This document shows, piece by piece, positions 1 through 64,000 of a stretch of DNA of 64,000 bases. A model generated the notes under the pieces. That model made no database searches. It was not told the DNA's origin and saw nothing but the letters and a program-made list of their open reading frames with translations. This DNA comes from Acidobacteria bacterium RIFCSPLOWO2_12_FULL_66_21 (GTDB lineage: Bacteria > Acidobacteriota > Vicinamibacteria > Vicinamibacterales > 2-12-FULL-66-21). The stretch spans positions 34,721 through 98,720 of the forward strand of contig MELC01000067.1 in the NCBI GenBank assembly GCA_001767455.1, read 5' to 3'. The position numbers and the translations under genes were made by a program. The first letter of the stretch is position 1; every line of letters starts with the position of its first letter.

Positions 1-49
1 CAGGCTGTCGAACGGAAGAGAGAGCGGACGAGCCATCACCCGAGAGTCG

Positions 50-541
50 TTGGGCACTCTTGCCGGATTCGACAAAACCGGAATCGCGGCTCCCCCTCAA
101 GGCACCGCGCGAGAGGTGATTCTAATCGGCGGCCCTCCCGATGTCACTATCGACTCTGCCACATGCACTGTCGAATGGGCCGTCTTCGCCGACGGAACGT
201 GGATCGGTTCTTCGGAGGGTGTGGACGAGTTGTTCAAGCAGCGGGAACGCGAGGTTGCGGCGTGGGCGGTCGTGGCGGATGCGATGCGAATCGGCAGTCG
301 TGCGGGCGGCACGGGAGGATTGCGCGCGGCCCTCGACTATCTCGATCGTAATGACCAGGAGGATCGGGACCACCCGACCAAGAACGTTATGCGAGCGAAC
401 CTGCGACGTGCGCTCGCCCAGGACCGCGCGATTCGGGCAACGCCGGATGAGTTCATGCGAATTTGGACATCGAAAGCGGACGCACGGGTCAAGGCGACAT
501 CGCAGTACCTAGTCCGGAGAGCTATGAGGACGGCACGATGA
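50..541 (+). CDS. hypothetical protein, probably truncated by the window start (frame is open back to base 2)
   Basis: 163 aa ORF; no recognised domain; upstream frame open to the window edge. Confidence 0.4.
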   Translation: MGTLAGFDKTGIAAPPQGTAREVILIGGPPDVTIDSATCTVEWAVFADGTWIGSSEGVDELFKQREREVAAWAVVADAMRIGSRAGGTGGLRAALDYLDRNDQEDRDHPTKNVMRANLRRALAQDRAIRATPDEFMRIWTSKADARVKATSQYLVRRAMRTAR

Positions 542-639
542 ACGTCCCTTTCGTGCAGTCCTTACCAAGGCCATCGCCACGAATATGACCCAGAGAGCAC
601 CGCACGCCGCCATCGACGACATTGGCGTCCGGTTACATC

Positions 640-2910
640 TCATGGAAAGCGCACCTGCACCGGCTTCCCCTCGAAACTGATTCGCTTCGTCCCCTTCTCT
701 CCCGCGACGCGCACCTCAATCGCGCGCTTCAGCGGCGGCCGCATCTTCGATCCGCGTGCGAGCGAGAGAGTCAGGCGCCGGTCGGCATCGCGCCACGCCA
801 TCTCGATCCGCATGAACTCGCCCTTGCGGTAGTCGAACGTCTTCCCGTCATCCTCGTACAGCGAGAACGCGCCGTCGGCGCCTGGATAGACGACGAGCGC
901 GAGGGGCGCATCGACCGGTTGATCGACGTACTGCTTCACCGGGCCGAGCGGCAGGATCGCGCCGGCGCGCACGTGCAGGGGCATCGTCTCGAGATCGACC
1001 ATGCGCTCGATCTCGCGGCCGCCTTCCAGCTTCTCCTCCGTCCAGAAGTCGAACCAGGTGCCGCGCGGCAGGTACAGGCGGCGTACGGTCGCGCCCTTCT
1101 CGACGACGGGTGACACAAGAATGTCGCGGCCCCACAGGAACTGGTCCCCTCGCGCCGTGGCCACCGGATCGTCCGGATAGTGGAGCCAGAGCGCGCGCAT
1201 CATCGGCACGCCGGTCGCGCAGCACTCGCGCGCCGCGCTGTAGGTGTACGGCAGCATGCGATACCGCAGCTCGAGGTACTTCTTGACGATCGGCTCGACC
1301 GCCGCATTGTGCAGCTCGCTGGCGTCGGGCTCCGCCGCTCCCCCGGTATAGCCGCGCACCTCCGAGTGTCCCAGCTCGCCCGTGTTCCAGCCCCACGGCA
1401 GCCGCAGGTGCCACGTGCGGCCGTGCGCGCGGAAGAGCGGACAGAACGTGCCGAACTGGAACCACCGCACGTGCAGCTCGCCGGTGTATTCCGGCGTCGG
1501 CACGAAGCCGCCGATGTCGGTCCCCCAGAACGGAATGCCCGACAGACTCGTGTTGATCGCGACCGGCACGTGCGTCTTCAGCGTCTCCCACGTGGAGTAC
1601 ACGTCACCGGACCAGAGGAACGCGCCGTAGCGCTGCATGCCGGGCGCGCCGTTGCGGTGGAGCGCGAACGGGCGCTCGTTCGGGCGCCAGAGCTGCGGCC
1701 CTTCCCAGTACATGCGGATCCGCGCCAGACGCGACGGCGCGTCGAGTCCGTCACCCTGATCCGGCCACCAGCCGTCGACGCCGAGGTCGTACACCGGCTT
1801 GTGGTACGGCCAGTAGCAGGGCACCGCGCGATCCTCCGGCCACTTGCCGTCGGGCGTGCGGCCGCTCGGCACCGCCTTCTCAGGCGTGCACGCGTCGTGC
1901 ACGGTGCCGCTCATCCGCCGCCCTTCGATGACGGAGTGGAGGACGATGCGATAGTGCGCGGCGTGGAGGTCATCGATCATCTGCTTCGGGTCGGGGAAGT
2001 TCTCCTTCTTCCACGTGAACTCGCCGTTGCGCGTGTTCCAGCCTGACGGCGTGAACTCCGTGCCCAGATAGATGAGCGCGTCGCACGGCAGTTGCTTCTC
2101 GCGGAAGGTCCGCGCGACCCACATGACTTCGTCGGGACCGCCGAGCGTCCGGTGTGACTGCATGTAGCCGAAGGTCCACAGCGCCGGCAGCTCCGCAAAT
2201 CCCGTGACGCGCGCGTACTCGCCGACAATCTGCTTCGGATCGCGCGAGGCGGTGACGAAGACGTCGAGCGCCGCCGCGTTTGCGCTGAATGGAGTGAGCT
2301 TGCCATCGGCGCCGGTCAGATCGAAGGTGCCGAGGGGCTGATGGATGAAGAGCCCCCAGCCCTCCGTCCCAATCAGCCACTGAATCGGCGCGCGTCCACC
2401 GTGCGTCCGAAGCTGATAGCCTCCCTGTCCGTTGCGCATGCGATCGACGACGCCCTTGCGATCGAACTGCGCCCCTCCCTCGCCGAATCCGAGCAGCGGT
2501 CCTTTCCCGAGGAGGAACGACAGGCCGCCGGACCCGGCGTCCAGCGTAAGCTTCTGCACCGGCTGGCCCTCGGCCGTTTCGACGTGGATCGTCGGCGGAC
2601 CAGGCGTGAAGCGGACCGACAGGTTCCCGGCGCGGATCGGACCGAACGCGCCGCCGGCCGCGCGCCGAGCGGCGGATCGTCCGGACGCCGCCGCCACGAG
2701 CGCCCCATCGTCGGCGACAACGGTCGTGCCGGCGGGGAGAACCGTCAGGCGGACGGTCAATGGACTGACCGACGCCACGGCAATCTCAACCGGCTTGCCG
2801 CCAATCAGAATCGGCGCCGACTGGCCGCGGAGGACGCCGCCTGAGAAGAAAACACCGGCGCTTCCCGCGCCAAGCTGTTTCAATAGAGCACGACGGGAGA
2901 TCGGAAGCAT
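640..2910 (-). CDS. secreted glycoside hydrolase family 31 (alpha-xylosidase/alpha-glucosidase-like)
   Basis: Start MLPISRRALLKQLGAGSAGVFFSGG (Tat-like signal); GH31-like stretches GYMQSHRTLGGPDEV, PFWGTDIGGF, WFQFGTFCPLFRAHGR, LPYTYSAARE. The listed ORF 640..4467 over-extends upstream. Confidence 0.88.
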   Translation of the reverse strand: MLPISRRALLKQLGAGSAGVFFSGGVLRGQSAPILIGGKPVEIAVASVSPLTVRLTVLPAGTTVVADDGALVAAASGRSAARRAAGGAFGPIRAGNLSVRFTPGPPTIHVETAEGQPVQKLTLDAGSGGLSFLLGKGPLLGFGEGGAQFDRKGVVDRMRNGQGGYQLRTHGGRAPIQWLIGTEGWGLFIHQPLGTFDLTGADGKLTPFSANAAALDVFVTASRDPKQIVGEYARVTGFAELPALWTFGYMQSHRTLGGPDEVMWVARTFREKQLPCDALIYLGTEFTPSGWNTRNGEFTWKKENFPDPKQMIDDLHAAHYRIVLHSVIEGRRMSGTVHDACTPEKAVPSGRTPDGKWPEDRAVPCYWPYHKPVYDLGVDGWWPDQGDGLDAPSRLARIRMYWEGPQLWRPNERPFALHRNGAPGMQRYGAFLWSGDVYSTWETLKTHVPVAINTSLSGIPFWGTDIGGFVPTPEYTGELHVRWFQFGTFCPLFRAHGRTWHLRLPWGWNTGELGHSEVRGYTGGAAEPDASELHNAAVEPIVKKYLELRYRMLPYTYSAARECCATGVPMMRALWLHYPDDPVATARGDQFLWGRDILVSPVVEKGATVRRLYLPRGTWFDFWTEEKLEGGREIERMVDLETMPLHVRAGAILPLGPVKQYVDQPVDAPLALVVYPGADGAFSLYEDDGKTFDYRKGEFMRIEMAWRDADRRLTLSLARGSKMRPPLKRAIEVRVAGEKGTKRISFEGKPVQVRFP

Positions 2911-3003
2911 GCGTGTGTCCTCTCCGTGTGATTCCGTGTTTTTCCGTGGTTTGATTGCCGTGGTCCTCCCTGCTCTTCCGTGTCCTTCCGTGTTGCATGG
3001 TAA

Positions 3004-3017
3004 TGCAAACGCTTCCA
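3004..3017. promoter_or_regulatory. LacI-family operator candidate TGCAAACGCTTCCA
   Basis: Matches TGNAANCGNTTNCA; intergenic between the divergent GH31 and S9 peptidase genes. Confidence 0.6.
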
Positions 3018-3057
3018 CAGGCGTATACAATGCCGCAAACGCCTTCCGGGAGCTTCC

Positions 3058-5460
3058 ATGAAATCTGTGCGTCACTTCTCGTTCCGTTCCGGCGTCATCG
3101 TGGTGGCGCTGCTCGGTGTTTCGTCGCTGGCCTTCGCCCAGGGCACGGTCGCCGACTACAAGCGCGCGATGGGGCTGCGCGACAAGTACCAGAACACAGT
3201 CCTCAACGTCACCGACCAGGCGCGGTGGCTCGCGAACACCAACCGACTCATCTATCGGAAGACCGTGAAGGGCGGGCACGAGTTCGTGCTCGTCGATGCG
3301 GACGCGCAGACGAAGAAGGCGCCGTTCGATCACGAGAAGCTCGCGGCCGCGCTGAAGACGGCGCTGCCCGGCCGTCCGATTACGGCGGTGACGCTGCCGT
3401 TCACGACGTTCAACCTCATCGACAACGACCGCGCGATTCAGTTCACGGTCGGCCCGGCTGTCGCGCCGGGCGGCGGCCGCGGTGGACGCGGCGGCCTCAT
3501 CCCGGACGCCGATGCCTGGCGCTGCTCGCTGGAGACCTACACGTGCCGGCCCCCGCAGGGCCCCGGCCGCGGCGGGCGCGGCGGTCGCGGCGCCGGCGGT
3601 GGACTGGCCGGCCCCGTGCGGCCGCCCTTCGACATCAACGGCGCGGAGCCGAAGAAGTCGCCCGACGGCACCCTCGAAGCCCTGGTCAACAACTACAACG
3701 TGGCGATCCGCAAGCCGGGCGAGCGTACGGTGACCCTGCTCGGCACCGACGGATCCGAGGGCGGATACTACGACCCCGATTCGCTCGCGTGGTCGCCCGA
3801 CTCGAAGAAGATCGCCATCTACCGGGTCAAACCAGGTTATCGCCGGTACGTGCACTACGTCGAATCGTCGCCGGAGGATCAGCTCCAGCCCAAGGACTCC
3901 GTGATGCAGTATGCGAAGCCGGGGGACGTGCTGGACAACGAGCAGCCGGTGTTGTTCACGGTCGAGACGAAGAAGCAGACGTTCATCGACAACGGGCTCT
4001 TCCCCAACGCGTACGACGTCACGCGCCTCGAATGGAGGAAGGACAGCTCGGCGGTTACCTTCGAGTACAACCAGCGCGGCCACCAGCTCTATCGCGTGAT
4101 CGAAATCGACGCGGCGACGGCGAAGGCGCGCACGGTCATCAGCGAGGAGCCGAAGACGTTCTTCTGCTACTCGGGCAAGAAGTATCGCTACGACGTCGAC
4201 GACGGGAAGGAAATCATCTGGATGTCGGAGCGGGACGGCTGGAACCACCTGTACCTGTACGACGGCACGACCGGGCAGGTGAAGAACCAGATCACGAAGG
4301 GCGCGTGGCCCGTGCGAAGCGTGGTGGCCACCGACGCGAAGAACCGGCAGATCTACTTCAGCGCGAGCGGCATGCACCCGGGCAAGGATCCCTATTTCGT
4401 CGAATACTTCCGCATCAACTTCGACGGGACCGGGCTCACCCCGTTGACCACGGCGGACGCGAACCACACCGCCACGTTCTCGCCGGGGTTCCCGAACAAC
4501 GTGCCGAAGTACTACATCGACGCCTACTCGCGCGTGGACACCCCGCCCGTCACCGAGCTGCGGCGCGTGGCGGATGGCGGTCTCGTCATGGAGCTCGAGC
4601 GCGCGGACGCCGCGGAATTGACCAAGGCGGGCTGGAAAGCGCCAGAAGTGTTCGTCGCGAAGGGGCGCGACAACGTCACCGACATCTGGGGGTTGATCTT
4701 CCGGCCGTCGAGCTTCACGCCCGCGAAGAAGTACCCGGTGATCGAGAACATCTACGCGGGACCGCAGGGGTCATTCGTCCCCAAGGGCTTCGGCGCGTAC
4801 AACCAGATGCAGGCCCAGGCGGAGCTCGGCTTCATCGTCGTCCAGATCGACGGCATGGGCACGAACAACCGCTCGAAGGCGTTCCACGACATCGCGTGGA
4901 AGGACCTGAAGGACGCGGGGTTCCCCGATCGGCTCCTCTGGCACAAGGCGGTCGCGGCGAAGTACCCGTACTACGACATCACGCGCGTGGGACTCTACGG
5001 AACATCAGCAGGCGGCCAGAACGCCCTCGGCGGACTGCTCTTCTTCCCCGAGTTCTACAAGGCGGCGTTCTCCGCGGCGGGCTGCCACGACAACCGCATG
5101 GACAAGATCTGGTGGAACGAGCAGTGGATGGGATGGCCGATCGGGGCCGAGTACGCGGAGTCCTCCAACGTCGACAACGCGTACCGCCTCCAGGGCAAGG
5201 TGCTGCTCGTCGTCGGCGAGATGGACCACAACGTGGACCCCTCGTCCACGATGCAGGTCGTCAATCGGCTGATCAAGCACAACAAGGATTTCGAGCTGCT
5301 GGTCGTGCCTGGCATGGACCACGGGTCGGGCGGCGCGTTCGGCGATCACAAGCGGTACGACTTCTTCGTGCGCAACCTGCTGGGCGTCACCCCGCCCGAA
5401 TGGAAGCTGCTCGAGGATGCCGCGAAGCCCACGACGACGACGGCAGGGGGGGTTGACTAG
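3058..5460 (+). CDS. secreted S9-family (DPP IV-like) prolyl oligopeptidase
   Basis: N-terminal signal peptide, beta-propeller, [15 protein letters not shown] nucleophile motif (GxSxGG), C-terminal GEMDHNVDP and MDHGSGG. Confidence 0.88.
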
Positions 5461-5469
5461 GTTCTCCAG

Positions 5470-5506
5470 GGTTCTACGGGGTTCTACGGTAGAACCTCGT
5501 AGAACC
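5470..5506. terminator. bidirectional hairpin between convergent genes
   Basis: GGTTCTACGGGGTTCTA-CGG-TAGAACCTCGTAGAACC, 17-bp stem with one mismatch. Confidence 0.55.
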
Positions 5507-8500
5507 TACTCGAGCCCCCTTCTGACCCGATCGAGCGCCGCAACGGCTTCGTCCGTGAGGCGCGCGTAGGTCTCGATCCACTCCGCCTGCGCGGCAGTCG
5601 GCCGGCCGCTGTAGTTGCCGACCTGGATCGTGAGCCAGTTGATCCGTCCCGGCAGGTTCACGTGGCCGGGATCGCGCGGGTCGCCGCGCAGCGCGAGAAC
5701 GACCGGGCGCAGGTCGCCGCGCAGACGCGCCGCCTGCGCCCGTTTTGCCGGATCCGCCTCGAGCGACGCGACCTGGCGCTCGATCGCCGCAAGCTCCCCG
5801 TTCGCGCGCGCCAGCGTGCACTGCGTGCGCTCGATCTTCTGCGCGGCGCTGAGCCACGCGCGCATGTCGTCCGCGGTCGCTGTCACGCGTGGATCGAGCC
5901 GCACGTCCACCGGTTGTTCAGCACGCGCTCCGCCCGCCGTCACCGTCGCCGTGTACCGCCCGGGAATGGCGCGCACCCAGCTTCCGCCACCGCGCCCGCC
6001 GCGTCCGCCCCTTCCCTGCCCCGCCGGCGACGGACCGCACGAAGACGAGCGCGACAGGTTCCACACGGCGCGGTTCACACCGGCTGCGCCGGGACCGTCG
6101 AACGTCTGCACCACGCCGCCCGATGCATCTGTAATCGTGATGGTCACCGACGGCACTGACGCCGGCAGGTAGTACGACAGGATGGCACCGTACGGCTGGT
6201 TGCGCGCGACCCACACGCGATTGCCGAGGGAACTCACGTCGCTCGCCGGGATATACCGCACCGCCGGCGTCGGCTTGAACAGCGTCAACGCTGACGGGCG
6301 CACCCGCGCGATCTCCTGGAGCGGCGTCACGTCGTCGAGCACGTAGAACCCGCGCGCGTGCGTCGCGATGACGAGGTCGTTGTCACGCGGATGGACGACG
6401 AGATCCACGGTGGCGAGATGCGGCAGACCGAGGCGCAGATCGGCCCACCTGGTGCCGCGGTCGAACGACGCGAAGACGCCGAGCTCGGTGCCCGCGTAGA
6501 GCAGGTTCGGCTGCCTTGGATCCTCTCGCACGACGTGCGCATACCCCGTCAGACCGCCGGTGATCTTCTTCCACGTCTCCCCGAAGTCGGTCGTGACGAA
6601 GACGTACGGCGAGAAGTCATCGAGCCGGTGCTGGTCGATCGTGAGGTAGGCCGTGCCGGCCTCGGCGGCGGAGGCGGAGATCGACGACACCCATGAGAAC
6701 TTCGGCGCGCCGGCGATCCTCGGCCCGACGTTCCGCCACGTCCTCCCGCCGTCGCGCGTGATCTGCACGTTTCCGTCGTCGGTTCCTGCCCAGACAACGT
6801 GCGGATCGCGCGGGCTCTCGGCGATTGAAATGACGGTGCAGTGGTATTCGGCGCGCGTGTTGTCGGTCGAAATCGGACCGCCGCTCGACTTCTGCTTCTC
6901 CGGATCGTCGGTCGTCAGGTCCGGGCTGATCGCCTGCCAGGTCTCTCCATGGTCGGTGGTCTTGAAGAGCACGTTGCCGCCGTAATAGAGGACGTCCGGG
7001 TTCGTGGGCGACATGTGGACCGGGGAGTTCCAGTTGAAGCGGTACTTCTCCAGGTTCGCGCCGCCCCCGGCCGGGCCGGGCGGATACGGCTGGATGTAGC
7101 GCTCCTCGCGGTTCCGCATGTCGAGGCGCGTGATGTCGCCGAAGTGGCCGTTGTAGTAGATGAGATTCGGATCGCGCGGGTCCGCGATCGCGTGCATGCC
7201 GTCGGCCATGTAGCGCAGCCGCGTCCAGTCTCCCTCCCGCACGCCGGCCTGGTTCCACTTCTCGTTGGGGCCGCGCCAGATTTCGTGATCCTGGAAGCCG
7301 CCAAGGATGTTGTACGGCTCGGCCATGTCCACGCTTACGTGGTACGGCTGCGCCATCGGCATGTTGTTCACGAAGTCCCAGTTGCGCCCGTAATCGTTCG
7401 TGATGAAGAAGCCGCCGTCCGTGCCGCACAGCATCCGCTTCGGGTTGCCGGGATCGATCCAGAGCGCGTGGTGATCGCCGAACATCCGGCCGCCGCCCGA
7501 CGCGAACGTGCGTCCTCCGTCGGTCGAGACGTTGAACGAGCCGGAGAGCGTGTACACCCGCTCCGGATCGACGGGATCCGCGCGGACCTGCGTGTAGTAG
7601 AACGGCCGGTTGTTGATGCGCCGCTCGTTGTTCACCATCTTCCAGGTCGCGCCGCGATCGTTCGACCGCCAGAGGACGCCGTCCTCCTGCGCTTCGATGA
7701 GCGCGTAGACGATGTCCGGGTTGTTCCGGTGGATGCTGACGCCGATCCGCCCGAGCAGCTTCGCGCCCGGAAGGCCGTTCTTCAACCCCGGATCGGTCAG
7801 CTTCTTCCACGTCACGCCACCGTCGGCGGATCGATACAAGCCGCCGCCCGCGCCGCCGCTCCTGAACGCCCACGGCTGCCGCAGGTAGTCGTACATCCCC
7901 GCGTAGACGATGTTGGGATCCCTGGGGTCGATCGCGACGTCGCTCGCGCCGGTGGTCTCGTTGACGAAGAGCGTGCGCTGCCACGTCGTCCCGCCGTCAA
8001 TCGACCTGAAGATCCCGCGCTCGGTGTTCGGACCGAAGGCATGCCCCATGGCGGCCGCAAGGACGACCCGCGGGTTGGCCGGGTGGATCGCGATGCGCGA
8101 AAACCGCTCCGTGCGCTCGAGGCCGAGACGCTTCCAGGAGCGGCCGCCGTCGATCGACTTGTAGATGCCGTCGCCGAACGAGATGCTGTTGCGCACCGCC
8201 CCCTCACCGGTCCCGACATACACGACGTCGGGATTGTCCGGTTGGACCGCGATCGCGCCAATCGAGAGGGTGTTCCCGGTTTCGAACACCGGGTCAAAAG
8301 TGATCCCGCCATTCGTCGACTTGTACAAGCCGGCGGACGATGCCCCTGCGTAAAGGACGTCCGGATTGCCGGGAACGCCGGCCACGTCCGCGACGCGCCC
8401 GGCGAACATCGCCGGGCCGACCGCACGCCAGGACATCCCGCCAAGCTGGATGCGGGGCGGGGGTTCCTGAAGGACCGCGTGCACGGCGGCGCCAGCGAGC

Positions 8501-8550
8501 AGAGAGCAGGCGAGGATCGCAGCGTGGAATGGGGTGCGCATGCGCGCCAT
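5506..8550 (-). CDS. secreted BNR/VPS10-sortilin-like beta-propeller protein
   Basis: 1014 aa with repeated S-x-DGGxTW motifs (SIDGGRSWKR, SIDGGTTWQR, SADGGVTWKK, TRDGGRTWRN); signal peptide. Confidence 0.85.
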   Translation of the reverse strand: MARMRTPFHAAILACSLLAGAAVHAVLQEPPPRIQLGGMSWRAVGPAMFAGRVADVAGVPGNPDVLYAGASSAGLYKSTNGGITFDPVFETGNTLSIGAIAVQPDNPDVVYVGTGEGAVRNSISFGDGIYKSIDGGRSWKRLGLERTERFSRIAIHPANPRVVLAAAMGHAFGPNTERGIFRSIDGGTTWQRTLFVNETTGASDVAIDPRDPNIVYAGMYDYLRQPWAFRSGGAGGGLYRSADGGVTWKKLTDPGLKNGLPGAKLLGRIGVSIHRNNPDIVYALIEAQEDGVLWRSNDRGATWKMVNNERRINNRPFYYTQVRADPVDPERVYTLSGSFNVSTDGGRTFASGGGRMFGDHHALWIDPGNPKRMLCGTDGGFFITNDYGRNWDFVNNMPMAQPYHVSVDMAEPYNILGGFQDHEIWRGPNEKWNQAGVREGDWTRLRYMADGMHAIADPRDPNLIYYNGHFGDITRLDMRNREERYIQPYPPGPAGGGANLEKYRFNWNSPVHMSPTNPDVLYYGGNVLFKTTDHGETWQAISPDLTTDDPEKQKSSGGPISTDNTRAEYHCTVISIAESPRDPHVVWAGTDDGNVQITRDGGRTWRNVGPRIAGAPKFSWVSSISASAAEAGTAYLTIDQHRLDDFSPYVFVTTDFGETWKKITGGLTGYAHVVREDPRQPNLLYAGTELGVFASFDRGTRWADLRLGLPHLATVDLVVHPRDNDLVIATHARGFYVLDDVTPLQEIARVRPSALTLFKPTPAVRYIPASDVSSLGNRVWVARNQPYGAILSYYLPASVPSVTITITDASGGVVQTFDGPGAAGVNRAVWNLSRSSSCGPSPAGQGRGGRGGRGGGSWVRAIPGRYTATVTAGGARAEQPVDVRLDPRVTATADDMRAWLSAAQKIERTQCTLARANGELAAIERQVASLEADPAKRAQAARLRGDLRPVVLALRGDPRDPGHVNLPGRINWLTIQVGNYSGRPTAAQAEWIETYARLTDEAVAALDRVRRGLE

Positions 8551-8595
8551 TCTGGGGCAGCGCCCCGGACGGGCGCAACCGATTTCGGCGGGGGA

Positions 8596-8609
8596 TGAAA
8601 TCGCTTACA
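8596..8609. promoter_or_regulatory. LacI-family operator candidate TGAAATCGCTTACA
   Basis: Matches TGNAANCGNTTNCA; between the divergent BNR gene and TonB-receptor gene. Confidence 0.55.
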
Positions 8610-8676
8610 TTTGTGTTATCGTGTGCGTCCAGATTCCGGGTTGTTCGCGTGTTTGTTTCGCATCTGGGAGGAAGCG

Positions 8677-11600
8677 ATGCGGCATGTCACCCTCAGGACG
8701 ATCGTCCCAGCTCTGGCCATGGCGGTTCTGCTGTGGCCACCACCGTGCGCGCGCAGGTGCGCACCACCGGACAAATCGTGGGCACGGTCAAGGACGCCTC
8801 GAGCGCCGTCGTGCCCAAGGCGAGCCTGATCCTGATCGACCTCGGCACCGGCGCGACCGCCGAGACGAAGAGCGGACCGGACGGCGGGTTCGTGTTCCCG
8901 AACCTCCAGCCGGGCCGCTATCAGATCACCGCGACCTTCACCGGCTTCCAGCCCGTCACGCTCCAGGAAGTCATGGTCCAGACCGGCCGCGCCTCCGACG
9001 TCATCGTGCAGTTCCAGGTCGCCGGCGTGAGCGAGCAGGTGCAGGTCGAGGGGCACGCCGCCGTGATCGAGACCACGTCCACGACGGTCGCCAACACGGT
9101 GCAGAACGCCGAGATCGCGAAGCTGCCGCTCGCGGGGCGGAACATTCTCGAGTTCGCGCTGCTCGTGCCGGGGAGCCAGACCAGCTCCGGTGCGCGCGAC
9201 AGCCACTACAACGGCCTGCCGGGGGGCGCGATCAACATCACCCTCGACGGCGTCAACAACAACTCGGCACGCTTCCGGAGCGGGGGCACGAGCATGTTCG
9301 TGTTCGCGCCGGTGCGGCTGGGCGCCATCGAGGAGGTCACGATCTCGACCGCGGGCCTCACGGCGGAGGCGGGCGCCGAAGGCGCCGTCCAGATTGGGTT
9401 CGTCACCAAACGTGGCACGAACACCCTCCGCGGTCAGGGATTCGATACCATTCAGAGCAACAAGCTGAACGCGCAGAGCCCCGTCAACAAGGCTCGGAAC
9501 CTCCCGCAGCCGAAGCTGCGCCAGCACGAGTTCGGCGCCAACATCGGCGGCCCGATCGTCCGAAACAAGCTGTTCTTCTTCGCCAACTACGAGCAGATCT
9601 ACCAGCCCAGCGAAGCAACGCAGACGCGAACGGTGCTCAGCCCGGAAGCGCAGCAGGGCATCTTCCGCTACACGGCGGCCGACGGCTCCGTACGCACCGC
9701 GAACGTGCTCGACATCGCCCGCAACGCCGGTTTCGCGAGCGCGATCGATCCGTACGTCGCCGCGCAGCTCCAGATCGTGAACGCGGCGCTCGGCCAGGGG
9801 ACGGCTCAGCCTGCCAACCTGTTCCAGAACAATTTCTCGTTCATCATCCCCCGGACCCCGAACTCGAACATCTACCCGACCGGGCGCGTGGACTATCAAG
9901 CGTCCCCATCGCTCGCCCTGCGCGGCGTGCTGAACCTGCACTGGCGCGATCTCCCGCGTAACCCGCAGTTCCCGGGACTCGATTTCGTCAACGCCGGGTT
10001 CACGTCCACGTACTACATCCTCTCGACGGGCGCGGACTGGACGGTGCGTCCGAACATGTTCTACCAGATGAGCTTTGGCGGACAGAGCAACTACGAGGAG
10101 TTCAACCCCGGCAACACGCTCGCCGTCTACGACGCGCCGGGGGGATTCATCGTGAACCTGCCGTTGATGACGTCGCCGAAGCCGACCGGCAACGTCCTGC
10201 CCATTCCGCGCAACAACCCCGTCTGGAACTTCTCGAACACGCTCACGTGGCTGAAAGGCCGCCACACGGTGACCGCCGGCGGGACGTACCGGCGCACGAC
10301 GATGTACGAGTCGATTGGGGGTCAGCCGCCCTCCATCAATCTCGGTGTCGGAACGGGCGATCCCGTGTCCGGCGTCTTCAGCAGCACGACGCTGCCGGGG
10401 ATCCAGTCGTCGGATCTGGGAACCGTTCGCTCGCTGTACGCGCTGTTGACCGGCCGCGTCAGCAGCGCCGGCGGTACGTATTTCCTCGACGAGGGCACGA
10501 AGCAGTACCGGCTCGGTCCGGCGTTCCGTCGCGAAGCCCAGAACGTCGGCGGCGTCTTCGCGCAGGATCAGTGGCGCGTCACTCCTCAACTGACCTTCAA
10601 CTACGGCCTGCGTTGGGAACTGAGCGGCGCCGCGACCAACCCGAACGAAGTCTACAGCAGCCCGACACCCGCGGATCTGTTCGGACCCTCGACAGCGCCG
10701 TTCCAGCCGGGCGTGCTCGGCGGCGTGGCGAATCCGCAGGTCATCCTGCAGCCGAAGCCGTACAAGGGCGACTTCGTCAACCCCGCGCCGAACGTGGGAG
10801 TCGCGTGGAATCCGGACAGGCCGCAGGGCGCGCTCGGACGGCTGCTCGGCAAGGCCGTCTACCGCGGCAGCGTCGGCATGAACTACTACGACGAAGGGCT
10901 CATCAACTTCCAGACCGCGGCCGGCAACGGCCCGGGCCTCAGCCAGACGCTCACGCTGAACCCCGGCATGCCGGGGTTCGCCCCGGGCGGGCTCACCCTG
11001 CAGTCGGCGCTCCCGCCGTTCGCGGTCAATCCGACCGAGTTCGCGTTCCCGATCGCGCAATCGCTGTTCACGTTTTCGCGCGGCCACTCCTCCATCGACC
11101 CGGACATCAGGACGCCGTACGTGCTGAACTGGTCGGTTGGCTACCAGCGCGAGCTCTGGAATGCCGCGGCGATCGAGATCCGCTACGTCGGGAACCGCGG
11201 CCACAATCTGTGGCGCAGCTACAACATCAACGAGACGAATATCTTTGAAAACAACTTCCTGCAGGACTTCAAGAACGCGCAGCGCAACCTCGAGATCAAT
11301 CTGGCCAACGCCCGTACGGGTTTCGCGAACAACGGGCTGCCGGGCCAGGTCGCCTTGCCGATCTTCGAGGCGGCCTTCGGTCCGCGCGGATCGCAGGGCG
11401 CGCTCGCCACTGGCAGCGGGTTCACGAACGGCACGTTCCTGACGCAGCTTCAGCAGGGGCAGGCCGGCCGCCTCGCGAACTCGCTCTCCGGCAACGCCAT
11501 CTATCTGTGCCGGATGGTCGGAAGCGCGCTGCCGGCGTGCAACAACCTCGGGTACAACGTGGCCGGTGCGTATCCGATTAACGTCTTCCAGGCCAACCCG

Positions 11601-12428
11601 TTCGCGGCCGGCAGCGCAAACCGCCTCCTGACCGACGAGGCGAAATCGAAGTACGACTCGCTGCAGATCCAGTTCCGGCAGCGCTACAGCCGCGGACTCA
11701 GCCTGACCGCGAACTACACCTACGCGAAGTCCCGCACCGATCGCTATGCGGATTCGGCGTCCGGCGTGGTGGACTACATCACGCTGCGCGACAAGTCGCT
11801 CGACTGGGGCCCGGACGTCTACGATCTGCGCCACAACTTCCAAAGCTACTGGACCTACGAGCTCCCGTTCGGCAAGGGCCGTCACTTCAACATCGACAAC
11901 TCCGTCCTCGACCAGATAGCGGGCGGATGGGCGCTGTCGAGCATCATCAGGATCCAGACAGGCCGGCCGTTCCGGTTGACGAGCGGACGGCAGACGTTCA
12001 ACCAGCAGGACGCCGGGGTCGTGCTGAACGGCATCACGGTGAAGGACCTGCAGAACCTGTTGAACGTCCGGCCGGGTCCCGCCGGGAACGTCTTCTTCGT
12101 GGACGAGCGTCTGATCGGCCCGGATGGCCGCGCCAACCCGCAGTTGCTCGCGCGGCCGACGACCCCTGGCGAGCTCGGACAGTTCGTGTATCTCTACGGG
12201 CCCGGTTTGTGGACGGCCGACATCGGCCTGGCCAAGACGTTCCGCACCGGCGGTCACACGAGGTTCAACTTCGAAGGGTTGTTCATCAACGCGTTCAACC
12301 ATCGGAACCCGATCGTGGGCGGCACCGGCGGCGCGAGCACCAGCATCGACTCGACGACGTTCGGCCAGTCGGCGGGGAACGCGATCGGGTCCCGGCAGGT
12401 GCAATTCCGGTTGACGTTCAGCTATTGA
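8677..12428 (+). CDS. TonB-dependent receptor (Oar-like, N-terminal carboxypeptidase-regulatory domain), apparent frameshift in the signal-peptide region
   Basis: RBS GGGAGGA and ATG at 8677 encode MRHVTLRTIVPALAMAVLL in one frame; the mature protein QVRTTGQIVGTVKDASSAVVPKA... continues in the 8340 frame to 12428. Confidence 0.82.
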
Positions 12429-12942
12429 GAATTGTCAGCAAGCAGCTCCCAGCTCTCAGCCGTCAGCTTTCAGCTGTGCGAGCTGCGAACTGATAGCTGA
12501 GAGCTGATAGCTGATAGGTCTCTCTTTAGCGTGTCGAGAGGTCCAGCGGTCGTGTCCCGCTGCCCGTGCCGACGGCTTTCAACGCACGAAGACCACGAAG
12601 CTCACGAAGTTCACGAAGGCTGCACGCAACGGGACACAGCAGGCGCGAGTCCTGATACGGCTGGAATCGTCGAGCGCCGGCCGCATCGTGTCTGAGGCCG
12701 GCGGTGCAGGGCAGGTGGAACCCGGCCCACGCAAACAGCCCGAGCGCACGCGCTGCTTGCGTGGGCCGGTTCCGCCTGTCCCTGCCGCGCTGCGCGCGGC
12801 TCGACGGTTCAGCCCGCTGCGTAAGGGGTCTTCGTGTCCTTGGTGTCCTTCGTGATCTTCCTGAAAAGCCGTGGCCCGTTTCAGCGTGGTCCCGGGAGAA
12901 CCTCGCTGAACAAAGGCGCTGATAGCTGATAAAGTGTCGCCC

Positions 12943-14214
12943 ATGCAGATCTCGAGACGTTCGTTCGTGCAGACATCCGCGGTTGCGGCCGGGGCGTATG
13001 CCGTTCCCGCCGCCGCGCAGCGCGCGGGCGCTCCCCGGAGCGTTCCGCCCGCGGTCGCTGCCTTGAAGCCGTTTCCGGGAAAGGCGACACCAATCTCCGA
13101 CGACGAGCGGCGCGCGCGCATCGGGAAGGCGCGCCGGCTAATGGTCGAGCACGGTATGGGGGCGATCGTCCTCGAGCCGGGCACGAGCATGAACTACTTC
13201 GTCAACGTTCGGTGGGGTACGAGTGAACGGCCGTTCCTGCTGGTCATTCCCCTGAAAGGCGAGCTCGCGTACGTCGCGCCCGGGTTCGAGGAGGCGCGCG
13301 CCCGGGAGGTGACGAAATTCACCAACGACATCCGCGTCTGGCAGGAGGACGAGGACTGGGGCAAAGTCGTCGCCGGGATCCTCAAGGATCGCGGCGTCGC
13401 CACGGGCAAGGTCGGTGTCGAGGAGCGCGTGCGGTTCTTCATCCCCGAAGGACTGCGCGCCGCGGCGCCGCAGGTGCAGTTCGTGCTCGCCACGCCGGTC
13501 ACCGCCGGGTGCCGGATGATCAAATCACCGTCGGAAATCGCGCTGATGCAGCGCGCCAACGACATCACGATCGAGGCATACCGGGCGGCATTCGCGTCGC
13601 TGACGGACGGTATGACCCAGTTCGAGTTCGGCGCCGTCATCCGCGCGGCGTTCGACGCGCTTGGCGCGCCGGCCGGATCGGCCGGCGCGCAGTTCGGCCG
13701 GTACTCCGCCTTCCCGCACGGCAGCATCACCCCCCAGAAGCTGAAGGAGGGAGATGTCGTGCTCGTCGACGGGGGCTGCACGATCGAGGGCTATCAGTCG
13801 GACATCACGCGCACGACGGTCTTCGGCAAGCCGTCGCAGCGGCAGATCGACGTGTGGAATCTGGAAAAGGCCGCACAGACCGAGGCGTTCAAGGCCGCGC
13901 AGGTCGGCGCCACGTGCGAGTCGGTCGACGCGGCCGCGCGCCAGGTGATCACCGACGCCGGGTTCGGACCCGATTACAAGGTGCCGGGCCTTCCGCATCG
14001 CACGGGACACGGCATCGGCATGGACGGCCACGAGTGGACGAACTTCGTCCGCGGCAACAAGACGCGGCTCGCACCGGGCATGTGCTTCAGCGACGAGCCG
14101 ATGATCGCCATCTACGGCGAATTCGGGGTTCGATTGGAGGACTGTTTGTACATTACAGACAGCGGCCCGAAGTTCTTCACTTTGCAGAGCCCCTCTATCG
14201 ACCGCCCCTGCTGA
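12943..14214 (+). CDS. secreted M24-family Xaa-Pro peptidase (aminopeptidase P-like)
   Basis: Tat-like MQISRRSFVQTSAVAAGAYAVPAAAQ; metal-site motifs DGGCTIEGYQSDITRT, HRTGHGIGMDGHE, DEPMIAIYGEFGVRLED. Confidence 0.88.
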   Translation: MQISRRSFVQTSAVAAGAYAVPAAAQRAGAPRSVPPAVAALKPFPGKATPISDDERRARIGKARRLMVEHGMGAIVLEPGTSMNYFVNVRWGTSERPFLLVIPLKGELAYVAPGFEEARAREVTKFTNDIRVWQEDEDWGKVVAGILKDRGVATGKVGVEERVRFFIPEGLRAAAPQVQFVLATPVTAGCRMIKSPSEIALMQRANDITIEAYRAAFASLTDGMTQFEFGAVIRAAFDALGAPAGSAGAQFGRYSAFPHGSITPQKLKEGDVVLVDGGCTIEGYQSDITRTTVFGKPSQRQIDVWNLEKAAQTEAFKAAQVGATCESVDAAARQVITDAGFGPDYKVPGLPHRTGHGIGMDGHEWTNFVRGNKTRLAPGMCFSDEPMIAIYGEFGVRLEDCLYITDSGPKFFTLQSPSIDRPC

Positions 14215-14229
14215 TCTCCCCTTCTTCTG

Positions 14230-14610
14230 TCAGATCCTGGGCTCTGACATCAAGGCCATCGTATTTCCCTCGGTATCGTCGAAATCCGCCAGCCACACTT
14301 CGCGATCCGGCAGCCGCGTGATGAGGTGCGGCTCGCCCCGGAACTCCACGCCGCGCGAGACGAGCAGCTCGTACATCTGGCGGATGTCCTCCACCATGAA
14401 GTAGAGAATCGACCCGGGATGATCGAACTTCTTGTCTTCCACCCCTCCGAGCATCAGGCGGACGCCGCCGCAGTCGAAGAAGCTGAGCCCCGGCGCGGCG
14501 AAGAGGAACTGGAGTCCCAGCGTGTCCCGGTAGAATCCGGTCGCGCGGTCGAGGTCCTTCGTGACGACGGCGATCTGGGCGATGCGTGAAATCCCGGCGA
14601 CGGCGGTCAT
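14230..14610 (-). CDS. VOC-family (glyoxalase/bleomycin resistance-like) protein
   Basis: IAQIAVVTKDLDRATGFYRDTLGLQFLF and DFDDTEGNTMALMSE. Confidence 0.85.
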   Translation of the reverse strand: MTAVAGISRIAQIAVVTKDLDRATGFYRDTLGLQFLFAAPGLSFFDCGGVRLMLGGVEDKKFDHPGSILYFMVEDIRQMYELLVSRGVEFRGEPHLITRLPDREVWLADFDDTEGNTMALMSEPRI

Positions 14611-14668
14611 GGCGTCCTCCCCTGCCCGGCCATTTACTTAGCTAGGCTAACTAACATATACTCCGGAC

Positions 14669-15112
14669 GTGGCCAGGACGGCAACCGGAAAAGATCCCGC
14701 GGGGGTGGCCGATCGCCTGCATTCGGCGGCCATCCACGTCCTGCGCGGGGTCCGGAAGGCAGATGCGCGGACGGGCGTGAGCCCGGCGCGGCTCTCCGCC
14801 CTGTCGGTGCTCGTCTTCGGCGGGCCCATGCGGATGACGGACCTCGCGCGCGCCGAGCAGGTCTCGGTCCCGACGATGAGCCGGCTCGTCGCGGCCCTCG
14901 AGAGCGGGGGCCTCGTTCGCCGGCGGGACGTGTCCGGGGACGCGCGGGCCTCGACGCTGGAAGCGACCTCGCGCGGCGTGAAGGTGATGCAGGACGGCCG
15001 GCGCCGCCGCGTCGAACGCCTGGCGACGGCACTCGCGCGGCTCTCCGCGAGCGAGCTGGCGGTGCTCGAGCGCGGCGCGGCACTCATGGAGAACGTCGCT
15101 ACGACGATCTGA
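14669..15112 (+). CDS. MarR-family transcriptional regulator
   Basis: LSVLVFGGPMRMTDLARAEQVSVPTMSRLVAALESGGLVRRRDVSGDARAS winged-helix motif. Confidence 0.85.
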   Translation: MARTATGKDPAGVADRLHSAAIHVLRGVRKADARTGVSPARLSALSVLVFGGPMRMTDLARAEQVSVPTMSRLVAALESGGLVRRRDVSGDARASTLEATSRGVKVMQDGRRRRVERLATALARLSASELAVLERGAALMENVATTI

Positions 15113-15113
15113 C

Positions 15114-15300
15114 GTCGCTTGCCCCGCCGAAGCGTTCGCTACAATGGACGCCCGCGGACGCGAAGGCGGGTGGCTCGTGACTCGGGGCTCGCTTGCCTCG
15201 CCGAAGCGCCTGGGCGCGAAGGCGGGCAGCTCGCAGCTCGGCTGCCCCGCCGAAGCGTTCGCTAAGACGGAAGCTGGCGGACGCGAAGGCGGGTGGCTCG
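15114..15300. repeat. three-unit GC-rich palindromic repeat cluster (CCCCGCCGAAGCG...GCGAAGGCGGGTGGCTCG)
   Basis: Near-identical units at about 15114-15176, 15189-15235 and 15238-15300. Confidence 0.75.
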
Positions 15301-16470
15301 GCGCCAGGCCGCGCGCAGCGGCCAGAGCAGGAGAATCCCGAACAGGAGGAGCGTCGGCGCGAGGCGCAGGACCAGGAGCAGGAAACCCGTGACGACGCTC
15401 ACCGCCGCCTGGTAACCGTCCACGGCGGCGTTCGCCAGTTCGCGGGTGAACGGCGGCCGCGAGGGCGCCAGCCCCGCGCGGCGCTCCTCCTCGATGCGCA
15501 GATCGACGGCCGCGAAATCGACGCGGCCCGTGAGGCGCGTGCGCTCGGCTTCCATCTGCTCGATCTCGCCGCGCACGCGGGCGATCTCGCGCTCGACCTC
15601 GAGGATGTCGGCAACCCGTCCCTGGCGGCCGTCGAGGACGGCGGCGAGCCGCTGCTCCGTGCGACGCGCGTTTGACAGCCGCGCGTCGAGGTCCACCGAC
15701 TGCGCGGTCACGTCCTCGCTGCCTTGCGTCTCGTTGACGACGCGCCCGAAACCACGCAGAGCGGTGAGCGTCGCCTCGAGCTCGGCGGACGGGACCTTCA
15801 CGGTCACCGTGAGGACGCGGCTGGCCGGAGGCTCGCCGCTCAGGTCGAGATGGCTGATGTAGCCGCGATGCGCCGCGAGGAACCGCGTCAGGTCGGCGCG
15901 CGCGAGATCGACGTTCGCGACCACGACGTGGATGGCGGCGGTCCTGGCGACGAGGAGCCCGCCGGATGCATCCGCCGGTTGCCGGCCGCCGAGAAACGCC
16001 CTCGGACGCTCATTCCCCTTTTCCGCGATTGTCAACGCGTCAACGGCCGCCGGTCTGCCGGCAACGGTGCGCGGCACGGCGGCCGCATCCATCCTCGGGA
16101 CGCGCGCGGGCGATCGGCGAACCTGCGGCAGCGCGATCGCAAGCGCCAACCCGACCAGCGCCGCCGCGCCGACGAAGGTCCACGATCGCCGCGGAACGTA
16201 CCACCGCCAGGACTGCCAGGGTCGCGAACGGGGCGCGCGCTGGCGCAGGGCCGCGGCGATCGCGCCGGCCATGCCCCTGTCGAGACTCACCGGCGCGGGC
16301 TCGACGCGCCACGCCGCGAGGTTCCGCGACACGCTCCCCAGCTCGTCGGCAAACGCGCGGCACGTTTCGCACGCCTTCAGATGCGCGTGGACCTCCGCCT
16401 CGAGCGGCGCCGCAAGTTCGCCGTCGAGCAACGCCATAACCCGCTCGCGGTCGGGATGTTCGGCCATCAT
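15262..16470 (-). CDS. anti-sigma factor-like protein: zinc-finger (HxxxCxxC) N-terminus plus DUF4349 C-terminal region
   Basis: MMAEHPDRERVMALLDGELAAPLEAEVHAHLKACETCRAF; later VNVDLARADLTRFLAAHRGYISHLDLSGE...VPSAELEATL; the listed ORF over-extends upstream. Confidence 0.75.
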   Translation of the reverse strand: MMAEHPDRERVMALLDGELAAPLEAEVHAHLKACETCRAFADELGSVSRNLAAWRVEPAPVSLDRGMAGAIAAALRQRAPRSRPWQSWRWYVPRRSWTFVGAAALVGLALAIALPQVRRSPARVPRMDAAAVPRTVAGRPAAVDALTIAEKGNERPRAFLGGRQPADASGGLLVARTAAIHVVVANVDLARADLTRFLAAHRGYISHLDLSGEPPASRVLTVTVKVPSAELEATLTALRGFGRVVNETQGSEDVTAQSVDLDARLSNARRTEQRLAAVLDGRQGRVADILEVEREIARVRGEIEQMEAERTRLTGRVDFAAVDLRIEEERRAGLAPSRPPFTRELANAAVDGYQAAVSVVTGFLLLVLRLAPTLLLFGILLLWPLRAAWRRATRLRVRQLPS

Positions 16471-17003
16471 GGGTGTGATCCTCGGCTCTCGGCTTCGGGC
16501 AACAAAAGGCGGCGCAGCTCGCCTCGCGCACGGAACAGCCGCGAGCGCACCGTGTTCAGCGGCAGGCCGAGCACGCCGGCGATCTCGGCATACGACAGCT
16601 GCTCGTACTCCCGGAGCAGCACGATTTCCCGGTCCTGTGGATCGAGCCCACCGAGGGCGCGCTTCACCCAGAGCCCGTTGTCGGCGCTGGCGGCCGGCAC
16701 CACGGCCAGTTCCTCGTCGAGCGGCTCGGTGCCCCGGCGCCGCCGTTGTCGTCGCTCGGCCGACAGCAGGTTGAACGCGATTCCATACAGGTACGATCGG
16801 AACAACGCCCGCCGCTCGTACCGCGAGGCGCCCTCCAGCACGGCGACGAAGGCTTCCTGCGCCAGCTCCTCGGCGCGCCCGCGATCGTTCAGGCGGCGGC
16901 GGAAGTATCCCCAGACCCGTTCGCGGTACCGTCCGAACAGCTCCTCGAAGGCTTCGGCCGACCCGCCCCTGCACGCAAGCATGAGATCTTCGTCTGTCGT
17001 CAC
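16467..17003 (-). CDS. ECF RNA polymerase sigma factor
   Basis: GTG start VTTDEDLMLACRGGSAEAFEELFGRYRERVWGYFRRRL...LREYEQLSYAEIAGVLGLPLNTVRSRLFRARGELRR; ATGA overlap with the anti-sigma gene. Confidence 0.9.
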   Translation of the reverse strand: MTTDEDLMLACRGGSAEAFEELFGRYRERVWGYFRRRLNDRGRAEELAQEAFVAVLEGASRYERRALFRSYLYGIAFNLLSAERRQRRRRGTEPLDEELAVVPAASADNGLWVKRALGGLDPQDREIVLLREYEQLSYAEIAGVLGLPLNTVRSRLFRARGELRRLLLPEAESRGSHP

Positions 17004-17109
17004 TGGTACGCTGCTGATCTGGTAATGTCCCGGGCGGCCGGAAAGTTCCCGTCCGCCGCCTGTGGCTATGCGTCGATTATGAGGGGGTGATACCATTTCC
17101 CACCCACAG

Positions 17110-18117
17110 ATGAACATCTCGGAAATCGCCCGCAGGGCCAACGTCTCGACTGCCACCGTCTCGCGGACGCTGAACCAGAGCGGCCCCGTGAAGGCCACGA
17201 CCGCGCGCAAGGTCTGGCGCGCCGTCAACGCGCTCAACTACTACCCGAACAGCCACGCGCGTGCGCTCGTCTCCGGCCGCAGCCGCATGATCGGCCTCAT
17301 CGTCTCCGACATCACGAACCCCTTCTTCCCGGAGCTGATTCGAAGCTTCCAGTCGATGGCCACCGAGCAGGAGTACGACCTGCTCGTCACGAGCACGGAT
17401 TACCAGATCGCGCGGATGACCGCGTGCCTCCGCCGGATGCTCGAGCGGAGGGTGGACGGCGTCGCGATGATGACCTCCGAGATGGACGTGGGCCTGATCA
17501 AGGAGCTGTCGCGCCGCGGCGTGCCGATGGTGTTCATGGACGTCGGCCAGGTCGGCCCGAAGATGAGCCACGTGGCGATGGACTACGGCAACGGCATCCA
17601 CCAGGCAGTGGACCATCTCGCGTCGCTCGGACACAAGCGGATCGCGTTCATCAGCGGCCCGCTGGAGCTGCATTCCGCGCGCACGCGGCGCCAGGCCTAT
17701 GTCGAAGGGATGCACGCCCACGGCCTGCGCACGGAATCCAGCCTGATCCGGGAAGGCACGCACACGGCGGAAGGCGGCCACCGCGCGATGAACGCGCTGC
17801 TCCGCCTCACGCGGCTGCCCACGGCGGTGGTCGCATCGAACGACTGGACGGCCATCGGCGCGCTGCACGCGATCGACGCCGCCGGACTGCGCGTGCCGCA
17901 GGACATGTCGCTCGTCGGGTTCGACGACATCCCGCTCGTCAGCTACACCAACCCGCCGCTGACGACCGTGCGGATGTCGGCCGCGGAGGTCGGCGCCACG
18001 GCGTTCGAGGCGCTCTTCGGATTGATCGGCGGCGAGCGCCTGGAGGGATCGGTCTACCAGGTGGCCACGAAGCTGATCGTGCGCGAGTCGAGCGGGGCGC
18101 CCGCGCGAACACTCTGA
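17110..18117 (+). CDS. LacI-family transcriptional regulator
   Basis: MNISEIARRANVSTATVSRTLNQSGPVKATTARKVWRAVNALNYYPN HTH plus periplasmic-binding-like domain. Confidence 0.93.
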   Translation: MNISEIARRANVSTATVSRTLNQSGPVKATTARKVWRAVNALNYYPNSHARALVSGRSRMIGLIVSDITNPFFPELIRSFQSMATEQEYDLLVTSTDYQIARMTACLRRMLERRVDGVAMMTSEMDVGLIKELSRRGVPMVFMDVGQVGPKMSHVAMDYGNGIHQAVDHLASLGHKRIAFISGPLELHSARTRRQAYVEGMHAHGLRTESSLIREGTHTAEGGHRAMNALLRLTRLPTAVVASNDWTAIGALHAIDAAGLRVPQDMSLVGFDDIPLVSYTNPPLTTVRMSAAEVGATAFEALFGLIGGERLEGSVYQVATKLIVRESSGAPARTL

Positions 18118-18146
18118 GCCAGAGGCTTGCTACACCGCGGCCTCTG

Positions 18147-18205
18147 GTAGCGCAGGCCTTCAGGCCTGCCGAACGGCCGCGGGCAGCCCTAAAGGGCTGC
18201 ACTAC
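18147..18205. repeat. REPIN-like paired palindromes
   Basis: GTAGCGCAGGCCTTCAGGCCTGC...GGGCAGCCCTAAAGGGCTGCACTAC. Confidence 0.65.
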
Positions 18206-18888
18206 AAGGACGGCGGCAGGAGCGAGTCGAAGGCGTCCGGCGGAAGGTCGGCGAGCGACTTCACGAACAGGTCCGCGTCGAGACGCGCGGTTCGGCTGAC
18301 GCCGATCGAGCGCATGCCGGCCCTTCGCGCCGCCTCGATCCCAGCCGCGGCATCTTCCACCACGATGCAGTGCGACGGCTGCACGTGCAGCCGGAAGGCT
18401 GCCGCCAGGAACACGTCGGGATCCGGCTTGCCTTTCGTCACGTCTTCCGCGGCCACCGTCGCCTCGAACGCGGCATCGAGATTGAGGGCGCGGAGCATCA
18501 CGTCCACGTTGGCGCGCGGGGCTGATGACGCGACCGCCTGTTTCCAGCCCGCCTCGTGCAGCCGCCTCACGCACCCGGCCGCGCCGGGCAAGGGCTCCAG
18601 CCCTTCCTCCCGCGCCAGCCGCCGGTATTCCTCCTCCTTGGCATCGCCGATCCGCTGAATCCTCTCCATGCGCGCGGTATCGCCCAGCCAGTCGCGAAGA
18701 ATGCGATCGTTGCGCTGCCCGAAGCGCGCGAGGAACCGTTCGTAGGTGAGCGGGACCCCTTCGCGCTCCAGCGTCGACTTCCACGCGCGCCAGTGGTAGT
18801 CCCCTGAGTCGACCAGCGTGCCGTCCAGGTCCCAGAGAACGGCGCGCTGGCGCCCCCCGTTACGCGCGCGCTCTTTCAGGCCGCTCAC
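18202..18888 (-). CDS. HAD-family phosphatase (beta-phosphoglucomutase-like)
   Basis: AVLWDLDGTLVDSGDYHWRAW, VASSAPRANVDVML, KGKPDPDVFLAAA, VVEDAAAGIEAARRAGM. Confidence 0.87.
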   Translation of the reverse strand: MSGLKERARNGGRQRAVLWDLDGTLVDSGDYHWRAWKSTLEREGVPLTYERFLARFGQRNDRILRDWLGDTARMERIQRIGDAKEEEYRRLAREEGLEPLPGAAGCVRRLHEAGWKQAVASSAPRANVDVMLRALNLDAAFEATVAAEDVTKGKPDPDVFLAAAFRLHVQPSHCIVVEDAAAGIEAARRAGMRSIGVSRTARLDADLFVKSLADLPPDAFDSLLPPSL

Positions 18889-19577
18889 TGTCCGTAGTAC
18901 GCCTTGGGACCGTGCTTGCGGAGATAGTGCTTCTCGACCAGCCACGGGTCGGGCGCGGACGCGTCCGGCGCCATCACGCGCGCGCGCCAGTCGAGCCGCG
19001 CGACGTATTCGAGCACGCGGGCGTTTTCGATCGCCTTGAAGGCGTCCGGCCCCCAGGCGAACGGTCCGTGGTTGGCGACCAGCACCGCCGGGATGTCGTC
19101 GGGCGAGAGGCCGCTGTCGCGAAAGCGCTCGACGATAACGTGCCCGGTGTTCGCTTCGTAGCGGGTCTGGACTTCGTTGCGCGTCATCGGCCTGGTGACC
19201 GGGACGTCCCCGCGGAAGTAATCCGCGTGCGTCGTCCCCATGCACCGAATCGGCGTGCGCGTCTGCGCGAACATCGTGGCGAACTCCGAATGCGTGTGGA
19301 CGATCGCGCCACATCCGAACGCCCGATAGAGCTCGAGATGCGTCGGGGTGTCGGACGATGGGCGGAGATCGCTGTCGAGGACCTCGCCCGTCGCGAGCGA
19401 GACGGCGACCATGTGCGCCGGCGTCAGCTGGTTGTAGGGCACGCCGCTCGGCTTGATGACGAACAGGCCCGCGTCGCGATCGACGGCCGACAGGTTGCCG
19501 AACGTGCCCATGACGAGCCCGCTCGAGGCCAGCTCCATGTTGGCGCGGTGGACGAGGTCGTGCAGGGTGGATGGCAT
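18885..19577 (-). CDS. araD: L-ribulose-5-phosphate 4-epimerase
   Basis: ASSGLVMGTFGNLSAVDRDAGLFVIKPSGVPYNQLTP, SDTPTHLELYRAFGCGAIVHTHSEFATMFAQ; next to araB. Confidence 0.92.
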   Translation of the reverse strand: MPSTLHDLVHRANMELASSGLVMGTFGNLSAVDRDAGLFVIKPSGVPYNQLTPAHMVAVSLATGEVLDSDLRPSSDTPTHLELYRAFGCGAIVHTHSEFATMFAQTRTPIRCMGTTHADYFRGDVPVTRPMTRNEVQTRYEANTGHVIVERFRDSGLSPDDIPAVLVANHGPFAWGPDAFKAIENARVLEYVARLDWRARVMAPDASAPDPWLVEKHYLRKHGPKAYYGQ

Positions 19578-19639
19578 ATGCGGTACTTGTGGTGGAGACT
19601 CACAGAAGGAGAGAAGGAGGGGAGGCTTCCCTTCTTCTG

Positions 19640-21358
19640 TTAACCAAGGGACAAGCCTTCCTTCCTTCCCTCCTTCTGTTCGTTTTCGAAGACCCGCTCC
19701 CTGATTGCGAGCAGGCGCTTCATCAGCGTGCCCAGGTCGCTTTTCGCGCCGGCGACGCCGCCGAACTCGTCGTGCAGCTCACGATAAATCGCGAACAGCT
19801 CATTGTAGACGCGGTGCGCGCCGGCGTGGGGCGCGAAGCGCTTCTCCTTGATCGTGGTCATCCGCTCCTGCGCCTCGGTCCAGTCGTCGTAGCCTCCCAC
19901 CGTCGAGCCCGCCGTGACCGCGGCGGACACCGCCGCGCCGAGCGCCGGCGTCTGGGGGGAGCCGGCGATGAGCATCGGCTGGCCGATGACGTCGGCGTAG
20001 ATCTGCATGAACAGATCGTTCTTTTCAACGATGCCGCCGCAGCAGACCACGCGCTCGATCGGCACGCCGTATTCCTGGATGCGCTCGATGATCACCCGCG
20101 CGCCGAATGCGGTGGCTTCGATGAGCGCGCGGTAGATCTCGCCGGGAGTGGTGTGCAGAGTCTGCCCGACGATGAGGCCGGTCAGCCGCGTGTCGACGAG
20201 CACCGTCCGGTTGCCGTTGTTCCAGTCGAGGGCGACGAGCCCCGACTCCCCCGGCTGGAGGCGTGCGGCCCGGGCGGAGAGCAGCTCGTGCAGCGACTCA
20301 TCCCCCTGGCAGACCCGGACCCACCAGTTGAGGATGTCCCCCACCGCGGACTGCCCCGCCTCGATCCCGAAGTAGCCGGGCATGATCGAGCCGTTGACGA
20401 TCCCGCAGATGCCCGGGATGTCCTTGATGGCGCCGCCCGACGGCGCGATGGCGCAGTCGCACGTGGACGTGCCGATGATCTTGACGAACGTGCCGGTGCG
20501 GATGCCGGATCCGACCGCGCCGTAATGCGCGTCGAAGCCGCCCATCGCAATCACGATGCCGGCGGGCAGCCCCAGGTCCGCCGCCCACTGGTCCGACAGG
20601 TGGCCCGCGGGACGATCCGCCGCATAGGCCTTCTCGTAGAGGCGATCTCGAAGCGCCGCGAGCCTCGGATCGAGCCGCGCCAGGAACGGCTTCGACGGCA
20701 ATCCGCCCCACGTCTCGGAATACATCGCCTTGTGCCCCGCCGCGCAGACCGAGCGGACGATGCGGCGCGGGTCGTCGATGCCGGCGAGGAATGCGGGGAC
20801 GAAATCGGCCAGCTCCACCCAGCTCGCCCCGGCGTCGAACACGTCCGGCGCGACCTTGAGGCAGTGCCAGATCTTCGACCACCACCACTCGGACGAATAC
20901 GTGCCGCCGATCGGGTCGAGATACTGCGGCGCATGACGGCGGGCCGTCTCGGTGATCGCGGCGGCCTCCTCCGTCGAGGTGTGATCTTTCCAGAGCCACG
21001 CGTGGGCGGCGAGATTGTTCTTCCAGCGCGGATCGAGCGCCAGCGGCCGCGCGCGGGCGTCCACCGGCAACGGCGTCGAGCCGGTGGTGTCCACGCCAAT
21101 CCCGATCACGCGATCGGCCGAGAAGCCCCGCTCGTTCGAGGCCTGCGCGAGCGCGCCGCGGATCGACGCGCGCGCCCCCTCGATGTAGTCGGCCGGGTTC
21201 TGCCGCGCCAGGTGCGGCTGCTTCGGCTCGACGAGCACGCCGTGGTCGCCGCTCGGATACTCGAAGACGCTCGTGCCGATCACGCGCCCATCCGCGCAAT
21301 CCACGACAATCGCACGGACGGAGTTCGTTCCGTAATCGAGACCGATGGTGTAGGACAT
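19640..21358 (-). CDS. araB: ribulokinase
   Basis: YTIGLDYGTNSVRAIVVDCADGRVIG, GVDTTGSTPLPVD, GTSTCDCAIAP; FGGY kinase of ribulokinase length. Confidence 0.92.
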   Translation of the reverse strand: MSYTIGLDYGTNSVRAIVVDCADGRVIGTSVFEYPSGDHGVLVEPKQPHLARQNPADYIEGARASIRGALAQASNERGFSADRVIGIGVDTTGSTPLPVDARARPLALDPRWKNNLAAHAWLWKDHTSTEEAAAITETARRHAPQYLDPIGGTYSSEWWWSKIWHCLKVAPDVFDAGASWVELADFVPAFLAGIDDPRRIVRSVCAAGHKAMYSETWGGLPSKPFLARLDPRLAALRDRLYEKAYAADRPAGHLSDQWAADLGLPAGIVIAMGGFDAHYGAVGSGIRTGTFVKIIGTSTCDCAIAPSGGAIKDIPGICGIVNGSIMPGYFGIEAGQSAVGDILNWWVRVCQGDESLHELLSARAARLQPGESGLVALDWNNGNRTVLVDTRLTGLIVGQTLHTTPGEIYRALIEATAFGARVIIERIQEYGVPIERVVCCGGIVEKNDLFMQIYADVIGQPMLIAGSPQTPALGAAVSAAVTAGSTVGGYDDWTEAQERMTTIKEKRFAPHAGAHRVYNELFAIYRELHDEFGGVAGAKSDLGTLMKRLLAIRERVFENEQKEGRKEGLSLG

Positions 21359-21380
21359 GACAGTGAACAGATATGCAAAG

Positions 21381-21447
21381 ACAGTGTGGGTCAGCCCTTC
21401 ATGGGCTGACCTCTGAGGTCAGGGCATAAAGCCCTGACCCACACTGT
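21381..21447. repeat. REPIN-like paired palindromes with long terminal inversion
   Basis: ACAGTGTGGGTCAGCCCTTCATGGGCTGACC...GGTCAGGGCATAAAGCCCTGACCCACACTGT. Confidence 0.65.
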
Positions 21448-21473
21448 CCTGTCAAGGCTGCTGCTTACCACAA

Positions 21474-22607
21474 TCACCCCACCAGAATCGGAGACACCAC
21501 GTCGAGCACGTCCGGGCCCGTGCCGGCCCGCCGCGCCTTGTCGAGCGCGCACTGCGCGCCCATGACGCGCACGGCCTTCAGCGACAGGTTCGCGAAGTTG
21601 ATCATGCTCCGCTCCATGGCGCGCGTCGGATCCTCGCGATACGTGAACTGATCCTGGCTGTAGTAGCCGCGATAATTGCGAATGAAGGTCGTATACAGGT
21701 ATTCGACCGATTCCGGGATCGACAGCGTGCCGAACATCAGGTCCTGATCGTTCCTGCCCTGCCGCGCGTCGTTGATGTCGAACTTGTGCACCGGCACGCC
21801 GGCGAACTCCGCCAGGTCGCACGAGGTCGAGGCGGTCGTGGCTTCCATCTTCTGGTGGCCGTAGTCGATCGTGAGCCCGCAGTTGCTGCCGCTCGTGCGC
21901 CTGTTGACGGCCTCGGCGACCAGAATCGCCGACGCCGCGGTCGGGATGATCATGTACAGCTCGCGCGGCTCGTACGGCTTCGGCTCGATCGCGAGCTTCA
22001 CGCCGTACTCGAGGCACTTGCGGTTGACCGCGACCAGCGCGTCGGTGAACCACTCGAGCGACTGCCTGTAGTCGATCTGGAAGTGATAGTCGGCGCCGTC
22101 GGAGCCGGGCCAGACGCTCAGCACCGGGATCTTCAGCAGCCGGCACAGCTCGACGCCTTTGAGGATCTCGTCGAGCGCCTCACGGCGCAGAGCGGGGTCG
22201 GGGTTGCACGGCCCGCCAAGGCGGAACCTCGGGTTCGTCCACGTGTTGATGTTGCACGCGGCGATCGTCAGCCCGAGCTCGGGAAGAAACCCGTCGCGCG
22301 CGCGCGCGATGGCGGCCTGATCGAGCTCGCCGTTCATCGACGCCTCGAACACGCTCTGGTGGATCTCAATCGCGTCGACGCCCGCCGCCTTCGTGCGCCG
22401 GCACTGCCCCTCGAAATCGCTGCGGAAGGCCGGGTCGTCCGAATGATAGCCGGGTGGCGCGAAGCGGTCGCAGAAATCTCCCGCCGACCAGTGCCCGACG
22501 CTCATCCTGATGTCCATCGCCTTCAGAAACTCGATGGATTCCGCGCGATCCATGTAGCCCTTTTTCGACGCGGCGAAGGCGGCCTGGTCCGCCGTGAAAC
22601 GTGTCAT
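21474..22607 (-). CDS. xylose isomerase-like TIM-barrel sugar isomerase/epimerase
   Basis: 377 aa; RBS GGAGG before ATG 22607; GVDAIEIHQSVFEA, KLAIEPKPYEPR, LTIDYGHQKMEA, PVHKFDINDARQGRNDQDLMFG. Confidence 0.82.
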   Translation of the reverse strand: MTRFTADQAAFAASKKGYMDRAESIEFLKAMDIRMSVGHWSAGDFCDRFAPPGYHSDDPAFRSDFEGQCRRTKAAGVDAIEIHQSVFEASMNGELDQAAIARARDGFLPELGLTIAACNINTWTNPRFRLGGPCNPDPALRREALDEILKGVELCRLLKIPVLSVWPGSDGADYHFQIDYRQSLEWFTDALVAVNRKCLEYGVKLAIEPKPYEPRELYMIIPTAASAILVAEAVNRRTSGSNCGLTIDYGHQKMEATTASTSCDLAEFAGVPVHKFDINDARQGRNDQDLMFGTLSIPESVEYLYTTFIRNYRGYYSQDQFTYREDPTRAMERSMINFANLSLKAVRVMGAQCALDKARRAGTGPDVLDVVSPILVG

Positions 22608-22648
22608 CGCATGCCTCCGTGTGCCCCTCTCCCCGGCGCAATCGTACA

Positions 22649-24238
<1,590 letters not shown>

Positions 24239-24268
24239 GGCTGAAAACCTCCTGTTGCGCGAGCGTAG

Positions 24269-24282
24269 TGTAAGCGCTATTA
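24269..24282. promoter_or_regulatory. imperfect LacI-type operator TGTAAGCGCTATTA
   Basis: Two mismatches to TGNAANCGNTTNCA; 29 bp from the perfect site. Confidence 0.45.
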
Positions 24283-24297
24283 TCTGCGGCGCCGGCG

Positions 24298-24311
24298 TGT
24301 AAGCGTTTACA
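24298..24311. promoter_or_regulatory. LacI-family operator candidate TGTAAGCGTTTACA
   Basis: Full match to TGNAANCGNTTNCA in the divergent GH51/TonB-receptor promoter. Confidence 0.7.
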
Positions 24312-24415
24312 GGGTGCCACGGTAAATGCCACACGCGCGCTCTCCTGTCAAGGGACCCTGGTCCCCCCCGCTCGCCGCCGGCTGCATTCGACCGTCACGA
24401 AGGAGCCTGCCGAAC

Positions 24416-24725
24416 ATGAGAGCAGTCCGCTTCGGCCTGCCTGGATGCGCCGCGCTCGTCGCAGTGACGTCCGCGTGGGCGCAGGTGCGCACTACCGGCG
24501 CTATCACCGGGACCGTCAAGGAGACGTCCGACGCGGTCGTCCCGGGCGCCACCGTGGTGCTGAAGGACGAGGGCACCAACGCGACCCAGGGAGCGGTCAC
24601 CAACACCTCGGGGTTGTTCCGCTTCCCGGGCCGAACCACGGGAGCTTTCAGATCACCGTCAAGCTCGAAGGCTTCCAGTCGGCCCAGATCAACAAGATCA
24701 TCGTCGAGGCATCAGCAACTCCTCG
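24416..24725 (+). pseudogene. 5' remnant of a TonB-dependent receptor paralogous to the one at 29179
   Basis: MRAVRFGLPGCAALVAVTSAWAQVRTTGAITGTVKETSDAVVPGATVVLKDEGTNATQGAVTNTSGLFRF, then a frameshift to PNHGSFQITVKLEGFQSAQINKIIVEA; aligns with the start of the 29179 protein and then ends. Confidence 0.8.
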
Positions 24726-24870
24726 AATGGGGACGACGCTGGAGCATGAATCCTCCGTCGAGAAAAGATGCCAACTGTCGGGTTCACCTGAATGCGGAGT
24801 TTTCCGTCTTGTTTCACCTCGCTCGTGCCGACAAGGCAGGAGATGCACAGAAAGAGGAGGCGGTGTGGTT

Positions 24871-27800
24871 ATGAAACAGCGACAGATGGGCGCGCGACTG
24901 TGGGGCAGCCTGTTCGGATGTCTTTTACTCTGTCTGTGCCTGGTCCCCACAGCCTCGGCACAGCAGACGATGGGTACGGTCAGCGTCACCGTCCTGGATA
25001 CCAGCCGCGCGGTGGTTCCCGGGGCGACGTTGAAACTGACGGACCTCGCCACGAACGACGAGCGCACGGCGACCACGCAAGAGGCGGGCAACTACACCTT
25101 TGTGAACCTCAACTTCGGCCAGTATAAACTGACCGTTTCCCTCGAAGGCTTCAAGACCCAGATCTTCGATGTGCTGGTGCAGTCCGCCCGCACCACGGAC
25201 GTGAAGGCCACGTTGACGGTCGGAGGCGTGGAAACCGTCGTCGAGGTGGCGGGCGGCGTGGCGCCGCTGGTGGAGAGCACGACCAACGCGATCAACACCA
25301 CCATTGACGTGAAACAGATCGAAGACCTGCCACTGGCAGGCCGCAACATCGCGCAGTTGTCGCAGTTGGCGGCCGGCTACAACGGCACCTGGAACGGGTT
25401 GCCGTCGGCGGCGCAGGGCAACACGGTGGACGGGATTATCGGCAACACCACCCGCTGGCGCTATCAGACCGTCAACAGCGCCCAGAACACCGCCATCACG
25501 CCGCGTCTGGAGAACATCGCGGAAATGGTGGTCAGTACCGATCAGATTGACATGAACCAGGGCTTCGGCAATTCGAGCATGCAAATCACGTACGTCACCC
25601 GCCGTGGCACCAACGCATACCATGGCCGGCTGTACGAGGGCTTCCGCGCTCAATTCCTGAATGCCAAGAACTGGGGCAGCACCGTCAAGCCCAAGTATCA
25701 CCAGAACGAGGCCGGCGCCACTCTCGGTGGCCCCATTTTCAGGGACAAGCTGTTCTTCTTTGGCAGCTACTCCCTCCTGGATGTGCCCGGCGGCAGCCGT
25801 ACCACCCGCAGCTTCCTGGCCGACGACGCGAAGCAGGGCGTATTCACTTACGGCAACGGCGTACGGGCGAACCTGTTCAACATCTATGCGGCCTACAACG
25901 CGGCGAACGGCACCACGTTCCCAGGCGCCGTCTCACAGATCAATCCGATGGTGCAGGCGCGCATCGCGGAAGTGGACCGCTATCGGCAGAATGCCGGCGT
26001 CCTGTCTGCTCCGGAGCTGCAGCCGACCGATCCGAACCTGCGCCAGTGGGAGTGGCAGTACGCGAATTCGCAGCGGACCTACTTCCCGACGTTCCGGGTG
26101 GACTACAACATGTCGAACCGTTGGCGCCTGAACCTGGCTTACAACCAGTCCAAGTTCAATGCGCCCACCTCCTACTCTGACCACTGGCCAGGGGACGGCC
26201 GCGGCGCGGCGCGCAGCAGCAACAATGCGAGCGTTGCACTCGGGTTGGACACCACCATTTCGCCCACCCTGTTAAACCAGTTCAAGGGCGGGTGGCTGTA
26301 CACGGCCGCGTGGTTCGGGACTGGCGGTTCCCAGGGCTTTTTCACCAACCCGACCATCCAATACGGCTACGGCAATTACAACGACAACTACGAGATGCCG
26401 AACTCGCGTATGCAGCCCATCTTCAGCGTGTCAGACACCATGACCTGGATGAAGGGTTCTCATGTATTGAGCTTCGGCGGCAACGCCTACCGCGAGGTGA
26501 ACAAGTACTGGGATCCGCCGGAAGGGTTCACGCTGATGTCTCTCGGTCTCGTCGAAGGCGATCCGGCGCGGGACGTACTGACCAAAGAGGCGATCCGGGC
26601 GGCGGCAGGTCCGGGAGCTCCCTTGCCGACCGACGCCGAATGGGCCAACGCCCGGCAGTTATTCGCGACTCTGGCGGGACGGATTTCCAACTTCTGGGGG
26701 CGCCACGCCTACGTTCCCTCCACCGGCACGTACGCGACTGGAAGCACGCCGAACCCGGGCGGGGTCGCGTACTCCACGTTGAACGAACTGCTGACGTCCT
26801 GGGGTCTGTTCGCCCAGGACTCCTGGAAGATGAAACGTAACCTGACGGTCAACCTGGGCCTGCGCTGGGACTTCGTCTCGCCCGACAGGGACCTCACCGG
26901 GAAGTATCACTCTCTGACGCCCCAGGATCTCTACGGCCCGACCGGCGTCGGCGACCTCTTCAACCCCGGACCGCAGTCTCTGACCGGAACCAACGATCCG
27001 GTGTACACCGCCCGGGAAGCTCCGTACGGACACTGGAGGCTCACCCCCCAGCCGGCGATCGGCATCGCGTGGACGCCGCGCTCCGAAGGCAACTTCTTCG
27101 AGCGATTGCTGGGTGGGGACACGTCGGTGGTGCGCGCCGGCTACTCGTTGCGGCGGTTCACCATGCCGCAGCAGTTCGTGTGGGACATGGGCTCCTCCTT
27201 TGGCCTCGCGTTCTACCAGAACTTCCGGTCAAGTCCCAGTACCTCGGGTGACCCCGGAACCTTCATGCCGGGCAGCATTCAGCTCGGCGGCCCGGGCTGG
27301 CTGCCACAATCGTGTGCCACGACTGGGTCCGCTCCGGCGTGCTTCGTGTACAGCCCGCAGCAGTACGATCGAGTCATTCACATGAAGGACTCGACCTTCA
27401 TCGGGGGCGCTGCCGCAGCCATCCGCAACGACATTCGCCAGCCCTACAGTCAGTCCTGGACCCTGGGCATTCAGCGCCAGCTCGGCGGAGGACGGGCGAT
27501 TGAGGTGCGCTACAACGGGAATCGCACGATACACCAGTGGCTCGCGATGGATATCAACGAGGTCAACATCTTCGAAAATGGCTTCCTGGATGAATTCAAG
27601 AAGGCCCAGAACAACTTGAGCATCAACCAGGGGGCCGGTGTGAATTCGTTCGCCAACCGCGGCCTGGCGGGTCAAGTGAACCTTCCTATCATGAGCGCGG
27701 CGGGCATCAGCTTCACGAACTCAACCTTCGTCAACCAGCTGCGGAACGGCCAGGCCGGCAGCTTTGCCAACACCTTGGCGACCAACCGCGACTACTATTG

Positions 27801-28701
27801 CCGGATGGTGGGCACGTCGTTCCAGCCGTGCGGCAGCAGCTACGGCGCGGGCGCGGGCTATCCCATCAACTTCTGGATGGCCAACCCGTTCGCCATCGGC
27901 TCATGGACGGGCGCCTCGTACATGAGCGACACGGGCTACTCCAACTACAACGGCTTGCAGGTGGAGTTCCGGCAGCGCCAGTGGCGCGGCGCGACCATGA
28001 CCGCGAACTACACCTTGAGCAAGACCATGGGCGTGTCCACCGCCGGCGACTGGACGGGGTCCTATACCCAGTTCACGGTACGCGACCTCAAATCCAGCTA
28101 CATGCCAGCCAGCACCGACCGAAACCACGTGATCCACGTGAACGGCACCTACGACCTGCCCTTCGGCAAGGGCAGGCGGTGGCTGGCGAACAGTGGCGCA
28201 CTCAACAAGGTGGTCGGCGGCTGGACGGTCTCGACGATCGTCACGTTCCAGAGCGGCACGCCGTTCCGGATTACGGGCAACAACAACACGTTCAACAACA
28301 AGCGCGACGGCGGCGTGATTCTGAACGGCATCACTCCGAAGCAGGTTCAGGACCGCGTCGGCCTGTACTTCAATGCTGCCGGACAGGCGTACTTCCTGCC
28401 TCCGGACTGGATCGCCCAGATCAAGACCGATGGAACCATCACCTCCAACAGTGCGCCGGGAACCTGGGGCCAGATCTTCTATCTGCATGGGCCGACACAG
28501 ACCTACACCGATATCGGGATCTCGAAGTCGGTGGCCATCACGGAACGGATTCGGTTCAAGTTCCAGACGGAACTGCTGAACGCCTTCAATCACCCGACGT
28601 TCGGACAGGGCACAACCGGCCTGACCTCGACCGGGTTCGGCCGCGCCAACCAGAACGCCACTTCGCGCCGCATCGAGTTCCGGGGGAACATCGAATTCTG
28701 A
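24871..28701 (+). CDS. TonB-dependent receptor (Oar-like)
   Basis: Signal peptide MKQRQMGARLWGSLFGCLLLCLCLVPTASAQQ after AGAGGAGG; carboxypeptidase-regulatory N-domain; C-terminus ...RRIEFRGNIEF. Confidence 0.9.
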   Translation: MKQRQMGARLWGSLFGCLLLCLCLVPTASAQQTMGTVSVTVLDTSRAVVPGATLKLTDLATNDERTATTQEAGNYTFVNLNFGQYKLTVSLEGFKTQIFDVLVQSARTTDVKATLTVGGVETVVEVAGGVAPLVESTTNAINTTIDVKQIEDLPLAGRNIAQLSQLAAGYNGTWNGLPSAAQGNTVDGIIGNTTRWRYQTVNSAQNTAITPRLENIAEMVVSTDQIDMNQGFGNSSMQITYVTRRGTNAYHGRLYEGFRAQFLNAKNWGSTVKPKYHQNEAGATLGGPIFRDKLFFFGSYSLLDVPGGSRTTRSFLADDAKQGVFTYGNGVRANLFNIYAAYNAANGTTFPGAVSQINPMVQARIAEVDRYRQNAGVLSAPELQPTDPNLRQWEWQYANSQRTYFPTFRVDYNMSNRWRLNLAYNQSKFNAPTSYSDHWPGDGRGAARSSNNASVALGLDTTISPTLLNQFKGGWLYTAAWFGTGGSQGFFTNPTIQYGYGNYNDNYEMPNSRMQPIFSVSDTMTWMKGSHVLSFGGNAYREVNKYWDPPEGFTLMSLGLVEGDPARDVLTKEAIRAAAGPGAPLPTDAEWANARQLFATLAGRISNFWGRHAYVPSTGTYATGSTPNPGGVAYSTLNELLTSWGLFAQDSWKMKRNLTVNLGLRWDFVSPDRDLTGKYHSLTPQDLYGPTGVGDLFNPGPQSLTGTNDPVYTAREAPYGHWRLTPQPAIGIAWTPRSEGNFFERLLGGDTSVVRAGYSLRRFTMPQQFVWDMGSSFGLAFYQNFRSSPSTSGDPGTFMPGSIQLGGPGWLPQSCATTGSAPACFVYSPQQYDRVIHMKDSTFIGGAAAAIRNDIRQPYSQSWTLGIQRQLGGGRAIEVRYNGNRTIHQWLAMDINEVNIFENGFLDEFKKAQNNLSINQGAGVNSFANRGLAGQVNLPIMSAAGISFTNSTFVNQLRNGQAGSFANTLATNRDYYCRMVGTSFQPCGSSYGAGAGYPINFWMANPFAIGSWTGASYMSDTGYSNYNGLQVEFRQRQWRGATMTANYTLSKTMGVSTAGDWTGSYTQFTVRDLKSSYMPASTDRNHVIHVNGTYDLPFGKGRRWLANSGALNKVVGGWTVSTIVTFQSGTPFRITGNNNTFNNKRDGGVILNGITPKQVQDRVGLYFNAAGQAYFLPPDWIAQIKTDGTITSNSAPGTWGQIFYLHGPTQTYTDIGISKSVAITERIRFKFQTELLNAFNHPTFGQGTTGLTSTGFGRANQNATSRRIEFRGNIEF

Positions 28702-28719
28702 TACGGCTGGGTAAGACAG

Positions 28720-28768
28720 GAATGCGTTCACTGGGACCCCGAACGCGGGGTCCCCAGTGAACGCATTC
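28720..28768. terminator. long hairpin downstream of the TonB-receptor gene
   Basis: GAATGCGTTCACTGGGACCCC-GAACGC-GGGGTCCCCAGTGAACGCATTC, 21-bp stem with a single-base bulge. Confidence 0.6.
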
Positions 28769-28859
28769 TTCGGTCCGCGCGGACAAACCGGTATCGGCGG
28801 CGGCACGCCAGAATTCCACGCCTAAAATCAACTGCGCCTTTTCAACAGGAGCAGCCCTT

Positions 28860-28984
28860 CGTCGCGCACACCGCGCGCGCGCCGCTGGCGGCTCGTCGGC
28901 GCCGACGGCGGGGCCGAGCGTGACGGCTACGGCCGAGGCGGCGGCACACGCCACGGACGCAACGAGCGGCCGGGGCACTCGCAC
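28860..28984 (-). pseudogene. 5' remnant (signal peptide) of a secreted enzyme gene divergent from the 29179 receptor
   Basis: AGGAGG RBS and GTG start encode VRVPRPLVASVACAAASAVAVTLG, resembling the GH51 start [18 protein letters not shown]; no enzyme domain follows. Confidence 0.5.
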
Positions 28985-29013
28985 GGGTCAAACCTCCTGT
29001 TGCAAGCCGGGAA

Positions 29014-29027
29014 TGTAAGCGCTATCA
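29014..29027. promoter_or_regulatory. near-consensus LacI-type operator TGTAAGCGCTATCA
   Basis: One mismatch; 29 bp from the perfect site, the same spacing as at 24269/24298. Confidence 0.55.
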
Positions 29028-29042
29028 TCGCCGCCGCCGGCA

Positions 29043-29056
29043 TGTAAACGCTTACA
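29043..29056. promoter_or_regulatory. LacI-family operator candidate TGTAAACGCTTACA
   Basis: Full match to TGNAANCGNTTNCA. Confidence 0.7.
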
Positions 29057-29178
29057 GGGGCCACGGTAAATGCCCGGCGGCCCCTCTGTCCAGGAAGGCC
29101 CACACTTCCCCGACCGCACTGGCGTCATGGCGGGCCGTAGCATACGCCGTCTGTCAGCTGAACCAAGGAGTCGCGGAA

Positions 29179-32100
29179 ATGAGAACACTTCGTCTCGGCG
29201 TGATCCTCTGCGCGGCGCTCCTCGCCGCCACGCCCGCCGCCTGGGCGCAGGTCCGCATCACCGGCGCCATCGCAGGAACCGTCAAGGACTCGTCGGGCGC
29301 CGTCGTCCCGGGCGCCGCCGTGGTGCTGAAGGATGAAGGCACCAACGCCACCCAGGAGGCCGTGACGAACAACTCCGGCCTGTTCCTCTTTCCGGACCTG
29401 AACCACGGCACCTTCCAGATCACCGTGAGGCTCGAAGGCTTCCAGACCGCCGTCGTCAACAAGGTCATCGTCGAGGCGGGCCGCAACACCGACCTCGTCG
29501 TGAAGCTCGCGATCGGCAGCATCGGGGAGACGATCACCGTCGAAGGCGCGTCTCCGGTGCTGGAACAGACGTCGAACCTGATTGCCGGCACGGTGAACAA
29601 CCGGTCCATCAACAACCTGCCCTACGCGAGCCGCGATGCGTTCGGATTCGCGCGGCTGGTCCCGGGTTCGGCGGCGCCGCAAGGCGGCAGCCCGCACTAC
29701 AACGGCATGCCCGGAGGCACGATCAACCCGACGATCGACGGGATCAACAACTCGTCGAACGGCTGGAAGAGCGGCGGCACGAGCTTCTTCGGCACGGTGC
29801 CCGCACGGCTGGGCGCGATCGAGGAAGTGACGGTCGAGACGCTCGGCGCGGGAGCGGAGTCGGCGGGCACCGGCGGCGTCAGCCTCAAGTTCGTCACCAA
29901 GCGCGGCACGAGCCAGTACCGCGGATCGGGCTTCTGGCAGGGACGCAACGAGTTCTTCAACGCGAACAGCTTCAGCAACAACCGGCAGGGGCTCGCCAAG
30001 AACAAGCTGCGGCGCCACGACTTCGGCGGCAACTTCGGCGGACCGCTGATCCCGACCGGCAAGCTGCGCGACAAGGTGTTCCTCTTCATCAACTACGAAG
30101 AGGAGTACATCCCGCAGACCGCCACCCGGACGCAGACGATGCTCCAGGCGGAGGCCCAGTCAGGCGTCTTCCGGTATCAGACGTCCAGCGGCGAAGTCCG
30201 GACGGCCAACCTCCTGGATATCGCCGCCAAGAACGGCTTCCCCTCTGCGAAGGATCCGCTCATTGCGTCGATCCTGGCGAAGCAGAACGACGCGCGGGGC
30301 TACGGGGTTGTCGACAACACGAGTAACAACCTGCGCACCGAAAGGCTGTCGTGGCGCGAGCCGCAGAAGACGCTCAACTACTACCCGACGGCGCGGCTGG
30401 ACGTCCAGATAAAGCCGAACCTCGCCGTGATGGGCAGCTGGAACTTCTACCGGCAGTGGACGTCCGGCCGGCGCATCTGGCCGCTGCCCGGATACCCGCC
30501 GCAGGCGGACACGCAGATCCGCGCCTGGTGGGTCGCCTCGACCGGCGTGAACTGGGCGATCAATCCGCGGACGCACAACGAGTTCCGCTACGGCGTGCAG
30601 CACAGCGGTGACGTCATCCCGTACCGCGAAGCGAAGTACTACGAGCAGCTGAACGGCGTCGTCAACGGCTTGCCCGCGCGATTGTCGATGCCGTTCGTCT
30701 CGGGCATGGCGAACGATGCGGCGCCGATCACCGGACGGCACTACATCACGACCATCTACGACACGTTGACGATGATCCGCGGCAATCACTCCTTCAAGTT
30801 CGGCGGTTCCTTCCGCGCGACCAACTGGCGTGACACGTCGCTCGATGCGCCGGGCTCGAACGGGTTCCTCGGCCTGCCGCAGTATGCGATCGGATCGCCG
30901 ACGGGCGATCCGGTGCAGTCGATCTTCAATTCGACGTCGATGCCCGGCATCTCGAGCAGCGACCTGAACACCGTGTACCAGCTGTACTCGCTGCTGACCG
31001 GGCGCGTCTCGTCGGTCTCCACGGGCCGGATCCTCGACCCGGCCACGCTTCAGTATTCCGACAAGGTCTACCGCGAGAACTGGACGGCGTCGAACTTCGG
31101 CGGCCTGTTCGCCGAGGACTCGTGGCGGATGAACTCGAACTTCACGCTGAACTACGGCCTGCGCTATGAGATTCCAGGCGCGCAGTTCAGCAAGCTGCAG
31201 AACGCCAACTTCCCCGACCTGGCGAACCTCTACGGGCCGTCCACGGCGCTCTTCCACCCAGGGGAGCTGAACGGCGTACAGGACCCGACCATCAGGCGGG
31301 GCCGGACGCCCTACAAGACCGACTGGAACAACTTCGCGCCGAACGCCGGCTTCGCCTGGACGCCGATGGCCAACGGCGGACTGCTGGCGCGGCTGCTCGG
31401 CAAGGGGCGGGACAGCGTCGTCCGCGGGAGCTACTCGCTCTCGTACTATGACGAAGGCACGAACATGTTTGCCTTCAATGCCGGCAGCAATCCCGGTCTC
31501 GGACAGACGCTCAGGCTCCAGCCGGGGATCGGCTTCCAGCCTGGACAGTTGACGCTCCAGACGCCGCTGCCTCCCTTCGTGATGTTCCCGACCGAGTACA
31601 AGGAAGTCTTCCCGCAGTCCGACTTCACGTTCGCCAACAACTTCAGGACCATGGACAGCGACCTGAAGTCGCCGTACGTGCACTCGTATAACATCGGGTT
31701 CCAGCGGCAGATCATGAAGGACACCGTGGTCGAAGTCCGCTACGTCGGCACGCGCGGCAACAACATCTGGCGTACCAACAACATCAACGAAGTGAACATC
31801 TTCGAGAACGGCTTCCTCGACGAGTTCAAGAAGGCGCAGAACAACCTGGCCATCAGCTCGGCGGCGGGCGTGAACAGCTTCGCCAACCGCGGGCTCCCCG
31901 GCCAGGTGCCGCTCCCGATCTTCGAGACGGCGTTCGGCCCGCGGGGATCGGCGCCGGCGCTGTCAGGCTCGCAGGGATTCACGAACGGCGGATTCATCAC
32001 GGCCCTGCAGCAGGGGACGGCGGGCTCGCTCGCCAACAGCATCGCGGGCAACGCGAACTACGTCTGCCGCCTGTACGGCAACACGTTCGCCCCCTGCACG

Positions 32101-32985
32101 CGCCTGGGCTACAACGCGCCCGGCACGTATCCGATCAACATGTTCTACGCGAACCCGTTCGCCGGCAGCCAGGGCGCGTGGCTCGTGGACGACGAGTCCC
32201 GCACGCGGTACAACGCGCTGCAGCTCGAGCTGCGGCGCCGCTACTCGAAGGGTGTCCAGCTGAACGCCAACTACACGCTCGGCAGGAGCACCGGCGACAT
32301 CTGGGGCGAGGATTCGATCCAGGCGGTCAACTACCGCACGCTGCGCGACAAGTCGCTCGACAACATGACGGCCCACTACGACGTGCGGCACCAGTACCAG
32401 ACGTATGGCACCTACGATCTGCCGTTCGGCAAGACGCGGCACTTCAAGATCGCGAACCCCGTCCTGGACGCGATCGTCGGCGGCTGGACGATCGGCGGCA
32501 CGTTGACGGCACAGTCCGGCTCCCCGTTCCGGCTCACGAGCGGCCGCGCCACGTTCAATCAGTACGACTCGGGCGTCGTCCTGGTCAACGGCACGACGGT
32601 CAAGGACCTCCAGAAGGCGATTCACTGGAGCAAGGGCCCGGGCGTGTCGCTGCTCTGGATCGACCCGAAGTACATCGGACCGGACGGCCGCGCGAACCCG
32701 GAGTTCATCCAGGTCCCCTCGACCCCGGGTGAGCTGGGACAGTTCGTAATCCTGCGGGGCAAGGCGAACTGGTCGCTCGACGCGTCGCTGAACAAGGACG
32801 TCGACCTGCCCGGGCGGACGGCGCTCAGGATTCACGTGACGATGCAGAACGTGCTGAATCACCCGATTTTCGGCACTCCGAACTGGAACGGCAACCCGAG
32901 CATCAACAGCTCGACGTTTGGCCAGACGACGAACCCGATCAACGGCGCACGGCAGATGTACATCCGCGGGGAGATCAGGTTCTGA
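29179..32985 (+). CDS. TonB-dependent receptor (Oar-like)
   Basis: Signal peptide MRTLRLGVILCAALLAATPAAWAQ; GTVKDSSGAVVPGAAVVL regulatory domain; plug and barrel to ...QMYIRGEIRF. Confidence 0.92.
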   Translation: MRTLRLGVILCAALLAATPAAWAQVRITGAIAGTVKDSSGAVVPGAAVVLKDEGTNATQEAVTNNSGLFLFPDLNHGTFQITVRLEGFQTAVVNKVIVEAGRNTDLVVKLAIGSIGETITVEGASPVLEQTSNLIAGTVNNRSINNLPYASRDAFGFARLVPGSAAPQGGSPHYNGMPGGTINPTIDGINNSSNGWKSGGTSFFGTVPARLGAIEEVTVETLGAGAESAGTGGVSLKFVTKRGTSQYRGSGFWQGRNEFFNANSFSNNRQGLAKNKLRRHDFGGNFGGPLIPTGKLRDKVFLFINYEEEYIPQTATRTQTMLQAEAQSGVFRYQTSSGEVRTANLLDIAAKNGFPSAKDPLIASILAKQNDARGYGVVDNTSNNLRTERLSWREPQKTLNYYPTARLDVQIKPNLAVMGSWNFYRQWTSGRRIWPLPGYPPQADTQIRAWWVASTGVNWAINPRTHNEFRYGVQHSGDVIPYREAKYYEQLNGVVNGLPARLSMPFVSGMANDAAPITGRHYITTIYDTLTMIRGNHSFKFGGSFRATNWRDTSLDAPGSNGFLGLPQYAIGSPTGDPVQSIFNSTSMPGISSSDLNTVYQLYSLLTGRVSSVSTGRILDPATLQYSDKVYRENWTASNFGGLFAEDSWRMNSNFTLNYGLRYEIPGAQFSKLQNANFPDLANLYGPSTALFHPGELNGVQDPTIRRGRTPYKTDWNNFAPNAGFAWTPMANGGLLARLLGKGRDSVVRGSYSLSYYDEGTNMFAFNAGSNPGLGQTLRLQPGIGFQPGQLTLQTPLPPFVMFPTEYKEVFPQSDFTFANNFRTMDSDLKSPYVHSYNIGFQRQIMKDTVVEVRYVGTRGNNIWRTNNINEVNIFENGFLDEFKKAQNNLAISSAAGVNSFANRGLPGQVPLPIFETAFGPRGSAPALSGSQGFTNGGFITALQQGTAGSLANSIAGNANYVCRLYGNTFAPCTRLGYNAPGTYPINMFYANPFAGSQGAWLVDDESRTRYNALQLELRRRYSKGVQLNANYTLGRSTGDIWGEDSIQAVNYRTLRDKSLDNMTAHYDVRHQYQTYGTYDLPFGKTRHFKIANPVLDAIVGGWTIGGTLTAQSGSPFRLTSGRATFNQYDSGVVLVNGTTVKDLQKAIHWSKGPGVSLLWIDPKYIGPDGRANPEFIQVPSTPGELGQFVILRGKANWSLDASLNKDVDLPGRTALRIHVTMQNVLNHPIFGTPNWNGNPSINSSTFGQTTNPINGARQMYIRGEIRF

Positions 32986-33098
32986 AACACTGAGGAACAC
33001 GGAACGACACGGAAGGACACGGTATGGTTTTCTGTGTTCTTCTGTGTTCTTCCGTGGTTTTTGTATTCTGTGTTCTTCTGCGGTAGAAGAGGTCCAGG

Positions 33099-35636
33099 AT
33101 GAAACTCCCGGTCAGAACCTCCGTGGCGGTGTCAGCGGTCGCGATCGCAGTGGCTGCAACAACGGCGGGGCACGGGCAGTCGGCGGTGCACGATTACCCG
33201 GTCCAGCCGGTCCCCTTCACGAGCGTCCACCTGGCCGACGTGTTCTGGGCGCCGCGGATCGAGACGAACCGCACGGCGACGATCCCGGCCGCGTTCCAGC
33301 AGTGCGAGCTGACCGGACGCGTGGATCTGTTCGTCCGCGCGGCCAAGGCGCTGCGCGGCGAAGAGCACGACCTGAAGGCGCCGGGCTATCCCTTCGACGA
33401 CACCGATGTCTACAAGGTGATCGAAGGCGCGTCGTACGCGCTGGCCGTGGATCCCGATCCGAAACTCGACGCGTACGTCGATGGTCTGATTGCGAAGGTC
33501 GTCGCCGCGCAGGAGCCTGACGGCTACATCTATACGACGCGCACGATCAACCCGAAGGAGCCGCACCCCTGGTCCCGCCCGGGACGCTGGGCCGGCGAGC
33601 GCGACGACAGCCACGAGCTGTACAACATGGGGCACCTGATCGAGGCGGCCGTCGCCCACAACATCTCCACCGGCAAGACGAATCTCCTGACGGTCGCGAC
33701 GAAGGCCGCGGACCTGCTCGTGGCGACGTTCGGGCCGGGCAAGCGATCCATCTGGCCGGGACACCAGATCACCGAGATGGCGCTCGTCCGCCTCTACCGT
33801 CTCACCGGCAAGGAAGAGTACCTGAGCCTCGCGAAGTTCATGCTCGACGAGCGCGGCCCGACTACCCCGCCGTCCGGCGAGCGCGTGAACCCGCGCGGCC
33901 TCGACTACAACCAGGCCCAGGCGAAGGTGATCGAGCAGAGCGAACCGGTCGGACATGCCGTCCGTGCGATGTACATGTATTCCGGCATGGCCGACGTCGC
34001 GGCGCTGACCGGCGACCAGAAGATGCGTGCGGCCGGCCTCCGCATCTGGGACAACCTGATCAAGTCGAAGATGTACCTGACCGGCGGCATCGGCGCGGCG
34101 GGCGGCCACGAGGGGTTTGGCGACCCGTACGAGCTGCCGAACATGCAGGCGTACAACGAGACGTGCGCGTCGGTCGGCATGGACTACTGGAACCAGCGGC
34201 TGTTCCTGCTCGAAGGGGACGCGAAGTTCGTGGACGTGCTGGAGCGCACGCTCTTCAACGGATTGATTTCGGGCGTGTCGCTCGACGGCAAGACGTTCTT
34301 CTATCCCAACCCCCTCGAGTCGATCGGCCAGCACGCGCGGCAGGAGTGGTTCGGCGTCGCGTGCTGCCCGGGCAACATCACCCGGTTCATGGCGTCCGTC
34401 CCCGGCTACATCTACGCGGTCAGACCCGGACCCGGCGGCGGCGCACTCTACGTGAACCTGTACGCCGGCGGCACGGCGGACATCGACATGCCAGGCGGCA
34501 AAGTGAAGGTCGTGCAGGACACGCGGTATCCGTGGGACGGCGCGGTGAAACTGACGGTCACCCCCGCGACACCTCGCGAGTTCACGATCAACTTGCGCAT
34601 TCCCGGATGGGCGCGCAACGAACCGGTGCCGAGCGATTTGTATCGATTCATGGACAAGGTGACAACGCCCGCAACGCTGAAGGTCAACGGCCGTCAGGTG
34701 ATCGACCAGCTCATGTCGAAGGGCTACGTCGGGGCGACCCGCACGTGGAAGGCGGGGGACGTCATCGAGCTGAACCTTCCGATGCCGGTGCGGCGCGTCG
34801 TCGCGAACCCGCAGGTCGTGGCGGATCGGGACCGCGTAGCGCTGCAGCGGGGTCCGATCCTCTACGCGGCCGAGTGGCCCGATAACCCGAACGGCAAGGT
34901 GCGCAATGTCGTCCTGCCCGACACCGCCACGCTGACCTCCGAGTTCCGGCCGGACCTGCTGCGCGGCGTGCAGGTCGTCAGGGGAACAGCGTTCGGCCTG
35001 TCCCTGGACGCGCAGGGCAAGATCGTCAAGGCGCAGCAACCGTTCATGGCCATCCCATACGCGACGTGGGCGAATCGCGGCCGCGGACAGATGGCCGTGT
35101 GGCTCGCGCGCACGGACGCCGCCGCGTATCCGACGCCGTATCCGACCGTCGCCACGACCAGCAAGGTCACCACGTCGCGCTCGTCGAAGACCCCGCAGAA
35201 CATCGTGGACGGCGAGGAGCCGCGGTCGTCGAGCGACTCGACGTCGTACTTCGACTGGTGGCCGCGCAACGGCTGCAAGCCCGGCGAAACCGCGGGGCCG
35301 CCGGCCCCCGCGCAGCCGGGGGCCGCCCAGCGCCGGGGCTGCAGCGACGGGGAGTGGGTCGAGATGACGTTTGCGCAGCCGGCCCGCGTCTCGCAGGCGG
35401 AGGTCTACTGGTTCGACGACACCGGCCGTGGAGGCGTACGCGTGCCCACATCGTGGCGTCTGTTGTATAAGGAGGGGGACGCATGGAAACCGGTCGAGAC
35501 CGCTGCCCCCTTCGGCACGGCGAAGGACGCCTGGAACAAGGTGACCTTCAGCCCCGTCACGGCCGCCGCGCTTCGCATCGAGCTGAAGATGCAGCCGGGG
35601 GTGTCCGCCGGCGTGCAGGAGTGGAAGGTGAAATGA
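33099..35636 (+). CDS. secreted beta-L-arabinofuranosidase-like GH127 protein with C-terminal accessory domain
   Basis: VPFTSVHLADVFWAPRIETN, SHELYNMGHLIEAAVAH, YNETCASVGMDYWNQRLF, WFGVACCPGNITRFMAS (Cys cluster typical of GH127/DUF1680). Confidence 0.9.
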   Translation: MKLPVRTSVAVSAVAIAVAATTAGHGQSAVHDYPVQPVPFTSVHLADVFWAPRIETNRTATIPAAFQQCELTGRVDLFVRAAKALRGEEHDLKAPGYPFDDTDVYKVIEGASYALAVDPDPKLDAYVDGLIAKVVAAQEPDGYIYTTRTINPKEPHPWSRPGRWAGERDDSHELYNMGHLIEAAVAHNISTGKTNLLTVATKAADLLVATFGPGKRSIWPGHQITEMALVRLYRLTGKEEYLSLAKFMLDERGPTTPPSGERVNPRGLDYNQAQAKVIEQSEPVGHAVRAMYMYSGMADVAALTGDQKMRAAGLRIWDNLIKSKMYLTGGIGAAGGHEGFGDPYELPNMQAYNETCASVGMDYWNQRLFLLEGDAKFVDVLERTLFNGLISGVSLDGKTFFYPNPLESIGQHARQEWFGVACCPGNITRFMASVPGYIYAVRPGPGGGALYVNLYAGGTADIDMPGGKVKVVQDTRYPWDGAVKLTVTPATPREFTINLRIPGWARNEPVPSDLYRFMDKVTTPATLKVNGRQVIDQLMSKGYVGATRTWKAGDVIELNLPMPVRRVVANPQVVADRDRVALQRGPILYAAEWPDNPNGKVRNVVLPDTATLTSEFRPDLLRGVQVVRGTAFGLSLDAQGKIVKAQQPFMAIPYATWANRGRGQMAVWLARTDAAAYPTPYPTVATTSKVTTSRSSKTPQNIVDGEEPRSSSDSTSYFDWWPRNGCKPGETAGPPAPAQPGAAQRRGCSDGEWVEMTFAQPARVSQAEVYWFDDTGRGGVRVPTSWRLLYKEGDAWKPVETAAPFGTAKDAWNKVTFSPVTAAALRIELKMQPGVSAGVQEWKVK

Positions 35637-37918
35637 AGGCTGGTCTCACCCGGAAGGCAGCAGCCATCACGGCCGCGGGGATTCTCGCGGCCGTTGGCTT
35701 TTCTGGGGTCCTCTCGGCGCAGCTTCCCGACCGCCTCGACGATCAGCTGCGCGCCATCTTCGAGCGTGGAGAGTACACGGCGGAAACCGTGGGCCAGACG
35801 GCGTGGCTGGACGACGGGAGACGCTACACGGCGCTGACGCGCGGCCAGCAGCGCGATCTCGTCGCCTACGATACCGAGACCGGTCGATCCGAGCTGCTGG
35901 TCGCCGCGAAGTCCCTGGCGCTGAAAGGGACCGACAAGCCGCTCCCGATCGCCGGGTACTCGTGGTCGCCCGACAGGAGCAGACTGCTGATTTTCACGAA
36001 CACCCGCAAGGTGTGGCGGCAGAACACCCGCGGGGATTACTACGTCCTCACGCGCGCGAGCGGCGCGCTGAAGAAGCTCGGCGCCGGCGCCCCGGAAGCG
36101 TCGCTCATGTTCGCGAAGTTCTCCCCCGACGGCCGGCGCGTCGCGTACGTCCGCGCCGAGAACATCTACGTCGAGGATCTCTCGACCGGCCGGATCACGC
36201 CGCTGACGAAGGACGGCGGCGGCGACGTGATCAACGGCACGTCCGACTGGGTCAACGAAGAGGAATTCAGCATTCGGGACGGTTTCCGGTGGAGCCCCGA
36301 CGGGCGCGCGATCGCCTACTGGCAGTTCAACACGTCTGGCGTCAGCCGCTTCACGCTCATCAACGACACCGACGCGCTGTACCCGAAGACGACGGTGTAT
36401 CCGTATCCGAAGCCCGGCACCACGAATTCGGCGGTGCGCGTCGGCATCGTGCCGTCGGCGGGCGGCGCCACGACGTGGGTGAAGACGCCGGGAGCGCCGC
36501 GCGACTTCTACATCCCGCGCATCGACTGGGTCGACGTCGGCACGCTCGTCCTCCAGCACATGAACCGCCTGCAGAACACCAACGACGTCCTGCTCGCCGA
36601 CCGCGCGACCGGCAACGTGCGCCGCGTACTCCGCGATCAGTCGCGGGCGTGGGTCGAGGAGATGGACGAGGTCGTGTGGCTGCGTCCAAAGGGGACTCCG
36701 GCCGGGCGCGCGACCGAGTTCGTGTGGCTCTCCGAGAAGGACGGCTGGCGCCACGCGTATGCGGTTCCGCGCGACGGCGGGCGCGAGCGCCTGCTCACGA
36801 AGTTCGACGGGGACGTCGCGGCCATCGACGCCGTCGACACGGCCGGCGGTCGCTTGTACTTCACGGCCTCTCCCGGAAAGTCCACCGAGCGCTATCTCCA
36901 CATGGCGCGCCTCGACGGCGACGGCGCCAGCCAGCGCGTGACGCCGCAGGATCAGCCCGGCACCCACACCTACAACATCTCCCCGGATGGACGATGGGCG
37001 ATGCATACGTGGTCGCGGTTCGATGTGGTGCCGCGCACGGATATCGTCAGCCTGCCGGATCACCGGAGCGTGCGGACCCTGGTCGACAACGCGGCGCTCG
37101 CGAAGAAGATCGCCGCCATCGTGTCGCCGCCGGTCGAGTTCCTGAAGGTCGATGTCGGCGGGGGCGTGACGCTCGACGGCTACATGCTGAAGCCCAGGCG
37201 ATTCGACGCGTCGCGCAAGCACCCCGTGCTCGTCCACGTTTACGGCGAGCCGGCAGGCACGACGGTGAACGACCGCTGGGGATCGTCGGGGATGCTCTTC
37301 CACCGCGCCCTCACGGACGAAGGCTTCATCGTCGTCTCGTTCGACAATCGCGGGACGCCCGCGCTGAAGGGAGCGGACTGGCGCAAGGTCGTTTACGGTG
37401 CGGTCGGTGAGCTGTCGGCGAAGGAACAGGCCGCGGCGATTCGCGCGCTCGGCGCCGAGCGGCCGTACGTCGATCTGTCGCGCGTGGCGGTCTGGGGGTG
37501 GAGCGGCGGCGGGTCCAACACGCTGAACGCGATGTTCCGGTATCCCGACGTTTACAAGGCCGGCATCTCGGTCGCGCCGGTTCCGGATCAGCGGCTCTAC
37601 GACACGATCTACCAGGAACGCTACATGGGGCTCCCGGACCAGAACGCCAAAGGGTACCTCGCGGGGTCGCCGATCAACTTCGCCGAAGGGCTGAAGGGAC
37701 GGCTGCTCGTCGTGCACGGCAGCGGCGACGACAACGTGCATTACCAGGGCACGGAGCGGCTGATCAACAGGCTGGTCGCACTCGGGAAGACATTCGATGT
37801 GATGGTCTATCCGAATCGCACGCACGGCATCTCGGAAGGCTCTGGAACGCTGCTGCACGTGTATCGGCTCGTCGCCCGTTATCTGTTGGAACACGTACCC
37901 CATGACGGGCAGCCCTGA
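35633..37918 (+). CDS. S9-family dipeptidyl peptidase IV-like enzyme
   Basis: ATGA overlap with the GH127 gene; VAVWGWSGGGSNTLNAMF, HGSGDDNVHYQGTERLINRL, NRTHGISEG catalytic region. Confidence 0.9.
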   Translation: MKAGLTRKAAAITAAGILAAVGFSGVLSAQLPDRLDDQLRAIFERGEYTAETVGQTAWLDDGRRYTALTRGQQRDLVAYDTETGRSELLVAAKSLALKGTDKPLPIAGYSWSPDRSRLLIFTNTRKVWRQNTRGDYYVLTRASGALKKLGAGAPEASLMFAKFSPDGRRVAYVRAENIYVEDLSTGRITPLTKDGGGDVINGTSDWVNEEEFSIRDGFRWSPDGRAIAYWQFNTSGVSRFTLINDTDALYPKTTVYPYPKPGTTNSAVRVGIVPSAGGATTWVKTPGAPRDFYIPRIDWVDVGTLVLQHMNRLQNTNDVLLADRATGNVRRVLRDQSRAWVEEMDEVVWLRPKGTPAGRATEFVWLSEKDGWRHAYAVPRDGGRERLLTKFDGDVAAIDAVDTAGGRLYFTASPGKSTERYLHMARLDGDGASQRVTPQDQPGTHTYNISPDGRWAMHTWSRFDVVPRTDIVSLPDHRSVRTLVDNAALAKKIAAIVSPPVEFLKVDVGGGVTLDGYMLKPRRFDASRKHPVLVHVYGEPAGTTVNDRWGSSGMLFHRALTDEGFIVVSFDNRGTPALKGADWRKVVYGAVGELSAKEQAAAIRALGAERPYVDLSRVAVWGWSGGGSNTLNAMFRYPDVYKAGISVAPVPDQRLYDTIYQERYMGLPDQNAKGYLAGSPINFAEGLKGRLLVVHGSGDDNVHYQGTERLINRLVALGKTFDVMVYPNRTHGISEGSGTLLHVYRLVARYLLEHVPHDGQP

Positions 37919-38019
37919 AGGGCAGCGCTACAGGAAGCACGCCATGACGGGCAGCCCTGTTTACGCGTGATCCGGTAGCGCAGCCCTTTAGGGCTGCCAC
38001 GGCGCCGGACCAACGCCCT
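37578..38019 (+). repeat. left copy of a ~445-bp direct duplication (3' end of the S9 gene plus REP-like intergenic)
   Basis: Near-identical to 43247-43691. Confidence 0.9.
37902..37998. repeat. REP-like palindromes (GGGCAGCCCTGAAGGGCAGCGCTAC ... GTAGCGCAGCCCTTTAGGGCTGCC)
   Basis: Same motif family as 18147, 46807 and 48361. Confidence 0.6.
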
Positions 38020-38098
38020 GTTGCCGCATACATCGTCCTCATTAGTACCGTCGCTTTCGCACAAACGCCGCCCGTCCAGACGCGGCCCGGCATGGCTC
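38020..38098 (+). pseudogene. 79-bp remnant of the 5' end of the gene at 44532
   Basis: TGTTGCCGCATACATCGTCCTCATTAGTACCGTCGCTTTCGCACAAACGCCGCCCGTCCAGACGCGGCC matches 44552-44630 with one mismatch. Confidence 0.85.
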
Positions 38099-38371
38099 GC
38101 ATTAAACTAAGGCCGTGTCGCGAGGGCCAGGTGACGGAAGATCCCTTATCGGACGGCGCTCGCCGTCTCCGACAGCGGCACATCCTCGGGGGCATCCAGT
38201 CCGTCGTCCGCAACGCGCCGCTCGACCACACGCGGGCGTACGCCACCAGCCCGACCGACGGGCCGCGCAAGCGTTGAGGCTGCTTCACGCGGCGGATCTC
38301 ACACAAATCTGACACAGCCGCGGCTGGAGCGGCAGCATAATCGGGTCTGAAGGCCTCCAGAGCAGACTGCC

Positions 38372-41055
<2,684 letters not shown>

Positions 41056-41080
41056 CGGGCGCACTTCACACGAAGCTGAC

Positions 41081-43192
41081 ATGAACGCCATCATCACTGC
41101 ACGTTCGAGCGGGAGCATGGCCGCGGAGGTCACGAGGATGTGGAAGAACACAGGACGGCTCGTGCTGATCGCGTTCGCGGCGGCTTCCGCGGCCGTATCC
41201 GCCGGCCAGCCCGGCCAGGCGGAGTCGCTGTTGCAGGCGGCGCGGAACAAGGCGATCGTCGAGGGCAAACTCGCGGAGGCCATCGAGCTGTACCGCGACG
41301 TGCTCGCGAAGTACGAACAGGACCGGCCCGTCGCCGCCCGCGCGCTCGCGGCGCTCGGGCAGTGCTACGAGAAGCTGGGCGCCGCGCAGACCGCGGAGGC
41401 GCGGAAAGCGTACGAACGCATCATCCGGGACTACCCGGAACAGAAGGATCTGGTTGGGGAGGCTCACGCGCGGCTCGCGGCTCTCGCCGCTAGGTCCGGC
41501 GAGGCGGGAACATCCATGCTGTCGGTGCGCAAGCTCTGGCCGAGCATGGAACCCTCGGGCAAGGTGTCGCCCGACGGCCGGTTCGTCTCGTTCGCCGACT
41601 GGTCGGCCGGCGGCCATCTCGCCATCCGGGACGTCGCCACGGGCGAGCAAAGGAGACTGACCGACATCGGCGGCCAGGCGCGACCGGACGGGTACGCGGA
41701 ATACTCCGTGCCGTCTCCCGACAGCAGGCTGATCGCATTCGCCTGGGTCGGAAATGCGGGCCGGACGTACGACCTCTCCGTCATCGGCATCGACGGCACG
41801 AAGCCGCGCGTCCTGCGATCGGCCGGCAACGGCGTCAACCGTCAGTTCCCGCTCGCGTGGACGCCCGACGGCAGGCACCTGCTCGTCGAGTCGGTGAAGA
41901 CCGACGGAACGCGGGACATGATGCTCGTCGCCCTCGCCGACGGCTCGGCGAAGCTGCTGAAGGCGGTCGGCAAGGACCCATCGCCGGGCGGCGCCTTCTC
42001 GCCGGATGGACGCTTCATCGCGTGGTCCACGCCCGAAGGGATCGCCCTGTTCGATGTGCAGTCGGCGACGGAAACTCCGCTCATCCCCGATCGGTCGCCG
42101 CACAGCGTCCTGGGCTGGAGCCCGGACGGGCGGCACATCCTGTTCTCCAGCGAGCGCTCGGGATCAGGCGACGCGTGGATCGTCGCCGTCGCCGGCGGAA
42201 AGGCCGTGGCCGAACCGGCGTTCGTCAAGAAGAACTGGGGCTTCCTGCCGCTCGGGATCACGCGATCGGGCGCGTTCTTCTACGCGGTGAACGCCACCGT
42301 CGGCAGCGTGCGGATCGCCGAGCTCGATCCCGCGACCGGCACCGTCGTCTCGCCGCCGCAGCCTGCCTCCACGCGCGCCAATACGTGGGCCCCGGCATGG
42401 TCTCCCGATGGACGATCGCTCGCGTACATCGCGGCGCGCGAGCCGAACTGGTTCGTCGTCGTGCGCTCGCTCGCGACGGGCGATGAGCGGGAGTTCCCCC
42501 TCGGGGAGCGGAGCCTCGAGCTGGGCGCCTCCCTTCGGTGGTTTCCCGATGGCAAGTCCATCGCCCTTCCCGCCTTCGAGCCGGGCAAGGGCGACAGCCT
42601 CGTGCGCCTCGACGTCGAGACGGGCCGGATCAGCCACCTGATGTCCCTGCCGTCTGGGGTCGGCTTTCCGCGCTTCGGCATCTCGCGCGACGGCGACGCG
42701 ATTCTCCGCCAGGTCGGCTCGCGGACGATCGCGCGCGACCTGAAGACGGGACAGGAGCGCGTCGTGTTCGAGAAGGAAGGCTTCTACTCGCGCGTCCTGT
42801 CGCCGGATGGGCGCCGGGTCGTCGTGGCGGTCAGGGAAGGCAAGACGCAGGTTCTGCTCGTCATGCGCGCCGACGGCACAGAATCCCGTGAGCTGGTCAG
42901 GATCGACCCGGAGAAAGACCTTCAGTTCGGCGGCGGGCCCTGGTGGACGCCGGATGGCCGCTACATCTTCTTCATCAAAGGCGTGAAGGGGGCTCCGATG
43001 CAGTGGCAACTGTGGCGAATCGCGCCCGAGGGCGGCGAGCCGCAGCGGCTCGGATTGACGATCCCCGGCCGTCTCATGGGGTCGCCACAGCCGCACCCCG
43101 ACGGCCGCCGACTCGCGATGAGCAGCGTCGAGCCGCGAATCGAGGTGTGGGTGATGGAGAACTTCCTCCCGAAGCCGGCTCCGAAATCCTGA
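41081..43192 (+). CDS. TPR plus TolB/WD40-like (PD40) beta-propeller protein
   Basis: Repeated S-PDGR motifs; N-terminal TPR-like helices. Confidence 0.75.
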   Translation: MNAIITARSSGSMAAEVTRMWKNTGRLVLIAFAAASAAVSAGQPGQAESLLQAARNKAIVEGKLAEAIELYRDVLAKYEQDRPVAARALAALGQCYEKLGAAQTAEARKAYERIIRDYPEQKDLVGEAHARLAALAARSGEAGTSMLSVRKLWPSMEPSGKVSPDGRFVSFADWSAGGHLAIRDVATGEQRRLTDIGGQARPDGYAEYSVPSPDSRLIAFAWVGNAGRTYDLSVIGIDGTKPRVLRSAGNGVNRQFPLAWTPDGRHLLVESVKTDGTRDMMLVALADGSAKLLKAVGKDPSPGGAFSPDGRFIAWSTPEGIALFDVQSATETPLIPDRSPHSVLGWSPDGRHILFSSERSGSGDAWIVAVAGGKAVAEPAFVKKNWGFLPLGITRSGAFFYAVNATVGSVRIAELDPATGTVVSPPQPASTRANTWAPAWSPDGRSLAYIAAREPNWFVVVRSLATGDEREFPLGERSLELGASLRWFPDGKSIALPAFEPGKGDSLVRLDVETGRISHLMSLPSGVGFPRFGISRDGDAILRQVGSRTIARDLKTGQERVVFEKEGFYSRVLSPDGRRVVVAVREGKTQVLLVMRADGTESRELVRIDPEKDLQFGGGPWWTPDGRYIFFIKGVKGAPMQWQLWRIAPEGGEPQRLGLTIPGRLMGSPQPHPDGRRLAMSSVEPRIEVWVMENFLPKPAPKS

Positions 43193-43219
43193 CGCGCGCC
43201 GGAAATCCTGACATTATCC

Positions 43220-43247
43220 GTAGGGCGCAACTTAAGTTGCGCCCTAC
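43220..43247. repeat. perfect 28-bp palindrome GTAGGGCGCAACTTAAGTTGCGCCCTAC
   Basis: 14-bp arms, no loop; abuts the duplication breakpoint. Confidence 0.85.
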
Positions 43248-43588
43248 CGGTTCCGGATCAGCGGCTCTACGACACGATCTACCAGGAACGCTACATGGGG
43301 CTCCCGGACCAGAACGCCAAGGGGTACCTCGCCGGTTCACCGATCAATTTCGCGGAAGGCCTGAAGGGCCGCCTCCTCGTCGTGCACGGCAGCGGCGACG
43401 ACAACGTGCATTACCAGGGCACGGAGCGGCTGATCAACAGGCTGGTCGCACTCGGGAAGACATTCGATGTGATTGTCTATCCGAATCGCACGCACGGCAT
43501 CTCGGAAGGCTCTGGAACGCTGCTGCACGTGTATCGGCTCGTCGCCCGTTATCTGTTGGAACACGTACCCCATGACGGGCAGCCCTGA
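43247..43588 (+). pseudogene. 3' fragment of an S9 peptidase gene (duplicated)
   Basis: Encodes only the C-terminal ~115 aa; near-identical to 37578-37918. Confidence 0.88.
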
Positions 43589-43758
43589 AGGGCAGCGCTA
43601 CAGGAAGCACGCCATGACGGGCAGCCCTGTTTACGCGTGATCCGGTAGCGCAGCCCTTTAGGGCTGCCACGGCGCCGGACCAACGCCCTGTGCCCGTGGA
43701 TGTAAAATATGATTGACATCATGTCAACTATTGTTTACTATCTGGCCGGGGAAGAAAC

Positions 43759-43968
43759 GTGCGACTTGGCAACCACCTCAGGCGATGTCGTTTCGAGAGA
43801 GGCGAGATGTCTCAGGAGGCGCTCGCCGACGCTGTGGGCGTCTCCAGGCAGACGATCATCTCAATTGAAAAGGGCGGCTACGCGCCTTCGACCTTTCTCG
43901 CGCTGAAGCTGGCCCGGACGCTCGGCAAGACCGTCGAGGAGCTGTTCTACCTCGATTCGGAGCCATGA
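43759..43968 (+). CDS. small XRE-family HTH regulator
   Basis: GEMSQEALADAVGVSRQTIISIEKGGYAPSTFLALKLARTLGKTVEELFYLD. Confidence 0.88.
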   Translation: MRLGNHLRRCRFERGEMSQEALADAVGVSRQTIISIEKGGYAPSTFLALKLARTLGKTVEELFYLDSEP

Positions 43969-43989
43969 TCGAGAACGGAGCGTTGTGAA

Positions 43990-44478
43990 ATGCACGCGAA
44001 TTTCGAGTCGCTCATCAAGGTCGTCCTGCTGCTCTTCGTTGTACTTGCGGGCCTCGCCGTCCTGCTGGCGCGCCGGCCTTGGATTGCCGGCCGGGTGCGC
44101 TTCAGCGACCGGGTCTTTGCCGGAACCTTTGTCGTCGCCGCTTCGTCCGGGGCTCTCGGAATCACCGCGATGTTTCTGTGGCCCGAGACCATGAGCAGGC
44201 TTCACCTGTGGGAGATGCTCCTGATACCGGTGTTCCTCGCTTACGCGTATTGGCTCGCCGTCGCGCGCGCGCGGGGCGCCGATCCGATCGACGAGAAACA
44301 GGAGCTCGACATGGGCCGGGCGGGCGGCTGGGCGTTTGGCGGCAGCACGATCGGCATGCTCGTGTTGTGGAAACTTCTCGAAGGCAATCTGATTCCGGTC
44401 TCGAGTCTCTTCCCGCTGTACCTTTTCATCGGGCAATGCACGTTCTCGCTCGGCGCCCTCTACCACGCGCGGCGATAG
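43990..44478 (+). CDS. multi-helix membrane protein of unknown function paired with the HTH regulator
   Basis: Hydrophobic segments VVLLLFVVLAGLAVLLA, TFVVAASSGALGITAMFL, MLLIPVFLAYAYWLAVA, SSLFPLYLFIGQCTFSLGAL. Confidence 0.7.
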   Translation: MHANFESLIKVVLLLFVVLAGLAVLLARRPWIAGRVRFSDRVFAGTFVVAASSGALGITAMFLWPETMSRLHLWEMLLIPVFLAYAYWLAVARARGADPIDEKQELDMGRAGGWAFGGSTIGMLVLWKLLEGNLIPVSSLFPLYLFIGQCTFSLGALYHARR

Positions 44479-44531
44479 GGCGCTGGCGGTACAATGCGGG
44501 AATAACCCCGCGAATTCCTGGAGTGCCAGCC

Positions 44532-46259
44532 ATGCGCCGACCCTTTGCGCTTGTTGCCGCATACATCGTCCTCATTAGTACCGTCGCTTTCGCACAAACG
44601 CCGCCCGTCCAGACGCGGCCGGGCATGGCTCCTCCGCCGGCGAGCCAGACGCCGCAACGCGACAAGCCGGGCGCGGTTCCGGGCGCAAAGACCGGTACCG
44701 CAGGCATCAAAGGCCGCATCCTCGCGGACACCAACACGGCGATCCGCCGCGCGAGGGTGTCGCTGCTGACGTCGAACCCGCTCGACTCGCACATGACGAC
44801 GACCGATCTCGATGGCCGGTACGAATTCACGGAGCTCCCCGCCGGTCAGTACCGGGTCACCGCGTCGAAAGGCATCTTCGTTCCGCTCGAGTACGGGCAG
44901 CAGAAGCCGTTCGATCGGGGCAAGCCAGTCGACCTCGCCGACGGACAGGTCGTCGAGAAGATCGACATCACGCTGCCGCGTGGCGGGGTCGTCAGCGGGA
45001 CGCTGCTGGACGACGTCGGAGACGCGGCCGCTGGTGTGCGCATGACCGCCATGCGCCAGCAGTTCAGCGACGGCAAGCGCAGGCTGGTCAGCATCGGCCA
45101 CCCCGTGGAGACCAATGATGTCGGGCAGTACCGGCTGTACGGACTGCCGTCGGGCACCTACTTCATCGGAGCGATGCCATCCGCGGCAAATCCTCTCATT
45201 CCCATGCTCACCACGCCGTCGGGCGCGCCCACGTACTATCCAGGGACGCTCAACGAGATGGAAGCACAGCGGGTGACGGTTCGACCCGGGCAGGACAAGA
45301 TCCTCTCCGATTTCACGTTGGTCCCGGCGCGCCTGGTGAAGATCAGCGGGACGGCGACCAACGCCGCCGGTGCGCCCGTGCAGATGGTCATGCTGATGGC
45401 GACAGCGCAGGTGTCGTCAGGCAACGCGATGCCGGGGATGAACACGGCCACCGTCAGGCCGGACGGCACCTTCCAACTGAGCAACGTACCGCCCGGCGAG
45501 TACGCGATCATGGCGATGTCGATGAACATCGGCACCGGCGAGCAGGAGATCACGGCCCAGCCGCTGACGGTGGCGGGCGAGGACATCACGGATTTCGTGC
45601 TGTCCACGACGAAGGGATTTCGCGCGACCGGTCAGATCCTCTTCGATCAGCCGCCTCCGCCGGCTACCCTGCTGCCGTCGAGCCTGACGTTGATGGCCGC
45701 GCCGGCGACACAGTTCTCGATATCGGGCGGGATGGCGCGCGGCACGATCCACGACGACTGGACGTTCGAAGTCAAAGGACTTGCTGGCCCGCGCCAGTTC
45801 CAGGTCGCGCAGGGGCTTCCGGCCGGGTGGATGGTCCAGTCGGTGTTCTACGGCCAGACGGACATCACGGACAAGCCGCTCGAGGTCAAGGAGGACATCG
45901 ACGGCGTCGTCATCACCCTGACAAAGCGTCCGGCGCGTATCAGCGGCGGCGTCGTCGACGACAGCGGAAAACCGGTCACCGAGTACTCGGTGGTGATCTT
46001 CCCGGACGATACGGCGCTCGGCCCACCGGCCTCAACGCGCTACCTTCGCGCGCTGCGGCCGGGCGAGGGCGGGAAGTTCAGCGCGGAGCGGCTGCCCGCG
46101 GCCGCGTACCTCGTCGTGGCGATCCCATCGCTGGAGTCCGGCGACGAGAACGACCCCGAGCTGCTCGAGCAACTCCGCCCGCTGGCGACCAGGGCGATTC
46201 TCAGTTGGGGTGACGCGAAGGAGCTGTCGCTGAAGCTCGAGAAGTTCGACCGCCGGTAA
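44532..46259 (+). CDS. secreted carboxypeptidase-regulatory-like domain protein
   Basis: Signal MRRPFALVAAYIVLISTVAFAQ; GIKGRILADTNTAIRRARVSLL...TTDLDGRYEFTELPAGQYRVTASK. Confidence 0.82.
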   Translation: MRRPFALVAAYIVLISTVAFAQTPPVQTRPGMAPPPASQTPQRDKPGAVPGAKTGTAGIKGRILADTNTAIRRARVSLLTSNPLDSHMTTTDLDGRYEFTELPAGQYRVTASKGIFVPLEYGQQKPFDRGKPVDLADGQVVEKIDITLPRGGVVSGTLLDDVGDAAAGVRMTAMRQQFSDGKRRLVSIGHPVETNDVGQYRLYGLPSGTYFIGAMPSAANPLIPMLTTPSGAPTYYPGTLNEMEAQRVTVRPGQDKILSDFTLVPARLVKISGTATNAAGAPVQMVMLMATAQVSSGNAMPGMNTATVRPDGTFQLSNVPPGEYAIMAMSMNIGTGEQEITAQPLTVAGEDITDFVLSTTKGFRATGQILFDQPPPPATLLPSSLTLMAAPATQFSISGGMARGTIHDDWTFEVKGLAGPRQFQVAQGLPAGWMVQSVFYGQTDITDKPLEVKEDIDGVVITLTKRPARISGGVVDDSGKPVTEYSVVIFPDDTALGPPASTRYLRALRPGEGGKFSAERLPAAAYLVVAIPSLESGDENDPELLEQLRPLATRAILSWGDAKELSLKLEKFDRR

Positions 46260-46329
46260 ATCTGGCCAGCCCAACCGTAGGCGCCCGCTTGCTCGTGTAG
46301 CATGGGCGAATGCCGCGCGAGAAGTCTCT

Positions 46330-46674
46330 ATGATCGCAATCATGTGGCAATTCGACGTCAAGAGCGGACAGGAGACCGAGTTCGAGCAACTGTACGGCGT
46401 CGACGGAGAATGGGCCGCGATGAATCGCCAGACGCGGTCGTATCTCGGGAGTTCCTTTCTTCGTGACCAGAACCGTCCGTCCCGGTACATCGTCATCGAA
46501 TACTGGAGCGAGATGCTCGTGTACGAGCAGCACCGGGCGTATCGCTCCGACACGATGGCCTCCCTTGAAGGACGCAGTACCGCCCTTGTCGAATCGGTCC
46601 AGCCCCTGGGAATCTTCACCGCGCTCGATGTGCCCGATCGTACCGGGCCGACCTGGTCACAGCGAAGCCGCTAA
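46330..46674 (+). CDS. antibiotic biosynthesis monooxygenase-like (ABM, ferredoxin-like fold) protein
   Basis: IAIMWQFDVKSGQETEFEQLYG...YIVIEYWSEMLVYEQHR. Confidence 0.55.
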   Translation: MIAIMWQFDVKSGQETEFEQLYGVDGEWAAMNRQTRSYLGSSFLRDQNRPSRYIVIEYWSEMLVYEQHRAYRSDTMASLEGRSTALVESVQPLGIFTALDVPDRTGPTWSQRSR

Positions 46675-46806
46675 TCAGGGAAAGACCACCGTTTCCTGCC
46701 GCGCGTGCGGCAGCCCTGCTGGGGGTAGTCGAACGCCACGGCTGCGACGTTCCGGGTGTCGCCGCCATGTTCGGTCGTCTCCGCAGGTCCTGCCACGTGA
46801 CGATCT

Positions 46807-46881
46807 GTTGCGCAGCCCTTCAGGGCTGCCCGACGGCTGCGCTCGCTGTCTGGCCCAGGCAGCCCTGAAGGGCTGCGCAAC
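46807..46881. repeat. REPIN-like inverted pair
   Basis: GTTGCGCAGCCCTTCAGGGCTGCC...GGCAGCCCTGAAGGGCTGCGCAAC; 24-bp perfect outer inverted repeat. Confidence 0.7.
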
Positions 46882-46939
46882 GCGCGTGGTCGGTCCACCC
46901 CGTGACATGATAGGGGTTCGTACAACGACTGAGGGGACC

Positions 46940-48355
46940 ATGCCGTTTACGCAGTTCAAGCTTCATCCGGATTTGCTTCGGGGTCTGAAGGACCTCGGAT
47001 TCACCCGGCCGACACCAATCCAGGCGGACGCGATTCCGCCCGCGCTGGAGGGCAAGGACGTACTCGCCTGCGCGATGACCGGCAGCGGCAAGACCGTCGC
47101 GTTCCTGCTGCCCATCCTCAACCAGTTGATCCGCAAGCCGCGCGGGACGACGCGGGCGCTGATCCTGACGCCGACGCGCGAGCTCGCGGCGCAGATCCTC
47201 GAGGACCTGACCGACCTGGCGATCCACACGCCGATCAACGCCGCCGCGGTGTTCGGCGGCGTCGGCATGGGCCCCCAGGAGCACGCCTTCCGCAGCGGCG
47301 TCGACGTCATCGTCGGCACGCCGGGGCGTTTACTCGATCATTTCCGCGCGCCGTACGCGAAACTGACCGGCATCGAGTTCCTCGTCCTCGACGAAGCGGA
47401 CCGGATGCTGGACATGGGGTTCCTTCCGGACATCCGCCGCGTCCTGCGGCACGTGCCCCGGAAACGGCAGACGCTGTTCTTCAGCGCGACGATGCCGCCG
47501 CCCATTGCGCAGCTGACGAAGGAGATGCTGCACGACCCGGTGACGATCAATCTCGAGCGGCGATCCGCCCCCGCGATCGGGATCACGCAGGCTGTCTATC
47601 CGGTGCTTCAACCGTTGAAAGCGCCGCTGCTCGTCCGGCTGCTCCAGAGCAACGAGATCGAAGACGCGCTGGTCTTCACGCGGACGAAGCATCGCGCGGA
47701 CCGGCTGGCGAAGTATCTCGCGGCGCACAAGATCAGCGTCGAGCGCATCCATGGCAATCGGTCGCAGGCACAGCGGACACAGGCGCTGGAGGGGTTCAAG
47801 AAGGGGCGCTACAAGGTGCTCGTCGCGACCGATATCGCGGCGCGCGGGATCGACGTCGTGGCGCTCGGCCACGTGATCAACTTCGACGTGCCGACGCAAC
47901 CCGATGACTACATCCACCGGGTGGGCCGCACGGCGCGCGCGGAGTTGACGGGCTCAGCCTTCACCCTCGTGTCGTCGGAAGAAGAAGGGGATCTGCGCGC
48001 CATCGAGAGCGCGATCGGCCGGCGGCTGCCGCGCGTGACGGTGCCGGATTTCGATTACAACCGGGCGCCATCCGAGCGGCTCGAAGTGCCGCACGCGCAG
48101 CGCATCGCCGAGATTCGCGCGCGCAAGGCCGAGGAGCGCGCCCGCGCGCGGGCCAACGTGGCGCGCCGCGCGGCGCACGCCGGCGGCAGGCCGCCGCAGG
48201 GGCCGGGTGCGGAGCCACGGCCGCCTCAGCCGCATCGCGGTGGAAGGCCGCAAGGACACGGCGGGCACGGACATGCCGGCGGAGGCCGGCCCGGCGGCGG
48301 GTACGGGCGTCCCGGCGGCGGTCCTCGCGGATCGCGCCGTCCAGGTTCTCGTTAA
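46940..48355 (+). CDS. DEAD-box RNA helicase (RhlE-like) with RGG-rich tail
   Basis: Q-motif FTRPTPIQADAIP, AMTGSGKT, PTRELAAQ, VLDEADRMLDMGF, SATMP, HRVGRTAR. Confidence 0.93.
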   Translation: MPFTQFKLHPDLLRGLKDLGFTRPTPIQADAIPPALEGKDVLACAMTGSGKTVAFLLPILNQLIRKPRGTTRALILTPTRELAAQILEDLTDLAIHTPINAAAVFGGVGMGPQEHAFRSGVDVIVGTPGRLLDHFRAPYAKLTGIEFLVLDEADRMLDMGFLPDIRRVLRHVPRKRQTLFFSATMPPPIAQLTKEMLHDPVTINLERRSAPAIGITQAVYPVLQPLKAPLLVRLLQSNEIEDALVFTRTKHRADRLAKYLAAHKISVERIHGNRSQAQRTQALEGFKKGRYKVLVATDIAARGIDVVALGHVINFDVPTQPDDYIHRVGRTARAELTGSAFTLVSSEEEGDLRAIESAIGRRLPRVTVPDFDYNRAPSERLEVPHAQRIAEIRARKAEERARARANVARRAAHAGGRPPQGPGAEPRPPQPHRGGRPQGHGGHGHAGGGRPGGGYGRPGGGPRGSRRPGSR

Positions 48356-48360
48356 GAGAT

Positions 48361-48384
48361 GGCAGCCCTAAAGGGCTGCCCCAC
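48361..48384. repeat. single REP-like palindrome GGCAGCCCTAAAGGGCTGCC
   Basis: Same family as 18147 and 46807. Confidence 0.6.
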
Positions 48385-48393
48385 ACCCCGGCG

Positions 48394-48733
48394 CTAACGC
48401 GGGCGGTTAGGCTTCATGTCGCGGCTGTAGTAGATGTCCGCGGGGATGTGATGCCCCGCGTAGACCTTCTCGAAGATCGCGTACAGCCGCGGGTCGTGCG
48501 CCTTGAGATCGTCGGGCGTCTGCAGCCGCGTCTCGCCGTCGAACCACTCGTAGTTCGACCAGAACCACCTTGTAGAACGGATCGAGGCCAAGCGCTGCCG
48601 GCGGCGCGGTGACCATCGTACTGACGTAGTCTTCGACGAGCGGCTTCGCCGCGGGCGTCGCCGCGGGCGTCGCCGCGGGCACGGCCGCCTGGGCGACCGC
48701 TGAAATGGTGAGCGTCAGCAAGATGAGTGTCAT
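48394..48733 (-). pseudogene. small secreted protein gene with apparent frameshift
   Basis: Frame 1 MTLILLTLTISAVAQAAVPAATPAATPAAKPLVEDYVSTMVTAPPAALGLDPFYK; continues in another frame as WFWSNYEWFDGETRLQTPDDLKAHDPRLYAIFEKVYAGHHIPADIYYSRDMKPNRPR. Confidence 0.55.
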
Positions 48734-48788
48734 GGGGACCAGCGACTCATGAGCACCGACGACTTCGCCTTTGACTATCGACTATCGA

Positions 48789-51700
48789 CTATCGACTTCT
48801 GAGCGCGATGACCACCTGCGCGCTCGGGGCGACGCCCACGGCCAGCGCGACTTTCGTCTCTTTGTCGCCGCCAGTCACCTGCGCGACGTGCTTGCCATCG
48901 ATCGACACCGCGTACTGTCCGGCCGGCAGGCCCGCTATCGATAGTCCGGTCGTGTGCGCGCCGCCCGTGCGGTTCTCCAGCGTGAACTGCACCCGGGAGA
49001 GATCGTCCGCCACGAGAATCGGCCGCTCCTTTGCGTACCCGTCGTGATCGAGCAGCATGTGCAGCCGCTGGCCGTCCCGCACGACATGGAAGCGCACCCG
49101 CAGCCCGTCCCGCGGGACGACGCTGACGCTCCTGCCGGCGCGCATCAGCACGCCGCCATAGGCGATCTCGCCGAAGACCGGGTCGTTCGCAACGATGGTC
49201 GCGTGCGTGCGAATCGCGGCGCAGTAGCCCACGTCCTCCTCCGCGCTGTAGTACCAGGCGCCGCGCGTCATCTCCTTGCCGATCCAGCCGCGGCCGCTCG
49301 CGTCCGGCATGAAGCCGCCGCCGGCCGCGCCCTCGTTGTTCGCGCTCGGGAACCAGTAGCCGCCGCCCGGTCCGGAGTTCATCAGCGCCCACGAGCTGAG
49401 CGACGACGCGTAGCCGAGCCGCAGGTAGTCGGTGGGATCGGCCGCGAAGTGCAGGCCGTAGTCGAGAATCGACCAGCCTCCCATCTGCGACATGTAGCTG
49501 AGGAGGTACGACAGCGTTCCCCGGTAGTCGCTCCCCAGCTGGAAATACGTCGTCTCGAGCCACCCGCGATCCGACATGTTCAACAGCAGCTGGAAGTTCA
49601 TGAACTTCAGGGCGGCGTCGTCGGTGACGCGGCGGCGGAACTCCTCGTCGCGCGCGCGATCCATCGCGTACTTCGCAAAGGCGCCCGTCGATTCGAATCC
49701 TGTCGAGTCGAACGCGAACTCCGACCCGTACAGGTTCGGCGTGCGGTTCACGAAGCGGTCGACCTTGCCTTCCCAGTGCCCGCGGAGCGTCCGCGCCCAG
49801 TCGCGCTTCCCTTCCTCTTCGAGTGATTGAATCAGCTCGGGGATGAACGCTTCGTTCATCGTGCCGACCGCGTCCGCCGACCACTTTTCAATCGCCATCG
49901 GGACGGTCCAGTAGGCGACCGCGGTCCGAAACGCGCGTTCCAAGTACTGCTCCGCGTTCAGGTACTTCACCTTCGCCGGATAGAACTTCGCGATGTGATA
50001 CATCCGGTAGTACAGCATCACGATGTGCGGGTAGTCGTAGATGCGCCAGAGATGCGCGCGGCCGTTCCGTCCCTCGTCGGCGCTCAGGCGATTGGCCTTC
50101 CAGTTCGGGATCCCGTAAATGCCGTACGGATGCTTTTCCGTGTCGGTCATCTGCATGCCGCCCCAGAGATATTTACTGATGTACAGCTCGAGGCTGTCGA
50201 TCTCCGCCTGCTCCGGGAAGAACACGTTCTTCGAGGCCAGGAACGCCGGCCGCGCGTTCCCCGCGTCGTCGTTCGCGTCGGTGAGCCACGCCGACAGTCC
50301 GTCGCGATCCTCGGGGCTCCGCAGGATCTCGTTCTTCTGATCCCAGTCGCTGTACACGCCGACGTACCACTTCGCCGGATCCTTGTGCTGGTGATGACTG
50401 ACGAGAAACGCCGCGCGCTTCTTGATCACGGTTTCGAGCGGCTCGGTGACGAAGAACTCGAGCGTCGTCCACAGCCCGTCGCCGTACTTCACGCGCAGCA
50501 TGTTTTCGCCGGGTTTCGCGAAGCGAATCGTGTAGACCTGCGCGCCGTTGTCTCTCGCGGCCCTGAACCGCACGGCGGTCTGGCCGGGATGCTCGGCCTC
50601 GATCGACGCGATCCGGTTCTTCGTGCGCAGCGAGACGACTGCCGGCACGTCGGTCGGAACGACCATGCCCGGCGCAATCGCGGTATCGAACTTGCGCTCG
50701 TGATAGAGAACATCGCGCACGCCCGCGAAATCCTTCGCCCACTGAAAGCGGAACGAGTACGTCATCGTCGCGCGGGGCGATCCCTTCGGCGCGAGCGTCA
50801 GGCTCGAAATCGGGAGCCGCCAGTTGCCTCCGGCCGCGACGGCGGACGTGCTGGCCACGCGCGCGTGCACGTACGGCGTGTACGCGCCGGCGGAATTGTC
50901 GTAGTACTCGAACTTGGTGTCGCCCATCGGCGTCATGACCAGGTACGGTCCGTCTCCGCCGCTTCGCTGCCAGTACACCCACGACCCGTGCCCGGCCACC
51001 AGCGCGTGACGGAGCAGCTTGCGCGTGTAGATGTCGCCGCGGGCACCGGTCCGCTCGGCAAAGTTGAGCGGGATCGCAAGATCACCGATTTCGACTGGAC
51101 GGTTCACCAGGTTGGAGAGGGTGATCGTCCATTCGAGCACGTCCCCGCTCAGATCGAACTTTTCCCTGACCGAAAGATCGGAGGATTCAACCAGCGAGGG
51201 GGGCTGACCGACGCGCCACTCCGCCACGCCGGGCGTGCCCTGCGGCGGCAATGTCACCTCGATGCGAAGCGCATTGGTCTTCACGGGCGCGAACTCGACG
51301 GTCGCGAAGGCGTTCGGCTCGACGCCGTAGGCGCCGCGCGCGTCGACCTCCTTCCACTGCATGCCGTCCTGGTACAACAGGCGCCATGTCGCGGGAGGCC
51401 CCGCCCAGAAGACTTCCGTGCGTGAGATCTCCTCGGGCGTGGGAAACGTGTATTGCACCCACCGTATCTGTCCGCCCGGAGCCGTCCCGCCGGATCCCGG
51501 TTCCGGCGCGTCGCGCGTCCACGTGAACACGGGGACCTGCGCGGCGGGCTGAAGCTGCGCGCCGGGGCCCGCACCGCGTCCGCCGCGGCCGCCCGCCCCC
51601 GGTGGCACCGGCACGAGCCCGTCGTTCAGTCCTCTCAGCGTCCCAACTCCGCGCACGGCGCTCGGGCTCGCTTTCGACGCCAGCGTCGGGAGCAGCGTCC

Positions 51701-52010
51701 CGAGCGCGTACTCGATCGCCTGCGGGCCGCCGGTGGTGGAGCTTGGTGCCCGGAGCAGCAGTTCCCGCAGCTCGCGCCAATGACCGTTCGGAGTCGATCG
51801 AAACCGGATCAGCAGGCGCCCGAGCGCGCCGTTCGCCGCGATGTAATCCGTGTCGTGGACGTCCGCGGTCCGCCTGAGGCTGCGGATGCCTGACGCGTCG
51901 AATTGCAGTTGGAAGGCGCGGTTGGCCAGATCGTCGGCGACGGCGGCCGAACCGGTTCCCGCGATGAGTAACGACGCGGCCAGCGCGCGCGCCCAGGCAA
52001 ATCGAGACAT
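48789..52010 (-). CDS. large secreted protein, DUF5695-like, with internal discoidin-like segment
   Basis: Signal peptide; ~1070 aa; IEAEHPGQTAVRFRAARDNG, KWYVGVYSDWDQKNEILRSPEDRDGLSAWLTDANDD; discoidin-like WVQYTFPTPEEISRTEVFWAGPPATWRLLYQDG. Confidence 0.6.
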   Translation of the reverse strand: MSRFAWARALAASLLIAGTGSAAVADDLANRAFQLQFDASGIRSLRRTADVHDTDYIAANGALGRLLIRFRSTPNGHWRELRELLLRAPSSTTGGPQAIEYALGTLLPTLASKASPSAVRGVGTLRGLNDGLVPVPPGAGGRGGRGAGPGAQLQPAAQVPVFTWTRDAPEPGSGGTAPGGQIRWVQYTFPTPEEISRTEVFWAGPPATWRLLYQDGMQWKEVDARGAYGVEPNAFATVEFAPVKTNALRIEVTLPPQGTPGVAEWRVGQPPSLVESSDLSVREKFDLSGDVLEWTITLSNLVNRPVEIGDLAIPLNFAERTGARGDIYTRKLLRHALVAGHGSWVYWQRSGGDGPYLVMTPMGDTKFEYYDNSAGAYTPYVHARVASTSAVAAGGNWRLPISSLTLAPKGSPRATMTYSFRFQWAKDFAGVRDVLYHERKFDTAIAPGMVVPTDVPAVVSLRTKNRIASIEAEHPGQTAVRFRAARDNGAQVYTIRFAKPGENMLRVKYGDGLWTTLEFFVTEPLETVIKKRAAFLVSHHQHKDPAKWYVGVYSDWDQKNEILRSPEDRDGLSAWLTDANDDAGNARPAFLASKNVFFPEQAEIDSLELYISKYLWGGMQMTDTEKHPYGIYGIPNWKANRLSADEGRNGRAHLWRIYDYPHIVMLYYRMYHIAKFYPAKVKYLNAEQYLERAFRTAVAYWTVPMAIEKWSADAVGTMNEAFIPELIQSLEEEGKRDWARTLRGHWEGKVDRFVNRTPNLYGSEFAFDSTGFESTGAFAKYAMDRARDEEFRRRVTDDAALKFMNFQLLLNMSDRGWLETTYFQLGSDYRGTLSYLLSYMSQMGGWSILDYGLHFAADPTDYLRLGYASSLSSWALMNSGPGGGYWFPSANNEGAAGGGFMPDASGRGWIGKEMTRGAWYYSAEEDVGYCAAIRTHATIVANDPVFGEIAYGGVLMRAGRSVSVVPRDGLRVRFHVVRDGQRLHMLLDHDGYAKERPILVADDLSRVQFTLENRTGGAHTTGLSIAGLPAGQYAVSIDGKHVAQVTGGDKETKVALAVGVAPSAQVVIALRSR

Positions 52011-52044
52011 CCGAGCCTCCTGCAGGAGCCTACGGGTTATGGAA

Positions 52045-54570
52045 TCAGTTCTTCTTCTCGTCGCGATCGATGGACCTGATGAAGCCGCTCCGGCGCGGCG
52101 GCGGCATGACCGAGCCGGCGCCGTGGATGGACTGCCACAGGATCTGATTGAGCTCGATCTCCGGCGTCTCGTCGGCCTCCTCGAAGTTCATCGCGAGTGA
52201 CGCCTGCGCGCCGGGCGCCCGCAGGCCGTTCCTCTCGTCGAGCGGAACCCGCGCCTTGCGGCCGGTGTAGGCGGACGTGTCGGCGGCCGGCTGAAACGCG
52301 GCGTACATGGGCGTCGCCGCCGCGTCGTACTGGCTCATCGGCGGAAGCCCGAGAATCAACTCCATCGTCCGCAGCATCCCCGACGTGGTGTAGAGCGTGC
52401 TGTCCACCGCGTGGCGCTTGATGAAGGGACTGATCGCGAAGGCCACCGACCGGTGCGAGTCCACGTGATCCGGGCCGTTCTGCGCATCGTCTTCCAGCAC
52501 GAAAATCGCGGACTCGTTCCAGAACCGGCTGCGCGAGATCGCCTCGACGATGCGGCCGAGCGCCTGGTCGTTGTCGGCGACCATCGCGCGTGGAGTGGGC
52601 TTGCCAGGTGACGTGCCGTTCGTGTGGTCGTTGGGCAGCCGCACGATCGACAGGCGCGGAAGGCCGCCGTCGCGCTCGAACCGCTTGAACTCGGTCAGCC
52701 ACACGTCCACGCGCTTGTTGTCGGTGACGTCGAGGTCCCACGGCGGATAGGTCGGGTGGACGAGGCCTTCGAGCCCCGGCACCGTCGCCCTCACGGACTC
52801 TCCCCGGCGCGCCCAGGCCGTGAACTCGCCGTAGCTGCGGACGGTGACCCCCGCGCGCCTGGCGAAGTCCCACAGATACCCGGCCGGCGGCGCGGAGAAG
52901 TTGCCGTACTGATCGCGGATCTTGTAGCCGCCTTCGCTCAGGTACGGACCGCCGCGGCTGCCATAATTGGTCGGCCAGAGCTTTTCGACGACGTCGGTCG
53001 CATAGGCGCCGGTCGAGAAGGCGTGACCGTCGTAGCTGACTTCCGCGTCGACGTAGAAGTTGTCCAGCAGCACGAACTCGCGCGCGAGCGCGTGCGCGTT
53101 CGGCGTCACCTCCTCGTCGAAGAGCGCCAGCGACTTGTCGCCGTTTCCCTGCGGCAGATCCCCGAGCACCTGGTCGTAGGTCCGGTTCTCGCGAATGACG
53201 TAGAACACGTATTTGATCGGCGACGGATCGCCGACGCGGCGCGGAATGGGACCGCCGGAGGGCGCCTCGGGCGGCGCCAGCTTGCGCGCGTCCGTATACG
53301 GCGTCAGCTCGTACACGCGCTTCGTCATCCGCGCGAGCGCGTCGGCGTCGGGCATCGGGATCGTGGAGAGCGCGCCGAGAAACATGCTGCCCGTGTACTG
53401 CGACTCGATGCGCGGCGTCCCCGGCCGCCAGCCGCGCGGGTTGGCCGCGCTCGAGAGTCCCTTGCCGTTGAGGACGAAAAACCGCGCGCCGTCGCGGTCG
53501 AACAGCACCGACGTCGGATACCAGCCGACCGGCACCCAGCCCTTCACCTCGCTGCGCGCCGGATCCTCCACGCCGGCGATTGCTACGGTGTTGTTGTCGG
53601 CGTTGGCCACCAGCAGCGTCTTGCCGTCAGGCGACAGCGCCAGGCTGTTCGGCGTCGTCCCGGGCGGCGCGTCGGGATACAGGCTGACCGAAATCTGTTC
53701 CGCCGCCGTGCGGCTCGCGACGTCGATGACCCAGACCGCGTTCGTGCTCGCGCACGCGACGAACAGGCGTTTCCCGTCCTTCGAGAGCAGCAGCGAATTC
53801 GGGTGCGGTCCGACCGCGACCGCGCCGGCGGGCGCGAGCGTCTGCGCGTCGAACATCATCACGCGGGCGCCGCCCCACACCGACACGAACAGCGTGCGGC
53901 CGTCGGCCGACAGCACGCACATGTAGGGCTCCGCGGGCAGCGTCGCGGTCGCGACGACCTTGTGCCCGCGAAGGTCGAAGGCCGTCACCATCTCGCCGAA
54001 GACGTGCGTCGCGTAGATGCGCGTCCCGTCCGGACTCATCGCCAGTCCGCCGATGAAACCTGGATTGATCAGCGTGCCGCCCTTGCTCTTCTGCGGCGCG
54101 GCCAGCGCGAAGTGTCCCGACTGCTTCAGCTTGCCGTTGTCCCATTCGAACTCGTAGATCGCGTTGTCGGCGGCCCCGGCCGAATAGAGATGCTTGCCGT
54201 CGGGGCTCCAGACGAGGCCCAGCCAGGCGTTGTCGACAGCCGCCCGGCTCACGACCGTCTGCCCCGTCGTGTCGAACACCGTCAGCGTCGGTTTCGCCCA
54301 CCCGTTGTTGGTCGCGATCAGGTAGCGTCCGTCTGGCGACAGCACCATGTTCAGCGGCAGGTCGCCGACTTGTGTGTGGTGCCCTTCGGGCGCGATCCGC
54401 CAGCCATTGGGCAGCAGCGTCGCGCCGTCAGAGTCGCGGCCCGGCACACGTCGTTGGAGCGCGGATCGCGCGAGCGGCGCGACTGCGGCGCTGACCACGA
54501 GCGCGAACAACATGAGGAGCAAAGCGGCGCGCGAACGTCCGCGTGGCATGTGGGATGTTGTCCGTATCAT
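52045..54570 (-). CDS. bifunctional YncE-like beta-propeller / alkaline phosphatase-superfamily phosphoesterase
   Basis: LSPDGRYLIATNNG-type propeller repeats; PIKYVFYVIRENRTYDQVLGDLPQGNGD; FVLEDDAQNGPDHVDSHR. Confidence 0.85.
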   Translation of the reverse strand: MIRTTSHMPRGRSRAALLLMLFALVVSAAVAPLARSALQRRVPGRDSDGATLLPNGWRIAPEGHHTQVGDLPLNMVLSPDGRYLIATNNGWAKPTLTVFDTTGQTVVSRAAVDNAWLGLVWSPDGKHLYSAGAADNAIYEFEWDNGKLKQSGHFALAAPQKSKGGTLINPGFIGGLAMSPDGTRIYATHVFGEMVTAFDLRGHKVVATATLPAEPYMCVLSADGRTLFVSVWGGARVMMFDAQTLAPAGAVAVGPHPNSLLLSKDGKRLFVACASTNAVWVIDVASRTAAEQISVSLYPDAPPGTTPNSLALSPDGKTLLVANADNNTVAIAGVEDPARSEVKGWVPVGWYPTSVLFDRDGARFFVLNGKGLSSAANPRGWRPGTPRIESQYTGSMFLGALSTIPMPDADALARMTKRVYELTPYTDARKLAPPEAPSGGPIPRRVGDPSPIKYVFYVIRENRTYDQVLGDLPQGNGDKSLALFDEEVTPNAHALAREFVLLDNFYVDAEVSYDGHAFSTGAYATDVVEKLWPTNYGSRGGPYLSEGGYKIRDQYGNFSAPPAGYLWDFARRAGVTVRSYGEFTAWARRGESVRATVPGLEGLVHPTYPPWDLDVTDNKRVDVWLTEFKRFERDGGLPRLSIVRLPNDHTNGTSPGKPTPRAMVADNDQALGRIVEAISRSRFWNESAIFVLEDDAQNGPDHVDSHRSVAFAISPFIKRHAVDSTLYTTSGMLRTMELILGLPPMSQYDAAATPMYAAFQPAADTSAYTGRKARVPLDERNGLRAPGAQASLAMNFEEADETPEIELNQILWQSIHGAGSVMPPPRRSGFIRSIDRDEKKN

Positions 54571-54589
54571 CGTGATCTCGTCATCTCTG

Positions 54590-54656
54590 GGGTCAGACCG
54601 GGGTCAGACCGGGGTCCCACCGGGGTCAGACCGGGGTCAGAGCATGGTCTGACCCC
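54590..54656. repeat. tandem GGGGTCAGACCG repeats ending in an inverted TGGTCTGACCCC
   Basis: About five 12-bp units (one diverged, GGGGTCCCACCG) plus one inverted copy. Confidence 0.75.
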
Positions 54657-54674
54657 TTGAGGGTGCTGATGGCA

Positions 54675-56735
54675 TCACCGCAATGGCTTGGGCCGTCCGA
54701 TTTTGAGGAACACGGCGCCGTGACGCGGCACCGTCAAGGACACCTGATCGCGCATGCCGCCGAGATCCCTGTGCTGCCACAGATCGCGCACCGGCTGCGT
54801 CCCTGAGATGCCCAACTCCTTCCAGGTGACGGCAATCGTCATCGGTCCCGCTGCACGATTGAACAGCCCGACGGCCGTCGTCCCATCGGAAAGCGGACGC
54901 GCCCACACGTCCGTGCGTCCGTCGCCTCGCAGCCGTCCCGCCGCCTTGCCGAGCACGTCCTGGTTGACCGCCAGCACTTCCGGGTTGCCGAGCAGGTCGA
55001 TCGTGAACGTGTCGAGCTGCGACATGTCGGCGCCGATGAGGAGCGGCGCCGCCTGAAGGCTCCACAACGTGATGTGCGTGATCTGCTCGTTCTGGCTCAG
55101 GCCGGTGTCGCGCAGCCTGCTGCCCCAGCCGACCTTACCGACGACGAGCATGTCGGTGTCGTTCCAGTGTCCCGGTCCGGCGTGCTTTTCATGGCCGGTC
55201 TGCGCGAAGCCGATGCTGGACATGCTCGCCCACGTGTCGGTGATGTCGCCGGTCACGCGCCACAGGTTGCCGCCCACTTGGTCACCCCATTCCCAGACGT
55301 TCCCCCAGCCGTACTGGCACAGCGAATACACGACGTCGCGATCGAGTTTGTCGAGGACTCCACGCATCAGGATGTACGGCTTCTGCAGCAGCTCGAGCGG
55401 GCTGTTCGTGTTCGCCTGGACCGGGTAGCCGCACCAGTCGTACTTGAGATAATCGACGCCCCACTTCGCCCACGTGCGCGCATCCTGCTCTTCGTGCCCG
55501 TAACTTGCGGCGAGTCCCTGACAGGTGGTGTTGCCCGGACCCGAATAGATACCCGCCTTCAGGCCTTTGCTGTGGATGTAATCCACGAGTCCCTTCATGT
55601 CGGGGAATTTCTCGTTCGTGAGGATCTCGCCATTCGCGTCGCGGCCGGCGGCGGGATCGTTGCGGCCGTTCGGTCCTTTGCGCCAGCCGGCTTCCCACGC
55701 GTCGTCGATGTTGACGTAGGTGTAGCCCTGCGCGGCGAGGCCGCTCGACACGAGCGCGTCCGCCGCGGCGCGCACATGGTCGGCGGTGACGCTGCCGCCC
55801 CACACGTTCCACGAGTTCCACCCGAGCGGCGGCGTCAGCGCGAGCGCGTCGGGTCCGCCGACGATCGTGAGCTGTCCCGTGGCCTTGCCCTTTGGTCCCG
55901 TGACCGTCAGATCGACAACGGTCTTCCCCGCTGCCTTCAGCGATCCCCTGATGATGCCGGTCTTTGGATCGAGCGTCAGGCCGGCCGGAAGATTCTTCGC
56001 CGCATAGGTCAGCGGGCCTTCGCCGCTTGCCGGAATGAGAAACTGGAACCAGCGTCCAGGTGTCGCGCCGGTGATCCGCGGATAGTTGATCCGCGGTTCA
56101 ACGGTGCGGCTCGACGCGATCGTCGCGGGTTCGAGCGGCGGCGGGACGACTTCCGGTTTCTGATCGCCGGCTGCCATCGCGATCATCGCGCCGCCCCACG
56201 TGGCGGTGTCGTCGCGCGTCCCGTCGCCAGCGTCGCCGACCGCGAGAATGAGCTGCTTCGCTCCGGTGAGATCGACGGACACGAGCTTCGGCGCGTCGCC
56301 GCTCTTCATGACCCCCGACGTCCACGCCTGTTTTCCGTCCATCCACACGTCGAAGGTCACGCTGCCCTGACCTGACTTGCGCATATCGTCGATGCCGGCC
56401 ATCGACGCGAACCGCGTGGCGGCTCCCTTCAGGTCGATGATGAGGTCGGCGTTCACCAGCAGCGGCAACCCGTGCGCGTACTCGACGCCGCCGAGCGTGA
56501 GCTTCAACGGCTGCGGCTGCTGCCCTTGCGGCGGCCGCCCCGGGCGCCGCAGCGATCGCGGCGGGACCTTGAGGCTGTCAACCCACACAGCGTTTGGCGG
56601 CGCCTCGGCCGCCGAAAGCGCCTGCGCGTCCTGCGCGCGCGGGTGCACGGCCGTCGCCGGCGCTGCCAGGGCAACCGCCACGAATACCGCCGTCGTCAGC
56701 TCCTTGGTCATCTCAGGCCTCGTCAGTTGGATCAA
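54675..56735 (-). CDS. secreted GH27 alpha-galactosidase-like enzyme with N-terminal NPCBM-like domain
   Basis: TPPLGWNSWNVWGGSVTADHVRAAADALVSSGLAAQGYTYVNIDDAWEAGW, GVDYLKYDWCGY, GHWNDTDMLVVG. Confidence 0.9.
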   Translation of the reverse strand: MIQLTRPEMTKELTTAVFVAVALAAPATAVHPRAQDAQALSAAEAPPNAVWVDSLKVPPRSLRRPGRPPQGQQPQPLKLTLGGVEYAHGLPLLVNADLIIDLKGAATRFASMAGIDDMRKSGQGSVTFDVWMDGKQAWTSGVMKSGDAPKLVSVDLTGAKQLILAVGDAGDGTRDDTATWGGAMIAMAAGDQKPEVVPPPLEPATIASSRTVEPRINYPRITGATPGRWFQFLIPASGEGPLTYAAKNLPAGLTLDPKTGIIRGSLKAAGKTVVDLTVTGPKGKATGQLTIVGGPDALALTPPLGWNSWNVWGGSVTADHVRAAADALVSSGLAAQGYTYVNIDDAWEAGWRKGPNGRNDPAAGRDANGEILTNEKFPDMKGLVDYIHSKGLKAGIYSGPGNTTCQGLAASYGHEEQDARTWAKWGVDYLKYDWCGYPVQANTNSPLELLQKPYILMRGVLDKLDRDVVYSLCQYGWGNVWEWGDQVGGNLWRVTGDITDTWASMSSIGFAQTGHEKHAGPGHWNDTDMLVVGKVGWGSRLRDTGLSQNEQITHITLWSLQAAPLLIGADMSQLDTFTIDLLGNPEVLAVNQDVLGKAAGRLRGDGRTDVWARPLSDGTTAVGLFNRAAGPMTIAVTWKELGISGTQPVRDLWQHRDLGGMRDQVSLTVPRHGAVFLKIGRPKPLR

Positions 56736-56838
56736 CAGCCGCCGGCGCGCTCGACGCGGCGGCGCCGCTATTGTAGCTGACGATGGGACGCGGCGGGGAA
56801 CCCTGCTTACTCACCTCAGACAGACGTCGTCACGGACA

Positions 56839-57388
56839 TCACGCTTCGGTGCCGTAGGAGAACTGCATGCGCCGGACGGCGAGACCGGCGATCCACAGGA
56901 CGAACGCGGTCAGGAGCAGCAACCCGAGAATCGCTCCTGGACGCGAGGCGGGAGCGGCGGGCGCCGCCAGCAACCGGATCAGCGTCGGCGTATCGCCGTC
57001 CATCGGTGCAGGGACGGGACACAGGGACTGCAGGTAATAGAGGATGCTCATCCTCTGCAGGACGTGCGGAAAGATGCCGTTGGCTCCCTCCCAGGCGAGC
57101 GACACGGCCGCCGGGACAATGGGATTGCGGAGGTACACGCCGACCGCAATCGCCTCCCGCACTGGCGTGCTTCACGATGAAGCGCGTCACCGGACGAACC
57201 GCTCCCAGATCCACCTGCACGAACAGGGGCCAGTCGTCAGCGCACCACCGGTCGGCCTGACCTCCCGCCACGCTGGCGTTCACGGAGTTGCGAGCCGCCG
57301 AGGCCGTGGGCCACCGGCCGAAGGCGGCCCGCAAGTCACAGCCGAAGCGCCACTTCTCAGGCCAGTCGACGAGAGTCGGTGCGACCAT
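56839..57388 (-). pseudogene. chimeric remnant: discoidin-like fragment joined out of frame to the C-terminus of an ABC-2-type permease
   Basis: NASVAGGQADRWCADDWPLFVQVDLGAVRPVTRFIVKHASAGG in one frame; VSLAWEGANGIFPHVLQRMSILYYLQSLCPV...GAILGLLLLTAFVLWIAGLAVRRMQFSYGTEA in another. Confidence 0.5.
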
Positions 57389-57500
57389 GTGCGCAACTCC
57401 GTCCGAGGCTGACGAACTTGGAAGACCGGCTGGTCAACCCGGCTCATCTGGCGTAGGCTCTTGGCCATTCCGCTCCGGTCCCTGTGACTGAGAGGGCGGA

Positions 57501-57595
57501 GAGGTAAAGGGACCGCTCCCGGGAGGAGATCTTCAGGCCACTGTCCTGAGAATGTGGGGAGAAACTCGACGGTCGTAGCGACGTCTTGATCTATC
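57501..57595 (+). repeat. left copy of a >=95-bp direct repeat flanking the mobile region
   Basis: GAGGTAAAGGGACCGCTCCCGGGAGG...TAGCGACGTCTTGATCTATC identical to 63906-64000. Confidence 0.92.
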
Positions 57596-57612
57596 CGCCG
57601 CAGGCGGATTTA

Positions 57613-57685
57613 GTCCAACAGAGATTTGCAGCCGACGACGGCTGGTGCGATCATGAGCCGTCGCGGCTGAAATCTGACGTTAGAC
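57613..57685 (+). other. integron attC recombination site
   Basis: GTCCAAC (RYYYAAC) ... GTTAGAC (GTTRRRY) bounding AGATTT(G)CAGCCG(A)CGACGGCT / AGCCGTCGCGGCTGAAATCT with unpaired bases in one arm only. Confidence 0.75.
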
Positions 57686-57706
57686 AGCTCGAAAGAAAAA
57701 TATTCC

Positions 57707-58162
57707 GTGGAATGGAACCTTCGCTCGGCCTCGAAATCGGATCGCGATTTCCTATATATGCTTCATCGCACGACCATGCGCGAGGTGATCAAGAAAACAT
57801 GGGGCTGGGACGAAGCATGGCAGCTAACTGATTTCGACAGGCGTCTAGCTGCGTACGTCGTGTCGATCATCGAAGCCGAACATCGTGCGGCCGGTAGCCT
57901 CTGGCTCGAATGGAAACCGGATTCACTGTACATCCACGAAGTACAGGTCCTGCCGGAATTCCAGGGCAAAGGGCTTGGGACAGAAGTGGTGCAACACGTC
58001 ATCAAGCAGGGGGCTCACCGCCGACTTCCGGTCACGCTCTCGGTGGTCCCAGCCAATCCCAGGGCCAAGCGTCTCTATGAGCGGCTTGGGTTCGAGGTGA
58101 CCGGTGTCGAACCACCATTTATTCGCATGCGCCACAGCGCCTCAGTCAAAGGAGCTGTCTAA
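57707..58162 (+). CDS. GNAT-family N-acetyltransferase (integron cassette gene)
   Basis: LYIHEVQVLPEFQGKGLGTEVVQHVI and NPRAKRLYERLGFEVTGVEPPFIRM; the stop codon lies inside the downstream attC RYYYAAC. Confidence 0.87.
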   Translation: MEWNLRSASKSDRDFLYMLHRTTMREVIKKTWGWDEAWQLTDFDRRLAAYVVSIIEAEHRAAGSLWLEWKPDSLYIHEVQVLPEFQGKGLGTEVVQHVIKQGAHRRLPVTLSVVPANPRAKRLYERLGFEVTGVEPPFIRMRHSASVKGAV

Positions 58163-58213
58163 CGAATAAAGGATTCGTGTCGCGCGAAGCCGCGACACAA
58201 TCCTGGGTTGGAC
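58157..58213 (+). other. integron attC recombination site
   Basis: GTCTAAC ... GTTGGAC bounding AGGATT(C)GTGTCGCG / CGCGACACAATCCT with one unpaired base. Confidence 0.78.
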
Positions 58214-58460
58214 GAAATCCGGGCACGAGCGTTGCGATTGGGGTTCTTATCGCGTGTGAGCGAGTGAGACGGGTGCGGTGAGCCGTCGGGGTGGACGATC
58301 ACACGAGGCCAGTCGGTGCGGTGGGCGTGAATGTGAGCGGCGAGCTGGAGGTTCCCCGGCGTCAGGAACGTGAGGGCACGGGCGATCGGCGACACGACGC
58401 CACGCACGGCCGATCGGCGTGTTGAAAGAGGTGGCAGCGCGCGGCGTCAGCATGGCGTGC

Positions 58461-59558
58461 TCAGGGCGGCCGGCTCCACGACGGTCGGAGCACGGCGATG
58501 ACGATCAGCGTCCCCACGCGGCAGTGCGGACACTGCAGGAGGTCGCCGAGGGATGATGGGCGTGCGGGCTCGGGGACCGGCGGCGCGGCGATCACGGGGA
58601 GGGCCGTGAGCAGCGCCCGCGCGCGGGTGCGATCGGCGCGCTGCGCGGTGCTCCAGAGCCCGTAGTAGCGGACCTTGGCGCAGCCGCGTGGCAGGACGTG
58701 CTGGAGAAAGCGCTCGAGAAATTCCACGCCAGACAGCGTGACGTGGCGCGTCTCATGCGTCCGATTGTCCTGATAGCGAAACGTCACGTCGTCATCGGTC
58801 ATCTCCTCCAATCGGCTGTTCGCGATCGCGATGCGGAACACATACCGACCCAGATAGTCGAGGACTCGCTGACCGCGGCCGGCGTGCTGGGCGTGGACCA
58901 CCCACGGCGTCGTCCAGATCCCGGCCGGTCCCTGGTCGAGTAGCCCCGCGCGGCGAAGCCCGGCGCACACTTTCGCACGGAAGATGACCGACAACGCCTG
59001 TACGGGGACGAGGAACGCGGGGTTCTTCGGGGCGATCCACTGCGTGCCGTCGGACGAGAGGCCGCCCGCCGTCACGAGGAGATGGACGTGGGGATGATAG
59101 AGCATCGCGCGCGTCCAGGTGTGGAGGACGGCGAGGCAGCCAAGGCGCGCGCCGACGTAGCGCGGGTCGGCGGCCAGGCGTTGGAGGGCCGCGGCCGCGC
59201 TGCGCATCAGCACGCCGTAGACGAGGCGCTGGTGCGCGAACGCGAGCGCGCGCAACGGCTGGGGCAGCGTGAACGTGACCAGATAGTACGGGCACGGGAG
59301 GAGCTGTCCGCGCTGCGTTTCGAGCCAGCGCTCGGTGTGAGGGCCGTGACACGTCGGACAGTGCCGGTTGCCGCACGAGTGATAGCGAAAGACCTGGCGC
59401 TCACAGTGATCGCACTGCGTGAGCTGGCCGCCGAAGTACGCAGTCCGGCACGCTCCGAGATCCCGGAGGACTCGCGCCTGACTCGGGAGCAGACGGTTCC
59501 CGACGTGGGCGCGGTATGCCGCGCTGTGGAGGCGGATGATCTCCGCCACCGCGAGCAT
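58461..59558 (-). CDS. IS91-family (Y2/HUH) transposase
   Basis: Zinc-ribbon CDHCERQVFRYHSCGNRHCPTCHG, HPHVHLLVTAGGLS HUH motif, LGRYVFRIAIANSRL, DDDVTFRYQDNRTHETRHVTLSGVEFLERFLQHVLPRGCAKVRYYGLWS. Confidence 0.92.
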   Translation of the reverse strand: MLAVAEIIRLHSAAYRAHVGNRLLPSQARVLRDLGACRTAYFGGQLTQCDHCERQVFRYHSCGNRHCPTCHGPHTERWLETQRGQLLPCPYYLVTFTLPQPLRALAFAHQRLVYGVLMRSAAAALQRLAADPRYVGARLGCLAVLHTWTRAMLYHPHVHLLVTAGGLSSDGTQWIAPKNPAFLVPVQALSVIFRAKVCAGLRRAGLLDQGPAGIWTTPWVVHAQHAGRGQRVLDYLGRYVFRIAIANSRLEEMTDDDVTFRYQDNRTHETRHVTLSGVEFLERFLQHVLPRGCAKVRYYGLWSTAQRADRTRARALLTALPVIAAPPVPEPARPSSLGDLLQCPHCRVGTLIVIAVLRPSWSRPP

Positions 59559-59574
59559 GTCGGCCTCGACGGGC

Positions 59575-59745
59575 TCAGAGGCCGGACATCAGGTCGTTGA
59601 GCGGGTCGGTCAGCGTGGCCCGCACGGCCGAGGTCAGGTGCGTGTAGATCTGCGTGGTGCGCACGCTCCGGTGGCCGAGGATGTCCTGAATGACCCGCAG
59701 ACTCACCCCGGCTTCATGGAGGTGGGTGCCGTACGAATGCCGCCT
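59575..59745 (-). pseudogene. C-terminal fragment of the IS91-associated tyrosine integrase (other half at 63176-63882)
   Basis: Minus strand reads [55 protein letters not shown]-stop, including the catalytic Tyr. Confidence 0.88.
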
Positions 59746-59882
59746 ATGCCGCATCCGGCATAGGCGGCACTATGCCGCGTCCCGGACTATGCCGCGTCAT
59801 CCTGGAGAATTGGACGGGGACCACGTGATCGTGTGGCTCCGGAATAACGCTGGGAGCAAGTACGCGGCATAGTCCGACGCGC

Positions 59883-60884
59883 CTACAGCCCCTTGAGGAA
59901 CGCCAGCAGGCGATCATCGGGCCGGTAGCGACCCGGCGAGGGTGCGTTGGCCGGGGCAGTCTTGGCCAAGGCCTGTTCCTTGAGCACGAGGTTGGCATCG
60001 AGGTACATCTGTGTCGTTTCGATGGATTCGTGCCCCAGCCAGAGTGCGATGACGGATCGGTCGACTCCCGCTTGCAACAGTTCCATCGCCGCCGAATGTC
60101 GCAGTACATGCGGTGAAACCTGCTTCTGCGTGAGCGACGGACAGTGCCGTTGGGCCGCGGCGACATGTTTCCTCACCAGATACTGCACGCCATCCGCGCT
60201 GAGCTGGCTTCCTCGCACGTTTGGAAACACCATGTCGCCGCTGCCGCGCCCGGGCTCCTGCAACCACGTCTTGAGCGCCTGCGCGGCCTGCTTGGTGAGC
60301 GGCGTGCATCGCTCCTTGCGCCCTTTCCCGACGCAGCGTACATGCGCGCCGGTGCCGAGCGCGACATCCTCGCGGCGGAGACTGGTCATCTCCGACAGCC
60401 GCAAGCCCGTTTGCACCGCGACCAGGAGGAAGACGTGGTCGCGACGGCCCATCCACGTGTGTCGGTCAGGTGCCGCCAACACGGCGTTGATTTCCGGTCT
60501 CGTCGGGAAGCCCACCAGCTTCTTCTCGTACCGCTTGCTCGGCATCGCCAGCACGCGTTGGATGAGCCCAGACTGGGCGGGGTCTTCGAACGCCGCGTAG
60601 CGGAAGAACGACCGGATGGCGGTCAGACGCAGATTGCGGCTTCGGGCGCTATTTCCACGGCGTGTCTCCAGCCCGTCGAGGAATGCGCCGATCAACGCGG
60701 GATCCAGATCCGCGAGCGCCAGCGCGGACGGCGATTTGTGCAGCCGCTGGCCGGCAAACTGCAGCAGCAACCGAAACGTGTCCCGGTAGGACGCGATTGT
60801 ATGCGGACTGGCTTGGCGCTGCGCCGTCAGCCGTTGCGTAAAGAACCGCTCCAACAAGGTCGAGAAGCTAAGGTCAGTCTTCAT
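59883..60884 (-). CDS. tyrosine recombinase, third of the RIT trio
   Basis: TGLRLSEMTSLRREDV (Arg), SPHVLRHSAAMELLQAGVDRSVIALWLGHESIETTQMYLDAN. Confidence 0.92.
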   Translation of the reverse strand: MKTDLSFSTLLERFFTQRLTAQRQASPHTIASYRDTFRLLLQFAGQRLHKSPSALALADLDPALIGAFLDGLETRRGNSARSRNLRLTAIRSFFRYAAFEDPAQSGLIQRVLAMPSKRYEKKLVGFPTRPEINAVLAAPDRHTWMGRRDHVFLLVAVQTGLRLSEMTSLRREDVALGTGAHVRCVGKGRKERCTPLTKQAAQALKTWLQEPGRGSGDMVFPNVRGSQLSADGVQYLVRKHVAAAQRHCPSLTQKQVSPHVLRHSAAMELLQAGVDRSVIALWLGHESIETTQMYLDANLVLKEQALAKTAPANAPSPGRYRPDDRLLAFLKGL

Positions 60885-61812
60885 GTGTGAGCCCCCATCG
60901 TCGTTCCAGCCGGCTGGTGGCCAGTCGCATCAGCTCCGGATGCATCGACAAATACCAGTAGGTATCGGCGACATGCGCATGGCCGAGAAAGGTGGACAAC
61001 ACGGGCAATCGCCGTTCGATGTCTTCATGGGCGCGATACCACTGAATCAGTGTGTTGACGGCGAATCGATGCCGAAAATCATGAATCCGCGGACCCGTGT
61101 GGTCGGCGGGTCCGCGCAGGCCAATCCGACGCGACAGGTCGTAGAAGGTACGGTGCACCGCGGAGATCTCCAGACGGCGCCCATGATCGGTGAGGAGAAA
61201 GGCCGGTGATGGTGGGTGCGGCACCAATCGGTCCCGCCGTCCGGCATACGCGATGAAGACGTCCCGCGTGGACGCATGGAGCGGAATCAGCCGCGTCTTG
61301 TTGAATTTGGTCGTGCGGATCGTGAGCAGGCCTTCGTGAAGATCGACATCGCGGCGCTCCAAGGCGATCGCCTCGCTGATGCGGATCCCACTCACCACCA
61401 ACAACCCGAAGAGACAGTGGTACGTCCACGGGCGAAGGCCGTTAGTGGACGACAGCGTGTGCGTCGCCGCCAATAATTGCCGAATCTCCGCGTCGGTATA
61501 GAGGTACGGCCGGGCTCGTCGCGGTCGAAACGGGAGCAGACCGCCCGCCGGAATTTCGGTGCGCGGATCGGTCGCGCTCCAGTGGCGCGCGAATACGCGC
61601 ACGAATCCGAGGCGTTGCGCCCAATCGCTGGGTTGGTGATCCACCGGCTGCATCGCCCACGCCACCGCCAGCGCCGTGGTGATGAAGGGCGCGGCGTGCT
61701 GCTCCAAGAACGCCGCGAAATCTGTCAGGTCGGTGGCCATGTCGCGCAGCTTGAATCCCAAGCTACGACGGAGCGCGATGTACTCGTCCACGGCGTCTCG
61801 GAGCGGTTTCAT
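60874..61812 (-). CDS. tyrosine recombinase, second of the RIT trio
   Basis: VSGIRISEAIALERRDVDL, IHDFRHRFAVNTLIQWYRAHEDIERRLPVLSTFLGHAHVADTYWYLSMHPEL. Confidence 0.92.
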   Translation of the reverse strand: MKPLRDAVDEYIALRRSLGFKLRDMATDLTDFAAFLEQHAAPFITTALAVAWAMQPVDHQPSDWAQRLGFVRVFARHWSATDPRTEIPAGGLLPFRPRRARPYLYTDAEIRQLLAATHTLSSTNGLRPWTYHCLFGLLVVSGIRISEAIALERRDVDLHEGLLTIRTTKFNKTRLIPLHASTRDVFIAYAGRRDRLVPHPPSPAFLLTDHGRRLEISAVHRTFYDLSRRIGLRGPADHTGPRIHDFRHRFAVNTLIQWYRAHEDIERRLPVLSTFLGHAHVADTYWYLSMHPELMRLATSRLERRWGLTHED

Positions 61813-63062
61813 TGGTTACCTCCGGGCCACGAGAGAGCGATAGAACGAAGGGCGGCCAAGTCGACCTTCGCGTAGATGGCGGTGGTATCTGGATGCCGAT
61901 GCCGCAGCACGTCACCGATCTCGGGCAAGGAGGCTCCCTGCGTGAGCATCTGCGTGGCCAGACTGTGACGGAACAGGTGGGCGCCGCGGCAGGCCGACTC
62001 CACGCCTGCCGTCTCGAGAGCCCGGTCCACGAGGGAGCAGATCGCGATCGAGTTGGCGAATCCGTTCAACGGTGCCTTCGCCCGGATGAACACGCGGCGA
62101 CTGGCACACGCTGGGCGGGCGTGGCGAAGGTAGTCAGTCAACGCGGCACCGACGTCGACCGGTACGGGCATGTGTGCCACGCGCTTGCCTTTACCCCGGA
62201 CTGTGATCAGGCCCGCTTCCCAGTCGACGTCGTCCAGTGTCAACGCCACGACCTCGCCGGCGCGAAGCCCCAACCGTGCCAACAGCAGCAGGATGGTGTA
62301 GTTGCGTTTCCCGACGGCGGTGTCCCGATCGCAGGCGTCCAAGATCCGTTGGATCTGCGCGGCGGGAAGGAACTTCGGCACCGTCGAGAGCTTCCACGTG
62401 GCGATCGTCGGCACGCACGCCGCCAAGTTGGTGGCGATTGCGCCGCGATCGAGCAAGTGCCGGAGAAAGGAGCGGAGCGCCGTCACCACGGTCGAGGCGT
62501 GTTTCGTGGTAATGCGTTCCGCCTGGTGGCGGACGAACCCGGCGATGTCGCTGGCAGAGATCTGCTGGAGGTCTGGGGCACCAGTGGGAAAGCACTCCGC
62601 GAGAAACGCGGCCACGATGGGTGTGTAGTGGGTAATTGTCGCCTCGGCCAAGCTGCGTTCCTGCCGGAGGTAGTGCTGAAACTGCCGCAAGACGACCTGG
62701 GTGGCGGTGAGCGGCGCTGAAGGAGACTCCGTGTGGGAGCATCGAAGAATCCCCAACAGGCGAGACAGGGCCGCGGGATCGCCGCGGCGCAGCTTCCCGG
62801 CCTTTCGTCGGGAACGGACATATCGTTCCAGCGTCGACGAAGTGACCGCCGGGGCGGTGATGCGCTGGCGCTCCAACCACTGGCTGAAGTGCGCCAGCAT
62901 CCGGAGTTGCAACTGGCCCGACTGGGTCGCATACCCGTCGTCGTGCAAGCGTTGTGCGTAGGCCTGCAGGTGGGAAGCCAACGGGCCACGCGTGAGGACA
63001 TCGAGCGTCCTGGGATCAGTACGACGATTGAAAAAATGGTGAAGTGGGAGTGGGATGTCCAT
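61809..63062 (-). CDS. tyrosine recombinase, first of the RIT trio
   Basis: LGLRAGEVVALTLDDVDWEAGLITVRGKGKR, AHLFRHSLATQMLTQGASLPEIGDVLRHRHPDTTAIYAKVD; 4-bp overlap with the next gene. Confidence 0.92.
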   Translation of the reverse strand: MDIPLPLHHFFNRRTDPRTLDVLTRGPLASHLQAYAQRLHDDGYATQSGQLQLRMLAHFSQWLERQRITAPAVTSSTLERYVRSRRKAGKLRRGDPAALSRLLGILRCSHTESPSAPLTATQVVLRQFQHYLRQERSLAEATITHYTPIVAAFLAECFPTGAPDLQQISASDIAGFVRHQAERITTKHASTVVTALRSFLRHLLDRGAIATNLAACVPTIATWKLSTVPKFLPAAQIQRILDACDRDTAVGKRNYTILLLLARLGLRAGEVVALTLDDVDWEAGLITVRGKGKRVAHMPVPVDVGAALTDYLRHARPACASRRVFIRAKAPLNGFANSIAICSLVDRALETAGVESACRGAHLFRHSLATQMLTQGASLPEIGDVLRHRHPDTTAIYAKVDLAALRSIALSWPGGNQ

Positions 63063-63138
63063 ATCCCAGCATCGTGCCGGGACATCGTCCTTGACTATGC
63101 CGAGTCTTCACGATGAGACCCCTTGGCAACAGCACTTG

Positions 63139-63882
63139 TCAGGAATGACGCGGCATAGTCCGGGACTCGGCATAGTGGCGCAGCGTGTGCACGCTGGCGC
63201 GTTTGGCCATCCCGCTCCTCCGCCACGCGCGACGAAAGGCACTCTGGAGACTGCTGCGCGTGACGGGTCCGCGATGATGCGCCAGACTGTGCGGAAGACC
63301 GCGGCGTGTCGGGGCTGGGAAGAGCCACTCGCGCGACTGATGGGTGCGCCAATAGTCGCGCAGTCGCGGGAGGAGCGGCGCGGGCAGCGGCACATAGCGG
63401 TCGCGGCCGCCCTTGCCGTGAATGTGGAGCAGCATCCGGCCACTGTCGATATCGGCAATCTGGATGCGGGCGCCTTCGAGCAGACGCAGGCCACCGGCGT
63501 AGATCGTCGTCAAGCACTCGCGGTAGACGCGAATGCGCACCAGTCCGAGGATCTGCCGCACCTCGTCGCGGCTGAGCACGGTGGGCAACCGCGTCGACGG
63601 CGCGGGCCGCACGAAGCGGAGCGTCGGCCACGGCTGGTGCAGCGTCTGCTCGTACAGGAACCGGATCGCGCACAACGCGATGGTGGCAGTCGTGCGAGCG
63701 ACCTGCTTCTCGTTCGCCAAGTACAGGAAGTACTGGCGCAATTGCTCCTCGGTGAGCTGCGCCGGGCTGGTGTGGAAATGGTCGGCGAGTTGGCGGACGG
63801 CGGCGACATAGCACCCCTGGGTCCTTGCGGACAACCCCCGGAGTTGCATATCCTCCAGCATCCGTTGACGTAACGGCGTCAT
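63139..63882 (-). pseudogene. N-terminal fragment of the IS91-associated tyrosine integrase, interrupted at HTLRH (genuine coding to ~63176)
   Basis: MTPLRQRMLEDMQLRGLSARTQGCYVAAVRQL...GKGGRDRYVPLP...KRASVHTLRH then RIT-derived YAESRTMPRHS. Confidence 0.88.
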
Positions 63883-63905
63883 GCGGCCTCTCCTTCTGGG
63901 AGCGG

Positions 63906-64000
63906 GAGGTAAAGGGACCGCTCCCGGGAGGAGATCTTCAGGCCACTGTCCTGAGAATGTGGGGAGAAACTCGACGGTCGTAGCGACGTCTTGATCTATC
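63906..64000 (+). repeat. right copy of the >=95-bp direct repeat (runs off the window)
   Basis: Identical to 57501-57595. Confidence 0.92.

What the first reader, a model, noticed from the sequence alone, without database searches (positions are those of the whole stretch)
57613..58213. Integron gene cassette (attC-GNAT-attC) with no recognisable IntI in the window
Two attC-like sites (RYYYAAC...GTTRRRY with imperfect inverted repeats carrying unpaired bases on one arm only) flank a ~530-bp unit holding a GNAT acetyltransferase whose TAA stop overlaps the R'' box GTCTAAC, as in classic cassettes. The four tyrosine recombinases nearby look like RIT and IS91-associated types rather than IntI. 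This fits a CALIN (cassette cluster lacking an integrase) or the edge of a cassette array.
Basis: partly seen in the sequence, partly recalled or inferred. Interest (0 to 1): 0.75.

Follow-up and report, generated by a model that had tools for sequence, protein, structure and literature searches.

The report
Rolling-circle insertion element inside integron attC
One of the two reported cassette recombination sites is real, but the other is the end of an IS91-type jumping element that has inserted exactly inside the cassette's recombination site; relatives in several Acidobacteriota and Gemmatimonadota do the same, suggesting a kind of mobile DNA that specifically hunts integron cassettes.

Summary
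Site A (57613-57685) is a genuine attC. A covariance model built without it scores it 63.1 bits (E 1.3e-13 in the window), the best attC in the genome. The GNAT gene (57707-58162) is a real cassette (57680-58163) with exactly complementary R' and R'' boxes.

Site B (58157-58213) is not a cassette attC. Only its R'' box (58157-58163) belongs to the cassette. From 58164 it is the ori-end hairpin of an IS91-family element: a Y2 transposase plus an IntI-like tyrosine recombinase, here split by a RIT element. The same hairpin end flanks relatives in other Acidobacteriota and in Gemmatimonadota. In 6 of 6 copies with a detectable upstream attC, the 7 nt abutting the ori end are the exact reverse complement of the upstream cassette's R' box. 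The other (ter) end abuts the rest of an attC, at canonical spacing, in 12 of 16 places. So this ~2.4-kb IS91 subgroup inserts into attC between L'' spacer and R''.

The genome has at least 31 attC sites and only broken intI fragments. attC-targeting was known for IS1111-attC elements and group IIC-attC introns; I found no report for IS91. Which enzyme inserts it is unresolved.

The parts
57496..57619 (-). Remnant of a first copy of the IS91-type element: only its ter end, ending ..CCGCCGCAGGCGGATTTAGTCCAAC; the GTCCAAC now serves as R'' box of site A
   Evidence: 99% identical to 63902-64000, the stretch just beyond the integrase start of the second copy; same ter end in C77, C82, G285, L183 and others
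57613..57685 (+). Site A: genuine attC (R'' GTCCAAC, unpaired G and A on the 5' arm, R' GTTAGAC)
   Evidence: Covariance model R1: 63.1 bits, E 1.3e-13; best of the whole genome; geometry as in attCs beside intact IntI
57680..58163 (+). GNAT gene cassette from G|TTAGAC to its own R'' box GTCTAAC; the rest of its attC is displaced to beyond the element
   Evidence: R' and R'' exactly complementary, 7 of 7
57707..58162 (+). GNAT-family N-acetyltransferase, 151 aa, TAA stop inside the R'' box
   Evidence: PF00583, 59.5 bits; homologues of 57-69% identity in G311, G306, G116, G302
58157..58163 (+). R'' box GTCTAAC of the GNAT cassette = insertion point of the element (minus strand: ..CCTTTATTC|GTTAGAC)
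   Evidence: 6 of 6 copies with an upstream attC have the exact complement of the upstream R' here
58164..58213 (-). ori end of the second IS91-type copy: hairpin with one bulged G (58164-58206) and invariant internal box GTCCAAC (58207-58213, minus strand); misread as attC site B
   Evidence: 11 homologous ends aligned, internal box identical in 11 of 11; attached to Y2 transposase genes 62-66% identical to the window's in G384 and G285
58461..59558 (-). IS91-family Y2 (HUH) transposase, 365 aa, HUH motif HPHVH
   Evidence: NF033538 373 bits, cut-off 125; PF04986, PF14319
59593..59745 (-). C-terminal part of the element's IntI-like tyrosine recombinase
   Evidence: TIGR02249 positions 264-314 at C67:94313-94465; 76% to the intact G285 integrase
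59739..63176 (-). RIT element (three tyrosine recombinases 59883-60884, 60874-61812, 61809-63062) inserted in the recombinase gene at the LRH|S motif
   Evidence: ORFs, families, junctions read
63139..63882 (-). N-terminal part of the element's IntI-like tyrosine recombinase
   Evidence: TIGR02249 139.5 bits, below cut-off 265; intact homologue in G285 is 290 aa
63883..64000 (-). ter-end region of the second copy, cut by the end of the contig about 24 nt before its predicted terminus
   Evidence: Repeat of 57496-57595; window ends at the last base of contig C67 (98720)

Best explanation
The locus is a GNAT integron cassette whose own attC has been split by an IS91-family element. The element is about 2.4 kb: ori hairpin, Y2 transposase, IntI-like recombinase, ter end. 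It inserts into attC, on the bottom strand, between the hairpin arm with its spacer and the R'' box (..spacer|GTTRRRY). After insertion the cassette keeps R'' beside the ori end, and the element's terminal GTCCAAC (GTTGGAC on the minus strand) replaces R'' for the other attC half at unchanged spacing. Shown: both junctions, in several copies from two phyla. Inferred: the folded single-stranded attC bottom strand (hairpin followed by GTT) resembles the element's own ori (hairpin followed by GTT), so the transposition machinery takes attC as target. The Y2 transposase probably makes and inserts the single-stranded copy; the IntI-like recombinase, whose two GTCCAAC/GTTGGAC boxes would flank the hairpin in a circular form, may instead carry out the joining.
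For: (1) Ori-end homologues in 9 loci of the order plus Gemmatimonadota; in G384 and G285 the transposase is only 62-66% identical and the intervening DNA is unalignable, but the hairpin end is kept. (2) 6 of 6 copies with an upstream attC: flanking 7-mer equals revcomp of the upstream R', including off-consensus GCATAAC and GGCTAAC; in G349 and G028 the exact R' lies 500 and 638 nt upstream. (3) 12 of 16 ter ends continue into an attC with the model's R'' at the element's last 7 nt. (4) Whole elements with both ends: L183 (2416 bp, inside an array with five further attCs), G285 (2423 bp). (5) Hairpin folds with a 7-bp R-like stem once ends are joined; one compensatory G-C/T-A change. (6) Distant IS91+recombinase relatives in G097 and G212 do not sit in attCs, so the association is particular to this subgroup.
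Against: No empty and filled alleles of one locus were found; insertion is inferred from junctions. G196:C77 (58% identical transposase, both ends present) sits at ..CCCA|GTTGTAG with no recognisable attC. G116 is a decayed remnant. 4 of 16 ter ends are not followed by a full attC. The window copy is truncated by the contig end, so its far junction is unseen. Most genomes are draft assemblies or MAGs.
Confidence: 0.9

Rival explanations
1. One reading: an ordinary cassette between two attC sites (CALIN or array edge); the IS91 element merely landed downstream of site B.
For: Site B has R''-like and R'-like boxes, a hairpin and one unpaired base; the GNAT stop overlaps R''.
Against: Site B is missed by the attC model. 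The same 50-nt sequence occurs at the ends of diverged copies of the element in different cassettes, where real attCs would differ. Its flanking R'' varies with the upstream cassette while the hairpin does not.
Confidence: 0.05
2. Insertion is catalysed by the element's IntI-like tyrosine recombinase: in the circle, GTCCAAC-hairpin-GTTGGAC forms an attC-like site that recombines with the R'' box of a folded attC, as in cassette integration.
For: Best family match of the recombinase is the integron integrase family (198.7 bits). The internal GTCCAAC is invariant in 11 of 11 ends and complementary to the ter-end GTTGGAC. Both junctions carry whole R-like boxes, as G|TT exchange would give.
Against: The recombinase lacks the segment of the family profile after position 180 that distinguishes IntI. 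IntI normally exchanges at R', not R''. Distant relatives keep a similar internal box without sitting in attC, so the box need not be an attC mimic.
Confidence: 0.35
3. The element has only a short GTT-type target, and attC enrichment comes from attC arrays being dispensable and rich in exposed single strands, with no recognition of the attC fold.
For: IS91 is known to use short targets (5'-GAAC or 5'-GTTC, quoted in PMC7758954). G196 has a GTTG target outside a recognisable attC.
Against: Cassettes contain many GTT sites, yet all informative insertions are at R'' in the same strand orientation with exact spacing. Distant relatives do not show the enrichment.
Confidence: 0.12

Closest known systems
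IS91 family (Y2/HUH rolling-circle insertion sequences, with ISCR relatives)
   Same: Y2 transposase above the family cut-off, two unlike ends with secondary structure, insertion flush with a short sequence beginning GTT
   Different: Second gene for an IntI-like recombinase; target is the attC R'' box (GTTR) rather than the GAAC/GTTC quoted for IS91
IS1111-attC group (ISKpn4, ISPst6 and relatives)
   Same: Insertion sequences that target one end of attC sites (PMC11187229)
   Different: Those encode DEDD transposases guided by a seekRNA; this one encodes a Y2/HUH transposase
Group IIC-attC introns
   Same: Insert into the attC bottom strand at R'' within TTGT/T, using the attC hairpin (PMC7923331); the site here is about two nucleotides away
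   Different: Intron ribozyme and reverse transcriptase; the element here is a DNA element with no Rfam match
Integron gene cassettes and CALIN
   Same: Genuine attC and cassette at 57613-58163; many attCs without intact IntI in the genome
   Different: Site B is not an attC; only one whole attC is present in the assembled stretch
ISHahl1 (IS200/IS605, HUH) beside a CALIN in Halorhodospira
   Different: Different HUH family, single case, not reported as inserted in the attC

Membership tests
attC site (site A) | RYYYAAC ... GTTRRRY boxes | tested here: met
   GTCCAAC / GTTAGAC
attC site (site A) | Bottom-strand hairpin with unpaired bases on one arm at canonical spacing | tested here: met
   Fold; spacing as aadA1 and same-order attCs
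attC site (site A) | Covariance-model hit | tested here: met
   63.1 bits, E 1.3e-13
attC site (site B) | Covariance-model hit | tested here: not met
   Not found at E up to 10 with default filters; 13.6 and 12.2 bits with filters off
attC site (site B) | Box and hairpin belong to the cassette | tested here: not met
   Hairpin belongs to the IS91-type ori end; only R'' belongs to the cassette
Integron gene cassette (GNAT) | Own R' and R'' complementary, ORF stop near R'' | tested here: met
   GTTAGAC / GTCTAAC, 0 mismatches; stop inside R''
CALIN | At least two attC sites close together without intI | tested here: inconclusive
   One whole attC in the window; the cassette's second attC is split and continues beyond the contig end. 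Other contigs (C82, C7, C84, C77, C80) carry two or more attCs
CALIN | No intact integron integrase | tested here: met
   No match over the TIGR02249 cut-off in the whole genome; fragments only
IS91 family | Y2 transposase | tested here: met
   NF033538 373 bits, cut-off 125; PF04986
IS91 family | Structured ori and ter ends | tested here: met
   Hairpin at ori end; short palindrome TCCGCCGCAGGCGGA at ter end
IS91 family | GAAC/GTTC target tetranucleotide | tested here: not met
   Flank is GTTA or GTTG in most copies, within GTTRRRY
IS91 family | Rolling-circle transposition | not testable with these tools
   Needs an experiment
IS1111-attC | DEDD transposase | tested here: not met
   Only Y2 transposase and tyrosine recombinases found
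Group IIC-attC intron | Group II ribozyme | tested here: not met
   No Rfam match at gathering threshold
IntI (element's recombinase) | Integron integrase family score over cut-off, continuous profile | tested here: not met
   198.7 bits for the intact G285 homologue, cut-off 265, match split after position 180

The most novel reading that the evidence does not exclude
A distinct attC-specific branch of IS91 elements whose ori mimics a folded attC, and which by reading past its ter end carries cassettes along, so that cassettes spread without IntI and seed the dispersed attCs seen in this genome.
Probability: 0.2. Interest if true: 0.88.

Novelty: new variant of a known kind. Interest (0 to 1): 0.68.

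Why it matters
Two kinds of mobile element were known to aim at attC. A rolling-circle HUH element would be a third, independent solution that exploits the same folded single strand, and it would give a natural test of whether attC hairpins are exposed as single strands in the cell. IS91 and ISCR relatives are known for carrying neighbouring genes, so an attC-aimed branch offers a route for cassettes to move without an integron integrase and may help explain clusters of attC sites in genomes with only dead intI. It also shows that an IS end can be taken for an attC by eye.

Tried and rejected
The idea that R''(A) and R'(B) were one ancestral attC split by insertion of the GNAT cassette: rejected, since both boxes are element ends. 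The idea that the IS91 end lies at the GTTC at 58243-58246: rejected, since diverged elements keep the hairpin further out, up to 58164. An empty allele of the window locus: not found; upstream flank hits are a paralogous gene on C6 and homologues without the cassette region. Rfam gave nothing. A search centred on the Gemmatimonadota genome was not possible. Plasmids hold only relatives below 60% identity of the transposase. A first attempt to translate the C52 intI fragment failed on a stop codon.

Full report
What is there. The window is the last 64 kb of contig C67 of a 6.5-Mb, 91-contig genome. Neighbours found by search are Acidobacteriota MAGs.

Site A. To test attC identity I collected attCs next to intact IntI genes in the same phylum (89 of 297 genomes have one) and three known plasmid attCs (aadA16, aadA5, aadA1), aligned the bottom strands and fixed the R and L stems (97.6% of cells paired against 82.4% in shuffles). 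The model, built without any site of this genome, finds site A with 63.1 bits, E 1.3e-13. In the whole genome it finds at least 31 sites at E below 0.005 on about 20 contigs, with site A the best. This is a lower bound, because 150 of 23479 candidates were scored.

Site B. The same model does not report site B with default filters; forced scores are 13.6 and 12.2 bits. A DNA search of the order with 58140-58470 gave matches starting at site B and running into an IS91 transposase region. In G384 and G285 the neighbouring transposases are 62-66% identical, and the DNA between them and the hairpin no longer aligns, but the hairpin end is conserved. Eleven such ends align with an invariant internal GTCCAAC and a conserved stem with one bulged G. 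Site B is therefore the ori end of an IS91-type element.

The other end. Window 57496-57595 is repeated (99%) at 63902-64000, just outside the integrase start of the element. Its terminal part, CTATCCGCCGCAGGCGGATTTAGTCCAAC, is found in own contigs C77 and C82, in other Acidobacteriota and in Gemmatimonadota. Of 16 distinct ter ends, 12 are followed by an attC whose model match starts exactly on the element's last 7 nt (boundaries); one more has only the core, and three have none. In the window, 57496-57619 is a remnant of one copy whose GTCCAAC is the R'' box of site A.

Whole elements. L183 (Gemmatimonadota, 2416 bp), G285 (2423 bp) and L185 (2433 bp) have both ends, a Y2 transposase and an intact IntI-like recombinase of about 290 aa. 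L183 lies in an array with attCs at 42-125, 3360-3434, 4112-4207, 4839-4909, 5590-5661 and 7731-7809. The recombinase matches the integron integrase family best but below cut-off, with the profile interrupted after position 180.

Target. In six copies with an attC upstream (window, L183, G285, G384, G311:C6, G311:C281) the seven nucleotides abutting the ori end are the exact reverse complement of the R' box that begins the upstream cassette: GTCTAAC, GCCTAAC, GTCTAAC, GCATAAC, GTCTAAC, GGCTAAC. Given that AAC is shared, the chance of a match is about 1/256 per copy. In G349 and G028 the matching R' is found 500 and 638 nt upstream without a model-scored attC. The element thus lies between the L'' spacer and R'' of an attC. 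Joining the flanks in L183 and G285 gives an attC with one R'' box and unchanged spacing.

Limits and controls. One complete copy of a more distant member (G196, 58%) sits at GTTGTAG outside a recognisable attC. More distant IS91 elements with a recombinase gene (about 40% identity) in G097 and G212 share the layout of the ends but have flanks that are not attC. A 44% relative in G285:C171 has an ori hairpin that abuts GTTGGGC in a cassette array, in the opposite orientation. So attC targeting is a property of a subgroup, perhaps with parallels.

Mechanism. Shown: the junctions and their repetition across copies. Inferred: insertion into a folded attC bottom strand. On the element's sense strand the ori is hairpin followed by GTTRRRY; on the attC bottom strand the target is also hairpin followed by GTTRRRY. 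Y2 transposases act on single strands, so a Y2 reaction that treats attC as its own ori is the simplest route. The recombinase route (circle junction GTCCAAC-hairpin-GTTGGAC recombining with R'') is not excluded.

Known relatives. attC-targeting is known for IS1111-attC elements (PMC11187229) and group IIC-attC introns, which enter at R'' within TTGT/T (PMC7923331). IS91 is described with GAAC or GTTC targets (PMC7758954). Searches of the open library for IS91 with attC gave no report of IS91 elements inserted in attC; subscription papers and ISfinder could not be checked.

IntI. The genome has no integron integrase over the family cut-off, but pieces on C52, C41, C60, C12 and C5; C52 is frame-shifted and cut, C41 is interrupted by a RIT element, C5 has an internal deletion.

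Verdict. Observation partly confirmed; interpretation partly supported; the real finding is an IS91 subgroup that inserts in attC.

Noticed in passing
window 59739-63176; L006 (C41) about 240-1730; L005 (C52) 9810 to end: RIT elements, or their ends, interrupt tyrosine-recombinase genes at the codons of the conserved LRH|S motif in three genes: the IS91-type recombinase in the window and intI remnants on C41 and C52. This looks like site preference of RIT for that motif.
   Followed up: partly
L009 (C5) 3054-3123 and 3322-3792, minus strand: attC (55.3 bits) at the end of a PIN-domain toxin-like cassette, downstream of an intI remnant with an internal deletion.
   Followed up: partly
L218/L224 (G285:C171): A 44% identical IS91+recombinase relative has an attC-like ori hairpin abutting GTTGGGC inside a cassette array, in the opposite orientation to the subgroup described.
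   Followed up: partly
window 56838-57285: Degraded gene fragment upstream with a deletion of several hundred bases between 57147 and 57150 compared with its paralogue on own contig C6 (L127), which itself lies beside three attCs.
   Followed up: no
L184 1-150: ter end followed directly by AAGGCGTTAGCC: R'' and R' boxes remain but the attC hairpin between them is missing, as if deleted.
   Followed up: no
L185 reverse strand 1-92: Element abutting the ori hairpin of another copy (GTTGTCGCGG), a tandem or self-insertion.
   Followed up: no
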